DNA from: Sulfurospirillum diekertiae
GTDB taxonomy: Bacteria > Campylobacterota > Campylobacteria > Campylobacterales > Sulfurospirillaceae
DNA: 64,000 nucleotides
Direction: 5' to 3'
Assembly: GCF_002162315.1 (NCBI RefSeq)
Contig: NZ_CP021416.1
Span: forward strand, 2,802,207-2,866,206
In this document: positions 1 to 64,000 of the stretch, piece by piece
How the letters are laid out: every line of letters starts with the position of its first letter
Numbering within the stretch: the first letter of the stretch is position 1
Translations under genes and position numbers: made by a program
The notes under the pieces: generated by a model
Told to the model about the DNA's origin: nothing
What the model saw: the letters and a program-made list of their open reading frames with translations, nothing else
The model's database searches: none

Positions 1-744
1 GACCATAGAACGATTGGAGAGAACATGAACGCCCAAAGTGTGCACATGCTCCATAATTTTGTGAACCCCATAAAAATACTCATGATTTCCTGGCACATAG
101 TAAACCCCCAAACGACTCTGAATGGCACGCAAAGAGTCAAGTTTGTCACCAATTTGATTGACCGGCATATCGATCAAGTCGCCAGTAATGACAACCATGT
201 CCGCATCTAAAGCATTCACTTGCTTCACAACATCATCCATAAAGGACTTTCCAAGGGTTTTACCGATGTGCACATCCGTAATCTGAACAATGCTAAGCTC
301 CGATTCCAAACCATCGATGAAAATATCCACCTCTTTAATACGTGGTGCTTTCATACCATTGAGAAAGCCTTTGGTGATGTACGAGAGTGCGAGAATAAGC
401 ATCGTGACATCAAATACCATTTTGATAAACAATCGTCTGGAGTAATCATGAGGGATTTTGGCATAAGGAATATGAAAGAGATCGTAAAGGAGTGCCACAC
501 AAAATAACATAAAGGAGACACCAATCATCGCCGAAAAGAGTGTGTATAAAATGGGATCAAGGTTGTCCAAACGAAGGACTAAGAAGTAACATATTTCACA
601 TAGGGTAATGACGATCATCGCCCATTTGATTACATCTTGAATCTTAAAAAACAGATCCAAGCGTTTGAGAAAACGCTTGTAACTGTAGAAATTAATAAGC
701 GATAAAACCGCAATAGCAGCAAATGCGAACGAAAGGCGAAACAT
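1..744 (-). CDS. Membrane-anchored metallophosphoesterase (3' end outside window)
   Basis: The gene reads leftwards off the window edge, so only the first 248 residues are visible. Hydrophobic stretches at about residues 3-20, 42-57, 65-88 and 108-123 suggest an N-terminal membrane region. It is followed by the metal-binding motifs of calcineurin-like phosphoesterases: DVHIG near 156, GDLID near 187 and GNHEYFYG near 215. This layout is typical of YkuE/YaeI-type enzymes that act at the membrane on phosphoesters such as UDP-diacylglucosamine or on unknown substrates; the substrate here cannot be told. The start lies 13 bp after the stop of the alanine/sodium symporter gene, so co-transcription is likely. 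The downstream C-terminal His motifs are not seen because of the window edge. Confidence 0.85.
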   Translation of the reverse strand, partial: MFRLSFAFAAIAVLSLINFYSYKRFLKRLDLFFKIQDVIKWAMIVITLCEICYFLVLRLDNLDPILYTLFSAMIGVSFMLFCVALLYDLFHIPYAKIPHDYSRRLFIKMVFDVTMLILALSYITKGFLNGMKAPRIKEVDIFIDGLESELSIVQITDVHIGKTLGKSFMDDVVKQVNALDADMVVITGDLIDMPVNQIGDKLDSLRAIQSRLGVYYVPGNHEYFYGVHKIMEHVHTLGVHVLSNRSMV

Positions 745-757
745 ACCCTGTTTTTCC

Positions 758-2089
758 TTACTTGAGACTCTCAAAATAACGCTTACTCTCAGCCGAAATG
801 ACACGAGAGAGTAGCAGCAGTGCTATAAGGTTCGGAATTGCCATCATACCATTCATAAGATCTGAAAAATTCCAGACAAACTCAAGTTTCAGCATCGAGC
901 CAACCATCACACCTCCAATAAACAAAACACGGTATAAACGAATAAATCGCTCACCGAAGATGTACTCAAATGCCTTTTCACCGTAGTAACTCCACCCCAA
1001 AATCGTCGAATAGGCAAATAAAACAGTTGAAATCACAACTACAATTCCGCCAAATGTTCCTAAATGAAGCTGAAAGCTCTGCATTGTCAGTGCACTTGGA
1101 CTGACCCCTTGTTGCCAAAATGGCGAGATCAAGATAATGAGTGCTGTCATCGTACAAACCACTAAAGTATCAATAAATGTTTGAGTCATGCTGACTAAGG
1201 CTTGACGCACGGGATCGTTTGTTTTGGCTGCCGCTGCCGCAATAGGCGCTGAGCCAAGACCTGATTCGTTGGAAAAAACACCACGTGCGACACCGTAGCG
1301 AATAGCTGCTGCCATTGTAGCCCCTACAAATCCACCACCCGCAGCAATAGGGCTAAAGGCATAATGGAAAATAAGACCAAAGGCATCGCCTAATTTATCA
1401 AGGTTCATTGCTAAAATAACCAAAGAAACAGAGACATACGCCAAAATCATGAATGGGACAAGAAATGAGGTAAAGTTACCAATCGATTTAATCCCCCCCA
1501 AAATAACCACGGCTGTTAGGGTCAAAAGAACCACGCCTGTTACCCATGTTGGAATGGCCATTTCACTGCTTAAAATCTGAGCGACGGCATTGGCTTGTGT
1601 CATATTACCAATACCAAATGCTGCAATGGCAGTAAAAATAGCAAAAGCCATACCCAGTTTCGGCATATTAAGACCATACGTAAGGTAGTACATCGGACCA
1701 CCTTTAAAGCCATGATGATGTCCTTTTTGGCGGTATTTCACTGCGAGAACTGCCTCAGAGTATTTCGTTGCCATTCCTACAAGTCCCGTCATCCACATCC
1801 AAAAAACAGCTCCAGGGCCACCCAGAGTAATTGCTGTAGCAACACCTACAATGTTACCAATACCTACCGTTGCGGCAAGGGCTGTCATAAGGGCGGCAAA
1901 GTGACTGATTTCACCTTCACCATCACTCTCTTTGTGAAAAATAAGTTTTAACGCATGGGGCAACGCCCAAAACTGCATACCCCGTAAAATAACTGTCAAA
2001 TAAAGACCTGTACCTACTAGCAATACAAGCATTGGGGCACCCCAAACAATACCTGAAAGCGTCGCTACCAATTTTTCAATCATCTCCAT
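758..2089 (-). CDS. Alanine/glycine:sodium symporter (AGCS family)
   Basis: A 443-residue integral membrane protein with about ten hydrophobic segments and full family length. The conserved AGCS signatures are present: GNIVGVATAI near residue 77, GNMTQANAVA near 161 and the strongly conserved FSNESGLGSAPIAAAAAKT near 275. AGCS proteins import alanine or glycine with Na+ across the inner membrane. The gene begins 13 bp downstream of the uracil permease gene and ends 13 bp before the metallophosphoesterase, so the three probably share a transcript. Substrate preference between alanine, glycine or another small amino acid cannot be decided from sequence alone. Confidence 0.9.
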   Translation of the reverse strand: MEMIEKLVATLSGIVWGAPMLVLLVGTGLYLTVILRGMQFWALPHALKLIFHKESDGEGEISHFAALMTALAATVGIGNIVGVATAITLGGPGAVFWMWMTGLVGMATKYSEAVLAVKYRQKGHHHGFKGGPMYYLTYGLNMPKLGMAFAIFTAIAAFGIGNMTQANAVAQILSSEMAIPTWVTGVVLLTLTAVVILGGIKSIGNFTSFLVPFMILAYVSVSLVILAMNLDKLGDAFGLIFHYAFSPIAAGGGFVGATMAAAIRYGVARGVFSNESGLGSAPIAAAAAKTNDPVRQALVSMTQTFIDTLVVCTMTALIILISPFWQQGVSPSALTMQSFQLHLGTFGGIVVVISTVLFAYSTILGWSYYGEKAFEYIFGERFIRLYRVLFIGGVMVGSMLKLEFVWNFSDLMNGMMAIPNLIALLLLSRVISAESKRYFESLK

Positions 2090-2102
2090 CTATTTTCCTT
2101 AT

Positions 2103-3353
2103 TTATTGTTCGCTAATATGATGCCCTTTAGGCAACACCAAATTGAGTACAATACCCACAATCGCACCTAAACCAATACCGCTAAATGCAACTCCCCCCA
2201 TATCAACCACCATACCACCAATGGCTAAAACCAAAATCATGGAGACAATAATCATATTGCGAGGGTCATTCATATCGACTTGCTCTCTCACCATCGTTCC
2301 CAAACCAATGGAAGCGATAATACCAAAAAGAAGTAGCAAAATCCCGCCCATAACAGGAACAGGAATCGTGGCTAAAAGACCGCCCAATTTTCCCACAAAC
2401 GCTAAAATAATCGCAAAAAGTGCTGCCCAGGTCATAATGGCAGGATTGAATGCTTTAGTAATCGTAACCGCACCGGTAACTTCAGAATAGGTTGTATTTG
2501 GAGGGCCGCCTAGCATCGATGCCGCCGTTGTAGCAATCGCATCGCCTAAAAGAGTCGTTTTTAACCCGGGTTTTTTCAAATAATCGGTTTTAGTGACATT
2601 GCTGATGGTTAAAATACCACCCACATGCTCAACTGCTGGGGCAATAGCAATCGGTAAAATGTAAAGAATCGCTTCAAGATTCCACTCAGGGGTTACAAAA
2701 TTTGGTATGGCAAACCATGCCGCTTTGGCTACCGAGTCAAAACTCACAATGCCCAAAATAAGCGAAACAGTATACCCAGCGATAATTCCACATAAAATAG
2801 GCAGTAACTTCAGCACACCTTTGCCTAAAAGCGCTACCAAAAGGGTTACGATCAGCGCTGACATTGAAACCATCATCGCTTGATGAAGCGGGACTAAAAC
2901 AATCGCACCATCACCCGTTTTTCCCATTGCCATATTCACCGCTACAGGAGAGAGAATCAAACCAATCGTCATAATAACAGGGCCTACGACCACTGCGGGA
3001 AAAATCTTATGCAAAAAGTCTGAGCCTTTAATACGAACAAGAATACTTAAGAAAAAATAGAATAACCCTGCCGCCGCAAGCCCGCACAGCGTACCCGCTA
3101 ATCCCCATGTTTTAAGCCCGTAAATAATCGGCGCTATAAACGAAAAAGATGACGCTAAAAAAATAGGAGGGATCTGCTCGCGTGTGGTGAGTTGAAACAA
3201 AAGCGTTCCGAGACCTGCGGTGAAGAGCGCAACATTGGGGTCTAATCCTGTCAAGATTGGCACTAAAACTAATGCACCAAAAGCAACAAATAAAAACTGC
3301 AACCCAATAATACTGTCCTTAAACCTAAAATTGTAATCTGTTTTGTGTAACAT
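2103..3353 (-). CDS. uraA: Uracil/xanthine permease (NCS2 family, UraA type)
   Basis: A 416-residue membrane protein with the hydrophobic pattern of nucleobase:cation symporter-2 transporters. The motif AVEHVGGI near residue 242 (Glu of the substrate site) and GGPPNTTYSEVTGAV near 278 are characteristic of UraA/PyrP uracil permeases. The ATG at 3353 is chosen because a GAGG ribosome-binding site lies six bases upstream; an in-frame TTG directly before it would leave no spacing. It sits 50 bp downstream of dxr and 13 bp upstream of the AGCS symporter gene in the same orientation. Uracil import fits a pyrimidine salvage role; xanthine transport is the main alternative. Confidence 0.88.
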   Translation of the reverse strand: MLHKTDYNFRFKDSIIGLQFLFVAFGALVLVPILTGLDPNVALFTAGLGTLLFQLTTREQIPPIFLASSFSFIAPIIYGLKTWGLAGTLCGLAAAGLFYFFLSILVRIKGSDFLHKIFPAVVVGPVIMTIGLILSPVAVNMAMGKTGDGAIVLVPLHQAMMVSMSALIVTLLVALLGKGVLKLLPILCGIIAGYTVSLILGIVSFDSVAKAAWFAIPNFVTPEWNLEAILYILPIAIAPAVEHVGGILTISNVTKTDYLKKPGLKTTLLGDAIATTAASMLGGPPNTTYSEVTGAVTITKAFNPAIMTWAALFAIILAFVGKLGGLLATIPVPVMGGILLLLFGIIASIGLGTMVREQVDMNDPRNMIIVSMILVLAIGGMVVDMGGVAFSGIGLGAIVGIVLNLVLPKGHHISEQ

Positions 3354-3404
3354 CAATACCTCTTGATGGAGAATTTTTCTGTTTGGAAATCTTTACATGT
3401 ACCG

Positions 3405-4475
3405 TTAAAAGGATAAGCAGTAACGTCTCACTTCGCGATCAATTTCAAAGACCTCATCCAAGCTTTTGGGAATGGCATCTTCAAAGTGTCGATACGCTTT
3501 AATCGTTCGTTCTGCGAGCTCTAAAATATTAATCTCTTGATTAAAAAACTTTGCGATGCCCACTTCATTGGCTGCATTGATCACAACGCCGCGTGTTGGA
3601 TGGGCTAATACGTCCTCTTTGATCTCCCAAATCGGATAACGTGCTGCTTCAATTTTTTGAAACGAAAAGGAGCCAATAGAAGCAAGATCAAGGGAAGGTA
3701 AAATAGGCTCTTCCACTTCGCCTACCAGAGCAAACGCAATGGGTAGTTTCATATCTGCAACCGCTAAATGAGCTGTTGTACTACCATCTTTAAAATTAAT
3801 AAAGGCATGTATTAGGGATTTTGGTTCGATGATGGCATCAAGTCTATCAACACCAAAAAGCCATTTAGCCTCTAAAAGTTCAAAGAGTTTATTGGTCATG
3901 GTCGCACTATCAATGGTTATCTTCGCGCCCATACTCCAATTAGGATGTTTGAGAGCATCCTGAAAAGACATCTTTCCAAGTTCTTCAAGGGGGGTGTCAC
4001 GAAAAGCGCCACCACTCGCAGTAATCGTCATGCCACGAACTGGGCGTTTTCCTAAAAGATACCACAGCCCAAAATGTTCACTATCAATAGGGGTAATATG
4101 AGAGGTATCCAACAGATGCCCTGCCACGACAAGAGATTCTTTATTGGCAAGTGCTAAGCGTTTTCCAAGTCGCAATGCTTCAATGCTAGGAGCTAGCCCA
4201 ACAAATCCAACCAAAGCATTGACAACCAAATAGCTCTGTGTTTTTTGTAAGAGCTCTAAAATACCCTCTTTACCGACAAATACATTGGTATGATTGACCA
4301 ATTTACGATCATTTGCGTCACTAATGGCAACGTATTTGGGGTGGTGCTCTTTAATTTGTTCATTAAGAAGTGCAATATTTTTACCCGCAACTAGGGCTTC
4401 TACCATAATACCAAAACGTTTTGCAATGATCAGCGCATTGACGCCAATGGAGCCTGTTGAGCCTAAAAGTACCAC
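3405..4475 (-). CDS. dxr: 1-deoxy-D-xylulose 5-phosphate reductoisomerase
   Basis: Converts 1-deoxy-D-xylulose 5-phosphate to 2-C-methyl-D-erythritol 4-phosphate with NADPH, the first committed step of the MEP isoprenoid pathway. The N-terminal dinucleotide-binding motif GSTGSIG is at residues 5-11, NKES near 113, the substrate/metal region ASGGAFRDTP near 153 and IDSATMTNKLFE near 186. At 356 residues it is slightly short of the E. coli enzyme but typical for Campylobacterota. The start is GTG, placed immediately after the cdsA stop codon with no spacing, which implies translational coupling. The cdsA-dxr adjacency is conserved in Campylobacter. Confidence 0.96.
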   Translation of the reverse strand: MVLLGSTGSIGVNALIIAKRFGIMVEALVAGKNIALLNEQIKEHHPKYVAISDANDRKLVNHTNVFVGKEGILELLQKTQSYLVVNALVGFVGLAPSIEALRLGKRLALANKESLVVAGHLLDTSHITPIDSEHFGLWYLLGKRPVRGMTITASGGAFRDTPLEELGKMSFQDALKHPNWSMGAKITIDSATMTNKLFELLEAKWLFGVDRLDAIIEPKSLIHAFINFKDGSTTAHLAVADMKLPIAFALVGEVEEPILPSLDLASIGSFSFQKIEAARYPIWEIKEDVLAHPTRGVVINAANEVGIAKFFNQEINILELAERTIKAYRHFEDAIPKSLDEVFEIDREVRRYCLSF

Positions 4476-5279
4476 TTACGCGAGCCCCCGAAGCAAGATG
4501 ACCATGACCACGCCACCAAAAAGGTAACCATCGAGTCTGTCTAACATTCCACCATGCCCAGGGAAGAGCGTACCACTGTCTTTTAGCCCCGCTTCTCGTT
4601 TGAGATAACTCTCAAAAAGATCACCAAATACAGATGACACAGAGGTCACAAAGGCAATGAGCGCCGAAAGCCACAATGGAATCAAAAACGTGCCATAGAG
4701 CGCACCCACGACGGTAGCAATCACCACACCACCAACAACACCTTCAAGTGTTTTATTGGGAGAAGTTGGGGAAAAAGGTGTTTTACCAATGCTTTTACCT
4801 ACGCAATATGCACCTGTATCGGTAAGGGCTACGACGATCACAAGCCATACCAAAACGGACATGCCAAAATCATGGTAAAGAGCGTAAAGAAATAGCATCG
4901 AAACCGAAGGGTATAAAAAAGGTGCAAGAAGTTTATAATTCACATTTTTAGTGTAAGCCATAACTGCCAAAAATCCAATCAGCGCTAAATAGATCAGATC
5001 ATCAGGATTGGGGTAGACAAATGCTGCCAACCATAAAAGTACCGCATACACATACAGTTTATTGTCTTTGACATCAAAAAGGTTCATCGCCTCATAAAAA
5101 GCGAGTAAATACATAGCACCAAGAATGAGCCATGTGAGGAGTGTGTTGTTTAAAAATGCGACCACTATAGCAAATGCGAGCATCACAAAGCCCGTGAAAA
5201 CGCGCTGCTTATTTGATTCGTAGAGTGCTTTAAAGTTCATAGGGACTCTTTTAAGGATGTTGTCTAAAGAGGCAATCAT
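4476..5279 (-). CDS. cdsA: Phosphatidate cytidylyltransferase (CDP-diglyceride synthase)
   Basis: Makes CDP-diacylglycerol from phosphatidate and CTP, the branch point of phospholipid synthesis in the inner membrane. Several hydrophobic segments span residues 15-210. The family signature lies at the C terminus, about residues 216-252: VFGDLFESYLKR, then KDSGTLFPGHGG and LDRLDG with the conserved aspartates. The 267-residue form starts at an ATG at 5279. A second in-frame ATG at 5240 (MNFKALYES) gives a protein closer in length to Campylobacter CdsA and may be the real start; neither has a strong ribosome-binding site. It is followed directly by dxr. Confidence 0.94.
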   Translation of the reverse strand: MIASLDNILKRVPMNFKALYESNKQRVFTGFVMLAFAIVVAFLNNTLLTWLILGAMYLLAFYEAMNLFDVKDNKLYVYAVLLWLAAFVYPNPDDLIYLALIGFLAVMAYTKNVNYKLLAPFLYPSVSMLFLYALYHDFGMSVLVWLVIVVALTDTGAYCVGKSIGKTPFSPTSPNKTLEGVVGGVVIATVVGALYGTFLIPLWLSALIAFVTSVSSVFGDLFESYLKREAGLKDSGTLFPGHGGMLDRLDGYLFGGVVMVILLRGLA

Positions 5280-5297
5280 AGCAAAGTCAAGGTGAGG

Positions 5298-5636
5298 CTA
5301 AGCTTTAACGTCTAAATGACCATCATGTACGGCAGGGACTTCCTCTTCTTCGGCTTCAGGATGCTTTTTCATCTCCTCTTGTTGCTTCATTTGCTCTTCC
5401 GTCGCACCATTTTCTTCTTCACCTCTTTGGCGCTCATGCTCATTTTCAGGATCAATTTTATAGGTCTCTTCAGCAGGTCTTACATCCTCAACAACCTCTT
5501 CTTTTTCATTCTGCATTGCTTCAGCTATCATACTTTGCATCTGAACACTATTTTGATAGTCCATCTGTTTTGCCGCTTGCACGGTTACCATTTGGTTAGC
5601 ATAAACAACATTTCCAATAGGACCAACACTTGCCAT
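5298..5636 (-). CDS. Small acidic conserved protein (Cj1348-like position)
   Basis: A 112-residue protein with no signal peptide or membrane segment. The first 50 residues are mixed and rich in Gln and Met; residues 45-105 are strongly charged with many Glu and Lys (for example EEENGATEEQMKQQEEM), predicted helical and probably coiled. It starts with ATG behind an excellent AGGAGG site. It lies between the NFACT gene and cdsA, the same place as the small coiled-coil gene Cj1348 of Campylobacter jejuni, so it is probably the orthologue (inference from synteny). No function is assignable from the sequence. Confidence 0.7.
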   Translation of the reverse strand: MASVGPIGNVVYANQMVTVQAAKQMDYQNSVQMQSMIAEAMQNEKEEVVEDVRPAEETYKIDPENEHERQRGEEENGATEEQMKQQEEMKKHPEAEEEEVPAVHDGHLDVKA

Positions 5637-5664
5637 AAAAGCCTCCTGTTTGCATACATTTCAC

Positions 5665-5790
5665 AAGCAAAAGCTCGTAAAACTACGTTAGCCACGAGGG
5701 CACTGAAGCTTGGTTCACTTTTATTTTTTACACGCTTCTTAAGCAAAGCCTAAAAAGCTACGCTGCGCTATGCACTAAAGCTTGGCTCTT
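5665..5790. repeat. Two degenerate ~50-bp intergenic repeat units
   Basis: The 173-bp gap between the NFACT gene and the small acidic gene holds two related segments (about 5668-5715 and 5738-5785). Both read roughly AAGCAAA, a CTxxAAAA(G/A)CTACG core, then a CACTxAAGCTTGG end. A third related segment is at 7190-7240 upstream of the same NFACT gene. They have no obvious ORF. They look like decayed copies of an intergenic repeat family. Confidence 0.5.
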
Positions 5791-5809
5791 TCGAGCCAGA
5801 ACCAGAATT

Positions 5810-7144
5810 CTACTCTTTGTATATTTTAAGCGTTTGATACTCTTCATAAGCAACATTCGCTCCATCAAAAGGCTTCACGTTTTTACGTTTCGTATAATCG
5901 ACCAAATAGCCGCCTTTTTGAGAGAGGCTAAACTCCACACACAATTTTGCAGCAAATATAAGCACCGATTCGGGAACGCTCTGTTTTTCGGTGCAAATGA
6001 TGACATGAGAGGAAGGTATATCTTTTACATGTAACCATATATCGTTCTTTTTCGCCTCTTGCAAGAGCGCGATGTTCCCTTTTTCATTTTTACCGAGCAA
6101 AATGCGATACCCCTCTAACAAAAAGGTCTCATACAAATTGCTTTCATCGCCTTTTTGCTTTGATTTGCGCTGTTTTGGCACTAAAATATGTATCTCTTCA
6201 GGATCATGTGCCGCGTTAATAACCCCCACCATTCGCTCCAAAAAGAGTCGTTTCTCTTCCAAGTTTTCTTTCTGACGATGCACAGAGAGTGCTTTTGACG
6301 TAGTTTCTTCGACTTTTTTAAAGAGCATATTCGCTGCCATTTGCGGCGTTTGTGCTTGTGGCAGATTGATCGTCACATCATGCCCTTCAAAATCTTGCAA
6401 CGTCACGCTCTCTTGATACCCTTTGATCGCATTGGTGTGCAAATAGGCCAAAACCAAGGTTGCCTCTTTTTGCACCTCGTCACTTTTCACCATCAACTCT
6501 TCTTCATTTTCGAGTGCATCAATTGCTTGGGAGAGCTTCGTGATCTTTTTCACCACCTGTGCAATCTTCTGTTTTTTGATCTCTTCAAGCTTTACATGTA
6601 AGCGTTTTTCGTACGCATCTTTAAGATACTCCTCCAAGGTTACGTTTAGGTCAAATGGCTTCTCTTTGAGCTCTTTGGGCGGCAATTTCTCCAGGACTTC
6701 ACCCACTTTAACACTGCGAAACGAAACACTCGCGTCAATATGGCGCATTGCCTCTAAAACCACTTCGTTTTCATCCAAAATAATCACATTGGTATTGCGC
6801 CCCGTAAATTCCAATTGCAACGTTGTACGCATCGCTTTGTAACTCGAACTCGCCAACACCCCAATGCGCCAGATGCGGTTCCCCTCTTCCACGTCCATCG
6901 ACTCGATCTTCGCATTGGAAAACCGTTTGGCAAGCAGAACATCAAAAGGTGCGGTATAACGCTTGGCTTGTTTGAAATCTTCTTTAAAGAACATAAAAGA
7001 GTCCCCGCGCCCAAGGTCAATAAACAGTGGCTCTCCCGCTTCAAAAATAATGCGCAAAACACTATCATCCACACGGTAAATCGAGGAAATTTTACGGTAT
7101 TGCTTTAAATAGTCATTGATACAAACCAGTTCACTGTGTTTCAT
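5810..7144 (-). CDS. NFACT-family protein, RqcH/Rqc2 homologue (fibronectin-binding A-like)
   Basis: A 444-residue soluble protein with the NFACT layout: NFACT-N (about residues 1-150, including GRNTNVIILDENE near 115), a helical/coiled-coil middle (170-310) and NFACT-R at the C terminus with the signature DIWLHVKDIPSSHVII near 370. RqcH proteins bind stalled 50S subunits and add C-terminal alanine tails that mark nascent chains for degradation; older annotations call them fibronectin-binding. The Asp-Arg pair needed for tRNA recruitment in Bacillus RqcH appears here as Asn-Arg (EGNRIWRIGV near residue 85), if my alignment by eye is right. At 444 residues it is shorter than the roughly 570-residue Firmicute protein. 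Synteny matches Cj1349. Confidence 0.85.
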   Translation of the reverse strand: MKHSELVCINDYLKQYRKISSIYRVDDSVLRIIFEAGEPLFIDLGRGDSFMFFKEDFKQAKRYTAPFDVLLAKRFSNAKIESMDVEEGNRIWRIGVLASSSYKAMRTTLQLEFTGRNTNVIILDENEVVLEAMRHIDASVSFRSVKVGEVLEKLPPKELKEKPFDLNVTLEEYLKDAYEKRLHVKLEEIKKQKIAQVVKKITKLSQAIDALENEEELMVKSDEVQKEATLVLAYLHTNAIKGYQESVTLQDFEGHDVTINLPQAQTPQMAANMLFKKVEETTSKALSVHRQKENLEEKRLFLERMVGVINAAHDPEEIHILVPKQRKSKQKGDESNLYETFLLEGYRILLGKNEKGNIALLQEAKKNDIWLHVKDIPSSHVIICTEKQSVPESVLIFAAKLCVEFSLSQKGGYLVDYTKRKNVKPFDGANVAYEEYQTLKIYKE

Positions 7145-7189
7145 ACATCTCTTTTTTCATTTTTAATTGGAGTTCTTAGCAGAACTCTT

Positions 7190-7240
7190 GACACGTTTTT
7201 AAAGCAAAACTCTAAAAACTACGTTAACACTAGGTTTTCT
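7190..7240. repeat. Third copy of the degenerate intergenic repeat
   Basis: This segment between the glycerate kinase end and the NFACT start carries ACACGTTTTTAAAGCAAAAC and CTAAAAACTACGTT. It is similar to the unit at 5728-5785, which has ACACGCTTCTTAAGCAAAGC and CTAAAAAGCTACGCT. Only the core is conserved. The match was made by eye and several mismatches are present. Confidence 0.4.
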
Positions 7241-7278
7241 TTGGCAGAATGCCAACGCACCTTTGGTGCTTTTGCCTC

Positions 7279-8424
7279 TTATGAGGCAGAATTTTTTATT
7301 AATTTGATCAGTCTAAATATCTCTTTTACACTCTGTTTTACTAGTTTTTCAGCCCTTGATTTTTCCATCGCCTCTTCCAAACTCATGGGGTAGCGCATCA
7401 CTGAAAAAATGGCATCCACACCCTCATGCTCTTCAAGCTCATCGGCAATGCCACCACCTAAGGCGATGAGGGGCACACCTGCTTTTTTACAGCGCTTGGA
7501 GACGCCACTGAGCACTTTGCCCATCAACGATTGTCTATCGATGCGTCCTTCTCCTGTCAACACAAGCGTTGCATTGTTAAGATGGGCATCAAAGCCGATC
7601 TGATCTAAAATAATCTCAATGCCAGAGCGAAGGGTCGCATTTAAAAAGGCTTGCATACCGCCACCCATGCCGCCCGCCGCGCCTGAGCCTGCATTCATTG
7701 CGACATCTTTGTCTAGTGTATTTTTCAAAACCTGTGTAAAATGTTTCATTCCTGCATCAAGGCGTTCGATCATCGCCTCATCTGCCCCTTTTTGCGCGGC
7801 ATACACATGCGCTGAACCGCTTGGTCCATACATCACGTTATCGACATCGCACGCGACAATAAATTCACAGGTTTTAAGCTCGGGTAAAACATGGCTTTCA
7901 TCGATATGATGCACACTCTCCAAAATCGCGCCACCCAAACCAAGCTCTTTACCAGATGCATCCAAAAAGCGATACCCCAGTGCTTGAAGCATTCCAAGGG
8001 CGGCATCATTGGTCGCACTACCGCCAATGCCGACAATAAACTTTCGACACCCTTTTTCAATCGCATCTTTGATCTGCTCACCTACGCCAAACGTTGTCGT
8101 AAGAAGTGGATTGCGTTTTTCTTTGGGAACGAGCGGAAGCCCACCTGCTTGTGCCATCTCAATGACAGCGGTGGTGCCATCTTCCAAAATGCCATACTGC
8201 GCGCTGATCGGATTCATCAATGGGTCATGCACCTTACATGTAACGATCTTGCCTTTCACATTTTGCATCAGCGCTGAGAGCATTCCCTCGCCGCCATCGG
8301 CAATATAACACGAATGCACATCCGCCTCGGTATAAACTTCTTTAATACCCTCTTCTATCCACGCGGAGAGCTCCTGAGAACTCGCACATCCTTTAAATGA
8401 ATCAATTGCTAAAACCACTTTCAT
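7279..8424 (-). CDS. Glycerate kinase (GlxK/GarK family)
   Basis: Phosphorylates D-glycerate, giving 2- or 3-phosphoglycerate, and so links glycerate to lower glycolysis. The N terminus MKVVLAIDSFKGCASSQEL, the ADGGEGML motif near residue 44, GIGGSATNDAALGML near 131, GSGAAGGMGGG near 247 and TGEGRID near 291 are all hallmarks of the type-1 glycerate kinase fold. At 381 residues it has full family length. Its 3' end runs to about 130 bp downstream of the NFACT start. Its start codon overlaps the ogt stop by four bases (ATGA), so translation is probably coupled to ogt. Confidence 0.93.
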   Translation of the reverse strand: MKVVLAIDSFKGCASSQELSAWIEEGIKEVYTEADVHSCYIADGGEGMLSALMQNVKGKIVTCKVHDPLMNPISAQYGILEDGTTAVIEMAQAGGLPLVPKEKRNPLLTTTFGVGEQIKDAIEKGCRKFIVGIGGSATNDAALGMLQALGYRFLDASGKELGLGGAILESVHHIDESHVLPELKTCEFIVACDVDNVMYGPSGSAHVYAAQKGADEAMIERLDAGMKHFTQVLKNTLDKDVAMNAGSGAAGGMGGGMQAFLNATLRSGIEIILDQIGFDAHLNNATLVLTGEGRIDRQSLMGKVLSGVSKRCKKAGVPLIALGGGIADELEEHEGVDAIFSVMRYPMSLEEAMEKSRAEKLVKQSVKEIFRLIKLIKNSAS

Positions 8425-8876
8425 CGATATTTCTGCTCCAATGCTAATAAATATTCTTTACGCCACAATCCTCCACCATACCCTCCAATGCCGCCATCTT
8501 TGGCGATCACACGGTGGCAGGGAATCACAATGGCAATTCTGTTTTTGCCATTGGCATTTGCAACTGCGCGTGTGGCTTTGGGATGCTTGAGCAGTTCGGC
8601 TTCACGGCTGTACGAAATGGTCTCGCCGTAAGGAATGTTTTGAAGTGTTTTCCAAACACTCTCTTGAAACGGTGTCCCTTTAGGATGCAAAGGCACGCTA
8701 AATGTTTTGAGTTTACCTGAAAAGTACGCTTCCAACTCATGTTTTAAAAGCTCAATGTGAGGGTTTGAGTCTTTCATAATCTCGCCATTGTCATCAAAAT
8801 CAAGCCCGCAAATGCCTTTCGCATCTGCGCTGATCAACAACAATCCCACCGGTGAAGAAAAAGTGCAGTGTACCAT
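8421..8876 (-). CDS. ogt: Methylated-DNA-protein-cysteine methyltransferase
   Basis: Repairs O6-alkylguanine by transferring the alkyl group to its own cysteine. The active-site motif IPCHRVI is present with Cys120, followed by GGYGGGLWRKEYLLALE, which matches the conserved C terminus. The helix-turn-helix region with PYGETISYSREA near residue 82 is also present. At 151 residues it is the short Ogt type without the Ada regulatory domain. It sits in a tight run with the acetyltransferase (1-bp gap upstream) and the glycerate kinase (4-bp overlap downstream), which looks like an operon without an obvious pathway link. Confidence 0.95.
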   Translation of the reverse strand: MVHCTFSSPVGLLLISADAKGICGLDFDDNGEIMKDSNPHIELLKHELEAYFSGKLKTFSVPLHPKGTPFQESVWKTLQNIPYGETISYSREAELLKHPKATRAVANANGKNRIAIVIPCHRVIAKDGGIGGYGGGLWRKEYLLALEQKYR

Positions 8877-8877
8877 G

Positions 8878-9330
8878 CTAGCTCCTTAGTGCTTTGCGCA
8901 TACAGACGCTATTTTCCATCCCCACATAAGGTCCATAATTGGGAATGACCGCATACCCCATTTTGGCATAAAGCGCTATCGCTTCGGGCTGCCCCTTTCC
9001 TGTTTCCAAACGCGCTTCACAAAACCCAAGTTCGCTTGCCCACGCTTCTAATTCACCTAAGATACGCGAAGAAAATCCACGTCTGCGATGTGCAGGCTGT
9101 ACAAACATGCGTTTGATCTCAACCGTTGTCTCATCAATCTTTTTAAAACATCCGCAGGCAACGGGAATATCCTCTTCATAACCGATTAATGCTGTCTCTA
9201 TTGGGTCAATCACATTGTGTTTGTCATACAGCGCTTGCTCTTTGCCATAACGTGCATTCAGCTCTAAATCCAATGCATGCGTCAGGGCGCAAAAATCTTC
9301 ATGCATGTTGGTTGTTTTACATGTAAACAT
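8878..9330 (-). CDS. GNAT family N-acetyltransferase
   Basis: A 150-residue protein with the GNAT fold. Strand-helix elements lead to the acetyl-CoA site FVQPAHRRRGFSSRILGELE (about residues 76-95), whose RRRGFSS corresponds to the Q/RxxGxG/A loop, followed by ARLETGKGQPEAIALYAKMGY. The substrate is unknown. The longest form starts at an ATG at 9330, but its first codons (FTCK) are made by a copy of the palindrome TTACATGTAA at 9317-9326. An in-frame ATG at 9306 (MHEDFCALTH) is an equally good start and would place the palindrome in the 5' leader. The divergent gene starts at 9435. Confidence 0.88.
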   Translation of the reverse strand: MFTCKTTNMHEDFCALTHALDLELNARYGKEQALYDKHNVIDPIETALIGYEEDIPVACGCFKKIDETTVEIKRMFVQPAHRRRGFSSRILGELEAWASELGFCEARLETGKGQPEAIALYAKMGYAVIPNYGPYVGMENSVCMRKALRS

Positions 9331-9434
9331 TAAGAAACCTTGGATGATTTCTTATTATTATACCCTCTTTGCATAATTTTTGAGCAACCAAGCGGTGACA
9401 AAAAGTGGTATCATTTTCAATCAAGGAGTAGCGT

Positions 9435-9836
9435 ATGGCACATCTTTTCACGTATGGATCATTAATGTTTGAAGACGTCTGGAATAGACTCATCAAAGGA
9501 AATTATCTCTCACAACAAGCAAGCTTGGCAGGCTATGCAAGACGTTCTGTCAAAGGAGATGAATACCCCGTTATTTTTAAAGCCAATGAACTTGTGGAAG
9601 GAGTCGTTTATTACGATATCAATGAAGAAGACATGGCTATTTTAGATGCATTTGAGGGTGAGTATTATGAACGCACGGAAGTAGAACTCCTAGTCAAAAA
9701 TGAGCCCATTCAAGCCTGTGTGTATGTTTTAAAAGAGAAGCATTTTGATATTATCGACCCCAAACCTTGGAGCGAAGCACTTTTTGCAACCGAGGGTATT
9801 AAACGCTTTTTAGCACACTACAAAGGGTTCGCATAG
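9435..9836 (+). CDS. Gamma-glutamylcyclotransferase-like protein (AIG2/YtfP family)
   Basis: A 133-residue cytoplasmic protein opening with LFTYGSLM at residues 4-11, the anion-binding loop of the gamma-glutamylcyclotransferase fold. The acidic residue expected to act as catalyst lies in DAFEGEYYERTEV (about residues 71-83). Relatives cleave gamma-glutamyl-amine or related amide bonds, but many bacterial members have no proven substrate. It is preceded by a clear AAGGAG site and is transcribed divergently from the acetyltransferase gene. No operon partner is evident; the next gene begins 82 bp later with its own likely promoter. Confidence 0.85.
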   Translation: MAHLFTYGSLMFEDVWNRLIKGNYLSQQASLAGYARRSVKGDEYPVIFKANELVEGVVYYDINEEDMAILDAFEGEYYERTEVELLVKNEPIQACVYVLKEKHFDIIDPKPWSEALFATEGIKRFLAHYKGFA

Positions 9837-9917
9837 TCCATTCCATGAGATTACGATTTTGAGCATTTTGGGTAAAATTTTTGTACAATAAAGCATTCTT
9901 ACATGTAAAGGTAAATA

Positions 9918-10535
9918 ATGCTGAGTTTGAACGAGTTTGAATTTGCCAAAGCCTTAAGCCACGAAGAATTTGAATATCTTATGCGCCATGCAAAACGCGT
10001 TTCCATCCCTAAAAATACCATACTTTTTTATCAAGAAGATATTTGTAAAGATATTTTGCTTTTAGGCAAAGGCGAAATAGAACTTTATATGTATGGCGAA
10101 AACGATAAAAAAATCCCTTTGTATGCACTCAAAGAGGGAGAACAATGCGTCATTAACACTTCAAGCACGATCTCTCAAACACCCGCCATTGGCACAGCAC
10201 AAAGCTTGAGCGATGTTGAAGGGTGGATGGTCAGTGAAGAGGTCGTTAAGCATCTAATGCACCAATCCCCTACGTACCTCAACTATGTTTTTTCACTCTT
10301 TACGATCAAACTTGATGCGCTTGCGACACTTATTCAAGACATAAAATTTAAAAAACTCGATAGCCGCATTCTTGAATGGCTCAGAACACATCATTCAAAC
10401 CTTGTACAAGCGACCCATGAAGAGATTGCAGAGGCATTAGGGACGTCACGTGTTGTGGTAAGTCGCGTACTTAAAGACCTCGAAAAACAAAATCTCATTC
10501 GCCTCCATCGTAAAGAAATAGAAATTTTGTCATAG
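9918..10535 (+). CDS. Crp/Fnr-family transcriptional regulator
   Basis: A 205-residue regulator with an N-terminal cyclic-nucleotide-binding-type barrel (about residues 15-115) and a C-terminal winged helix-turn-helix (about 145-200) whose recognition helix is in ALGTSRVVVSRVLKDLEKQ. There is no N-terminal cluster of four cysteines, so it is not a classical oxygen-sensing Fnr; two isolated cysteines occur near residues 44 and 78. A copy of TTACATGTAA (9899-9908) lies just before the start codon. Five bases after the stop is a symmetrical GTAAC-N4-GTTAC element over the promoter of the next gene, which suggests local control of that gene. Confidence 0.9.
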   Translation: MLSLNEFEFAKALSHEEFEYLMRHAKRVSIPKNTILFYQEDICKDILLLGKGEIELYMYGENDKKIPLYALKEGEQCVINTSSTISQTPAIGTAQSLSDVEGWMVSEEVVKHLMHQSPTYLNYVFSLFTIKLDALATLIQDIKFKKLDSRILEWLRTHHSNLVQATHEEIAEALGTSRVVVSRVLKDLEKQNLIRLHRKEIEILS

Positions 10536-10539
10536 ATTT

Positions 10540-10582
10540 GTAACGTATGTTACTGACAAATAAAGCTTTTTTGTTTTATAAT
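10540..10582 (+). promoter_or_regulatory. Candidate Crp/Fnr-type operator and promoter for the DUF2892 gene
   Basis: A perfect inverted repeat GTAAC-GTAT-GTTAC spans 10540-10553. A TATAAT -10 box follows at 10577-10582. The repeat centre is about 42 bp upstream of the expected start of transcription, the classic class II activator position. The half-site resembles the TTAAC-N4-GTTAA box reported for the Campylobacter Crp/Fnr protein NssR. That the upstream regulator binds here is inference. Confidence 0.6.
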
Positions 10583-10609
10583 AACCAAAATCAAAATAAA
10601 GGATTTAAC

Positions 10610-10837
10610 ATGAAATGCAATGTAGGAAAAACAGACAAGATGATTCGCGCGATTGCAGGTATTGCTGTCATTATTGTAGGAGTGATCTATAGCAGTTGGT
10701 TTGGGTTAATTGGTGTCGTTTTATTAGGAACAGCACTGATTCGCTTTTGCCCAGCGTACCTTCCATTTTCTATCGATACCTCAAAAAATGATGATTCAAG
10801 CTCATGCGGTAGCGGTGGTTGTGGTTGCGGTAGATAA
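10610..10837 (+). CDS. Small DUF2892-type inner-membrane protein with Cys/Gly-rich tail
   Basis: A 75-residue protein starting MKCNVGKTDKMIRAIAG, the usual opening of DUF2892 (YgaP-like membrane anchor) proteins. Two hydrophobic stretches cover about residues 13-44, followed by FCPAYLPF. The tail SSCGSGGCGCGR carries three cysteines in a short Gly/Ser run and could bind metal or sulfur species. An in-frame upstream ATG at 10547 would extend it through the operator and promoter, so the ATG at 10610 behind AAAGGA is chosen. Its position after the Crp/Fnr gene and the shared operator suggest the regulator controls it, perhaps in response to nitrosative or sulfur stress (inference). Confidence 0.8.
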   Translation: MKCNVGKTDKMIRAIAGIAVIIVGVIYSSWFGLIGVVLLGTALIRFCPAYLPFSIDTSKNDDSSSCGSGGCGCGR

Positions 10838-10875
10838 TCATTTCTAGCACTTTATAGACACATATTTCTTTCATA

Positions 10876-10916
10876 GAAGGGCTACCACCAAGGTAACTCT
10901 TCTCCTCTTTTTTTTT
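10876..10916 (+). terminator. Rho-independent terminator after the DUF2892 gene
   Basis: An 11-bp stem with two imperfect pairs (GAAGGGCTACC at 10876-10886 against GGTAACTCTTC at 10892-10902) is followed by a run of nine T at 10908-10916. It separates the regulator/DUF2892 unit from leuC. Confidence 0.75.
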
Positions 10917-10972
10917 CTTAAACCTTTTTTTGCTAAAATATTCCTATTTTACATGTAAACAAAAGGCGTATC

Positions 10973-12238
10973 ATGGGACAAACTATCACTGAAAAGATTT
11001 TTAGCGACCACGTGGGTCATGCGGTCAAAGCAGGCGAGATTATTAAAAGTAAGATCGATATGGTTATCGGCAACGACATTACCACACCTATTTCGATTCG
11101 TGCATTTGAGCAAAGTGGTGCGACCAAGCTTGCAAACCCAGATGGTTTTAGCATCGTCATGGATCACTACATTCCTGCCAAAGATATTGCCAGTGCCAAT
11201 CAAGCCAAAATCAGCCGTGAATTTGCGTACAAACATGACCTTAAACACTATTTTGATGAAAAAGATATGGGTATTGAACATGCGCTTTTACCCGAAAAAG
11301 GGCTGGTGGTTCCAGGCGATGTCATCATTGGTGCAGATTCACACACCTGTACGCATGGAGCACTTGGCGCTTTTGCAACGGGTATGGGCTCTACTGACCT
11401 TGCGTTTGCGATGATCACTGGTGAAAACTGGTTTAAAGTACCCGAATCCATCAAAGTGGTCTTTAGCGGAAAACCCAAACCTTATGTCTATGGGAAAGAC
11501 CTTATCCTTGAAGTCATTCGTATTTTAGGTGTCGATGGTGCATTGTACCGTACCCTTGAATTTACAGGTGACACGATTGGTTATTTGAGCATGGATGATC
11601 GTTTTTCACTGTGCAATATGGCAATCGAAGCGGGTGCCAAAAGTGGTATCGTCGCAGTTGATGACATTACCAAAGCATTTTTGAAAGACAAAAATCTTGC
11701 ACGTGAGCCAAAATTCTTTTACTCAGACAATGATGCTACCTATATACAAGAGCTTCACATCGACGTGGCAAATCTTGATCCTGTGATTGCGTATCCATTT
11801 TTACCATCAAACGGCAAATCCATCAATGAAGCCGTCAAAGATGATCTAAGCATCGATCAAGTCTTTATCGGCAGTTGTACCAACGGTCGTTTGGAAGATT
11901 TACGCATCGCTGCAAAGATTCTTAAAGGTCGCAAAGTCGCACGTAAAACACGCCTTATCATCACACCAGCAACACAGAAAATCTCCTTGCAAGCGCAAAA
12001 AGAGGGTTTGGTTGAGATTTTTATTGAAGCAGGAGCGGTCTTTAGTAACCCAACCTGTGGTGCGTGTTTAGGGGGCTACATGGGAATTTTGGGCGAAGGC
12101 GAGCGTTGTGTTTCCACCACCAACCGTAACTTTGTAGGACGTATGGGCGCTCGTACCAGTGAGATTTATCTTGCTAACTCTGCTGTAGCAGCTGCAAGTG
12201 CGATTATGGGCAAAATTACCGATCCAAGAACTCTTTAA
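10973..12238 (+). CDS. leuC: 3-isopropylmalate dehydratase large subunit (LeuC/aconitase family)
   Basis: A 421-residue aconitase-superfamily protein. It carries DSHTCTHGALGAFATGMGST near residue 121 and the cysteine ligands of the [4Fe-4S] cluster in SCTNGR near 302 and NPTCGACLGG near 361. The length and sequence fit the short LeuC/HacA type, which isomerises 2-isopropylmalate to 3-isopropylmalate in leucine synthesis together with LeuD. No leuD, leuB or leuA lies in the window, which is unusual; a homoaconitase-like role cannot be excluded. Its TAA stop overlaps the mobA start (TAATG). A TTACATGTAA copy (10949-10958) lies 15 bp upstream of the start. Confidence 0.9.
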   Translation: MGQTITEKIFSDHVGHAVKAGEIIKSKIDMVIGNDITTPISIRAFEQSGATKLANPDGFSIVMDHYIPAKDIASANQAKISREFAYKHDLKHYFDEKDMGIEHALLPEKGLVVPGDVIIGADSHTCTHGALGAFATGMGSTDLAFAMITGENWFKVPESIKVVFSGKPKPYVYGKDLILEVIRILGVDGALYRTLEFTGDTIGYLSMDDRFSLCNMAIEAGAKSGIVAVDDITKAFLKDKNLAREPKFFYSDNDATYIQELHIDVANLDPVIAYPFLPSNGKSINEAVKDDLSIDQVFIGSCTNGRLEDLRIAAKILKGRKVARKTRLIITPATQKISLQAQKEGLVEIFIEAGAVFSNPTCGACLGGYMGILGEGERCVSTTNRNFVGRMGARTSEIYLANSAVAAASAIMGKITDPRTL

Positions 12239-12810
12239 TGCTTTTTATCCCACTGCCTTTAGTCATTGTCGCTGGGGGGAAAAGTTCACGTATGGGAAGC
12301 GATAAAGCCTTGCTTCCCTTTGGTGATTTTAAAACACTGACTGAGTACCAACTAAATAGGCTCAAACCCTATTTCCCCAGTTTACATATCAGCGCAAAGA
12401 ACAGTGCAAAATTTCAGTTTGAAGCCTCTTTTATTGAAGACATTAGCAGTTATAGTGAGCATTCGCCACTTATTGCGCTCCTCTCTATTTTAGAACACTT
12501 CCAAACACCAGTATGTATCCTCAGTGTTGATACCCCTTTTGTAACACCGGAAGTCTTTGAAAAACTTTATAAGCAACTAGATCATCATGATGCCGTTATT
12601 GCTACTTCACCGTGTTCGTCACACCAACTCTGTGCGATCTATGCACCTTCCATAACAGAAAAGATTCGCGAATTACTCTCACACAATGAGCACAAAATAC
12701 GCCTTGTATTGCAGCAAAGCAATACCCACTATGTGCCTTTCGAAGATGATACGTTGTTTCTAAATCTTAACTATCCCGAAGAATACAACAAAGCACAGGA
12801 GCTTTTATGA
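12238..12810 (+). CDS. mobA: Molybdenum cofactor guanylyltransferase
   Basis: Attaches GMP to molybdopterin to form the bis-MGD cofactor used by DMSO-reductase-family enzymes such as the two PsrA-type proteins in this window. The nucleotide-binding signature VAGGKSSRMGSDKALLPFG is at about residues 10-28 and the Mg-binding DTPFV near 98. At 190 residues the length is normal. The start ATG overlaps the leuC stop and its own stop overlaps the start of the next gene (ATGA), indicating a coupled three-gene unit. In Campylobacter mobA sits next to the NFACT gene; here it has moved about 5 kb away. Confidence 0.93.
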   Translation: MLFIPLPLVIVAGGKSSRMGSDKALLPFGDFKTLTEYQLNRLKPYFPSLHISAKNSAKFQFEASFIEDISSYSEHSPLIALLSILEHFQTPVCILSVDTPFVTPEVFEKLYKQLDHHDAVIATSPCSSHQLCAIYAPSITEKIRELLSHNEHKIRLVLQQSNTHYVPFEDDTLFLNLNYPEEYNKAQELL

Positions 12811-13976
12811 TTGATGCCCTCACCAAAGTCTCTTCTCATAGCGCCTTTGAAGACAAATTGCTTACATGTAAAAGTCCCAAACTCTTTTTGGTCGATATTA
12901 AACAGTTTAAAAATATCAATCTTGCTTTTGGCGACGAAGGTGGAAATTTTGTCTTGTGTGCCTTTTCTTTAACACTACAAAGCTTTGCAAAAGCTCATGA
13001 AATGGAGCTTTTTCGTATCAAAGATGATAAATTTATATTACTGCTAGACACACCCTTTGAACTCTCAAAAATGGAGTGCATTACGTTATCTCTCCGAGAT
13101 ACGATACAACGCCTAAGCTATGCCTACCAAAATCAGAATATTGATCTAGCAGTGCATATAGGGATTAGTTTTGACCACTATGAACCTTTGGAAAAAGCAC
13201 ACAAAGCACTTCTGGTTGCCAAAGCTGAAAATCAACCGTTTGTGACCTATTCAGAATTTGCTAATATGCTCATGAATGAAAATGAAGAAGCTATCGAATC
13301 CATGATAAAAGGTGCGATTGATAATGGGCAAATAGTCCTTCATTTTCAAGCCATCGTTGATCACAATGAGCAACCTTCTTACTATGAAGCGCTTCTTCGC
13401 CTAGCTTATCATCAAACCGTACAATCACCCAAACTCTTTTTAAAAATTGCAAAAGAGCGCAACCTCTATGATGCTCTCTTTAAAAGCATTGCCAACAAAG
13501 TAGCACAACTAAGTGATCAAACACATCTACGCCTTGCGCTAAACCTTTCTTCCGAAGACATTGTAAATCCTGAATATTTGAGCTTCCTAAAAACGTGTTT
13601 TTCGGGCAAAGATATTGTCTTAGAGATTCAATACGATCAAAGAACCTCTCTTGATGTTTTACAAAATGCGATACGTGAACTCAAAGAGATGGGGTTAAGC
13701 ATTGCTTTGGATAATGTGGATAACGAAGAACTCATTCATACATTTGAAACGGAAATGATTGATATCGTCAAGGTATACGGTGAGCTGATCCGACATCTCG
13801 CTCTTGATGCTTCTGCTCAGTTTACATGTAAAGCGATGGTTGCATTCTGTAAAAGCAAAAATATCCAAATTGTAGCGACACAGCTTAACGCTAAAGCCGT
13901 CGTAGAAGCTGCCCGAGAACTTGATTTTGACTTTTTTCAAGGCTATATCTTCGAGCAACCTCACACACTAACATAA
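12807..13976 (+). CDS. Degenerate GGDEF-EAL domain protein
   Basis: A 389-residue cytoplasmic protein. Residues 1-140 resemble a GGDEF domain, but the signature position reads RIKDDKFILLL instead of RxGGDEF, so diguanylate cyclase activity is unlikely. Residues 165-385 resemble an EAL domain: EALLR is kept near 193, but the DDFG metal motif reads DNVD near 307 and the catalytic glutamate region is altered (ATQLNAKAV), suggesting a c-di-GMP sensor or an inactive phosphodiesterase. It overlaps mobA by four bases. A TTACATGTAA copy occurs twice inside the gene (12862 and 13822), each encoding a TCK tripeptide. Confidence 0.85.
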   Translation: MIDALTKVSSHSAFEDKLLTCKSPKLFLVDIKQFKNINLAFGDEGGNFVLCAFSLTLQSFAKAHEMELFRIKDDKFILLLDTPFELSKMECITLSLRDTIQRLSYAYQNQNIDLAVHIGISFDHYEPLEKAHKALLVAKAENQPFVTYSEFANMLMNENEEAIESMIKGAIDNGQIVLHFQAIVDHNEQPSYYEALLRLAYHQTVQSPKLFLKIAKERNLYDALFKSIANKVAQLSDQTHLRLALNLSSEDIVNPEYLSFLKTCFSGKDIVLEIQYDQRTSLDVLQNAIRELKEMGLSIALDNVDNEELIHTFETEMIDIVKVYGELIRHLALDASAQFTCKAMVAFCKSKNIQIVATQLNAKAVVEAARELDFDFFQGYIFEQPHTLT

Positions 13977-13980
13977 ATAC

Positions 13981-15111
13981 CTATTTCTCTTGTGCCTCAA
14001 TTAAAGCTTCATCGATTTTAGAAAATTCGATTACTTGTAACCCTTTATGGTCTTTCATAAAGGTTTGGGCACTCTTGAACGTTTTAAAAGGAATAAATTC
14101 TTTGCCCATAGGACCCATGGCATCGCTTCCAACTACATAAAATGCTTTCTGCCCATCAATGGCTTCCCCCGTGTAGTAATCACTCACTAAGATCTTAAGC
14201 TCCGTATCTTTATGTTTTGTATAATTTCCCCATTTTGTGGGATCTTTATAGAACTTCAACATATCTTTTACACCATCAAACGCATGGCTGATTTGTTTAC
14301 CGTTCTCAACATAATTCATTCGAGCTGCCCATTTAGGATATTTATAGGCAAACATGCCACATACGGGGCACTTTTCATCTTTTTCCACATGGATGGTTGT
14401 TGTATGATCATGCACTTCAAGGCGTACAACTTCCCATAGATAAAGTGAAACAGCTTGCAATTCTTGTTCATTTACCGCTCCACAAAGCTGTGTTTTTTTC
14501 AAGCCAACTTTGAGTTCAGCAATGGTATTAAAATCGTGCAAATGGATTTGATCTTTTTGGCATTTTGCATTGTAAATCTTCTCCCCCATTGGATATGCAC
14601 CTTTTTGCTTTTTCTTAACAAATTCGTCCACATCATCATTCAAAGAAGCTTTCGCTTTTGCAAACGCCGCATCAAAGCCCATCACATCGCCACCATTTTC
14701 AGCTGCAAAGGCTTTTGCATCGGCTTCATGGGCAAAAGCAAGCTTACTGACCATACTCATCGTTCCAGGAACTTTGGAGCCTACAACATAAAATGCACTT
14801 TTGACATCGATCAGTTTTTCACTTTTGACATCCGTAACAACAATTTGCTTGACTTGAGACTCAATGGACTTCCAATCTGCCGCAAGGCAACGCATTGAAC
14901 AGTATTGTTTTGCCGTACCATCTTTTAAGATAGCACTATGTGATGTTTTGTAAAACATTTTCAAGCTCATGCCACAAACGGGACAATACGCTTTTTCATC
15001 ACCTTTTTGTACTAACTCAGGTTCACCCGTTGCCATCTTATTGAACTCTTCCGCATGCAATCCCAATGCTAACATGATTGTGAAAAACAGTGCCCATATG
15101 CTTTTTTGCAT
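13981..15111 (-). CDS. Secreted double-NosL-domain protein
   Basis: A 376-residue protein with a cleavable signal peptide (about residues 1-20, ending LGLHAEEF). Two NosL-like modules are visible: YCPVCGM near residue 42 with a YCSMRCLA copper-type motif near 70, and KCPVCGM near 249. Each is followed by a FYVVGS segment (near 108 and 327). Between them, residues 170-235 resemble a cytochrome c domain (GEKIYNAKC ... EQELQAVSLYLWEVV) that lacks CXXCH, so no heme is expected. NosL proteins bind Cu(I) and help metallate nitrous oxide reductase; here the domain is fused in duplicate, and no nos genes are nearby. It is convergent with the EAL gene. Confidence 0.85.
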   Translation of the reverse strand: MQKSIWALFFTIMLALGLHAEEFNKMATGEPELVQKGDEKAYCPVCGMSLKMFYKTSHSAILKDGTAKQYCSMRCLAADWKSIESQVKQIVVTDVKSEKLIDVKSAFYVVGSKVPGTMSMVSKLAFAHEADAKAFAAENGGDVMGFDAAFAKAKASLNDDVDEFVKKKQKGAYPMGEKIYNAKCQKDQIHLHDFNTIAELKVGLKKTQLCGAVNEQELQAVSLYLWEVVRLEVHDHTTTIHVEKDEKCPVCGMFAYKYPKWAARMNYVENGKQISHAFDGVKDMLKFYKDPTKWGNYTKHKDTELKILVSDYYTGEAIDGQKAFYVVGSDAMGPMGKEFIPFKTFKSAQTFMKDHKGLQVIEFSKIDEALIEAQEK

Positions 15112-15243
15112 ACCTTTCTCCTTTTAAATAATATCGTTGAGTTTATTCCCAAAGTGTTAAATTAGTGTTAAATGTCACACATAATACCATCATCTTTTTG
15201 GCATACGAATGCGCTATAATTATTTTAAAATTAAGGAGAAAAA

Positions 15244-15531
15244 ATGGTTAAACATATTGTATTTTTCAAACTACCTGATAATTCTGAAGCCAATAAACAA
15301 GCGGTGAAAGATCGCATCATGAGTATGCAAGGTAAGCTCGCTTTTGTCAAACATCTTGAAGTGGGTATCAATTTTTCACCCGAAGAGCGTGCGTTTGATA
15401 TTGCCTTGATTAGTGATTTTGAAACGAAAGAAGACTTGCAAACCTATGCAACACACCCTATTCATCTAGAAGTCATTCACTTTATCAAATCACTCGATGC
15501 TGTCTCTAAAGTGGTCGATTACGAGTACTAA
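15244..15531 (+). CDS. Dabb-family (stress-responsive A/B barrel) protein
   Basis: A 95-residue protein opening MVKHIVFFKLPDNSE and continuing through LEVGINFSPEERAFDIALIS to the HPIHLEVIHFI motif. This is the pattern of the dimeric alpha/beta barrel Dabb family, known from stress-induced plant proteins and bacterial homologues of unclear function. It is a small soluble cytoplasmic protein with a strong AAGGAG site directly before the start. Its 3' end overlaps the convergent DMT transporter gene by 26 bp. No function can be inferred from the neighbours. Confidence 0.88.
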   Translation: MVKHIVFFKLPDNSEANKQAVKDRIMSMQGKLAFVKHLEVGINFSPEERAFDIALISDFETKEDLQTYATHPIHLEVIHFIKSLDAVSKVVDYEY

Positions 15532-16411
15532 TTTTTTGCCACATCCCCGCCAATAAAGAGAATGACGAAACGACAGAGCCCAGGACGATCAAAAAGCATG
15601 CAATCCAAATTGCACTATTTGGAGCGGATCGTCCAAAGAGAACGAGCATCAGCGTTGAAAGCAGTGGTGTCGCATACGATAGAGAGCCTATCAATTTGAT
15701 ATCACCTTGCTTCATTCCATAATCCCATACGAAAAAAGCGATACCAACAGGTCCAAGCCCCAATCCAATTGCCGCTAACAACTCTTGTGTATTTGGAATA
15801 TAGGTCTGCTCAAACACGAGATGTGCCACAAGGGAGAGCAGTGCACTTGCGCCACAAAAACCGCCAACGGAAAGTGTGGGAATAGCACCAAAGTAGCGGG
15901 AGAGTACAGAGTAGCTACTCCAAATCAACGCACAGAAAAGAGCATACATGTAACCTTGTGCATGTTGAGAAGAAAAAGCAATCTCTTTGTCAAAACCTAA
16001 GAGCATAAAGACTCCCAAAAAGCCTAAGAATGCTCCCATAAAGTGAAACCACTTCAATTTTTCACGTGGCAAGAAGCTACTGAGGAGTACAATGAGTAAA
16101 GGCCAAAGGTAATTAATAAGATTGGCTTCCAAAGCAGGAGCACTTTTGAGAGCTAAAAAATAGAAGAAGTGGTAACCAAAGAGACCGTAAATACCAAGTA
16201 ACCAAACTTTCCATGGTAATTTGAGATGAATGCCAATACCTTTTCCCTCTTTAATCCACAAAAAAAGTCCCAGTGTAAAGGCAATGCTAAAAGCAATAAA
16301 CGTTAATTCAAAAGGAGGAATCCGGTTGGTAAAAACTGTAAATAAAGCTAAGGTTGCCCAAAGTAATATGGCAATAATGCCTGCAATGTTTCCTTTTTGT
16401 GCACGATTCAT
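15506..16411 (-). CDS. DMT-superfamily permease with EamA domains
   Basis: A 301-residue membrane protein with ten hydrophobic segments in two EamA repeats (about residues 8-138 and 150-285). It resembles RhaT/YdcZ-type drug/metabolite exporters; LEANLINYLWPLLIVLLSS near residue 94 and the motif SVLSRYFG near 169 are typical. A longer open frame reaches 16606, but that would overlap the start and promoter of the divergent pldA gene, so an internal start is chosen; ATGs at 16411, 16417, 16423 and 16426 are candidates and the one at 16411 has a GGA seven bases before it. The substrate is unknown. Confidence 0.85.
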   Translation of the reverse strand: MNRAQKGNIAGIIAILLWATLALFTVFTNRIPPFELTFIAFSIAFTLGLFLWIKEGKGIGIHLKLPWKVWLLGIYGLFGYHFFYFLALKSAPALEANLINYLWPLLIVLLSSFLPREKLKWFHFMGAFLGFLGVFMLLGFDKEIAFSSQHAQGYMYALFCALIWSSYSVLSRYFGAIPTLSVGGFCGASALLSLVAHLVFEQTYIPNTQELLAAIGLGLGPVGIAFFVWDYGMKQGDIKLIGSLSYATPLLSTLMLVLFGRSAPNSAIWIACFLIVLGSVVSSFSLLAGMWQKISTRNRPL

Positions 16412-16462
16412 TTTCATATCCATCATTATTGCGTTATAATTTGATCTTTTGAAAGGTAATAT

Positions 16463-17509
16463 GTGAAAAAAATACTTCTCTGTGCTATTGTAGCACAAAT
16501 CCCTTGGGCACTTTTGGCGAGCGACACCAGTGTTCTGGAGGAAAAAGCAACGCATGGTGACGCACACGCTGCTTATGAATTGGCTAAATTCTATGAAGCA
16601 CAACATGAATCTGATCGTTCATTCTTATGGTATAAGCAGGCTGCTATTTTAAGCTTGGAAACGAAAACGACACAAAATAAGGCACTTGAAAGTGGTTTAA
16701 CAGAGCAACTTCAAAAAATAGAGCGTAAAGAAACTGTGTATAGCTCATTTTTAACTCCGTACAATGATGATGCGGAAACCAAAAGTTCAGTGCAACAAAT
16801 GGTAACACAATCCTTCGACATTGCTCCGTATAAGATGAACTATCTTTTACCAATTACCTATGATGCTGTTAGCCATGACAACAGAGATCATCAAGAGACA
16901 AAATTCCAAGTAAGTTTCCAAAAAGGTTTGACCGATAACCTCTTAGGCTTACATGAAAGTTTTGTTGTTGCCTATACCCAAACATCATGGTGGCAAACAG
17001 CCGCAGAATCAGCACCATTTCGTGAAACAAACTATCAACCTGAGCTCTTCATGATTATGCCTCACTTTGATAAAGACAGTTTTATGAAAGCCTACCAATT
17101 TGGTATTTTGCATGAATCCAATGGACAAGGCGGAGAAAAATCACGCTCTTGGAACCGTTTATATGCTAAAACATTTTTACAAGCAGGTGGTTTAGTCATT
17201 GCGCCACGTATTTGGTATCGTATTCCAGAAAATAGTGCCACAGATGACAATCCAAATATAGATGACTATCTTGGCTCTGCAGATCTTGAGCTTATTTATC
17301 CGTGGAAACAACAGACATTTAAAATGCTCTTAAGAAATAATCTACAATCAGAAAACAACAGAGGTGCTGCTCAGTTTGATTGGACATTCCCACTTTGGGA
17401 AAAAGATTTATTTGGATATGTACAACTGTATAGTGGTTATGCAGAAAGTCTTATTGACTATGATAAACGAAGTAATCGTATCGGTCTGGGTTTTGCACTT
17501 TCCCGATAA
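16463..17509 (+). CDS. pldA: Outer-membrane phospholipase A (OMPLA) with N-terminal Sel1-like segment
   Basis: A 348-residue secreted protein that starts with GTG behind GAAAGG and has a signal peptide ending ALLAS near residue 20. Residues 25-60 form a Sel1/TPR-like helical pair (HGDAHAAYELAKFYEAQ). The remainder is the beta-barrel with the catalytic His-Ser dyad and Asn in HESNGQGGEKSRSWNRLY near residue 217. OMPLA hydrolyses phospholipids in the outer leaflet when the membrane is perturbed; in Campylobacter it contributes to haemolysis. The frame of the barrel end (GFALSR) has the usual terminal aromatic/hydrophobic pattern. A strong terminator follows. Confidence 0.93.
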   Translation: MKKILLCAIVAQIPWALLASDTSVLEEKATHGDAHAAYELAKFYEAQHESDRSFLWYKQAAILSLETKTTQNKALESGLTEQLQKIERKETVYSSFLTPYNDDAETKSSVQQMVTQSFDIAPYKMNYLLPITYDAVSHDNRDHQETKFQVSFQKGLTDNLLGLHESFVVAYTQTSWWQTAAESAPFRETNYQPELFMIMPHFDKDSFMKAYQFGILHESNGQGGEKSRSWNRLYAKTFLQAGGLVIAPRIWYRIPENSATDDNPNIDDYLGSADLELIYPWKQQTFKMLLRNNLQSENNRGAAQFDWTFPLWEKDLFGYVQLYSGYAESLIDYDKRSNRIGLGFALSR

Positions 17510-17520
17510 TTAAACGTAAA

Positions 17521-17550
17521 AGAAACTCCACAAAGCGATGTGGGGTTTCT
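17521..17550. terminator. Bidirectional terminator between pldA and the RRM gene
   Basis: A 12-bp stem (AGAAACTCCACA against TGTGGGGTTTCT) with a six-base loop lies between the convergent genes. Its AT-rich edges give a T-rich tract on the plus strand and it can serve both genes. A TTACATGTAA palindrome follows immediately at 17551-17560. Confidence 0.75.
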
Positions 17551-17563
17551 TTACATGTAAGCG

Positions 17564-17842
17564 TTAGTTAAAGTCTCTAGGAGATCTTCTTGGACGCTCT
17601 TCTCTAGGTCTAGCTTCATTAACTTTTAAAGTTCTTCCGCCGATCTCTTTTTCATTTGTTGCTTCGATAGCAGCTTTTGCTTCTGAATCATTTGGCATTT
17701 CAACAAAACCGAAACCTTTTGATCGTCCAGTCTCTCTATCACTGATGATTCTTGCACTTGATACTTCACCATACGCTGAAAACATCTCTTGAAGTTGTTC
17801 TCCCGTCATCTCATACTTTACATTGCCCACGTAAATATTCAT
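17564..17842 (-). CDS. RNA-recognition-motif (RRM) RNA-binding protein
   Basis: A 92-residue single RRM protein. RNP-2 is NIYVGNV at residues 2-8 and RNP-1 is KGFGFVEM at about 42-49, followed by a short Arg-rich tail (RPREERPRRSPRDFN). Small RRM proteins of this type occur in cyanobacteria and Campylobacterota, including Helicobacter pylori HP0827, and bind single-stranded RNA; some are cold-induced. The gene is alone, with 290 bp of leader sequence before the divergent moaC. Its RNA targets cannot be predicted. Confidence 0.93.
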   Translation of the reverse strand: MNIYVGNVKYEMTGEQLQEMFSAYGEVSSARIISDRETGRSKGFGFVEMPNDSEAKAAIEATNEKEIGGRTLKVNEARPREERPRRSPRDFN

Positions 17843-18021
17843 TTACCGTACTCCTCATTTTTGGATCATTCACGTTACCTTGTGCCCGTAACTTTCGTTA
17901 ACCTTAAGATAACACTGAACGACTTTGCAAAATCATTGTAGCATAAAATCAAGATTTCTAAGCAGAGAGGCGATTGTTTTTGCAAACAATGAGAAGAAAT
18001 GACACACTCTTATCACACACT

Positions 18022-18073
18022 CTCTTAAGAGAAATGGTGTTATAATAGATCAAACTTCTTGCGAAAGCAAGAA
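18022..18073 (+). promoter_or_regulatory. moaC promoter with palindrome and 5'-end hairpin
   Basis: A perfect 12-bp palindrome TCTCTTAAGAGA is at 18021-18032, followed by TATAAT at 18041-18046. The transcript would start near 18053. It would then fold at once into TTCTTGC-GAAA-GCAAGAA (18056-18073), a 7-bp stem with a GNRA tetraloop. Such a 5' hairpin typically protects mRNA from decay; the palindrome could be an operator. The 5' leader is about 80 nt long and does not resemble the known molybdenum cofactor riboswitch in size. Confidence 0.55.
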
Positions 18074-18132
18074 ATTTAAATGCACGTTTTCAAGAGTTTT
18101 TACAAAGCTCTATCAAAAATAAAGAGGGGCGG

Positions 18133-18612
18133 ATGAAACTAACCCATTTAGATGAAAAAGATCGACCGAAAATGGTCGATGTTAGCGACAAAATAGAGAG
18201 TTTTAGAGTTGCTGTTGCCAGTGGTACAATTACAATGAGTCAAATCGCATTTGATATGATTATTTCGCAACAAACGAAGAAGGGACCTGTTCTTCAAACG
18301 GCTGTTATTGCTGCCATTATGGGAACGAAAAAAACCAGTGATCTTATTCCTATGTGCCATCCATTGATGCTTACTTCTGTGAACTGTGATGTTGAAGAGC
18401 TTCCAAAACTTCCAGGATTTAAACTAACAGTCACAGCAAAACTCAAAGGACAAACAGGCGTTGAAATGGAAGCCCTTACGGGGGTCAGTATTGGTCTTCT
18501 AACTATTTATGATATGTCTAAAGCCATTGATAAATCAATGGTGCTGAATGATATTCGTCTTGAATCCAAAAGTGGAGGAAAAAGTGGAAACTACACCCGA
18601 ACTTCAGCTTGA
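18133..18612 (+). CDS. moaC: Cyclic pyranopterin monophosphate synthase
   Basis: Acts after MoaA to form cyclic pyranopterin monophosphate, the first stable intermediate of molybdenum cofactor synthesis. The 159-residue protein carries [15 protein letters not shown] near residue 73, [20 protein letters not shown] near 114 and the C-terminal [13 protein letters not shown], all core MoaC motifs. The start has a GGGGCGG site. The next gene begins within its last 29 bases. The product feeds the molybdoenzymes encoded at 39-49 kb and complements mobA at 12.2 kb, although the two genes are not clustered. Confidence 0.96.
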
Positions 18613-18841
18613 TTATCCTTGTCATTGGGAATATAAATTGGTTCTAAGTTCTGAACACAATGTCACAACCTTAGTGCAGGAGATACTCGAAGATCGTATA
18701 CATGAAATTCGAAAATCACAAAATAGTAACAAAGGCAATTACGCCAGTTATACCCTACGCATACTTGTCCATAATGCTGACGATCGTAAAATGCTTTTTC
18801 AAATGCTCAAAGCACATCAACATATAAAATTCGTACTATAA
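18584..18841 (+). CDS. DUF493 (YbeD-like) protein
   Basis: An 85-residue protein whose core [18 protein letters not shown] and [17 protein letters not shown] matches the small alpha/beta DUF493 family, with a fold like the regulatory ACT/PII-type ferredoxin domains. E. coli YbeD sits beside lipoate genes, but no such link is seen here. The open frame extends upstream to 18548, yet a GTG at 18584 preceded four bases earlier by GGAGGA is a much better start and is chosen. It overlaps moaC by 29 bp in another frame, implying coupled translation. Confidence 0.82.
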
Positions 18842-18854
18842 AAGAGAGGTTACC

Positions 18855-20108
18855 ATGGAATCAACTTACACTATTTTTTTAGCCACGCTCAAAGAGAATA
18901 AAGAGCATGCCGATCTTTATAAACTCATTAGTGAGCTTACTTTTGAACTTTCACGTAAAAAAATTCAACGTCTGAAGGACGAAGTCAATATCAACAATCG
19001 TATAGGAGAGTTATTTGAGCTCTATTGCAAAGCACTACACGATGAGGGACTTAAAACATCTCGTGCTATTAGTAGTGTCATCGATGGTCTTTTAAAAGCA
19101 ACAACTCACGAGAAAGAGGCATTTTTATATAAAAGCATCTATGAAAAAGAGCAGCTAGAAAAAAGTATTTATACACAAAAGCAGCAAATTCGCACAGTAC
19201 TTGCAGATACCTTTAACACCATAGAAGCACATATCGTATCTATGCAACCTGAAACACAACAAAATGCTTTGACAGCAATACATGACACGAAACTTCGTGG
19301 AATTGAAATGCTCGGTATTTTAAAAGAGACAACCGCAGAGGCACTGTTAACAACTCTTGAAAATGGCAGTGATGTTGCAGATACGATTCATGAAATCACT
19401 AAAAATCTTACATTTCAAACCATTCATGAAGGTGATTTTACAAAACAGCGCATAATCAATATCTCAAGTACCATTATTGGCGCGAGTATTGAAATTGCAG
19501 ATGAAGACCTAGGACACGCCAAAGATATTTTAGACGGCTCTATCAACGGTGTAAGAGAAGGTATCACGAAAGCAATTGAAAAGTTTAAAAATGATCTTAA
19601 ATACGCACCAACAGATGCAATGGAAGGACTCCTTGAAACAGACCTTTCAGAGCTTCGTAAAGACCTTGTACGCATTGATGAGCAGTTTATTACCCTCTTG
19701 GAGGTTCTTGCTTCTCAAAGTGAAGGAATCTCTGCTAGTCTTGTTAAAGAGATGATTAAAGAGATGACTAGTTCAACCGTCAAAATTAAACGAGCTGCCA
19801 ATGATGCAAAAGAGGTTATTGGCGAACGTATAGAGCAACTGAAAGCTGAAGCTTCAGTCTTTGAAAAAACCTTTAAAGATAGAGCTGAGAAAAAACTCGA
19901 ATCACTCAAAAAAGATGTCAATGAATTTGAGAAAAAAGCCTCTGCGAAAGTAGAATCATTTAAACAATTTGAATTTGAAAATGACACGGCTAAACAAGTT
20001 GCACAAGAAGCGAAAAAATTAGGATTTCGTGCTTGGGAAGTAGCAAAGAATATGATGGATGGTGCCGTAAAAGGGGCTAAAGAAGCCATGAAAAAAGAGG
20101 ACAAATAG
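18855..20108 (+). CDS. Long helical coiled-coil protein of unknown function
   Basis: A 417-residue protein with no signal peptide and no clear membrane segment. It is almost entirely helical and rich in Lys, Glu and Ala. Residues 1-110 form one helical block, 110-300 another with recurring Ile/Leu heptads, and 300-395 a long amphipathic helix (for example FKDRAEKKLESLKKDVNEF) reminiscent of apolipoprotein or LEA-like repeats. I do not recognise a characterised family. It starts 14 bp after the DUF493 gene, so it is probably the last gene of the moaC transcript. Its amphipathic tail could bind membranes or nucleic acid, but this is only a suggestion. Confidence 0.75.
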   Translation: MESTYTIFLATLKENKEHADLYKLISELTFELSRKKIQRLKDEVNINNRIGELFELYCKALHDEGLKTSRAISSVIDGLLKATTHEKEAFLYKSIYEKEQLEKSIYTQKQQIRTVLADTFNTIEAHIVSMQPETQQNALTAIHDTKLRGIEMLGILKETTAEALLTTLENGSDVADTIHEITKNLTFQTIHEGDFTKQRIINISSTIIGASIEIADEDLGHAKDILDGSINGVREGITKAIEKFKNDLKYAPTDAMEGLLETDLSELRKDLVRIDEQFITLLEVLASQSEGISASLVKEMIKEMTSSTVKIKRAANDAKEVIGERIEQLKAEASVFEKTFKDRAEKKLESLKKDVNEFEKKASAKVESFKQFEFENDTAKQVAQEAKKLGFRAWEVAKNMMDGAVKGAKEAMKKEDK

Positions 20109-20122
20109 CCCTTATTTTAGCT

Positions 20123-20152
20123 TTACATGTAAGGAAAAATCTTTACATGTAA
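20123..20152. repeat. Tandem pair of the TTACATGTAA palindrome
   Basis: Two perfect copies (20123-20132 and 20143-20152) lie 10 bp apart in the 48-bp gap between two convergent genes, the only paired occurrence in the window. The two together could fold as a hairpin. Other perfect copies start at 6025, 6592, 8234, 9317, 9899, 10949, 12862, 13822, 17551, 35962, 37074, 42418, 43845, 44948, 49828, 49954, 50402, 54370, 55854, 57426, 59305 and 61701. Confidence 0.9.
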
Positions 20153-20156
20153 AGAT

Positions 20157-20669
20157 CTATTCTGGCACGTTAGGCGCTGTAAAAACGATATTGAGAATAT
20201 CATCGTTTGTTTTATCATTGGCTTTTGCAATTTCAGAAACAGATTGCTTACTAGAAGCAATGATTTGCTTATCTGCCAATACTTTGACCATCATCGCTTC
20301 ATCTAAATCTACAAAAGCCGCCACTTTGGAAAGTGGTGCATTCATCATCGTCCCAATAATTTTACTTTTTGGATTAATGCCTTTTTCTTGTGGGTTCAAT
20401 AACGGTGCAATGATAATTGCAGTAATAACGAAGAATCCAAAAAAGATAGAGACTAGCGTAGAGCGTTTTTTAAAGTAAGTGATAAATCCATTCCAATTTT
20501 TGAGCAAATGCACACAAGAAATGGCCACAAAAGCAAAACCTAACCAAATATGTAGTGCCTCACTGGAGAGCATACGAATTTTGAAATACATCATGATACC
20601 CGTAATGGAAACAACTACAAACATAACCGTTAATAACGCACTTAATATATTTCGAGGAATAACGTTCAT
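20157..20669 (-). CDS. DUF4405/cytochrome b-like membrane protein
   Basis: A 170-residue protein with three hydrophobic segments (about residues 8-28, 37-57 and 70-92). The pairing of HIWLGFAFVAISCVHLLKNW places two histidines near residues 40 and 54, the pattern of DUF4405-type membrane proteins that may bind heme b. The C-terminal 75 residues (from NPQEKGINPKSKI) are probably periplasmic and contain a helical segment resembling a small sensor or helix-hairpin-helix (LDEAMMVKVLADKQI). It has an AAGGAG site. The function is unknown; electron transfer at the inner membrane is possible. Confidence 0.7.
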   Translation of the reverse strand: MNVIPRNILSALLTVMFVVVSITGIMMYFKIRMLSSEALHIWLGFAFVAISCVHLLKNWNGFITYFKKRSTLVSIFFGFFVITAIIIAPLLNPQEKGINPKSKIIGTMMNAPLSKVAAFVDLDEAMMVKVLADKQIIASSKQSVSEIAKANDKTNDDILNIVFTAPNVPE

Positions 20670-20726
20670 CTATAACTCCTTATTTTCGCTTGGAAGTATA
20701 GATGATCTATGTTAATCCTTTGTTAA

Positions 20727-20975
20727 TCACTCAATGCCTTGTGAGTGCATAAACATTACTTTATCCGCAACCATTTTCACTTTGATATACTGTTTTTCAT
20801 CACCCCAAGTACAGTCACTCATACCCGCAAGTGAATCACATTTCGTTGCTTTTCCTAAAATATCAGTTACTTGAGTGTAACTCATGCCCACTTGAATCTT
20901 GTCATAATTCTCTTTGCTCAGTTTTGAGCACCCTATAAAGACAAGCAACACTAAAGCCATCATGATATATCGCAT
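20727..20975 (-). CDS. Small lipoprotein of SmpA/DUF3862 type
   Basis: An 82-residue protein with a signal peptide and lipobox LLVFIGC near residue 16. The rest, NYDKIQVGMSYTQVTDILGK ... CTWGDEKQYIKVKMVADKVM, has the helix-hairpin-strand pattern of the BamE/SmpA-like DUF3862 family (MSYxQVxxILG). It is far shorter than BamE and keeps two extra cysteines, so a role in barrel assembly is not implied. An upstream GTG is in frame, but the AAGGAG site sits correctly for the ATG at 20975. It is a monocistronic unit between the DUF4405 gene and the porin gene. Confidence 0.75.
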   Translation of the reverse strand: MRYIMMALVLLVFIGCSKLSKENYDKIQVGMSYTQVTDILGKATKCDSLAGMSDCTWGDEKQYIKVKMVADKVMFMHSQGIE

Positions 20976-21119
20976 GCTCACTCCTTGATTCTATCTTGTA
21001 ATAGACTAGCATATTTTTACTGTTTTTTGACTTTTTGATACGCGGTAAACTATAGTGATTGAACGAATAAGGAAGAAAAGAGAGGCCATAAGACCTCTCA
21101 AAAGCAGATAAAATAGATA

Positions 21120-22586
21120 TTAATATTTGTATCTTAAAGATACACGAACGTCTGAAGCAGATTTAACAGCGCCTGGTACTGTTGATGGATCCATAGGCGT
21201 TCCCGTCCAACCAAAGAAGGTATTACTACCAGTATAGTCATAATTCATATAAACATAACTCAACTGTGCAGTCAAATTTTTGTTTACAATTGGGAGCTTA
21301 TAATAAATTTCATAGGCATCACCACGTGTAGCTAACTTAGAACCTGCAAGTGTATCTTCACCATAAGTATAGCTTCTCCAGTATTTACTACCATGATTAT
21401 ACTCTAAACCAAGTCTTTGGCCTTTAGCAATACCTGGCAATTGAAGACCAGTATAAACAGAAGACCCTGTCTCTTTACTTGAAGATCCTAACATTTCAGT
21501 ACCCATTGTGCCGCCACCCATTCCATCAGGAATGAAATGTACACCTTTTGGGTCTGTTTGGTTAAAGGCATAAGAGAGGAAGAAAATACTATCATCCAAG
21601 AAATCACTGATACCATCACCTATACCATTCACTTGAACGGATAACGATCCACCAGTCATATCACCTACATCCCCAAAAAATATTTGCCCAGTATTAAAAT
21701 TCGAAGTCATTGGATTAATATCCATCATATTCCAAGCTTTAAAGTAATTAGCCATTACTTTATACTGACCATTATCATAGAGTTGTACTAAGAGTCCCGC
21801 TAGATCCATATTAGGATTAGCACTATCTTCAATATATGCTGGATTAAATCCACCTGATGAATTCATTGAGTATGAACCTGTTGTATTAGAATAACCTCTA
21901 CCTAGACAGATTTTAAAGTAAAGTCCTGAAATACCCGTGACTTTATCAAAATCAAATTTAAAACTTGCGCCATCAAATTCCATACTGATATTGTGACCTA
22001 CAGGAGAGGCTGGATTTTCATTATCTGCTCTAAGGTCAGTCATAAAACCATCAAGTGATGGACGACGACCAAATGAAACAGCATAATGGACATCACTTAT
22101 GTCATTAGAATATATAAAATAGGCTTCTCTTAACTTAATACTATCATCGCCTGGCTTATTAGTGCCATACCAGTCAAACGCTTGAAACATGCTGGTTTGA
22201 TCTATATTATTTTGACCAAATGCTTTATATACACCAAGCTTGCCTTGAAAAACTAGATTATCAGCAGGTTGAGATGCCATACCTAGAATTAATTTATTGG
22301 TCCAAATACCATTATCTTTATCTGGTGCATTATTAAGTTTATAACTAACCGCATCATATGCTGTTCTGAAGTCAACATTAAACTTAATATTATCGCCTGC
22401 ATCATGTGCCTTAATCTCATTAACTTGAGCTTTTAGTGCATCTATATTGATTTTTGATTGAGCACTTTGTAGCTCGGCCATTTGCGCTTTAAGCGCTTCA
22501 ACTTCTTGCTTGAGTGAATCATCAGCAGCAAATGCTGAAGATGATAATGCAGCTCCTATGAGCAATGGAGCAATAAATTTCTTCAT
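21120..22586 (-). CDS. DUF3373-type outer-membrane porin
   Basis: A 488-residue protein with a signal peptide (MKKFIAPLLIGAALSSSAFA), then a coiled coil at about residues 24-58 (LKQEVEALKAQMAELQS), then a long beta-rich region with alternating aromatic residues, ending VRVSLRYKY with a terminal aromatic as outer-membrane barrels do. This layout fits DUF3373 proteins common in Sulfurospirillum, Shewanella and related respiratory bacteria. The coiled coil may anchor it to peptidoglycan or form trimers. Transport substrate is unknown. It follows the heme-less cytochrome-like gene by 40 bp in the same direction and may be co-transcribed. Confidence 0.82.
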   Translation of the reverse strand: MKKFIAPLLIGAALSSSAFAADDSLKQEVEALKAQMAELQSAQSKINIDALKAQVNEIKAHDAGDNIKFNVDFRTAYDAVSYKLNNAPDKDNGIWTNKLILGMASQPADNLVFQGKLGVYKAFGQNNIDQTSMFQAFDWYGTNKPGDDSIKLREAYFIYSNDISDVHYAVSFGRRPSLDGFMTDLRADNENPASPVGHNISMEFDGASFKFDFDKVTGISGLYFKICLGRGYSNTTGSYSMNSSGGFNPAYIEDSANPNMDLAGLLVQLYDNGQYKVMANYFKAWNMMDINPMTSNFNTGQIFFGDVGDMTGGSLSVQVNGIGDGISDFLDDSIFFLSYAFNQTDPKGVHFIPDGMGGGTMGTEMLGSSSKETGSSVYTGLQLPGIAKGQRLGLEYNHGSKYWRSYTYGEDTLAGSKLATRGDAYEIYYKLPIVNKNLTAQLSYVYMNYDYTGSNTFFGWTGTPMDPSTVPGAVKSASDVRVSLRYKY

Positions 22587-22625
22587 CTTTTTTTTACCTT
22601 TTTAAGTAAGAATTATTTTACACAA

Positions 22626-22964
22626 CTAGCAAGACGGAACGTTGCCGCTATCGCTTGCAAACTCAACACAGAAATCTCTAATGTCTGGCATAAATTTCTC
22701 AAATTTATCGCCTTTTAGAAAGCCATCTAACCCTGGATATTTTTTTGAATACTCAGCAACAAATTTCTCTGCTTTACCATCAAAAAGTGCTTTCCACTCT
22801 GCTTGAGTGTGTTGTGTTGCGAATTTCGCACCATTCATTCCTGAACCATCTTTCATATACTTAAGATAGTACTTTTGTCCTTTTGCTGCATCTGCAAATG
22901 CAGATGTACTCATTAACCCCAATACCAAGAATGCTGAAACAAGTAAACCGAAGACTTTTTTCAT
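22626..22964 (-). CDS. Heme-less cytochrome c-like periplasmic protein, copy 1
   Basis: A 112-residue secreted protein with a signal peptide ending STSAFA. The mature part, AAKGQKYYLKYMKDGSGMNG followed by KFATQHTQAEW and GLDGFLKGDKFEKF, follows the layout of small c-type cytochromes such as c553. However, no CXXCH heme site exists; the only cysteines are in the conserved end DFCVEFASDSGNVPSC. It may be a c-type fold that has lost heme or a metal/sulfur binder. The second of two adjacent ATGs fits the GGAG site best. A near-identical copy lies 574 bp upstream and a distant one at 43471. Confidence 0.8.
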   Translation of the reverse strand: MKKVFGLLVSAFLVLGLMSTSAFADAAKGQKYYLKYMKDGSGMNGAKFATQHTQAEWKALFDGKAEKFVAEYSKKYPGLDGFLKGDKFEKFMPDIRDFCVEFASDSGNVPSC

Positions 22965-22967
22965 CAT

Positions 22968-23199
22968 TTCTCCTTTCCAAAATTTAAATATGGAGTCATC
23001 ATAACAAAAGTAAAATAAATTTTAATTTAAAAAGTTAATTATTAGAAGAAATAAGTAAATATTATTTTTACTTTTCTTAAAAAACGAGGTTTAAAACTGA
23101 AAAGTAGCACTATTTAAGTAAATATTATTTAACTTTAATAATTGCTTTTCAGATAATTTTATTATTTATCTGAAAAGCATAAAAATATTGTAGAGAGAA
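22968..23199. promoter_or_regulatory. AT-rich upstream region of cytochrome-like copy 1 with repeated inverted repeat
   Basis: This 232-bp gap contains AAGTAAATATTATTT twice (23053-23067 and 23117-23131). The first is part of a perfect inverted repeat AAGTAAA-N7-TTTACTT (23053-23073) and the second of an imperfect one. They lie 90-165 bp upstream of the copy 1 start. Related TTTACTAA/TTAGTAAA elements occur upstream of both molybdoenzyme operons, so a shared regulator is possible (inference). Confidence 0.5.
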
Positions 23200-23539
23200 T
23201 TAACAAGACGGAACGTTGCCGCTATCGCTTGCAAACTCAACACAGAAATCTCTAATATCTAGCATAAATTTCTCAAATTTATCGCCTTTTAGAAAGCCAT
23301 CTAACCCTGGATATTTTTTTGAATACTCAGCAACAAATTTCTCTGCTTTACCATCAAAAAGTGCTTTCCACTCTGCTTGAGTGTGTTGTGTTGCGAATTT
23401 CGCACCATTCATTCCTGAACCATCTTTCATATACTTAAGATAGTACTTTTGTCCTTTTGCTGCATCTGCAAATGCAGATGTACTCATTAACCCCAATACC
23501 AAGAATGCTGAAACAAGTAAACCGAAGACTTTTTTTCAT
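23200..23539 (-). pseudogene. Heme-less cytochrome c-like protein, copy 2, frameshifted at the start
   Basis: Almost base-for-base identical to copy 1, with a Pro-to-Leu difference near the end. After the ATG at 23539 there are seven A (23530-23536) where copy 1 has six, so the frame runs into a stop after about 19 codons. The remaining open frame from a TTG near 23502 lacks the start of the signal peptide. Removing one A restores a full 112-residue protein. This is either a pseudogene, a phase-variable or slippage-rescued gene, or a sequencing error. A GGAT site precedes the ATG. The gene lies directly downstream of the first 5S rRNA. Confidence 0.8.
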
Positions 23540-23853
23540 GTTATATCCTTATAATTTAAGTTGAACGCTCATAGTAACGCAAAGAGTCTAAAAGATAATT
23601 GAAAAAAATAAAACTGTATATATTTAATAATAATTATAATAAAAATAAATGATATTTAAATAATGAGCTTACAAAATTTTATTTAACAAGGGCAGCAGAA
23701 TACCAAGAGAGATAAAGAGGTGTATAAAGTGAAGAAGAGATCATATGATGATTTATTATCAAATAATGATGAAGCTTTGTATTGAGAATAATCAGAGGAA
23801 AGCGCCTTTGAATAAGACGAGATAAAAGGTATGTTGTAAAAGAAAGAATCACG
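23540..23853. other. AT-rich gap between 5S rRNA (copy 1) and cytochrome-like copy 2
   Basis: This 314-bp stretch has no gene on either strand. It begins at the 5S side with the end of the duplicated rrn unit (23813) and holds the promoter region of the cytochrome-like gene. I see no convincing terminator hairpin with a T run after the 5S gene. Confidence 0.5.
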
Positions 23854-23970
23854 AACTGGCAGCGACCTACGTTTCCATCCCAGTAAGGGAAAGTATTATC
23901 GGCGATGAAGAGCTTAGCTTCCTGGTTCGAAATGGGACAGGGCGTTTCCTCTTCTCTATAGCCACCAGAA
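23854..23970 (-). rRNA. rrf: 5S ribosomal RNA, copy 1
   Basis: About 117 nt. The minus strand begins CTGGTGGCTATAGAGAAGAG and ends GGTCGCTGCCAG; these termini pair as the closing helix (CUGGUGGC with GCUGCCAG). The internal segment GAAGCTAAGCTCTTCATCGC matches the 5S consensus of Campylobacterota. Ends are placed from this helix and may be off by a few bases. Confidence 0.93.
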
Positions 23971-24058
23971 TCGTGAATTAAATCTATGTCGTATTATAAC
24001 GAAATAGGCTTAATTCACCATTCTTCAGGTGATTTTAGTATTGTCTAGTCAACAAAGC

Positions 24059-24098
24059 GCTTTACACTTAATAAGGAAGTGAAATAGCATTATCATAC
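24059..24098 (-). other. 3' strand of the 23S processing stem, copy 1
   Basis: The sequence just downstream of 23S (24059-24098) and that just upstream of it (27023-27063) are complementary over about 40 bases with few mismatches (for example TTACACTTAATAAGG against its partner). They would form the long helix cut by RNase III to release pre-23S. The same pair exists in copy 2 at about 29771-29810 and 32735-32775. Confidence 0.8.
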
Positions 24099-24107
24099 GT
24101 AATAATA

Positions 24108-27018
<2,911 letters not shown>

Positions 27019-27063
27019 ATTTGTATTCTAATGCACATTTCACTCCCTTATTAAATGTAAACC

Positions 27064-27242
27064 ATCTAACAAGTTGTAAATTGTTTTTTTTGCGTTTTGT
27101 TGACTTTGACAATAATAAATTAAATAACATTTAGACTAAAAAGTCTAATATAAAAACAATCTCTCTTGTTCTTATATTAGACGTTGTGTCCTCATCTTCA
27201 CTAACAATGTCGTGATACAATCTTTTACCACTTTTGATAAAA
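27064..27242 (-). other. tRNA-Ala to 23S spacer, copy 1
   Basis: This AT-rich spacer holds two hairpins. GTCTAATATAA pairs with TTATATTAGAC around 27141-27181, and AGACTAAAAAGTCT is at 27132-27145. No promoter or gene is seen. In copy 2 the corresponding spacer is 94 bp longer. Confidence 0.7.
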
Positions 27243-27318
27243 TGGTGGAGAATAGCGGGATCGAACCGCTGACCTCCTGCGTGCAAAGCAGGCGCTCTCC
27301 CAGCTGAGCTAATTCCCC
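27243..27318 (-). tRNA. tRNA-Ala (anticodon TGC)
   Basis: A 76-nt cloverleaf with encoded CCA. The transcript begins GGGGAATTAGCTCAGC, the anticodon loop reads CTTTGCAC, and the T loop reads GGTTCGATCC. It lies in the rRNA spacer, 1 nt from tRNA-Ile. Confidence 0.97.
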
Positions 27319-27319
27319 A

Positions 27320-27396
27320 TGGTGGGCTTAAGAGGACTCGAACCTCTGACCTTACCCTTATCAGGGGTACGCTCTAACCACCTGAGCTATAAGCCC
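27320..27396 (-). tRNA. tRNA-Ile (anticodon GAT)
   Basis: A 77-nt cloverleaf with encoded CCA. The transcript begins GGGCTTATAGCTCAGG, the anticodon loop reads CTGATAA, and the T arm is AGAGGTTCGAGTCCTCT. It is the first tRNA after 16S. Confidence 0.97.
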
Positions 27397-27404
27397 CTCT
27401 TTCA

Positions 27405-27440
27405 TTCAATCTCTCAAAACTAAATAAGCTTCCTTAGCAG
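27405..27440 (-). other. 3' strand of the 16S processing stem, copy 1
   Basis: This segment downstream of 16S is complementary to the 16S leader at 29070-29106: CTAAATAAGC, CCTTAG and TTCAATCT blocks pair in order. It defines the helix enclosing pre-16S for RNase III. The copy 2 equivalents are 33212-33247 and 34877-34913. Confidence 0.8.
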
Positions 27441-27484
27441 TTCTCGCCGGAGCACCATTGTGAGATAGTGTCCCTATACTCTAG

Positions 27485-28993
<1,509 letters not shown>

Positions 28994-29233
28994 ATTTATG
29001 AAGTGTTCTTCATTTGACTTAAAGTATCTCTTTTTTAATAAAGAGTTGATAATCTCTTTTTTCGCGTCACTGACTAAGGTCGCTTATTTAGATTTCAAAG
29101 ATTGAATTTGACATTGTTAAAATGGTAATGAACGTGAAGCTTGTCCCCTACTTTGGGTACTTCTCTTTAACCCCGCTTTCTCAAACGAGGACGAAATTAT
29201 ATATCCTTGCACCTTACAAAGACATTAAACTCG
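28994..29233 (-). promoter_or_regulatory. rRNA operon promoter and leader, copy 1
   Basis: A perfect TATAAT (-10, minus strand) lies at 29196-29201, about 200 nt upstream of mature 16S; no clear -35 hexamer is seen, as is usual in Campylobacterota. The leader includes the 5' strand of the 16S processing stem (29070-29106). The block is the same in copy 2, so both operons should be transcribed independently. Confidence 0.65.
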
Positions 29234-29516
29234 ATCAAAAAAACAATAATAGATTGTAAAATATTCTTCATATCCTATATAACTCAAATATCAATATTAT
29301 TTTTGCATACTGATAACTCATAATTATAAAAAAAACCGAAAACAAGAAGAAAAGATTTGAGTTAAAAATGTAAATATTATGGTCATAATAAAAAAATACT
29401 TTTACGAGGAGTAAATCAATGAATAATGTAAAAGAGAGGATATATTTAAGGATATAGATTAGTATTTATTGGATGAATAGAGAAGCTATATGTTGATTAA
29501 GAGACAAGGGGGATAC
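29234..29516. other. Unique sequence between the two rRNA operon copies
   Basis: These 283 bp are not shared between the copies and have no sizeable gene. A strong GAGGAG site before an ATG at 29419 opens only a 12-codon frame (MNNVKERIYLRI), which looks like a remnant of a lost gene or chance. Confidence 0.5.
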
Positions 29517-29566
29517 CGCCTTTGAATAAGACGAGATGAAGGAATCATTGTAAAAAAGAATCACGG

Positions 29567-29683
29567 AACTGGCAGCGACCTACGTTTCCATCCCAGTAAG
29601 GGAAAGTATTATCGGCGATGAAGAGCTTAGCTTCCTGGTTCGAAATGGGACAGGGCGTTTCCTCTTCTCTATAGCCACCAGAA
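29567..29683 (-). rRNA. rrf: 5S ribosomal RNA, copy 2
   Basis: Identical through the mature region to copy 1. It differs only at the 3' flank, where one extra G follows the closing helix. The same terminal pairing CUGGUGGC/GCUGCCAG defines the ends. Confidence 0.93.
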
Positions 29684-29819
29684 TCGTGAATTAAATCTAT
29701 GTCGTATTATAGCGAAATAGGCTTAATTCACCATTCTTGGGTGATTTTAGTATTGTCTAGTCAACAAAGCGCTTTACACTTAATAAGGAAGTGAAATAGC
29801 ATTATCATACGTAATAATA

Positions 29820-32730
<2,911 letters not shown>

Positions 32731-32842
32731 ATTTGTATTCTAATGCACATTTCACTCCCTTATTAAATGTAAACCATCTAACAAGTTGTAAATTGTTTTT
32801 TTTGCGTTTTGTTGACTTTGACAATAATAAATTAAATAACAT

Positions 32843-32936
32843 CTCTATGTTCTTTCATCAGATAGCAAAGCTATCTTAAAGAACCAAACCTAAAGTACAA
32901 CGCAAAGCGTCGTATTCTAAATTATAGAACATAAAC
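32843..32936 (-). repeat. 94-bp hairpin-rich insertion in the rrn spacer of copy 2
   Basis: Present only in copy 2, between 23S and tRNA-Ala. It is bounded by an 8-bp inverted repeat TATGTTCT (32846-32853) and AGAACATA (32926-32933). Inside are GTTCTTT/AAAGAAC, GATAGC-AAA-GCTATC and ACGC-AAA-GCGT hairpins. No ORF fits. It may be a small mobile or recombined spacer element, or copy 1 may have lost it. Confidence 0.75.
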
Positions 32937-33049
32937 TTAGACTAAAAAGTCTAATATAAAAACAACCGCAATTGTTCTTATATTAGACCTTGTGTCCTCA
33001 TCTTCACTAACAATGTCTTGATACAATTCTTTTACCACTTTTTAAAAAA

Positions 33050-33125
33050 TGGTGGAGAATAGCGGGATCGAACCGCTGACCTCCTGCGTGCAAAGCAGGC
33101 GCTCTCCCAGCTGAGCTAATTCCCC
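33050..33125 (-). tRNA. tRNA-Ala (anticodon TGC), copy 2
   Basis: Identical to the copy at 27243-27318, with encoded CCA and anticodon TGC. Confidence 0.97.
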
Positions 33126-33126
33126 A

Positions 33127-33203
33127 TGGTGGGCTTAAGAGGACTCGAACCTCTGACCTTACCCTTATCAGGGGTACGCTCTAACCACCTGAGCTATAAG
33201 CCC
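33127..33203 (-). tRNA. tRNA-Ile (anticodon GAT), copy 2
   Basis: Identical to the copy at 27320-27396, with encoded CCA and anticodon GAT. Confidence 0.97.
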
Positions 33204-33291
33204 CTCTTTCATTCAATCTCTCAAAACTAAATAAGCTTCCTTAGCAGTTCTCGCCGGAGCACCATTGTGAGATAGTGTCCCTATACTCTAG

Positions 33292-34800
<1,509 letters not shown>

Positions 34801-35040
34801 ATTTATGAAGTGTTCTTCATTTGACTTAAAGTATCTCTTTTTTAATAAAGAGTTGATAATCTCTTTTTTCGCGTCACTGACTAAGGTCGCTTATTTAGAT
34901 TTCAAAGATTGAATTTGACATTGTTAAAATGGTAATGAACGTGAAGCTTGTCCCCTACTTTGGGTACTTCTCTTTAACCCCGCTTTCTCAAACGAGGACG
35001 AAATTATATATCCTTGCACCTTACAAAGACATTAAACTCG
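34801..35040 (-). promoter_or_regulatory. rRNA operon promoter and leader, copy 2
   Basis: Identical to the block at 28994-29233. The TATAAT -10 box is at 35003-35008 on the minus strand and the 16S processing-stem strand at 34877-34913. Confidence 0.65.
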
Positions 35041-35190
35041 CACTGCAACTAATTGGTTTTTTTATTCCTCTCAAGTTGATTAATTTTTCGTTTACTCTCT
35101 TTCCATATAATAGACAATTCACAAATTGCATTTCATCTTATTAATTTGATAAAATGCGGTTTGATTTTACGTCTTTTGAAGGAGAATTAC

Positions 35191-35898
35191 ATGGGACTAT
35201 ATGACAGAAATTATATACAACACAATGCACAAGAGAGTGCCTATGAACAGACAAAGGTCAATGAAAGCTCTATGGGAGTTTTTATTAAACAGACCTATCA
35301 ACTGTTTGCTGCATCACTGCTTGCTGCAAGTGCTGGCTCTTATGTTGGAATTGGTATGGCAAAAACCATCTCTTCTTGGTATTTAGGCCTTGTCATTTTA
35401 GAGTTTATCTTCTTATTTGGACTTTTTGCTGCTAAAAAGAAAGCTGGACTTAATATGATTTTGCTTTTTGGTTTTACATTTATCAGTGGACTAACACTCG
35501 CGCCTTTGCTATCGCATACATTAGGAATGCCAGGCGGTGCTAGTATTGTGGCAAATGCCTTTATTTTAACAACCGTTGCATTTGGTGGACTTTCAGTATT
35601 TGCGATGAATACCACAAGAGATTTTTCAGCAATGGGTAAAATGTTATTTATTACATTAATTGTGATTGTAGTTGCAGGCATCATAAATATCTTTTTCCAC
35701 AGCCCAATTTTACAATTGGCTATTGCAAGTGTTAGTTCTATTTTATTTAGTGCATTCATTCTTTACGATACACAAAACATTATCAAAGGTGCGTATGAAA
35801 CACCTATTGAAGGTGCAATTGCATTGTATTTGGACTTTTTGAATCTCTTTATTTCATTGCTTCAAATTCTTGGAATTTTTGGCTCACGCGACGAATAA
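35191..35898 (+). CDS. Bax inhibitor-1 (Bax1-I/YccA-YbhL) family membrane protein
   Basis: A 235-residue protein with seven hydrophobic segments and the family motifs: the first helix FIKQTYQLFAASLLAASAGS, and the C-terminal FILYDTQNII followed by AIALYLDFLNLF with the conserved Asp residues thought to act as a pH/Ca2+ sensor. The ATG at 35191 has a GAAGGAGAA site; the frame also opens at 35146 but without a site. A TATAAT at 35106-35111 and GATAAAAT near 35150 are promoter candidates. Bacterial members act as Ca2+ leak channels or interact with FtsH (YccA). A terminator follows. Confidence 0.9.
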   Translation: MGLYDRNYIQHNAQESAYEQTKVNESSMGVFIKQTYQLFAASLLAASAGSYVGIGMAKTISSWYLGLVILEFIFLFGLFAAKKKAGLNMILLFGFTFISGLTLAPLLSHTLGMPGGASIVANAFILTTVAFGGLSVFAMNTTRDFSAMGKMLFITLIVIVVAGIINIFFHSPILQLAIASVSSILFSAFILYDTQNIIKGAYETPIEGAIALYLDFLNLFISLLQILGIFGSRDE

Positions 35899-35913
35899 GC
35901 TTTCGATTAGGCA

Positions 35914-35959
35914 TAAAAAAGGGGGACGAGGGGATTCAATTCCTCCGCCCCCTTTTTTT
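35914..35959 (+). terminator. Rho-independent terminator after the Bax1-I gene
   Basis: A GC-rich stem (AAAAAAGGGGGACGAGG paired with CCTCCGCCCCCTTTTTTT) is followed by T-rich sequence, and it is strong in both directions. It therefore also ends the minus-strand rhodanese gene. A TTACATGTAA copy lies immediately after it at 35962-35971, as after the pldA terminator. Confidence 0.9.
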
Positions 35960-35976
35960 ATTTACATGTAAAACTA

Positions 35977-37190
35977 TTAACCTAAAGGTTCATTGACCTT
36001 AATCTCACATGTACCACTTTTATCACATTTGATATTCGCATCAAAGTAGAAGATCTTACTCACATCAACTTTGGCATTTTTAAGTTTCAAGAAAGCTTCC
36101 ATCGATCTTCCGCCTGCGGAGCAGTTCATAATCACCACTTTACCTTTTGGAAGTTTTGCAGCAAATTCTGTGGCACTCAGTTTCCCTGCTTCGATATTGA
36201 TAGCCCCTTTTATATGGCCATTGGCATATTCTGTGGCACTTCGTACATCGATAACAGCCACATTGGCTGGTATTTTATCACTCACAATGAGTGCTTTATA
36301 CCATTCACCGTCTACGGTTCCTTCATCTTCTCCTAGTTTAATACCTTCGACGAAGGCATCTTTTTTAGGAGTTGGGGCTACGTCTACTTTTTTAGCGCCA
36401 CCGGCTGTGGTTTGGAGTCCAGCTTCTTTCCATTCTGGGTATCCACCGGCATAGACACTAATTTTTGATAACCAAACTCTTGGAGTTTTTTAGCTAAGTT
36501 ATGGGATTTAGCACAATTATAACCTTCACAGAAACTTATAATCGGTGTTGTTTTATCTATGGGCAAACGACCTTTGAGTGTATCAAGCTCTTCATCACTC
36601 ATATACATTGAACCAGGAATTGTTCCTGCCATATATTTTGCATAAGGTCTTGCATCCATAAAGAGAGCTTTATTATTTTTGAAAATAGCTTGTGCTGCTG
36701 GTAAACCTATCTCTGGATAGTTTTTAACTATCCATTCAGGTTCACCTGCTTGGTACAATTTAACATTGGTAAAGCCATGTTCTTTCAGGTAGCCTGCAAC
36801 GATTGGGCTTTTTTCACAATCCCAACCACCACAGAAAACAATAATCTCTTTATCTTTAGCGACTTTATCCAGTTGACCAATATATTGATCAATTTGAGTA
36901 TCAGGAATATTCAAGCTTGATGGAATCGTACTTACTAAATATTTTGGATTGGGTCGTGCATCAATCAAGAGGGCTTTAGCGCCATCTCTTGTTCCGTTCC
37001 CTATAGCGACTTTAACGTAAGCATAATCCACATTCTCTAGTTTAAACTTCTCCATCAACTCTTTTACATGTAAAGTTGGTTCATTCAACACTTTTGCACT
37101 AGGGGTTGCACTGGTTTCGGGTTGATTCGTACATCCTGCTAGCAACAATCCTGCTACGATCAGGCTACTGGCGAATACTCTTATTCTCAT
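35977..37190 (-). pseudogene. Triple-rhodanese lipoprotein of operon A, frameshifted
   Basis: Paralogue of the intact gene at 43860-45077. The N-terminal part has a lipobox (LLLAGC near residue 19) and two rhodanese domains with active-site loops FCGGWDCEKS and FCEGYNCAKS. The C-terminal part (from about 36300 down) is a third domain with NCSAGGRS and the KCDKSGTCEIK end. The two parts are in different frames because a T run at 36462-36466 has five T where the paralogue has six. Rhodaneses carry sulfane sulfur; a periplasmic lipoprotein of this kind would deliver polysulfide sulfur to the neighbouring reductase. It could be decayed, slippage-regulated, or a sequencing error. Confidence 0.85.
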
Positions 37191-37207
37191 TGTTTCTCCT
37201 TTGGGGT

Positions 37208-38473
37208 TTAATGGTGTTCTCTTAATTCATTCACAGAAAAAAGCGTATCAAAAAGCTTATAAATCATAATCACCACGCCCACAGAGCCAACAACGATAAA
37301 GATCTCTCCTAAGTGTGGTGCGACGTAATTAAAAGATTTAGACAATGCATAAAAATCGTATTTTTCATACCCAAGTCCAAAACGGTTGGACATAGGATTG
37401 GCATTACCTCCATAAACAAAAAGATACCTTCCCACAAAGCCACCGATGACCACAGAAATAGAAGCAACTAGTGTAAATATAGGCTGTCGTGCCTTAACAA
37501 TACATAAAAAGGGGAGTGCCAATGTCAAAAAGATGTATCCCGTAAAATAGACATAACGAAATGGGCCAAAAAGAATCAAAAATGCCCAATCTTTATCGAC
37601 CGTCATATAACCAAAAATTTCATAAAGACCTAGCAGAGAGACAAAAAACAACATGGCTCTGCGAATAATATCCATTAATCCTTTGTATTCTGTTTTACTG
37701 CGGTGAGCGAAGAAACTGATGATTCCCATAATGCCTAAAGACGAGACAAAAGCAGAGATAATAAAAAATAAAACGTCAAAAAGGGAAATTCTGTCCAGAG
37801 ATGACGTGCCGTATTCATAGAAAAGTTTCGCTTGAATATAATACTCAATCAAGTCAACCCCAATGCTTAACACTAAAATAGGTAATGCCAAGCGTTTTGC
37901 CCACTCTCGTTTATGAGTTAGAACCAGATAAATTTCAAATAAAACAAACGGGATATAGGTACAATAAAGTGGCAACATCAACCACATGCCTGCATTAAGA
38001 TTGGGTGTCAGTACCATCCAAACCATATTGAGCATATTAAGATCGGTTGCAATTGTAAAGAGTCCTGCAAACACCATCGAAATTCCGATGACCATGAAAC
38101 CTGCTGCTGCTTTAGCGATAAGATTAAAATTCATCAACTCTGCCAATGCGACCAAAAAGATCACTCCACTCCCCGTATAAATCATGTACATGTAATTGAC
38201 AATGAAAAGCGTCCAAGGGATATTACGATTGACCTCGCCGACATCTCCGAAAACGGCTAAACGCATCGCCTCTTTCAGAGCGGGATCGGTTGGGTTGAGC
38301 CCTGAAGCATGCGCATTAGCAGCTGCACTAAAATAGCGTACATCAAAAATTTCATAAATGCCAATACATGCAAAGACTAGAAGAACATAGCCTAAAAGCA
38401 TCGTTTTATTGAGCAACAGTTGAACGATACTGATCTTGTTAATATCAAGACCTGCAAACCTTATTTTTTCCAT
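37208..38473 (-). CDS. NrfD/PsrC-type membrane quinol subunit, operon A
   Basis: A 421-residue membrane protein with about ten hydrophobic helices, the NrfD/PsrC fold that exchanges electrons with menaquinone in the inner membrane. Visible features include NIPWTLFIVNYMYMIYTGSG near residue 85 and a C-terminal YVAPHLGEIFIVVGSVG. It starts within the 3' end of the FeS-subunit gene and is followed 17 bp later by the rhodanese gene. It is clearly different from the 389-residue NrfD protein of operon B, although the catalytic and rhodanese subunits of the two operons are close paralogues. Confidence 0.88.
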   Translation of the reverse strand: MEKIRFAGLDINKISIVQLLLNKTMLLGYVLLVFACIGIYEIFDVRYFSAAANAHASGLNPTDPALKEAMRLAVFGDVGEVNRNIPWTLFIVNYMYMIYTGSGVIFLVALAELMNFNLIAKAAAGFMVIGISMVFAGLFTIATDLNMLNMVWMVLTPNLNAGMWLMLPLYCTYIPFVLFEIYLVLTHKREWAKRLALPILVLSIGVDLIEYYIQAKLFYEYGTSSLDRISLFDVLFFIISAFVSSLGIMGIISFFAHRSKTEYKGLMDIIRRAMLFFVSLLGLYEIFGYMTVDKDWAFLILFGPFRYVYFTGYIFLTLALPFLCIVKARQPIFTLVASISVVIGGFVGRYLFVYGGNANPMSNRFGLGYEKYDFYALSKSFNYVAPHLGEIFIVVGSVGVVIMIYKLFDTLFSVNELREHH

Positions 38474-39128
38474 TCTGTACTCCTTCGATTGCGAGCTTGA
38501 TCATACATGGGTTTAATCTCTTCCCATGTGTGAATAATCGTATTATGCGAAACACTCTGCTTAGCATAGGCTTCATCATTGGGTAAAATATAAAAAAGTT
38601 TTTGGAAGCGTTCCTGTATGTTCTTTTTTGAAAGAAGAAGCGTTTTGTTTTGAGAAGCTTCACAATATCGCTATTTTCATCATCCAAATCACCAAAGGTT
38701 CTCACTTTAGTCGGACACGTCGCTTGACACGCGGTCGTACCGCCTTCCACCAATGAGCGGTGATCGCAAAATGTGCATTTATCCACAGCAACCATCGTGT
38801 CATCCACAAACCGTGCATCATACGGGCATGCTTCCATACACCCTTTGCATAAAATACATTTATGTGCATCTACTTTGACAATACCTCCCTGTGCAAAATG
38901 GCTTGCGTTGGTAGGGCACACACTCACACACGGTGCATCAATACAGTGGTTACATTGCGACGGATAGAGATTGGCAAAGGGTTTGCCAAAAATGGTTCCT
39001 TCCACCACACCGATCCAAATACGTTGTTTATCCGCACCCAACTGAACGCCATTTTCCTCTTTACATGCAACCTCACACGCTTTGCAGTTGATACAATTTT
39101 GATAATCTAATGCCATTGCATAATTCAT
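38461..39128 (-). pseudogene. Ferredoxin-like 4x[4Fe-4S] subunit (PsrB type), operon A, frameshifted near its end
   Basis: The first 165 residues hold four cysteine groups: NCINCKACEVACKEENG, CNHCIDAPCVSVCPTN, CILCKGCMEACPYDARFV and CTFCDHRSL...CQATCP. They are those of the electron-transfer subunit between NrfD and the Mo subunit. After KLLKTKRFF the frame shifts at a run of six A (38624-38629): removing one gives a tail with LPKTFYILPNDEAY that matches the KPKLFYIL end of the operon B protein and stops at 38461, just inside the NrfD start. As written, the frame runs to 38445 with an unrelated tail. The ATG at 39128 has a GGAGGG site. Confidence 0.82.
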
Positions 39129-39130
39129 CT

Positions 39131-41554
39131 TCACACCCTCCTGATCGATACGAGCGTTTCGTGCATATTGGCACATCCGTGTACCGGCTCAATCGTATCT
39201 TCAATAATTTCATTATCACTCGCACCATTGCGATGCGCAAACGTTAGTCCTTCTGATTTTGCGCCAAATCCATGAATATAAAAAACGCTTTGTGGTACAA
39301 TTTTAGGAGTTGGATAGGCTTTAATTCGCACATGTCCTACGCGGCTTGTCACTTCAACCGTATCTCCAAACTGAATGTTTAACGCTTCGGCTTCTTTGTC
39401 ATTGATCCACAAATAATTCTCACGCATCAGCTCTAGGAGCATGATGTTATTTTGGGTTGCATTTTGGGTGAACTGTGCATGGCGCCCTGTAATAAATTTA
39501 AATTTGCCTGCTGGAACGTTTACATACTCTTCATCCCTCCACACGGGCATAGGATCAACGCCTTTGGCTGCCATACTGCCCAAAAAGCATTCAACTTTTT
39601 TATTAGGAGTGTTAAACGAGCGTTTAAGATCGGCGACATCCACAGGATTGACACAAATATCGTGCAAAAAGGCGTCAGGATCGTACTCTTCTTCAAGCTT
39701 CAATACAGAGTAAAACTTTTTATCTTTAGGGTAGTATTCATACGTATTGTTATCAATCTTTTTAAAGTAGGTAAGCATATTGGGATAAAAAACACCCTTC
39801 TCACGTAAGACTCCCCACGCCTCTTCACCATATTTTTCAACAAACATATGTTTGTTCGTCTCTTCTTGATCGTGCATAAAAGGCTCTGCTAAATCAAAAC
39901 CATTTTCGTCATAGAACTCATCTTCTGGTGTATCTTCAAGCTCTTCTTGCACATCTTCATCATATTTTTTGGTAATTTCCCACAACGGTTTTGAAAGTTT
40001 TTGGGCTAAGCCTCGCATAATTTCATTCACCGGTTTACTCTCATACATAGGCTCAATCACTTTTTCACGTATCGCGATGGAGGGCTCAATCCCTGCAAAC
40101 GACTGCACGGGATCTTCCCTCTCTAAGTAGGTACACTCTGGTAAAATAACATCTGCTAGCATTGCTGTATCACTTGGCATTGTATCGATTACAACCACCA
40201 AATCCATCTTTTCAAACATTGTCCGAGTTTTAGTAGAATTTGGTACCGAGAGCATTGGATTTTGTTTATAAACAAACATCCCACGGATTGGATAGGGGGA
40301 TTTGCCCTCTTCGACCATATTGCGCCATCCTACCCATGTGCCTGTTGCACCGACAACCGCGGCTAAATTTTTATCGATTCTAGGTTTCGCGTTGGCATAC
40401 ATTGGAGCGGTGGTCGTATGCTCACCCAATGGAAGTTTTTTACCAAAAACAATGCCACCTTTGACATCGATGCCACCGCCAAGTGCTGTAAAAAGTGCCA
40501 TAGCGCGACGCAGTTGAAAATCATTTTTAGACCATGTCGTGCGTCTTCCTTGGTAATAAACCGATTGAGGTGCATTTGCCATAAAATCATGGGCGATTTT
40601 ACATATCGTTGAAGCAGGAACACCTGTAATTTTTTCTGCCCATTCAGGTGTATATTCACTCTCAATGATATGCTTTTTGTATTTATCAAAATCAACAAAG
40701 TTTTTGGCAACATAACTGCGATTGTAAACTTGATCGATAATCGCAACATACGTCAATGCTAGCACAAACGCCAAGTCGGTTCCTGGACGAATTGGGACAT
40801 AGGTATCAGCGTGCATTGCGGTATTGGTAAAGCGTGGATCGACCACAACCAGTTTCATACCACGTCCACGGGTGCGTTTAAACATATCCATCGTGTCAGG
40901 CGTTAAAATCGCTTCGGCGCGATTCGCTCCTGCCATAATGACGTACTTCGCATTTTCCAAATCCGCTTGTCCATAACCACCGATAGTTAATGTATAGCCT
41001 GAAACAGCGGTTTGCAAACAAATGGTTGAGTGGTTAAGGAAATTGGACGATCCAAATTTATCGGCCATAAAGGTTTTAAAGGTGTGTTCTGCCAACCCTT
41101 CCCCTGCGCAATAGCCAATGCAGGAACGGTTGTCTTTTTCTTCTTCTAAAATTTTGACCAATTTGTCTTTAATATACGCATTCGCCTCTTCCCATGTCGC
41201 ACGTCTGTATTTGCCATCGCCTCTCTCTCCGGTACGAATTAAAGGGTATTTGAGTCGATCGGGATCATACAGGGCATGAATACCTGCTGCTCCTCTGGCA
41301 CAGAGCATATTACGAGATTTAGGGAAATAAGGATTGGGATCTAATTTTGTTACAATACCATTACGTACATGCGCAATCGCCGCACATTTATTAACACACA
41401 TTTCACAGATGGTTGGAACTTCCTTCATTAGTGTCACTTGAGGTTTCTCTTTTGAGCTTGCAAGAATGGTTGACGAACTAAGCGCCGTTCCACTTGCAAT
41501 ACTTAAGGCGACACTGCCTTGAAGAAATCTCCTTCGTGAGATCTCTACTTTCAT
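39131..41554 (-). CDS. Molybdopterin oxidoreductase catalytic subunit (PsrA/PhsA-like), operon A
   Basis: An 807-residue periplasmic enzyme with a twin-arginine signal (SRRRFLQG at residues 5-12). A [4Fe-4S] site follows (CEMCVNKCAAIAH near residue 48 and LCARG near 85), then the bis-MGD-binding domain. The likely Mo ligand is the cysteine in NHSTICLQTAVSGY near residue 173. Length and features fit polysulfide or thiosulfate reductases rather than arsenate or tetrathionate reductases. It has an acidic insertion near residues 540-575. It precedes the FeS gene by 2 bp. The ATG at 41554 has a GGAG site; upstream in-frame codons are not needed. Confidence 0.9.
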   Translation of the reverse strand: MKVEISRRRFLQGSVALSIASGTALSSSTILASSKEKPQVTLMKEVPTICEMCVNKCAAIAHVRNGIVTKLDPNPYFPKSRNMLCARGAAGIHALYDPDRLKYPLIRTGERGDGKYRRATWEEANAYIKDKLVKILEEEKDNRSCIGYCAGEGLAEHTFKTFMADKFGSSNFLNHSTICLQTAVSGYTLTIGGYGQADLENAKYVIMAGANRAEAILTPDTMDMFKRTRGRGMKLVVVDPRFTNTAMHADTYVPIRPGTDLAFVLALTYVAIIDQVYNRSYVAKNFVDFDKYKKHIIESEYTPEWAEKITGVPASTICKIAHDFMANAPQSVYYQGRRTTWSKNDFQLRRAMALFTALGGGIDVKGGIVFGKKLPLGEHTTTAPMYANAKPRIDKNLAAVVGATGTWVGWRNMVEEGKSPYPIRGMFVYKQNPMLSVPNSTKTRTMFEKMDLVVVIDTMPSDTAMLADVILPECTYLEREDPVQSFAGIEPSIAIREKVIEPMYESKPVNEIMRGLAQKLSKPLWEITKKYDEDVQEELEDTPEDEFYDENGFDLAEPFMHDQEETNKHMFVEKYGEEAWGVLREKGVFYPNMLTYFKKIDNNTYEYYPKDKKFYSVLKLEEEYDPDAFLHDICVNPVDVADLKRSFNTPNKKVECFLGSMAAKGVDPMPVWRDEEYVNVPAGKFKFITGRHAQFTQNATQNNIMLLELMRENYLWINDKEAEALNIQFGDTVEVTSRVGHVRIKAYPTPKIVPQSVFYIHGFGAKSEGLTFAHRNGASDNEIIEDTIEPVHGCANMHETLVSIRRV

Positions 41555-41911
41555 TCGTTTTCTCCACTTCAATTTTTAAACATTAGGTTTGACAAAACCT
41601 ACTGAAATAACCATTTCATGGATACATTGTAAGGAGAGTTTCTTTATATTATTATTAAACAAAATCATTTTTATAAGTTAAATGAATTAAGATGAGAGCA
41701 GAAGCCCGATGTAATCGCTTATAAAAAAAATAAATAAATTTTATAATTTTATTTAACTTAGTAAAAAAAAGTGTGCTTTTTTAGAATATTAGTAAAAAAA
41801 TAATGACATTTTTGAGATTTCTATACCTATTTTTAAATATTCTAAGATACCGCTAAGAGGGGTAAGGTTGTAGGAAGAGGCTAAAGATGTTAGCCTCTGA
41901 TGGTGAAATCT
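41555..41911. promoter_or_regulatory. Upstream region of operon A
   Basis: This 357-bp gap holds no gene. Close to the operon start is a small hairpin TAGGTTT-GACA-AAACCTA (41584-41601), and farther upstream two TTAGTAAA elements (41758-41765 and 41789-41796) and TATTTAACT (41750-41758). These elements recur upstream of operon B. Confidence 0.5.
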
Positions 41912-42347
41912 CTATTTTTCACCTGGTTCTTTTGTGCAGTTAGCACCATCTCCTTTGATGACCACTCGCACACGCTTCTCTTTTCCTTTTTGCTGCTCGT
42001 TTTCATACAGAAGCTCCCGTATTTCACTTTGAAATGATTCGATACAGTCTTGGCTATTTTTAGTCGTATCCAAAATCAGCACTTTCTCTTCTTTGGGATT
42101 TGAAGATGCACTCTTCTCTTTTGCGGTAGCCTTTTGGATAGAAGCATTTAGATCACACTCCTCTTCTAAAAGTGTATTAATTTTTTGCGTTAGCGCTTCA
42201 ATGGAGTTATTTTTATCATCGGGTTTGGCATAAAGAATTTTAGTAATCTCATTTTGAAACACTTCCGTACAATCAGTTCGACTCTGGGGATTAGCACTCA
42301 TCAACAATGAAGCCAACAATGGTAAACTAAATATAACTTTTTTTCAT
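41912..42347 (-). pseudogene. Secreted Cys-containing protein of unknown function, frameshifted at start
   Basis: The visible open frame (135 residues from an internal TTG) begins inside a signal peptide. Upstream, GGAGATAAA precedes an ATG at 42347 followed by seven A (42338-42344); with six A the product reads MKKVIFSLPLLASLLMSANP, an ideal signal peptide. The mature part has two related halves around CTEVFQNEITKILY and CIESFQSEIRELLY joined by a charged linker. So it is an internal duplication with one Cys per repeat start plus an extra at the end. I recognise no family. The frameshift context is the same as in the cytochrome-like gene at 23200. Confidence 0.7.
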
Positions 42348-42516
42348 TTTATCTCCTTTTTTTTAACTATTATATACTATAATTATAAAAATATTTACTT
42401 TTATTGATATTAAATCTTTACATGTAAAGTTATATGATTCAAAACGAGACGCTCATAAAAAAGAGGAGGAAGGGAATGAGAGAGAAAGGAGCGTTTAGAC
42501 TGCTCCTTGAATGGTG

Positions 42517-43428
42517 TTAAATTGAGGGTTTAATATCTTGTTTTCGGGTAATAAAATCAAGTGTACTTGCGATCAGCGCATCTTGAATACGGTCTTTGAG
42601 ATAGCAGATATAAAATTTTCGCATCAAATGAATACCTTTGATCGTGCCGATATGTAATCTTCCTGCTTGCACGTCATCTTCAACCATGTATTTGGAAAGA
42701 ATGGAAACCGTTGGAGCACCGTTGATGTCAGCTTTGAGGAGTGTTTGTTTGATGGTCATTGCACTGTTGGCGATATTTTTAATCGTAAAATTTTTACAAT
42801 CCACATCTATTTTATGAAATGTCTCATAAATAATTTTACGCGTGTTGGACTCCTCTTCGCGGCAAATCCACTGCAAATCAAAGAGCTCTTCTTTTTTTAA
42901 AATACTAGGAAGCGGCGATCTGCTGACAACAACCAGCTCATCTTCCATCCATTCACGATAGAAAATATTGGGATGAAAGGTAGGAGACTCGATGAGTGCT
43001 AGATCGACTTTTCGGTTCACCACAAGCTCGGTTAGCTCAACGGAGCTGTTGACTTTGACCATCACTTGGTTGGAAATCACCTCTTGAATATCGTTGAGAA
43101 ACTCAGGTAAAATATAATTTCCAATCACAGGAGAAGCGCCTAGAATAAAGAGTATCTCTTTATTAACCAGACGCAGAACCTCTTTTTCCGTAATCAAAAT
43201 TTGCTTTTCAAGGCTGAGCAACACTTGAAAAAGTTCTTCGCCCTCTTTGGTAAGGTTAATGCCACTCTTTTTGCGATCCACGATGGGAATGTTCAAATAA
43301 TCTTCAAGGAATTTGATCTGTTGCGTAACGGCAGGTTGGCTAATTCCAAGCTTTCTAGAAGCTTTTGAAAAACTTTTTTCTCGCACAACGGTTAAAAACG
43401 TCTCTATCTTCGCAAAATCTTTAAACAT
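42517..43428 (-). CDS. LysR-family transcriptional regulator
   Basis: A 303-residue protein with the LysR winged helix-turn-helix at residues 1-62 (SFSKASRKLGISQPAVTQQIKFLE) and a periplasmic-binding-like effector domain (about 90-295). It sits between the two molybdoenzyme operons in the same orientation, so it is a natural candidate to control one or both. The effector is unknown. TTACATGTAA lies at 42418, about 100 bp downstream of its stop. Confidence 0.92.
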   Translation of the reverse strand: MFKDFAKIETFLTVVREKSFSKASRKLGISQPAVTQQIKFLEDYLNIPIVDRKKSGINLTKEGEELFQVLLSLEKQILITEKEVLRLVNKEILFILGASPVIGNYILPEFLNDIQEVISNQVMVKVNSSVELTELVVNRKVDLALIESPTFHPNIFYREWMEDELVVVSRSPLPSILKKEELFDLQWICREEESNTRKIIYETFHKIDVDCKNFTIKNIANSAMTIKQTLLKADINGAPTVSILSKYMVEDDVQAGRLHIGTIKGIHLMRKFYICYLKDRIQDALIASTLDFITRKQDIKPSI

Positions 43429-43470
43429 TCACATCCCTATTTAAACAGTTCTAAATCCATCTCACAACCA

Positions 43471-43791
43471 TCAATAACACAAAGCCGTATTGCCACTATC
43501 GCTCGCAAAATGATAGAGAAAATCGTACAGGTGTTTAAGAGAAGCATCGGTTAATGGCTTTGCATCAGGACATAAAAGCAGCATCTCCGCTTTAAGTGTT
43601 CCTGCTTCATAAAAGTGTTGCCACTCGTTTTGCGTATGTTTTTTAGCCATCACATTTCCACTAAAACCACAGACCGTACGCATCTCTTTTTTAAAAATAT
43701 CTGCACCCATCGTTGCATCCGCTAAAAGGGGTGGTGCAAAACAACCAAACGCCACATAAGCGCTTAGCAATACATTTGTAAATTTTACCAT
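43471..43791 (-). CDS. Heme-less cytochrome c-like periplasmic protein, distant paralogue
   Basis: A 106-residue secreted protein (signal peptide ending near LLADA) related to the proteins at 22626 and 23200: it shares AKKHTQNEWQHFYEAG and the end FASDSGNTALCY. It again lacks CXXCH. Three or four cysteines remain (VCGFSG, LLLCPD, ALCY), so disulfides or a metal site are possible. It lies just upstream of the LysR gene and downstream of the operon B rhodanese gene, which connects this family to the sulfur-reductase locus (inference). The start ATG has an AGAGGTAAAAC leader. Confidence 0.78.
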   Translation of the reverse strand: MVKFTNVLLSAYVAFGCFAPPLLADATMGADIFKKEMRTVCGFSGNVMAKKHTQNEWQHFYEAGTLKAEMLLLCPDAKPLTDASLKHLYDFLYHFASDSGNTALCY

Positions 43792-43812
43792 GTTTTACCT
43801 CTTTTAGTGTAA

Positions 43813-43840
43813 GCGATCAGAGCGTTTCATCTCTGATCGC
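43813..43840 (-). terminator. Hairpin between operon B and the cytochrome-like gene
   Basis: A perfect 10-bp stem GCGATCAGAG/CTCTGATCGC with an eight-base loop lies 20 bp after the rhodanese stop. No T run follows on the minus strand, so it may be a weak terminator or an mRNA-stabilising hairpin rather than a full stop signal. Confidence 0.5.
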
Positions 43841-43859
43841 AGCTTTACATGTAAAACTA

Positions 43860-45077
43860 TTAACCTAAAGGTTCATTGACTTTAATCTCGCATTTACTGC
43901 TCTTATCACATTTGATATTCGCATCAAAGTAGAAGATCTTACTCACATCAACTTTGGCATTTTTGAGTTTCAAAAATGCTTCCATAGATCTTCCGCCTGC
44001 TGAGCAGTTCATAATCACCACTTTACCTTTGGGTAGTTTTGCAGCAAATTCTGTTGCACTTAGTTTTCCTGCTTCGATATTGATAGCCCCTTTTATATGT
44101 CCATTGGCATATTCTGCGGCACTTCGTACATCGATAACAGCTACATTGGTTGGTATCTTATCACTAATGATCAGTGCTTTATACCACTCACCATCTACGG
44201 TTCCTTCATCTTCACCTAACTTTATACCTTCAACAAATGCATCTTTCTTAGGACTTGGAGCGACATCTACTTTTTTAGCACCGCCTGCCGTGGTTTGGAG
44301 TCCAGCTTCTTTCCATTCTGGGTATCCACCGGCATAGACACTAATTTTTTGATAACCAAACTCTTGGAGTTTTTTAGCTAAGTTATGGGATTTAGCACAA
44401 TTATAACCTTCACAGAAACTTACAATCGGTGTTGTTTTATCTATGGGCAAACGACCTTTTAGTGTATCAAGCTCTTCATCACTCATATACATTGAACCAG
44501 GAATTGTTCCTGCCATATATTTTGCATAAGGTCTTGCATCCATAAAGAGAGCTTTATTATTTTTAAAGAGGGTTTGGGCTGCTGGTAGACCTATCTCTGG
44601 GTAATTTTTAGCAATCCATTCTGGTTCACCTGCTTGGTAAAGTTTGACATTGGTAAAGCCATGTTCTTTCAGGTAGCCTGCAACGATTGGACTTTTTTCA
44701 CAATCCCATCCACCACAGAAAACAATAATCTCTTTATCTTTAGTGACTTTATCCAGTTGACCAATATATTGATCAATTTGAGTATCAGGAATATTCAAGC
44801 TTGATGGAATCGTACTTACTAAATATTTTGGATTGGGTCGTGCGTCAATCAAGAGTGCTTTTGCTCCCTCTCTTGTTCCGTTCCCTATAGCGACTTTAAC
44901 GTAAGCGTAATCCACATTCTCTAGTTTAAACTTCTCCATCAACTCTTTTACATGTAAAGTTGGTTCATTCAACACTTTTGCACTAGGCGATATTGTTGCC
45001 TCAGGTTGTTTCTCTGCGCATCCACTCAACAACAATCCTATTACAACGATACTGCTCGCTAAAATCCTTATACTCAT
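43860..45077 (-). CDS. Triple-rhodanese lipoprotein of operon B (intact)
   Basis: A 405-residue lipoprotein (lipobox LLLSGC near residue 19) with three rhodanese domains: about residues 70-165 (FCGGWDCEKS loop), 170-265 (FCEGYNCAKS, ending YPEWKEAG) and 305-395 (NCSAGGRS). All three keep the loop cysteine, so all may carry sulfane sulfur. It probably shuttles polysulfide sulfur in the periplasm to the PsrA-type enzyme, as Sud does in Wolinella (known for Sud; inferred here). Most of the gene is nearly identical in DNA to the operon A copy, apart from the signal peptide region, suggesting recent conversion. A TTACATGTAA copy (44948) encodes LHVK. Confidence 0.9.
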   Translation of the reverse strand: MSIRILASSIVVIGLLLSGCAEKQPEATISPSAKVLNEPTLHVKELMEKFKLENVDYAYVKVAIGNGTREGAKALLIDARPNPKYLVSTIPSSLNIPDTQIDQYIGQLDKVTKDKEIIVFCGGWDCEKSPIVAGYLKEHGFTNVKLYQAGEPEWIAKNYPEIGLPAAQTLFKNNKALFMDARPYAKYMAGTIPGSMYMSDEELDTLKGRLPIDKTTPIVSFCEGYNCAKSHNLAKKLQEFGYQKISVYAGGYPEWKEAGLQTTAGGAKKVDVAPSPKKDAFVEGIKLGEDEGTVDGEWYKALIISDKIPTNVAVIDVRSAAEYANGHIKGAINIEAGKLSATEFAAKLPKGKVVIMNCSAGGRSMEAFLKLKNAKVDVSKIFYFDANIKCDKSSKCEIKVNEPLG

Positions 45078-45112
45078 CTTCTCTCCTTTTTGGTTACTGG
45101 CTATTGTTAACT

Positions 45113-46282
45113 TTAATGAGTACTTGTTTCATCCAAATTAAATATTTTATCGGCAAGATAATACATAAACAAAGCCAAGCCAATACCACCAAATCCAATT
45201 GCAAACTCAGCCGCAGAAGGGAAGTACTCTACAAATGTAGGTGCTAGTTGGTATTCTGAACGTTTGAGCATTGTCATAGGATAGAGTAATGTGTCATGAA
45301 CCAAGTCATAGCGCATAAAGAAAATACCCACCATACCTGATATAGAAGCATACACCGTTGCTTTAATGGCCTTTGCATTGCTGACTAAGATAATCGTAAA
45401 TGGTATTAACATACCTAAAATTAACTCCCCAAACCAAAAAGTAGGACTTTTCGTTGCATGCAAAATAGTTTCTGCTCGCTCTGGCATATCTCCATACAGT
45501 GCTGTTATGATTTTCCATGCTTCAAAGAAGATCAGTACGGCTAAAAGCATGCCTAAAATTTTTGAAAGTTTGACAAGCATCACAGTGATTTTTTCAGGAA
45601 AATTCATTTTGTATCTAAATCCATACATTAAGAAAACTAAGTAACATCCTGTGATCATGGCAGAAAGAATGAAATAGACAGGATAAAAAACACCATTGGC
45701 AGAAGGTCTAGAGATCAAAAAGCCAAAAACAGCGCCAAGATTTGAGTGTGCTGCAAGACCGACTAAAAGACCGCAAATACCAAAGATTTTAGAAAAAGTA
45801 TGATTCACTTTAATCGCTAGAAAGAAAAATTCTAAACAGATAAACGTAAGGTAAAGACCATACAAGGTTCCCATCCACCAAATAGCTGAAGTCAAACCTG
45901 GGGTTAAGACATTGTAAATCAACATTGTCATTGGGTGACCGATTTCTAAGCCAATAACGGCAAAACCTGAACTGATTGTGATAATTGCACCTGCAATGGC
46001 ACGCTTACCAATTTGCTGAAACTCTGGAATTCCAAAAACATGCCCAATCGAAGAGATAATGCAAAGACCTGTACTGGAGACCACAAAGAAAACATACATT
46101 GCGATGAGTAACCCCCATGGATGTTGCCTCGTGACATTGTAAACATGGTGTCCATGTAAGATATACGCAACCGCACCCGCCATAAACGCGGCAAGAAGGG
46201 CTACGGTTGTAACTGCCATCACCACATTCAGGGGCGTTTTTTCAAAATAAAAGAGTTTTTTCAAAGAAATTGTTTGCATCAT
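45113..46282 (-). CDS. NrfD/PsrC-type membrane quinol subunit, operon B
   Basis: A 389-residue protein with about nine to ten transmembrane helices, typical of NrfD family quinone-interacting subunits. Motifs include FFVVSSTGLCIISSIGHVFG near residue 65, IGLEIGHPMTMLIYNVLTPG near 109 and SAIWWMGTLYGLYL near 131. The helix content and length are nearer to canonical PsrC/DmsC-like proteins than the operon A NrfD. It begins 6 bp after the FeS gene ends and ends 35 bp before the rhodanese gene, consistent with a four-gene operon. Confidence 0.9.
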   Translation of the reverse strand: MMQTISLKKLFYFEKTPLNVVMAVTTVALLAAFMAGAVAYILHGHHVYNVTRQHPWGLLIAMYVFFVVSSTGLCIISSIGHVFGIPEFQQIGKRAIAGAIITISSGFAVIGLEIGHPMTMLIYNVLTPGLTSAIWWMGTLYGLYLTFICLEFFFLAIKVNHTFSKIFGICGLLVGLAAHSNLGAVFGFLISRPSANGVFYPVYFILSAMITGCYLVFLMYGFRYKMNFPEKITVMLVKLSKILGMLLAVLIFFEAWKIITALYGDMPERAETILHATKSPTFWFGELILGMLIPFTIILVSNAKAIKATVYASISGMVGIFFMRYDLVHDTLLYPMTMLKRSEYQLAPTFVEYFPSAAEFAIGFGGIGLALFMYYLADKIFNLDETSTH

Positions 46283-46288
46283 AAACTC

Positions 46289-46852
46289 CTACAATATATA
46301 AAATAGTTTTGGTTTAGTACCCAAGTGACTTTTAACTTGGCGGTACTCTTTATTCACAAGTAACTGTGAAATTTCGCTATTTGGATCATCCAAGTCACCA
46401 AATACTCTGACTTTTGTCGGACACGTTGCTTGACATGCTGTCGTTGTTTCACCATTGGCAAGCCTAGTATCCGAACAGAACGTACATTTATCAACCGTAT
46501 TGGTTCGATTGTCAACATAACGTGCATCATAAGGACATGCATTAATACAGTAGGTACACAAAATACATTTGGTTGGATCAACCATAACCATGCCATCTTT
46601 ACTGTAATAGGTTGCATTGGTCGGACAGACTTGTTGACACGGTGCATTGTCGCAATGTTGACATTGACTTGGCTGATAGGTTTGAGAAGCGATAGAGATA
46701 TTGGGAAATTGTCCTTCTGCCTCTTTAACACCTACCCAAATGCGATAATGATCGGGTAAGAGCAAAACACCATTTTCTTCTTTACATGCACTTTCACATG
46801 CTTTACAATTAATACAATTATTGTAATTTAGTGCCATTCCATAACGTGCCAT
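46289..46852 (-). CDS. Ferredoxin-like 4x[4Fe-4S] subunit (PsrB type), operon B
   Basis: A 187-residue iron-sulfur protein with four cysteine clusters (NCINCKACESACKEE, CQHCDNAPCQQVCPTNATY, CILCTYCINACPYD, CTFCSD with CQATCPT) and the DDPNSE tail. It moves electrons from the NrfD membrane subunit to the molybdenum catalytic subunit, with no signal peptide (export would be by piggy-back with the Tat-exported subunit). The ATG at 46852 starts three bases after the catalytic gene stop; the longer frame would begin with TTG inside that gene. It is intact, unlike the operon A version. Confidence 0.93.
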   Translation of the reverse strand: MARYGMALNYNNCINCKACESACKEENGVLLLPDHYRIWVGVKEAEGQFPNISIASQTYQPSQCQHCDNAPCQQVCPTNATYYSKDGMVMVDPTKCILCTYCINACPYDARYVDNRTNTVDKCTFCSDTRLANGETTTACQATCPTKVRVFGDLDDPNSEISQLLVNKEYRQVKSHLGTKPKLFYIL

Positions 46853-46854
46853 AA

Positions 46855-49194
46855 TCAAACCTTTCTAATTTCTACAATTGTGTCATGAAGACAAGAAGCT
46901 CCATGCATTGGCTCCATGCTATCTTCAATAATTGCTGCATCATTGCCGCCATTATGATATGCACGCGTTAATGCTTCAGAGTAATTACCAAATCCATGGA
47001 TAAAGAAGAGTGTATCGGGTCCAATTTTCTCTGTTGGATACGCTTTAATCGTTGTTTTACCCACTTTACTGACGACTTCAATTTTATCACCAAATTTGAT
47101 ACCCATTTTTTCTGCTGTACGTTTATTAATCCATGCAAAATTTTCAGGGACAAGATTGAGTAACATGCGATTGTTCGATGTACCAGATTGTGTAAATTGG
47201 GCATGGCGACCGGTTATAAATCTAAATTTACCAGCAGGAACTGCCATTTCATACTCTTTTTTCCATACAGGCATCGCATCAATACCTTTTTTAGCAAGTG
47301 CTGGGACTGAACACTCAACTTTACCTGATGGCGTAGCAAATTTAGTATTCCTTACAGAATAAGCGCGTTTTGCATCGGGATAGTATTCGTAGTCATTCAC
47401 ACCCGTTTTTTTGAAATATTCATTCATATTAGGATAGAAAACACCTTTTTCTTTTAATATTTCTGCGGCACCTTCATACTTAGCAACAGCATGTTCATTC
47501 AGCTCTTCTTGTGAAGAAGCAAATGGCTTGGTAAGATCAAAATCTCCATATACTTTATCTTCGCCATCATCTTCAATGGATGATTGCACATCTTCATCGT
47601 ATTTTTTTGTGATTTCAAACAGTGGTTTTGAAAGTTTTGCGCTGAGTCCACGCATAATTTCCATAATCGGCTTACTCTCAAACATAGGATCAACCACTTT
47701 ATTGCGTTGTGCTATAGAAGGCTCAATACCCCCAAAAGAGACAACAGGATCGGTTCGCTCTAAGTAAGTACACTCCGGTAAGATAACATCACTGAGCATC
47801 ACGGTATCACTTGGCATCGTATCAATCGTAACGACTAAATCCAAGTTTTTAAGGAACTCTGCTGTTTTAGCATTGTTTGGCATATTTTGCATAGGGTTAT
47901 GTTTGTAGTTAAACAGTGCACGAATCGGATAGGGGCTTCTTTTTTCTAACACCATGTTTCTAAAAGCGACCCATGAACCAGAACCACCCACAACGGCTGC
48001 TTCATCTTTTTCAATTCTTGGTTTTGCTTGTGCATACATGGGAGAAGGAATTTCATGCTCGACGAGCGCTAAACTTTTACCAAAACAGATACCGCCTTTA
48101 ATATCAACACCACCACCCAATGCGCTAAAGATCGCTTGAGCACGACGCAATTGGAAATCATTTTTAGACCATGTCGTACGTCTTCCTTGGTAGTAAATTG
48201 ATTGAGGCGCATTCACCATAAAATCACGTGCAACTTGGTAAATATCAGCAGCTTTAATACCCGTAATTTTTTCAGCCCATTCGGGGGTATAGTTGTTACT
48301 TAAAATATGTTCTTTATAGGCATCAAAACCATTAAAATAGTTTTCAACAAATGCTTTATTGTAAATCTCTTCTTTGATCGCAACATAAGTGAGTGCTAGA
48401 ACAAAGGCTAAATCAGTTCCAACATTAATAGCAAGCCATTTGTCACTTTTGGCTGCAGTATTGGTAAAGCGAGGATCGACGGTTACGAGTTTTGCGCCAC
48501 GACCTTTGGTTCGTTTGAAAAAATCCATGGTATCGGGAGTCACAATAGCTTCCGCACGATTGGCTCCTGCCATAATGACATACTTAGCATTGTCCAAATC
48601 GGCTTGACCATAGCCGCCAATGGTGAGTGAATACCCTGAAACGGTTGTTGCAAGACAAAGACTTGCATGGTTAAGAAAATGAGAAGAGCCAAACATTGTA
48701 AAGAAACTTTTAAACGTATGTTCTGCCATACCTTCACCTGCACAAAAAGCTACCGTTGAACGGTTATCTTTTTCTTCATCTAAAATCTTGGTGAGTTTTT
48801 CATTAATGTAAGCATACGCTTCATCCCAACTGACACGCTTAAACTTACCACTCCCTTTTTCTCCATCACGAATTAACGGATACTTCAAGCGATCAGGATC
48901 GTACAGTGCTTGAATACCTGAATTGCCTCTTGCGCAAAGCATATTGCGTGATTTTGGAAAAAGTGGGTTCGGATCAAGTTTTTCAACGACTCCATTGTGT
49001 ACATGCGCAATGGCTGCACATTTATTAACACACATCTCACATAATGTTGCTACTCTTTTATCTTCATTGCCAACTTTTTTGGCTGGTGATGTAGCGCTCG
49101 CCATAATGGAAGAGGAACTAAGGCTCACTCCGCCAGCGATAGACATCGCTACACTCCCTTGAAGAAATCTCCTTCTCGAGATCTCTACTTTCAT
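46855..49194 (-). CDS. Molybdopterin oxidoreductase catalytic subunit (PsrA/PhsA-like), operon B
   Basis: A 779-residue Tat-exported enzyme (SRRRFLQGSVAM at residues 5-16) with the N-terminal [4Fe-4S] site (CEMCVNKC, LCARGNSG) and the probable Mo ligand Cys in NHASLCLATTVSGY. It shares long stretches with the operon A enzyme (for example QSIYYQGRRTTWSKNDFQLR). It lacks about 30 residues of the acidic insertion of the A protein. Its start has an AAGGAGACGCG leader. The rhodanese partner supports polysulfide or thiosulfate as substrate, but tetrathionate or another sulfur compound cannot be excluded. Confidence 0.9.
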   Translation of the reverse strand: MKVEISRRRFLQGSVAMSIAGGVSLSSSSIMASATSPAKKVGNEDKRVATLCEMCVNKCAAIAHVHNGVVEKLDPNPLFPKSRNMLCARGNSGIQALYDPDRLKYPLIRDGEKGSGKFKRVSWDEAYAYINEKLTKILDEEKDNRSTVAFCAGEGMAEHTFKSFFTMFGSSHFLNHASLCLATTVSGYSLTIGGYGQADLDNAKYVIMAGANRAEAIVTPDTMDFFKRTKGRGAKLVTVDPRFTNTAAKSDKWLAINVGTDLAFVLALTYVAIKEEIYNKAFVENYFNGFDAYKEHILSNNYTPEWAEKITGIKAADIYQVARDFMVNAPQSIYYQGRRTTWSKNDFQLRRAQAIFSALGGGVDIKGGICFGKSLALVEHEIPSPMYAQAKPRIEKDEAAVVGGSGSWVAFRNMVLEKRSPYPIRALFNYKHNPMQNMPNNAKTAEFLKNLDLVVTIDTMPSDTVMLSDVILPECTYLERTDPVVSFGGIEPSIAQRNKVVDPMFESKPIMEIMRGLSAKLSKPLFEITKKYDEDVQSSIEDDGEDKVYGDFDLTKPFASSQEELNEHAVAKYEGAAEILKEKGVFYPNMNEYFKKTGVNDYEYYPDAKRAYSVRNTKFATPSGKVECSVPALAKKGIDAMPVWKKEYEMAVPAGKFRFITGRHAQFTQSGTSNNRMLLNLVPENFAWINKRTAEKMGIKFGDKIEVVSKVGKTTIKAYPTEKIGPDTLFFIHGFGNYSEALTRAYHNGGNDAAIIEDSMEPMHGASCLHDTIVEIRKV

Positions 49195-49634
49195 CGCGTC
49201 TCCTTGTTATCTTTTACCTTTAAGTTTCGTACTTTCAAATAATGTCAAAAAGTACGTCTTTCTAACTCCATTGTAAAGGTTAAATCTTATAAATAACTTA
49301 CATTTTTGAATGAAGATTGCCCTAAAAATAGGATATACGGTGCAAATGCCCTATTTATCGAAAGATGAAGATTGAAAAAAAATAAAAAATTTTTCTCAAA
49401 AGAAGGTAAAAAGTTAATTTTAATTGACATTTAGTAAATTATTTTTTCACTTTTTATGAAAAAATTGGCAAATAAGTAGTCTATTTTGTTTAAGTTTATT
49501 TAACTAAATAGCAGTTTTATGGGCATTTCTTTTACTAATTATAATAATTATAATTAGTAAAAGAAATAATTATTACGCCACAATAATAGTTAAATATTTT
49601 TTACTATTATAATAGTAATAATTAATTTATATAA
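49195..49634. promoter_or_regulatory. Upstream region of operon B with large palindromes
   Basis: A 440-bp AT-rich gap. It contains a perfect 19-bp inverted repeat with a 3-bp loop (49526-49544 and 49548-49566, core TTTACTAATTATAA), a perfect 18-bp palindrome TTACTATTATAATAGTAA (49601-49618), TTTAGTAAA (49430-49438) and AGTT-N5-AACT (49493-49505). The same TTTACTAA/TTAGTAAA and TATTTAACT elements occur upstream of operon A. They look like operator sites; the large inverted repeat could also terminate the methyltransferase transcript. Confidence 0.6.
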
Positions 49635-50336
49635 TTAAGCTTCTTTGGGCGTACCCCAAACAAAAAGCACTTCAAATTCAAGATACTCATGCGGATAATT
49701 TTGAATCAATGCTTTGGTTTGTGTAACGTTTAACCTTCTTTGCCCACCACTGACACCACTTTTTTTGATGTAGCGAAATTTTGAAAGATTGTCATCAAAA
49801 AAGAGGCGAAACGTTTTGATTTCATAGTTACATGTAAAATGGGTTGCAAATATTTCGACTAAGTTTTGTGCATTGGGTAAAAAGGTAGGGAGATGACTCA
49901 TCGCATAGATGGTTTCAAAGGTTTTATCGGTAAAAATGGCAAATGCTCCCTCTTTACATGTAAAGACCATTTGAGAGATTAACGTTTCAATATCATTGGC
50001 CCATTGCAACGCAGAAGAAGAGACCAAAAGATCGTAGGGTAGTGTCAATTTCGAAAGTAGTGTAGGCGATTCAAAATCCTCACAGATGACTTCAACCTCG
50101 TTACCTGTAGGGTGAAGATCACACATACCCTGAGCACTATCCACTCCTGTAAAGCGCTCTATCTGCCATACAATATTTTTAAATACTGCACCACTTCCAC
50201 ACCCCAAATCTAAAATAGTTTTAGGATTATTCGTAATATGAGAAACCAAATAGTGCGCTATATCTTGTTGTAATGCCGTGTAGTCATCGTAACGATAGGC
50301 ATTTTTCGAAAATTCTTTGATATGTTTTGCAGTCAT
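49635..50336 (-). CDS. SAM-dependent methyltransferase, BioC-like
   Basis: A 233-residue class I methyltransferase. The SAM-binding motif ILDLGCGSGAVF is near residues 41-52, followed by GVDSAQGM near 64 and LLVSSSALQWANDIETL near 107, the signature found in BioC (malonyl-ACP O-methyltransferase in biotin synthesis). Its C-terminal RRLNVTQTKALIQNYPHE is also BioC-like. No biotin genes are nearby, so the call is tentative. Two TTACATGTAA copies lie inside the gene (49828 and 49954), encoding FTCN and FTCK. Confidence 0.75.
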   Translation of the reverse strand: MTAKHIKEFSKNAYRYDDYTALQQDIAHYLVSHITNNPKTILDLGCGSGAVFKNIVWQIERFTGVDSAQGMCDLHPTGNEVEVICEDFESPTLLSKLTLPYDLLVSSSALQWANDIETLISQMVFTCKEGAFAIFTDKTFETIYAMSHLPTFLPNAQNLVEIFATHFTCNYEIKTFRLFFDDNLSKFRYIKKSGVSGGQRRLNVTQTKALIQNYPHEYLEFEVLFVWGTPKEA

Positions 50337-50488
50337 GTTAACAGAATATCCACTCTTTTTTAAGTAAATTATACTGCCTTCTCTTTTAAAAACGAGACCT
50401 TTTACATGTAAAGGTATTTAACTATGAGCAATGTAAGTTTAAGACAACTTTTTCTACAATAAATGATCATAAAAACAAATGGGTAAAA

Positions 50489-52198
50489 ATGTCTAAATGG
50501 TGGCGTTTAGGTATTTTGATGTGTCTTCTAATAAGCACACCGGTCTGGGCAGCTATCGGTAAAGTTTCGCTTTTAAAGGGTGAAGCCATTGCCAACCGCG
50601 ATCAAAAAATAGTTTCACTTACCAGTGGAGCAGCACTGGAAGAACATGACATCATTACAACACGCGCAAATAGCCAAATTCAACTCACGTTTGAAGATAA
50701 AACGGTCATAACCTTGGGTAGCGAGAGTGTATTAGATATTAAAGAGTATCTCAATGATGCCGAACACCCTAAAGCAAAATTCAAATTTAGCCAAGGCACT
50801 TTTAAAAGTATCACGGGACAAATTGGTAAAAAAGCACCTGAAAATTTTAAACTTGAAACATCCACTGCCACGATTGGTATTCGGGGTACAACCGTTGCAG
50901 GTACAGCTGCTGCAGAAGGTTCACAAAATACTGTAGAACTTCTTGCATGCCTTGATGGAGAAATTGTTGTTTCGAATAATCATGGTAGTGTTATTATAAG
51001 CTCGGGATACTTTACACTCGTAAGTCCAAATATGCCGCCACCGCCGCCTGTAGTTATGACGCCACAGCAAATACAGCAGTTGTACCAAGGGGCAATCAAT
51101 GCACGACCACCATTGCCAGAGCATGAACAAAATGAAGCTGAAAATACACCACCTCCGCCATCACCACAGCAACAAATTCAACCACCCTCTCCTACTATGC
51201 CAGCATTAGCAGAGCAAGCTTCTCAAACCAATACTTCAACCAATATCGCTCACGCTATCACTAATCATGTAGAAGAAATTTTCAACAACAATGGAAACAA
51301 TGGAAACAATGGAAACAACGGAAATTTGACATATCCAACCTTTAATCCACCACTACAAGCGACTTCCGATGCGTCTGGCATCATTAATCTCGTTGGTATG
51401 GCAACTTCCACATACACTCAAGATGGTATGACGTTAACCAGTGCCACAGATACTTTGACACTCAATCTTGATACGAGTGATGATAGTATCACCACCGATA
51501 GCTCTATTTTATTGGATCGTGGTGATGTTAACTACCCTGTATCTTTAGCTAAAACCAAAGATTCCAATACAATGACCTATAAAGGCAATGATAAATTTTC
51601 TATCAAAAATTTTGATAACCAAGACGGATGGATGCAAACCGAAAATACCTATACCAATGACTATGTTTCATGGGGGTATGACTGGGCAATGAAAATCAAC
51701 AATGACAGTAAACTCCTAAGCAGCACTAACTATTGGGTTGCAGGTAAAAATGTAGATGCCGATACCGCCAATAATTATATTACCACTAAAATTCACGAGA
51801 CATCCACCACATCCTATGCCTATAATGGTCATGTTATCGGGTCGGTCAGCGATGGAGTCAACAACTACAGCATTAACCCCACCAACAACAATGATGTCAA
51901 ATTAAATTTTAATTTTGGGGCGGGGAGTGGTAGCCTCTTAAATACCAGTTATATTCAATTCCAAACCAATCAAACAACTCCTCAAACATGGAAAATTTCC
52001 CCTTCTGGCACGATTGAAGGAGGAAGTTTTAATCTTCAAAAAGAAGCGAATGTGGCTATTAATGGTACTACTAATAATGCTAGCCTCAGCACCATTAGAG
52101 GTCAGTTCTATGGTAATGAGGTTCAAGCCGTCGGTGGGACATTTAATGCAACAGCGGGCACCAATACCGCTACTGGCGTTTTTAAGGCGGTCAAATAA
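50489..52198 (+). CDS. Secreted FecR-domain protein with TbpB-like C-terminal domain (candidate T11SS cargo)
   Basis: A 569-residue protein with a Sec signal peptide (ending STPVWAAI) and no lipobox. Residues 30-165 are a FecR domain (DIITTRANSQIQLTFED, TATIGIRGTTV). Then comes a Pro-rich linker (about 182-235), a four-unit Asn-Gly repeat (about 267-280) and a beta-rich region (285-569). The last 40 residues contain IRGQFYGNEVQAVGGTF, resembling the barrel end of TbpB/hemophilin-type cargo (GxFYGxxAxExGGxF) secreted by Slam proteins. The next gene encodes a Slam-like protein and overlaps the stop codon (TAATG), so this is its likely substrate (inference). Confidence 0.72.
   Translation: MSKWWRLGILMCLLISTPVWAAIGKVSLLKGEAIANRDQKIVSLTSGAALEEHDIITTRANSQIQLTFEDKTVITLGSESVLDIKEYLNDAEHPKAKFKFSQGTFKSITGQIGKKAPENFKLETSTATIGIRGTTVAGTAAAEGSQNTVELLACLDGEIVVSNNHGSVIISSGYFTLVSPNMPPPPPVVMTPQQIQQLYQGAINARPPLPEHEQNEAENTPPPPSPQQQIQPPSPTMPALAEQASQTNTSTNIAHAITNHVEEIFNNNGNNGNNGNNGNLTYPTFNPPLQATSDASGIINLVGMATSTYTQDGMTLTSATDTLTLNLDTSDDSITTDSSILLDRGDVNYPVSLAKTKDSNTMTYKGNDKFSIKNFDNQDGWMQTENTYTNDYVSWGYDWAMKINNDSKLLSSTNYWVAGKNVDADTANNYITTKIHETSTTSYAYNGHVIGSVSDGVNNYSINPTNNNDVKLNFNFGAGSGSLLNTSYIQFQTNQTTPQTWKISPSGTIEGGSFNLQKEANVAINGTTNNASLSTIRGQFYGNEVQAVGGTFNATAGTNTATGVFKAVK
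51287..51322 (+). repeat. Four 9-bp tandem repeats (AACAATGGA) in the FecR-protein gene
   Basis: Three perfect AACAATGGA units and one AACAACGGA encode NNGNNGNNGNNG. Because the unit is 9 bp, copy-number change keeps the reading frame and alters only the linker length between the FecR and the barrel-like domains. Confidence 0.9.
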
Positions 52199-53502
52199 TG
52201 AAACTCTCACATATTGTGCTCATTGCTCTTCTTGGGACACACCTTTTGGCACAAGAACCAACATCTGGAGAACTTTATAGTTCGGCTCAAAAAGCCTATA
52301 CTCAAAATGACTTTGCTACGGCATATTCACTTTTTGAACAGCTTTTTGAACAAACACCCAACAACGCCGAAATTAACTTTTTTGTGGGACGATGTGCCTT
52401 AGAACTTCGTCATTATGACGAGGCTGTCGCAGCATTTGATCGTGTGCTAATTCTCAACCCAAAACACACACGCACTCACCTTGAAATGGCACGCCTCTAC
52501 TTTGAACGCAAACAGTTAGAGCTTGCACAAAGTGAACTTGACCTCGTCTTGAATGAACAACTTCCTAGCGATGTACGAGACTCCGCTATGGCATTTAAAC
52601 ACACCATTGATGAAAATCTGAGCCGCCATCGCTTTGGAGGAGCCCTCATTGTAGGTGGAGGATACGATAGTAATGTCAATAATGATATCGGCGCAAAACA
52701 GTTCACCATACCCGCTTTAAATATCCCGATCTCAGGTAATGCAAAAAATGGAGATGGCTATGGTTTTTCAACGTTTGTTTTCAACCACAGTTATGACTTT
52801 GGTGATCGCGGTGGATGGAGTTTGGAAAATAGCTTCATAGCTTACGATAAACTCTACTCCCAATCGAGCCTAAACAACCTCGTTCTCTTTTCACTCTCAA
52901 GTGCACCAACATGGAGTGAAAATAAAACCACCGTAGCACTTCCTGTCACATTTGATCGTGTTTATATCGATGGCAAAGGCTATCTTGCCAATATTGGAGC
53001 AGGCGTTAAAAGCAGTTATCTTCTTGACCCGCTCTCTCAAATTGAGGGGGGCTATAGCTTTAAGCGAGGGTATTATCACGATGAGACATACGATGTCAAT
53101 GCACATCTGCTCTTTATCAATTATCGACGTATCATCGGCGAAAACCTCTTTGCATTAGGACTTCATACCAGTTATGGCATTAACAAAGAAGTAGAGTCTG
53201 TGCGCACCGATGTGCAAGATAAAGAGTGGAAATACGGGCTTGATCTCTCTAAAGAATTTACCAAAGATTTTAGAAGTTCTTTAGGTTATACCCGCACTTC
53301 AACCAACTATGACGATGTGGATACTATTTTCTTGACTAAGCGCCAAGATGACAAAGACCAATATGAACTCTCTTTTGGCTACACACTCCAAAAGAACCTC
53401 TCTTTAGGAGCCAGTGTCATGTACAGTAACAATCACTCGAATCACGATCCTTATACTTACGATAAGATAAACGCACTTGCTAGCATTATGTGGGCATTCT
53501 AG
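52198..53502 (+). CDS. TPR plus beta-barrel outer-membrane protein, Slam/DUF560-like
   Basis: A 434-residue protein with a signal peptide (ending THLLAQ). TPR helices span about residues 22-145 (AYTQNDFATAYSLFEQLF, YDEAVAAFDRVLILNPKH). The rest is a beta-barrel rich in aromatic alternation, opening with GGGYDSNVNND near residue 158 and ending NALASIMWAF. The N-TPR / C-barrel order is that of Slam (type XI) exporters, which move TbpB-like lipoproteins and hemophores across the outer membrane. The 434-residue size fits. Its start overlaps the upstream FecR-protein stop. A pilus- or secretin-related TPR protein is a less likely alternative. Confidence 0.72.
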   Translation: MKLSHIVLIALLGTHLLAQEPTSGELYSSAQKAYTQNDFATAYSLFEQLFEQTPNNAEINFFVGRCALELRHYDEAVAAFDRVLILNPKHTRTHLEMARLYFERKQLELAQSELDLVLNEQLPSDVRDSAMAFKHTIDENLSRHRFGGALIVGGGYDSNVNNDIGAKQFTIPALNIPISGNAKNGDGYGFSTFVFNHSYDFGDRGGWSLENSFIAYDKLYSQSSLNNLVLFSLSSAPTWSENKTTVALPVTFDRVYIDGKGYLANIGAGVKSSYLLDPLSQIEGGYSFKRGYYHDETYDVNAHLLFINYRRIIGENLFALGLHTSYGINKEVESVRTDVQDKEWKYGLDLSKEFTKDFRSSLGYTRTSTNYDDVDTIFLTKRQDDKDQYELSFGYTLQKNLSLGASVMYSNNHSNHDPYTYDKINALASIMWAF

Positions 53503-53505
53503 CCT

Positions 53506-55722
53506 ATGCGTAAAAGCCTACTTCAACTCCTTTTTACCTTTATCGTTATGGCAGGGAGTGTTGTAGGCTATCTTTATGAAAGCTCCTTTTGGCTTCCTTT
53601 TGAGTATAAAATTAAAGATAGGATGCTGCAAAGTAGAGGTGAAATCACAGGCGATGAAAATATTGTGATTATAGACATCGACGAAAAGAGTCTCAAGACA
53701 TTGGGACAATGGCCTTGGAGTCGCGATAAAATAGCAAGACTTTTGCAAAATCTCTCCGATCTTGGCGTTGCCATTGTAGGACTCGACGTCGTTTTTGCTG
53801 AAGCTGATAATAGCTCCCCTCAAAAAGTTTTAGCACAATTGGGATTGCCCCATAAAGATGTGCCTGATTATGATACTATTTTTGCCGAAACGATTGCGCA
53901 TACACCTACCGTTGTGGGCTATGTTTTTGCGCTCACACCTGACTCGATCCAACCAGAAGGCAATCCAAAATCAGCGGCAATTCTTGTAGAGCAAAACCGC
54001 CCCAAACGCTCTTCTTTGATTAAGCCATACCGTGCCATTCTCAACATTCCTCAGATTCAAAAACAAGCTTACTCAAGTGGCTATTTCAACACGATTCCTG
54101 ATAACGATGGCATCGTACGAAGTGTTCCATTAGTGATGGAATATGATGGTGTTCTCTACCCCTCTTTGAGCCTAGAAATGGTACGCATTGCGCTTGGTGA
54201 AAAAAAAATCAACATTGTGTATGATGAAAATGGGCTGCGCCAAATTGAAATTGGTGAACATATTATTCCCACAGACTTTTTTGGACGCTTAATGGTGAAC
54301 TATCGCGGAGGTCAAAACAGCTACCGCTATATTTCTGCCATTGATGTCTATAACAACCGTGTTGATCCTTTACATGTAAAAGATAAAATAGCCCTTTTAG
54401 GCACTTCTGCAGCGGGTCTTTTGGATCTAAGAAGTACACCATTTGAAAGTGTCTACGCAGGGGTAGAGGTTCATGCCAATGCGATTGATAATATGCTCCA
54501 TGAAGATTACATTTCACAACCTATTTGGGCGCGCGGTGTCGATCTACTCAGTATCGTGATACTTTCAATCGTTACCTTGGTGGCGTTACTGGTTCCTAGT
54601 GCATTTTTTAGTTTTATCGCCCTTGTGATACTTAACCTCATCGTCGTCATCACGCATTACTATTGCATGGTATATCAAGGTATTTTACTCAATACGATTT
54701 TGCCGCTATTTGCCATTAACATTCTCTTTATTGTGGGACAAGCCATGAACTACTTTTTGGAAATTCGTCAAAAAGAGCTTATTAAACATAAATTTTCAAG
54801 TAAAGTCAGCCCTGCCGTTATGAACAATATTCTCTCTAGTGGAGACGATATTCTACAAGGTATCGAAAAAGAGATCACCATCTTTTTTTCCGATTTACGT
54901 AACTTTACAGGTATTTCAGAAGCAGCAGGTGAGCCAAAACATCTTATTCACCTAATGAATGCCTATATGGATCCCATGAGTCAAATTATCATTCACCAAG
55001 GAGGCACAGTCGATAAATTTATCGGCGATGCGATTATGGCGTATTGGAATGCACCTATTAGCACCCCTAATCATGCGGATAAAGCTGTCACTGCTGCACT
55101 CCAACAACTTCATCATCTCAAGGCACTCAATGCCACTATTCGTACCAATCCAGAGTTTGAAACCATTACGGCCATGGCAGATCAAAAAGGAGTGCCTATT
55201 ATCGATATTGGTATTGGTATCAATACAGGTGTTGCCATTGTTGGGGAGATGGGAACAAGCAATAGAAGTGATTATACGGTCATTGGCGATCCCATTAACC
55301 TAGGCTCAAGGCTTGAATCATTATGCAAATACTATCATTCGCACCTCACTATTTCCCATTTCACCAAAAATAAACTCAAAGGTGCTTACCTCTTTCGCTT
55401 CTTAGATTTAGTAACCGTTAAAGGCAAACATGAACCTATAGAAGTATGGCAAATCCATGATTTTGATACACTCCAAACCGAGCCGCTTTACGCAACATCG
55501 TATGAAGAGCTCCAAGAGGAATTACGTTTACACCACGAAGCCATTGAACTTTATAGAAAAGCTGATTTTACTGAAGCACTCAAATGTTTTGAAGCATTGA
55601 ATCGAAGAGAAAATAAAACCAATGAGGCAATCTATCCTCTGTATATTGAACGCTGTTTGCACTATATCGCGTTTCCACCTTCTTCATTTAATGGTGTTTT
55701 TGTACACACCACCAAAGGATAA
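53506..55722 (+). CDS. CHASE2-domain membrane adenylate cyclase (class III)
   Basis: A 738-residue protein. An N-terminal TM helix (about 8-25) is followed by a CHASE2 periplasmic sensor (about 28-330; DENIVIIDIDEKSLKTLGQW, PWSRDKIA, GLDVVFAE), then three TM helices (about 345-425) and a class III cyclase domain (about 450-650). Metal-binding aspartates are in FFSDLRNFT near 460 and GDAIMAYWNAP near 506. The Lys of VDKFIGD, the Thr-Val-Ile-Gly-Asp of DYTVIGDP and NLGSRLE near 598 are also present, so activity is expected. CHASE2 often senses envelope stimuli. A C-terminal TPR-like stretch closes the protein. Confidence 0.93.
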   Translation: MRKSLLQLLFTFIVMAGSVVGYLYESSFWLPFEYKIKDRMLQSRGEITGDENIVIIDIDEKSLKTLGQWPWSRDKIARLLQNLSDLGVAIVGLDVVFAEADNSSPQKVLAQLGLPHKDVPDYDTIFAETIAHTPTVVGYVFALTPDSIQPEGNPKSAAILVEQNRPKRSSLIKPYRAILNIPQIQKQAYSSGYFNTIPDNDGIVRSVPLVMEYDGVLYPSLSLEMVRIALGEKKINIVYDENGLRQIEIGEHIIPTDFFGRLMVNYRGGQNSYRYISAIDVYNNRVDPLHVKDKIALLGTSAAGLLDLRSTPFESVYAGVEVHANAIDNMLHEDYISQPIWARGVDLLSIVILSIVTLVALLVPSAFFSFIALVILNLIVVITHYYCMVYQGILLNTILPLFAINILFIVGQAMNYFLEIRQKELIKHKFSSKVSPAVMNNILSSGDDILQGIEKEITIFFSDLRNFTGISEAAGEPKHLIHLMNAYMDPMSQIIIHQGGTVDKFIGDAIMAYWNAPISTPNHADKAVTAALQQLHHLKALNATIRTNPEFETITAMADQKGVPIIDIGIGINTGVAIVGEMGTSNRSDYTVIGDPINLGSRLESLCKYYHSHLTISHFTKNKLKGAYLFRFLDLVTVKGKHEPIEVWQIHDFDTLQTEPLYATSYEELQEELRLHHEAIELYRKADFTEALKCFEALNRRENKTNEAIYPLYIERCLHYIAFPPSSFNGVFVHTTKG

Positions 55723-55724
55723 CG

Positions 55725-58121
55725 ATGAGTTTAATTCACATTCTAGGTGCAAACGGAAGTAGATCTAAACAAAGTTTTACAACCTGTATCCAAGTCACGC
55801 CCAATACAATCATTGATGCTGGCAATATTATGTATGCTCTAGGCACTGAAGCGTTACATGTAAACCGTATTTTTTTCTCACATGCACACCTCGATCACAT
55901 TATAGACAGTGCTTTTCTTATTGATAATTTTTTTACACAACGCAAAGAGACACTCTACCTCTATGGACTTCCCCAAACCATTAAAGCTATCAAAAAACAT
56001 CTTTTTAATGATATGGTCTGGCCAGATTTTAGTAAAATCAATCTAACACATTGTGAATGTCCTGCTATCACCTATATTGAGATAGAGCCCTATAAACGTT
56101 ATTTCATTGAAGAGAACATTACACTCACTCCCATTCCAGCCAATCATGCCGTACCCTGTTGTGGTTATATCATTGAGCAACAAGGAAGCAGCATACTCTT
56201 TTCAGGCGACACTTTTCACAATGAAGCGCTCTGGAATATCCTTAACGAAAACCTTTCCATCAAAGCACTGATCATCGATGTCTCATTTCCCAATCAGCTC
56301 TCTCATGTCGCAGCTGAAAGCAAACATCTCACACCTCATTTTCTTCAAGAGGGATTAAAGCGGCTTAAACGTGATGACCTCCATCTCTACATTAACCATC
56401 TCAAGCCTTTCTACGCAGACCTGATTGTCAAAGAATTGGAAGATATGGGCATTGCAAAAAAATCCATTTTGTGTGATGGAGAAAAAATAGATATCGCCAC
56501 TGGTTTACTACACCAAATGATGTCTAGCCATACCAATGATGAACGTGTTCAAAAATTAACGCAAATTGGAACCGCTCTCTCTGCCAATGAAAGCCTTGAA
56601 AATCTTTTAGAAATGATTGTCACGGAAGCCAAAAATCTTACCAATGCCGATGGGGGAACGCTTTATTTATTAGAAAAAAATGAACTTCGTTTTAAAGTCA
56701 TCCAAACGGACTCTTTAAAGATTAAGATGGGCGGTACAAGTGGAAAAATTACATGGGCACCTTTGCCACTCTACCTTGAAGATGGAACGCCCAATAAAGC
56801 GATGGTAGCGGCAACCTGTGTTTTAGAAGATCGCCTTGTTAATATTCCCGATGTTTATGAAGCAGTAGGATTTTCCTTTGAAGGAACCAAAAAGTTTGAT
56901 CAAGGAACAGGCTATCGCTCAAAATCCATGCTAGTTATTCCTCTCAAAAACCATGAATACGAAATTATAGGTGTGTTGCAACTGCTTAACAAGCAAAATG
57001 ATTATAAACAAGAAGTCATCCCGTTTAACAATGAAGATGAAAAAATTACTTTATCGCTCGCTTCACAAGCGGCAATCGCTATTACTAATACCTCGCTCAT
57101 TCAAGGGCTTGAAAATCTTTTAGAAGGCTTCCTTAAAAGTATCATTTTTACGATCAGCAAAAAATCACCTTATACTGCTGGGCACATCAAACGTATGGTC
57201 AAACTCAGTGTCATGCTTGCCGAAGCAATCAATCGCGATACAATCACATACGCCCATAAGCATTTTAATACCGAAGAGATCAAACAGATCAATTTTGCTG
57301 CCTTAATGCATGACATTGGAAAACTGGCTTCACCCGAACACATCCTCAATAAATCAACCAAATTGGAAGCATTATGCGACCGTATTGTGCTCATTGAGAG
57401 TCGTATTCAAACGATTGAAAAAGCTTTACATGTAAAACTTCTAGAAGACAAAATTGCTCTTCTAGAAGGTAAACAAATAGGTGATGTAACAACTTTAGAA
57501 AAAACATATGAACAGCAGATTAAAATGCTCCGTGAAATCTTTTTACTTCTCCAATCAAGTAACAATGGAGAACAGTTTCTCAGTGATGAGAAAGCTGCAA
57601 ATATTAAAGCTATCGCTGAGCATCCATGGCATATTGGGAATGAAATCTATACAATTTTAACACCTGATGAAGCACATCATTTGAGCATACAAAAAGGAAC
57701 GCTAACCTCAGAAGAGCGTGAAATAATTAACAATCATGCGAAGCTCAGTATTGATATTCTAAACCGCCTTCCCTTCCCTAAAAAATACCAACAAATTCCG
57801 CAAATTTCAGGGAATCACCATGAAAAGCTCAATGGAAAAGGCTATCCCCAAGGACTTAAGGGAGATGAAATTAGCTTTGAAGCACGTATTTTAGCCATTG
57901 CTGATATTTTTGAAGCCTTAACAGCAAGTGATCGCCCCTATAAGGCGGGTATGCCCCTCTCCACGGTTATGAAAATTCTTTATACCATGGCACAAGCAGG
58001 TGAATTGGACAAAGAGTTGGTCAAGTTTCTCTATACATCAAACATCTATCTTGAATATGCAAAAGCTTTTTTACCCGAACGTTGCATTGATGAAATTACG
58101 GTCGATTTTAACATGTTATAA
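55725..58121 (+). CDS. MBL-fold class II cAMP phosphodiesterase-like / GAF / HD-GYP protein
   Basis: A 798-residue cytoplasmic protein of three modules. Residues 1-255 are a metallo-beta-lactamase fold with FFSHAHLDHIIDS near 50, matching class II cyclic nucleotide phosphodiesterases, plus GDTFH and NHLKP metal ligands. Residues 270-440 are a GAF domain (ADGGTLYLLE near 306). Residues 460-780 are an HD-GYP domain with HDIGK near 528 and NHHEKLNGKGYPQGL near 697; a charged helical insertion of about 100 residues separates them. It starts 3 bp after the cyclase stop. This suggests cAMP made next door is broken down or sensed here (inference). Confidence 0.85.
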   Translation: MSLIHILGANGSRSKQSFTTCIQVTPNTIIDAGNIMYALGTEALHVNRIFFSHAHLDHIIDSAFLIDNFFTQRKETLYLYGLPQTIKAIKKHLFNDMVWPDFSKINLTHCECPAITYIEIEPYKRYFIEENITLTPIPANHAVPCCGYIIEQQGSSILFSGDTFHNEALWNILNENLSIKALIIDVSFPNQLSHVAAESKHLTPHFLQEGLKRLKRDDLHLYINHLKPFYADLIVKELEDMGIAKKSILCDGEKIDIATGLLHQMMSSHTNDERVQKLTQIGTALSANESLENLLEMIVTEAKNLTNADGGTLYLLEKNELRFKVIQTDSLKIKMGGTSGKITWAPLPLYLEDGTPNKAMVAATCVLEDRLVNIPDVYEAVGFSFEGTKKFDQGTGYRSKSMLVIPLKNHEYEIIGVLQLLNKQNDYKQEVIPFNNEDEKITLSLASQAAIAITNTSLIQGLENLLEGFLKSIIFTISKKSPYTAGHIKRMVKLSVMLAEAINRDTITYAHKHFNTEEIKQINFAALMHDIGKLASPEHILNKSTKLEALCDRIVLIESRIQTIEKALHVKLLEDKIALLEGKQIGDVTTLEKTYEQQIKMLREIFLLLQSSNNGEQFLSDEKAANIKAIAEHPWHIGNEIYTILTPDEAHHLSIQKGTLTSEEREIINNHAKLSIDILNRLPFPKKYQQIPQISGNHHEKLNGKGYPQGLKGDEISFEARILAIADIFEALTASDRPYKAGMPLSTVMKILYTMAQAGELDKELVKFLYTSNIYLEYAKAFLPERCIDEITVDFNML

Positions 58122-58209
58122 GCGCTTTTCAACTGGTTAAATGATTTTTTAACCCATTTTGGATATAATCCTTAGTTCTACATTATTTTGAAAACAAAGG
58201 ACATCTCTT

Positions 58210-58545
58210 ATGACCACCGTTTTACTGGTATTACAATTTGTATTTACCGTTATTTTAACTGTTTCTGTACTCCTTCAAAAAAGTTCATCTATTGGTCTTG
58301 GCGCTTATAGTGGAAGTAACGAATCTCTCTTTGGAGCAAAAGGTCCAGCAGGATTTATGGCAAAATTTACATTTGTTATGGCAATCTTTTTCATTGCAAA
58401 TACCCTTGCTTTAGGTTATTTTTACAACCAAACTAAAAAAGTTTCCATTGCTGAAGATATCAAAATTGAAAAAAGCGTTGTTCCAAGTGTTCCAGCTCCT
58501 GTTACAACAGCTCCATCAGCCCCAGAAGCTCCTAGCGCTAAATAA
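58210..58545 (+). CDS. secG: Preprotein translocase subunit SecG
   Basis: A 111-residue protein with two TM helices (about 3-22 and 56-76) and the conserved SSSIGLGAYSGSNESLFGAKG loop, split here as IGLGAYSG near residue 32. The C terminus has an extra Pro/Ala-rich stretch (VPSVPAPVTTAPSAPEAP), normal for Campylobacterota. SecG assists the SecYE channel. A TATAAT at about 58165 and an AAGGACATCTCTT leader are upstream. It begins the secG - deacetylase - frr - pyrE run. Confidence 0.95.
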   Translation: MTTVLLVLQFVFTVILTVSVLLQKSSSIGLGAYSGSNESLFGAKGPAGFMAKFTFVMAIFFIANTLALGYFYNQTKKVSIAEDIKIEKSVVPSVPAPVTTAPSAPEAPSAK

Positions 58546-58551
58546 TTAGCC

Positions 58552-59508
58552 ATGAAATCCTTTTGGCTTGTATTATGTTTGAGTGTCATGGTATGGGCAG
58601 ATGCCCATATCTTTATCTACCATCGTTTTAACGATTCAAGATATCCCTCAACCAATACAACACTTGAAGAACTTCGCAAAGAGTTTGACTACTTTAAAAA
58701 AAATGGCTACGAAGTCATTCCCCTTGAAAAACTAGTCCAAGCACTTCACAACAAAGAGACAATTCCAGATAATTGGATTGTTCTCACCGTTGATGATAAC
58801 TATAAAAGCTTTTACGAACATGGCCTAGCACTCTTTAAAGAGTACCACTACCCCTTCACCATGTTCGTCTATGTCGGAGCAACGGAGCAAAAATACGGTG
58901 ATTTTATGAGTTGGGACCAACTGAAAGAGACAGCCAAATATGGCTCTTTAGAGTTTCATTCTCTCAACCACCCCCATATGACAGAACTAAGTAATGAAGC
59001 ACTTAAAAAAGACTTTGATGAGGGATTAGCCCTTTTTGAAAAGCATCTTGGTCTAAAGCCTCATTATTTTTCTTATCCTTTTGGCGAATTTAGCCCTCGA
59101 GTAAAAGCCATTGCACAAAGCTATGGTTTTGAAGCTATTTTAAACCAAACGATGGGTGCTGTTGCAAGCTTCAGCGATCCGCTTGATTTAGACCGCTCCG
59201 CACTGGTTGGCAAAAGCGATTTAACTGGATTTTTAAAATATAAAGCCCTTGAAGCCACCTGGTTTGAACCTACGGTATTGCTCAGTGATGGCAAACTTGG
59301 CGCTTTACATGTAAAAGCACAAACCACTTCGACTAAAGGCGGTATTTACATCAGCGAACATGGATATCAAGAAGTGAGTCTCAGTGATGGTGTGTTTGAA
59401 GCACAAATCAATAAAATACTCACCAAAGATCGCACGCGGATCATCGTCTCTGTGGGCAACAAAATTTCAACGAAACTACTTGTAAAGGATAAATATGGAA
59501 CTCAATAA
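58552..59508 (+). CDS. Secreted polysaccharide deacetylase-like protein
   Basis: A 318-residue protein with a signal peptide (ending VMVWA). The NodB-type deacetylase fold is marked by FIYHRFND near residue 21, [12 protein letters not shown] near 80 (metal Asp pair), [12 protein letters not shown] near 137 (HxxxH) and SYPFGEF near 175. It would remove acetyl groups from a cell-wall or capsular glycan in the periplasm. It lies between secG and frr and its 3' end overlaps the frr start by 14 bp. In Campylobacter secG and frr are adjacent, so the gene was probably inserted later. A TTACATGTAA (59305) encodes LHVK. Confidence 0.88.
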
Positions 59509-60055
59509 AATCTATGCTGAACAAAAAGAGCATATGGAAAAATGTATCTCAGCACTCAAACGCGACTTTATAACCATTCGTAGTGGTAAAGTTTCTACCT
59601 CAATTTTGGATAATATTCATGTCGATTACTATGGAACACCAACAGGCCTTAGTCAAGTAGCGACTGTTTTAGCCACTGATGCAACCACCATCACCATCTC
59701 TCCCTGGGAAAAAAAGATGCTCAGAGAGATCGAAAAAGCGATTATGCAAGCGAACATTGGCGTCAATCCTAACAACGATGGCGAAACCATTAAACTTTTC
59801 TTCCCTCCAATGACAACCGAGCAACGCAAAGAGGGAGCAAAACAAGCTAAAGCGATGGGCGATAAAGCCAAAATTGCGATTCGAAATGTCCGTAAAGATT
59901 CTAATGATCAAGTCAAAAAACTTGAAAAAGATAAAGTGATCACTGAAGATGGTTCTAAAAAAGGACAAGATGAAGTACAAAAAATCACCGATGCAACCGT
60001 TTCAAAAGTCGACGAACTCGTCAGAGAAAAAGAATCTGAACTTCTCAAAATTTAA
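59495..60055 (+). CDS. frr: Ribosome recycling factor
   Basis: A 186-residue protein with the two-domain RRF pattern: [19 protein letters not shown] near residue 25, the [20 protein letters not shown] segment, and the C-terminal three-helix domain ([29 protein letters not shown]). Together with EF-G it splits post-termination ribosomes. The start ATG lies inside the deacetylase 3' end behind GGATAAAT, and 60055 is 8 bp before pyrE, so this is a coupled cluster. Confidence 0.96.
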
Positions 60056-60063
60056 GGCAAACC

Positions 60064-60672
60064 ATGCACATTGAAAAAATTTATAAAGATGCCAATGCAC
60101 TTTTAGAGGGTCACTTTTTACTCAGCAGTGGTAAACACTCACACTACTACCTTCAAAGTGCCAAAGTCTTGGAAGACCCCAAAGTGGCTGAGCAATTAGC
60201 CGTGGCATTAGCCAAAATGATTAACGCTTCCAACCTTGAAATTGACACCATTTGTTCCCCCGCACTCGGAGGCGTTTTAGCAGGGTATGAGCTTGCGCGC
60301 GCCCTTGGAAAACGTTTTATTTTTGCCGAGCGTGTCAATGGAGAAATGACGATTCGCAGAGGCTTTGAAGTATCAAAAGGTGAAAAAATCCTTGTCTGCG
60401 AAGACATTATCACCACGGGCGGTTCTGCCTTAGAAGCGGCAAAAATTGCCGAAAGTATGGGTGGTGTGATCGTTGGATTTGCAGCGCTTGCGAACCGCGG
60501 TTTTTGTAAACGTGTGGGAAGCGATTTAGCAGGAAAGCCTACATGTAAACTTCCTAATGATGCACCATTTTTTGCGTTAGCTGATTTTGAATTTGACATT
60601 TATGAGCCAAGCGAATGCCCTTTATGTAAAGAAGGCAGCATAGCAATCAAACCAGGCAGCAGAGGAAACTAA
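60064..60672 (+). CDS. pyrE: Orotate phosphoribosyltransferase
   Basis: Joins orotate to PRPP to form orotidine 5'-phosphate in pyrimidine synthesis. The 202-residue protein has the PRPP-binding motif [18 protein letters not shown] near residue 112, the [10 protein letters not shown] loop near 30 and [20 protein letters not shown] near 65. It is the longer PyrE type with a C-terminal CPLCKEGS segment. Eight bp separate it from frr and six from the RDD gene. Confidence 0.96.
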
Positions 60673-60678
60673 GTTTTA

Positions 60679-61140
60679 ATGAGATGGAGAGAAAGCAAAA
60701 GAGGGATAAAAAAAGAGTTGAAAACCTCTTTACCTTCTTACTCCATCGCCCCCTTTACCCAGCGTTTTAAAGCTTTTGTCGTAGATTCATTTATGCTTTT
60801 GATGCCGATTTTATACATCGTTTTTTATCTCGTTTATGGCTCACGTGAAGGCTTTGCGGCACATATGCTTCAAGGATGGCTTTTGATTCTCCTTCCTTAT
60901 GGCGCCCTTACCCTTTTCTTTCTCAAACGAAAAGGTCAAACCCCAGGGTATAAAGCGTATGATCTTTTACTGATTGATCTTAGCGCCAAACAAAAAATCT
61001 CTCTCGTGCAGCTCCTTATACGTTATCTTTGCATGCTTTTGACCGCTTTTACGATCATCGGACTTTTGTTACCACTGATACGCAAAGACAACCTAGCACT
61101 CTATGATATTGTAAGCCAAACTGCACCCATTGTTAAATGA
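60679..61140 (+). CDS. RDD-family membrane protein
   Basis: A 153-residue protein with three hydrophobic helices (about 35-53, 60-78 and 112-132). The RDD-type features are YSIAPFTQRFKAFVVDSFML near residue 22 (Arg and Asp on the first helix) and the second Asp in YDIVSQT at the end. Such proteins may act in ion or osmolyte transport, but no function is established here. It overlaps the MFS gene by four bases, so translation is coupled. Confidence 0.87.
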   Translation: MRWRESKRGIKKELKTSLPSYSIAPFTQRFKAFVVDSFMLLMPILYIVFYLVYGSREGFAAHMLQGWLLILLPYGALTLFFLKRKGQTPGYKAYDLLLIDLSAKQKISLVQLLIRYLCMLLTAFTIIGLLLPLIRKDNLALYDIVSQTAPIVK

Positions 61141-62228
61141 TCTTTTTTAAAATCTCTGGGTTTTTCTTTTCGTACTTCTCGGTTACCAGTGTGTATGTTA
61201 TTTTTATGCCAAAAATTTTGCAAACGATCGGTTACAGTGCACCTCAAATTGGTGCTATTTTTGCCTTAGCCCCTTTAATGCGTTTTTTTCGTACCCTTTT
61301 CTTTCTGAAACATTTTGAACTCAATCAAAAGGTCTTTTACACAGCCCTTGGTGGCGCTATCCTTTCCATTGTACTCTTCTACCCAACCATTCACCATTTC
61401 TACCTCTTTATGCTTCCTAATATGCTTCTTGGAGCCTGTTTGGGCATGATATTGCCCTACATTGAAACCTATGCGATGGAACATCTACAAAAAGAGCGTT
61501 TTGGAAAATCACGCCTGTTTGGCTCTATCGGTTTTATGCTGATTGGCATTGTCTTAGCACGCCACTTGGAAAACTACACCAATGGCTTACATTATCTACT
61601 TTTAGCGATTAGCGCAACGGCTTTGTTTGCCTATTGGCTCACACAGAACAATGTTCATTTTACAACGGCAAATCTCACCAAAGAAGAGCCTTTTCACTTT
61701 TTACATGTAAAGTATTTATGGATCAGTCTTTTCTTAATGCAGGTCAGTTTTGGGGGATTTTATAACTTCTTTACCATTTACGAAACAGCGCATGGAATTA
61801 GCCTTGAAATGACCAGTTACTTGTGGGCTTTTGGTGTCATTTGTGAAATTATACTGTTCTATTTTCAAGCACCTTTATTGAAACGCTTTAGCCTTTTAGC
61901 CTTGGTGAAATTGGGAGTTTTGACAACAGCCCTTCGTTGGTTCTTACTCTTTGCCTTTCCCTCATCACTTTGGATCTCCTATCTTTCTCAATCTATGCAT
62001 GCCTTTAGCTTTGCACTGCATCATACTGCAGCCCTTAGCCTTCTGTACACACTATATGCGAACAAAAAACTGGCAGCTCAATTTTACTATGGTTTCTCTT
62101 TTGGATTAGGAGGATTTGTCGGGGCACTACTTGCAGGGTATTTTTACGGTGAGTATCTTTACGTATATGCAAGCTTCATCGCACTACTCTCGCTAGGAAG
62201 CTTGATGCTTTTCAAGGGGAAAGAATAA
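61137..62228 (+). CDS. MFS transporter (MFS_1-like, HcaT/LacY-related)
   Basis: A 363-residue membrane protein with twelve hydrophobic segments. Features such as GAIFALAPLMRFFRTLFF near residue 38 and GKSRLFGSIGFMLIG near 123 follow the MFS_1-like (3-phenylpropionate permease type) group. The substrate is unknown. It is followed by an overlap of 17 bp with the convergent FliL-like gene. A TTACATGTAA (61701) encodes LHVK in the middle of the protein. Confidence 0.88.
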   Translation: MIFFKISGFFFSYFSVTSVYVIFMPKILQTIGYSAPQIGAIFALAPLMRFFRTLFFLKHFELNQKVFYTALGGAILSIVLFYPTIHHFYLFMLPNMLLGACLGMILPYIETYAMEHLQKERFGKSRLFGSIGFMLIGIVLARHLENYTNGLHYLLLAISATALFAYWLTQNNVHFTTANLTKEEPFHFLHVKYLWISLFLMQVSFGGFYNFFTIYETAHGISLEMTSYLWAFGVICEIILFYFQAPLLKRFSLLALVKLGVLTTALRWFLLFAFPSSLWISYLSQSMHAFSFALHHTAALSLLYTLYANKKLAAQFYYGFSFGLGGFVGALLAGYFYGEYLYVYASFIALLSLGSLMLFKGKE

Positions 62229-62667
62229 AGTTTTTAATGTAAATCGTCTCAATTTGATACCCAAATGTATTTTCCAACATATCAATCAGTTCCTCTTTAA
62301 GACGCTCTTTTCCACTGACCGTCTCAAGACCATTGGCATCCATTGCATTAAGATACTGTAAAACGGCATTACGCACGTTATCCATATTACCTTGCAACGA
62401 TTTCTTGCTGGTATTGCTTTTCATAACCAAGGCAATATCCGCTTTTAGAATCTTATATTTTTGGGATCTAATATTGATATAAATTGTATCCAGACTGACT
62501 TCTCTAGCATCTGTACTTAAATTGTTTGCCTTTTTTGCAACAGGAGATGACGTATAAGAGGATTCGTTATTATTATCTTTAAGTATATAATTTAGTATCA
62601 AAAAGCCTATAATAAGCAACAGCACAATAAAAGCTAAAGAGAATTTGAGTAGTTTTTCATTAAACAT
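62212..62667 (-). CDS. FliL-like membrane protein
   Basis: A 151-residue protein with one N-terminal TM helix (about 8-28) and a periplasmic domain whose pattern, VSLDTIYINIRSQKYKILKA then LKEELIDMLENTFGYQIETI and YIKNFILSP, resembles FliL. Authentic FliL sits near the flagellar motor; no flagellar genes are close here, so it may be a paralogue that binds another membrane complex. It directly follows the DUF3137 gene (zero-base gap). Confidence 0.72.
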   Translation of the reverse strand: MFNEKLLKFSLAFIVLLLIIGFLILNYILKDNNNESSYTSSPVAKKANNLSTDAREVSLDTIYINIRSQKYKILKADIALVMKSNTSKKSLQGNMDNVRNAVLQYLNAMDANGLETVSGKERLKEELIDMLENTFGYQIETIYIKNFILSP

Positions 62668-63636
62668 TTATTGTTTACTCCATAGTTTTTCATTTAGTTT
62701 GAATTCATTGACAATACTTACAATCATGCTCAAAAGTTCAAAGTAGTCTTTAATAGAGGTAAATTCTAACAATGAATGTGATAATATCGGTTCAAACAAC
62801 GGTTTTGTGTAGTGCATCGCCAAATAAAGTTTTGAATCAACAAAAGAGAGATAAAGAGGTTTACCTACTTTCGTGCGAAATTGCACTATCTCTTCCATTA
62901 ATGAATGCGATAAAATATAACGGCTTTCGATCGGATCATCCCCATACGTTACAAAAAATTTTTCAAACACAGGATGATCAAGCTTGATCAATTTTCCTCT
63001 TTGTAAATTCATTCCTTGCATCCAAGAACCAAGCACTCCGAATGTACGCTCTGCTATATCGGGTAGAACAACGACTTTAGAGTGAAATATTTTATTAAAA
63101 TCAGCAATAAAAAAAAGCCCTTGGAAAATATCAACCCACTCCTCTTTGTTGTCGGTATCCCGTACTTTTTGCTCTACATGTAAATCACAAAAGCGTACAT
63201 CCACGCCCTCTATTTTCCCCGTCACCAAGTCATTGCCCACAAAACGATCATACGATGCTAAAAAGAGTTCACTCCGTTGATACTCTAATTCACTGATAGA
63301 GCTCATTTTGGAGTAGATGAGTGAAGGATCTAAGAAATGGATAATTTTTTCTATCACTTGATCTTTAAACAATGCACCATAACCAGCACTCTCATGCCTG
63401 TAGATAAACATAAAGATTAAAAAAGCACTCATGCCAGAGACAAGGGCAGCATGGAGTGGTTTTAGTATCACACTTTGATTCAAAACAAAAAAGATAACAA
63501 AGGAGAGAATCAAAAGAATAAAAGCAGCTTTTTTAAGAGTAGCAATTGTACTTAAACGTTTTTCCTCCAAAACCTTAAGTTCTGGATACATAGACTCATA
63601 ATAATAATCCAGCAGTGATGCAAGATTTGGTTTCAC
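62668..63636 (-). CDS. DUF3137 membrane protein
   Basis: A 322-residue protein with two TM helices near residues 35-52 and 60-80 and a large soluble domain. The motif YDRFVGNDLVTGKIEGVDVRF near 129-149 and DIFQGLFFIADFNK near 170 are typical of DUF3137. This family often sits next to LemA, as here (7 bp downstream of the LemA stop). It is probably a membrane partner of LemA; the function is not known. Confidence 0.88.
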   Translation of the reverse strand: MKPNLASLLDYYYESMYPELKVLEEKRLSTIATLKKAAFILLILSFVIFFVLNQSVILKPLHAALVSGMSAFLIFMFIYRHESAGYGALFKDQVIEKIIHFLDPSLIYSKMSSISELEYQRSELFLASYDRFVGNDLVTGKIEGVDVRFCDLHVEQKVRDTDNKEEWVDIFQGLFFIADFNKIFHSKVVVLPDIAERTFGVLGSWMQGMNLQRGKLIKLDHPVFEKFFVTYGDDPIESRYILSHSLMEEIVQFRTKVGKPLYLSFVDSKLYLAMHYTKPLFEPILSHSLLEFTSIKDYFELLSMIVSIVNEFKLNEKLWSKQ

Positions 63637-63643
63637 TACTTAC

Positions 63644-64000
63644 CTATTTTTGAAAAATATTTTTCACATCAATATTGCGACGTTCCATCACTGGAATACT
63701 AAATACCTCTTTTCGCTCTAGCTTCATGAGACTTGCCATAAAATTTGTAGGGAACATTTGAATGGCATTGTTATAATCCGTCACACTTTGATTGTACGCT
63801 CTACGCGCTGCGGAAATTTGCTCCTCCAATTCATTCAAGGTACCTTGAAGGTGTAAAAAATTTTCGTTTGCTTTAAGTGTAGGGTAGTTTTCGACAGCGA
63901 CCATGAGATTGCCAAGCATGGAAGAGAGTTGTTTATCAAGAGCTACGGTTTCAGCACCTGTCAGATTATTTGTTGTGGCTTTTGAGCGAAGTTCAGTAAT
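63644..64000 (-). CDS. LemA-family protein (5' end outside window)
   Basis: The visible 118 residues are the C-terminal part of a LemA protein: TNNLTGAETVALDKQLSSML, AVENYPTLKANENFLHLQGT and ISAARRAYNQSVTDYNNAI, with the end NFMASLMKLERKEVFS. LemA proteins have one N-terminal TM helix and a helical body; some are linked to cell-surface stress responses. The start lies to the right of the window. It is co-oriented with DUF3137 and the FliL-like gene. Confidence 0.92.
   Translation of the reverse strand: MTELRSKATTNNLTGAETVALDKQLSSMLGNLMVAVENYPTLKANENFLHLQGTLNELEEQISAARRAYNQSVTDYNNAIQMFPTNFMASLMKLERKEVFSIPVMERRNIDVKNIFQK

Follow-up and report, generated by a model that had tools for sequence, protein, structure and literature searches.

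The Sulfurospirillum diekertiae stretch analysed here (the window, 64,000 nucleotides) contains a four-gene operon that we read as a cassette for cAMP signalling across the envelope, one that carries its own shut-off and has c-di-GMP as its output, a reading whose chances we consider evenly balanced. The conserved core consists of the cyclase, the MBL domain and GAF-HD-GYP, the export pair is an accessory front end, and many sulfur-cycling bacteria related to Campylobacter conserve the operon. The four open reading frames follow one another on the + strand with gaps of -1, 3 and 2 bp; this layout and the naming of the products (FecR, Slam-like, CHASE2 cyclase, MBL-GAF-HD-GYP) had been given by an earlier sequence-only reading and were borne out by the coordinates and by Pfam, respectively. 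The same spacing was found unchanged in two congeners (L061 and L064). The operon and its flanks were annotated as follows.

49635-50336, - strand: BioC-like methyltransferase, left flank, divergent and outside the operon, marking the conserved site
50489-52198, + strand: FecR-barrel protein, 569 aa (Pfam, AF2, Foldseek/VIA, hydropathy, Cys positions)
51809-52195, + strand: C-terminal barrel of that protein, aa 441-569, predicted T11SS/Slam targeting domain (Pfam, AF2, fold search, motif)
52198-53502, + strand: Slam-like (T11SS) outer-membrane protein, TPR plus barrel, 434 aa (Pfam SlipAM, TPRs, neighbourhood)
53506-55722, + strand: CHASE2 receptor adenylate cyclase (Pfam, TM-like windows, catalytic residues, PDB matches)
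55725-58121, + strand: MBL-GAF-HD-GYP protein
55725-56498, + strand: its MBL domain, predicted class II cyclic-nucleotide phosphodiesterase (PDEase_II, metal ligands, AF2, PDE1 match)
56538-57104, + strand: its GAF domain, cNMP-binding type with NKFDE motif (motif, PDB profile matches)
57096-58112, + strand: its HD-GYP domain, predicted c-di-GMP phosphodiesterase (Pfam HD_5, ligand conservation, PDB)
58210-58545, + strand: secG, right flank, outside the operon, boundary of the conserved site

Promoter and terminator scans gave counts close to the shuffled expectation, near chance, and were uninformative on sub-transcripts.

The first product runs from a signal peptide through a FecR beta domain (aa ~24-180) and disordered linkers to a C-terminal barrel, with Pfam matches to FecR (E 2e-12) and TbpB_B_D (E 7e-8). 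The TbpB_B_D barrel had been overlooked in the sequence-only reading. Foldseek/VIA on the AF2 model of the FecR part returned PupR and BDI_1681 (Z 16), the fold of a FecR periplasmic domain; a cytoplasmic anti-sigma segment is absent, as the protein starts with the signal peptide, and the operon carries no sigma factor gene. The C-terminal domain is an 8-stranded barrel of the TbpB/lipoprotein-C type found on T11SS cargo, with a conserved GxFYG...GGTF...GVFKA motif (alignment A2) and fold matches to NHBA (Z 13.4), fHbp (13.0), hemophilin (12.0) and also TbpB, with OmpX and Ail tying. The signal peptide does not end in a lipobox Cys, the only Cys residues being at positions 12 and 154, and judged from its sequence the protein belongs with the non-lipidated type of T11SS cargo.

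The adjoining Slam-like protein combines a SlipAM barrel (36 bits against a cut-off of 22) with N-terminal TPRs, as Slam/T11SS proteins do; generic TPR models scored over their cut-off and TPR_Slam under its own, and its profile gave only TPR-type matches among the best 60 PDB hits listed. A FecR gene adjoins 29 of 32 Slam-like homologues, and the cargo barrel was detected by profile in 19 of the 32 partners. Tandem and length-variable copies occur, as expected of cargo. These features support a genuine Slam-type cargo/exporter pair, for which cargo translocation is predicted, and the likely cargo is the FecR protein itself. The pair is nevertheless a separable, optional add-on and the front end is not essential, because 4 of 14 congeners keep the cyclase while missing FecR and Slam as a pair. 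The proposed coupling to export of a surface protein thus stands for the nature of the pair, but not as a fixed part of the system.

The earlier label of FecR as cargo agrees with its C-terminal barrel, but FecR is probably more than mere cargo, since its pairing with CHASE2 persists in cassettes without Slam. Slam is absent from a second cassette type, and FecR adjoins CHASE2 in Slam-less cassettes, including those of the CHASE2-HD-GYP type (L094-L098). With the cyclase domain corrected for, FecR tracked CHASE2 in the full set (partial r 0.63, p 3e-4), against a partial r of 0.05 for FecR and the cyclase given CHASE2. The tracking was specific in Slam-less loci (0.67 vs -0.09) and not specific in the 12 loci from other genera that have Slam (0.30 vs 0.52).

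On this evidence the Slam-like protein would export the barrel of the FecR protein, with the FecR domain remaining periplasmic on its disordered linker, and the FecR domain, as co-evolution suggests, may be the periplasmic partner of CHASE2 that tunes its activity according to surface or export state. To our knowledge, known Slam cargo is entirely extracellular, and retention of the N-terminus is what we infer for this protein. In another Slam cargo (L232) a peptidoglycan-binding OmpA domain precedes the same type of barrel, an arrangement consistent with an N-terminus kept inside. We tentatively propose the full arrangement, a possibility with the balance against it, in which a Slam cargo spans the outer membrane with its barrel at the surface, its periplasmic FecR domain switches the CHASE2 cyclase, and GAF reads the cAMP and governs the breakdown of c-di-GMP, both within the polypeptide that also destroys cAMP.

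Somewhat unlikely, in our estimate, is that the Slam-like protein acts as an outer-membrane receptor rather than an exporter, its TPR meeting FecR to signal to the CHASE2 cyclase and the barrel serving as a docking plug. The fold of the FecR domain closely matches that of PupR, a domain of cell-surface signalling that operates together with an outer-membrane transporter, and in four Slam loci (L074, L080, L082 and L236) the neighbouring FecR is short with no barrel detected, both of which favour a receptor. So does NsrA, an outer-membrane beta-barrel described in the accessible text of two papers as needed for the response of CyaK and CyaD1/CyaD2 to an external protein (PMC7529298, PMC13001267). 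The SlipAM score above cut-off, the canonical cargo barrel on most partners and their tandem, length-variable copies argue instead for an exporter. Alternatively, FecR could be plain surface cargo, an adhesin or binding protein merely regulated by the cyclase operon and making no physical contact with CHASE2. FecR and Slam pairs are indeed found far from any cyclase (L229-L231, L233-L236) and come and go together; we still regard plain cargo as unlikely, given that FecR stands beside CHASE2 where Slam is absent, that its co-evolution with CHASE2 is specific at exactly those loci, and that a FecR protein accompanies a CHASE2 kinase in Burkholderia (PMC5192318).

In the third product Pfam recognized CHASE2 (6e-65) and Guanylate_cyc (1e-17). 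Its N-terminal TM segment (residues 5-23), periplasmic CHASE2 domain (~24-344), three TM segments within 345-411 (TM-like windows 345-363, 365-383 and 393-411) and class III cyclase domain (~455-650) reproduce the layout of CHASE2 receptors, namely an N-terminal TM, an extracytoplasmic CHASE2 of ~300 residues, three TM and an output domain. D463, D508, K504, T591, N598 and R602 were kept in 61-62 of 63 loci in the cyclase alignment, and the domain holds the metal Asp pair, the adenine-specifying Lys and Thr and the transition-state Asn and Arg of class III adenylate cyclases. PDB matches of the cyclase domain were adenylate cyclases, CyaB first; the CHASE2 domain had no solved structural relative by sequence in PDB. 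In the genome PF00211 has a single match and class I cyclases have none, and the third product is the sole class III cyclase. The suggestion that an envelope sensor makes a cyclic nucleotide is supported, as predicted cAMP synthesis, by this complete catalytic residue set, and we strongly predict that the protein is a membrane adenylate cyclase.

The last product matched PDEase_II/MBL (8e-13), GAF (6e-12) and HD_5 (1e-41). Its MBL domain carries HAHLDH, an instance of the HxHLDH motif of class II phosphodiesterases, on a PDE1-like fold (AF2 model, pLDDT 96), and the metal ligands were essentially invariant in the alignment. Yeast PDE1 was the top match by profile (E 2e-14) and by Foldseek (E 2e-15), with a VIA Z of 26.2 and 27% identity over 244 residues. 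Because RNase Z tied with PDE1 on structure (Z 25.8), the domain might be RNase Z-like or another nucleotide hydrolase, or serve a messenger other than cAMP; this is improbable, as identity to RNase Z is clearly lower (18%), the sequence E-value favours PDE1, the MBL co-occurs near-exclusively with the adenylate cyclase, and CRP-like genes are neighbours. Among 200 sampled Campylobacteria genomes, the MBL was present in 23/23 with a CHASE2 cyclase and 6/177 without (p=5e-25). Hydrolysis of cAMP by the MBL domain is strongly predicted.

In the GAF domain the NKFDE motif (N-K-xn-F-x3-D-E) reads NKQNDYKQEVIPFNNEDE, the motif alone being no proof of binding; 23 of the 34 fused homologues have it in strict form, and many cassette GAFs lack it or have a degenerate version. 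The nearest PDB chains, with only cassette members as queries, were the GAFs of PDE5/2/10/6 and CyaB2 (E 1e-33 to 1e-6), with PmGH, a cassette relative, also among these chains, and unrelated GAFs first appeared at 6e-4. A betaproteobacterial pilus-type ATPase GAF intended as negative control also matched cNMP GAFs and was dropped, being itself a cassette member. The HD-GYP domain contains the HD pair and HHEKLNGKGYP, the HHE...GYP signature, with H72, D73, H214, H241, H242 and D270, its metal ligands, invariant in alignment A4. That the last protein degrades or senses a cyclic nucleotide is supported on both counts as prediction, by the class II PDE fold of the MBL and the cNMP-binding type of the GAF; the amendment is that the HD-GYP target should be c-di-GMP, and the last protein would therefore bridge two messengers. 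The genome has 51 GGDEF matches. Binding of cAMP by the GAF is predicted to set the activity of the fused HD-GYP, which degrades c-di-GMP, so that a cAMP pulse would become a c-di-GMP change.

Of the seven cNMP_binding matches in the genome, the six proteins read lack the canonical R-[ST]-A motif, which would leave the GAF as the receptor. For lack of this motif, the CRP-like gene at 9918-10535 was rejected as cAMP receptor. A small cNMP-binding protein that adjoins the operon in L102, L222 and L223 is absent from this genome, and was rejected as a general receptor for want of a link to the cyclase (9/200 genomes). CRP-like genes with a GE..RTA/RSA motif lie in or beside such cassettes at five loci (L125, L136, L144, L145, L155).

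Neighbourhood conservation across Campylobacterota, a check set beforehand, came out positive. The gene set recurs across many families with shuffled order and orientation, MBL and GAF-HD-GYP being fused in two different orders or encoded as neighbours. Chance adjacency of four functionally unrelated genes in a dense genome, to which the 4/14 congeners without FecR and Slam at the locus might point, is highly improbable and was rejected on this recurrence in many genera, a full four-gene copy in Thiomicrospira (L104), and the cyclase-MBL association by genus (16/16 with cyclase vs 2/31 without, p=1e-10). In the proposed cassette, cAMP synthesis, hydrolysis and read-out would constitute the core, and export and CHASE2 tuning the accessory front end.

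If the cassette works as proposed, CHASE2, a domain with mostly unknown ligands, gains a concrete, testable partner in FecR, and Slam exporters gain a link to signalling, none such having been seen described. It would also provide a direct cAMP-to-c-di-GMP switch in bacteria for which little was found on cAMP biology, and predicts cyclic-nucleotide binding by the GAF of PmGH, an already crystallised protein whose structure has been described as the first of an active HD-GYP.

The claim that no described system has this set held, as regards the complete set, in the open literature covered, including that on CHASE2 with FecR, and a search for FecR with Slam gave no match; partial precedents exist, however, in the CHASE2 cyclases with NsrA of Sinorhizobium and the FecR/CHASE2 kinase of Burkholderia BiofilmReg. 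The nearest by analogy appears to be Sinorhizobium meliloti, where, in the accessible text, NsrA is required for CHASE2 cyclases to answer an outside signal and the targets of Clr include SMc02177, a protein with a FecR domain (PMC5498481). Both systems associate an outer-membrane beta-barrel protein with CHASE2 adenylate cyclases and include a FecR-domain protein, but in the NsrA-CyaK/CyaD1/CyaD2-Clr pathway the cAMP receptor is a CRP-family regulator, and Slam-type cargo, a class II PDE and a GAF-HD-GYP cassette all go unmentioned in that text. The Burkholderia BiofilmReg operon likewise has a CHASE2 sensor with a periplasmic FecR protein (LysM-FecR) as its neighbour, but the sensor is a histidine kinase with a response regulator, and cAMP enzymes and Slam are absent (PMC5192318). 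As in Slam/T11SS systems with TbpB_B_D cargo, a SlipAM protein adjoins a protein ending in a cargo barrel; the cargoes described there are metal/haem or adhesin proteins, and the words FecR and cyclase are absent from both texts (PMC8406197, PMC12282271). As in FecA-FecR and PupB-PupR, a FecR periplasmic fold would stand between a protein of the outer membrane and a transducer of the inner one, but here the anti-sigma segment and sigma factor are lacking, the transducer is a CHASE2 cyclase and the FecR protein bears a C-terminal barrel. PmGH of Persephonella marina (PDB 4mcw), for which the accessible literature found names no GAF ligand, shares GAF-HD-GYP, and a close relative of it (L137, 599 bits) adjoins FecR, a CHASE2 cyclase and MBL; unlike PmGH, the last protein of the operon has an extra N-terminal MBL domain. 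That domain resembles yeast PDE1, a class II cAMP phosphodiesterase, in fold, metal ligands and sequence profile, but is shorter and fused to GAF-HD-GYP, with cAMP as its predicted substrate.

The four genes lie in a compact operon with gaps of -1, 3 and 2 bp between successive ORFs, bounded by a divergent BioC-like gene on one side and by secG on the other.

50489-58121, plus strand: operon of four ORFs (products of 569, 434, 738 and 798 aa) encoding, in order, a FecR-barrel protein, a Slam-like protein, a CHASE2 adenylate cyclase and an MBL-GAF-HD-GYP protein

Pfam confirmed the domains that the sequence-only reading had assigned to all four proteins, and added a TbpB_B_D barrel at the C-terminus of the FecR protein, which that reading had missed. 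Elsewhere in the window, two complete rRNA operons (16S, Ile/Ala tRNA, 23S, 5S) stand in direct tandem (23854-34800, minus strand).

In the neighbourhood survey across Campylobacteria, a full CHASE2 cyclase was found in 23 of 200 genomes, and MBL was present in all 23, against 6 of the 177 genomes without a full cyclase (Fisher p 5e-25, kinship ignored). Counted by genus, MBL occurred in 16/16 with the cyclase and 2/31 without it (p 1e-10, kinship again ignored). Genomes of the window's genus carry a full-length cyclase in 14 of 24 cases, always with the MBL-GAF-HD-GYP gene adjoining it; FecR and Slam accompany it in 10, and the operon site is empty in the congener G123 (L228). The earlier proposal of one cAMP and export system stands as far as a real, conserved signalling cassette is concerned, but the putative surface-export front end is a real add-on, separable from the core: both its genes are absent from 4 of the 14 congeners (L063, L225, L226 and L227). 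All four components occur together at 17 of the 44 cyclase loci whose flanks are long enough; another 7 have FecR, MBL and GAF-HD-GYP but no recognised Slam barrel, and 8 have just MBL and GAF-HD-GYP. MBL-GAF-HD-GYP, GAF-HD-GYP-MBL and separate neighbours all occur, three layouts of a single partnership. The cassette of L099 (7298-9781), with a Slam fragment and an internal stop in the MBL-GAF-HD-GYP gene, is apparently decaying. In some relatives, a cNMP-binding protein and a partner of ~250 aa belonging to no Pfam family are encoded convergently to the operon (L222:3690-4954, L223:4184-5469).

The cyclase protein shows the classic CHASE2 topology. Essentially all of 63 loci preserve its catalytic residues, among them Lys504 and Thr591, which specify adenine. 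The closest solved chains in the PDB to its cyclase domain are adenylate cyclases, CyaB first. A search of the 2.88-Mb genome for class III and class I cyclases returned it as the only class III enzyme and no class I enzyme. A small FecR protein is paired with CHASE2 fused to HD-GYP, with no cyclase, in L094, L095, L096, L097 and L098.

For the MBL domain (model pLDDT 96), yeast PDE1 was the best match by PDB profile search (E 2.4e-14) and by Foldseek (E 1.7e-15); VIA-align gave Z 26.2 and rmsd 2.2 over 244 residues at 27% identity, with RNase Z tying in Z at 18% identity. Across 23 homologues, the histidines and aspartates that serve as its ligands show little or no variation. The GAF profile matches the GAFs of PDE5, PDE2, PDE10, PDE6 and cAMP-binding CyaB2 (E 1e-33 to 1e-6), compared with 6e-4 and weaker for the unrelated GAFs of 3oov and DevS, and the window GAF contains the NKFDE motif. 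HD-GYP metal ligands are invariant in the homologue alignment, and the closest PDB chains are the cyclic-dinucleotide phosphodiesterases V-cGAP3 and PmGH. With 51 GGDEF matches in the window genome, c-di-GMP makes a plausible target; this count conflicts with the statement that Campylobacterota lack GGDEF domains (PMC12943098). The GAF-HD-GYP protein of L137 is closely related to PmGH (PDB 4mcw; 599 bits over 362 residues).

L137:5152-9750: PmGH relative beside FecR, CHASE2 cyclase and MBL

Because of this neighbourhood, a cyclic nucleotide is the predicted ligand of the PmGH GAF domain.

The Slam-like protein consists of TPR and a SlipAM barrel, the latter above the curated Pfam cut-off. Of the 32 Slam-like homologues in the loci examined, 29 have a FecR gene on the same strand no more than two genes away, and 19 have a partner with a profile-detectable barrel. 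Many of these loci were selected by cyclase or MBL; among the eight selected by Slam search alone (L229-L236), FecR is present in seven. In the eighth, an OmpA peptidoglycan-binding domain is joined to the same barrel.

L232:3394-6329: Slam-like gene beside an OmpA-domain protein ending in a TbpB-type barrel

This architecture suggests that the N-terminus is retained in the periplasm, and the protein may be a peptidoglycan-anchored cargo reaching the surface. L229-L231 and L233-L236 are free-standing FecR and Slam-like export pairs with no cyclase nearby, and in L234 very large lipoprotein-like genes adjoin the pair.

AlphaFold2 models the FecR protein with a FecR domain predicted with confidence (aa ~24-180) and a C-terminal barrel (441-568), separated by long stretches of disorder (201-297 and 351-422). 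For the FecR domain the structural matches are PupR and BDI_1681 (Z 16). Those for the barrel are NHBA, fHbp, TbpB and hemophilin (Z about 12-13), several of which are established Slam cargo, but OmpX, Ail and similar small barrels tie with them in Z. The protein has a signal peptide, in whose sequence no lipobox was found. Its length varies from 389 to 790 aa within the genus with both ends conserved, and some members, e.g. L062, carry a tandem pair of copies. Cys154 is shared by all 15 FecR proteins from Slam-type cassettes in alignment A2, and no equivalent was seen in FecR proteins of cassettes that lack Slam (L075 and L089, for example).

FecR and CHASE2 distance matrices correlated at 0.91 over 36 loci; with the cyclase domain attached to CHASE2 controlled for, the value was 0.63 (p 3e-4), versus 0.05 for FecR and cyclase with CHASE2 controlled for. 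Partial correlations in Slam-less loci were 0.67 for CHASE2 and -0.09 for cyclase. In 12 Slam-bearing loci outside the genus they were 0.30 and 0.52, and specificity was lost; therefore, a FecR-CHASE2 contact is supported overall by covariation of distances, and is putative for the window's own subtype.

A genome scan with MBL located cassettes beyond the class, with CHASE2 cyclase and MBL together in Aquificota (L125, L136, L137) and Betaproteobacteria (L146, L171, L175, L178). In the gammaproteobacterium Thiomicrospira sp. WB1 all four genes are present with their order unchanged (L104), probably through horizontal transfer. CRP-like genes with the canonical cAMP motif lie in or beside such cassettes (L125, L136, L144, L145, L155). 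Extended cassettes occur in L171, L175 and L178, of which only L175 had its domains assigned by Pfam; they hold CHASE2 cyclase, MBL and GAF-HD-GYP together with a CHASE2 Ser/Thr kinase, a PP2C phosphatase, an FHA protein and a GAF-MshEN-T2SSE pilus-type ATPase. The GAF of this ATPase is again of the cNMP type, and a type IV pilin gene lies close downstream in L175 and L178, which suggests a pilus motor under cAMP control.

Operon architecture, active-site residues, folds and linkage can be read directly from sequence. Since each protein or domain precisely matches its family, the CHASE2 cyclase would make cAMP, MBL would hydrolyse it, GAF would sense it and HD-GYP would hydrolyse c-di-GMP; as a prediction, the core cAMP module stands firm. 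More speculatively, FecR would act as the CHASE2 partner, and the barrel would be exported with FecR retained. The parts of the cassette are individually of known kinds, and no description of the four-part combination was found in the open literature searched. The S. meliloti pathway resembles it in bringing together an outer-membrane barrel protein, CHASE2 cyclases and a FecR protein: experiments there show that CHASE2 cyclases can depend on an outer-membrane barrel protein to respond to an external protein (PMC7529298, PMC13001267), and a FecR protein is given as a Clr target (PMC5498481). A Burkholderia biofilm operon likewise combines a FecR protein, here LysM-FecR, with a CHASE2 sensor, but the CHASE2 protein there is a kinase (PMC5192318).
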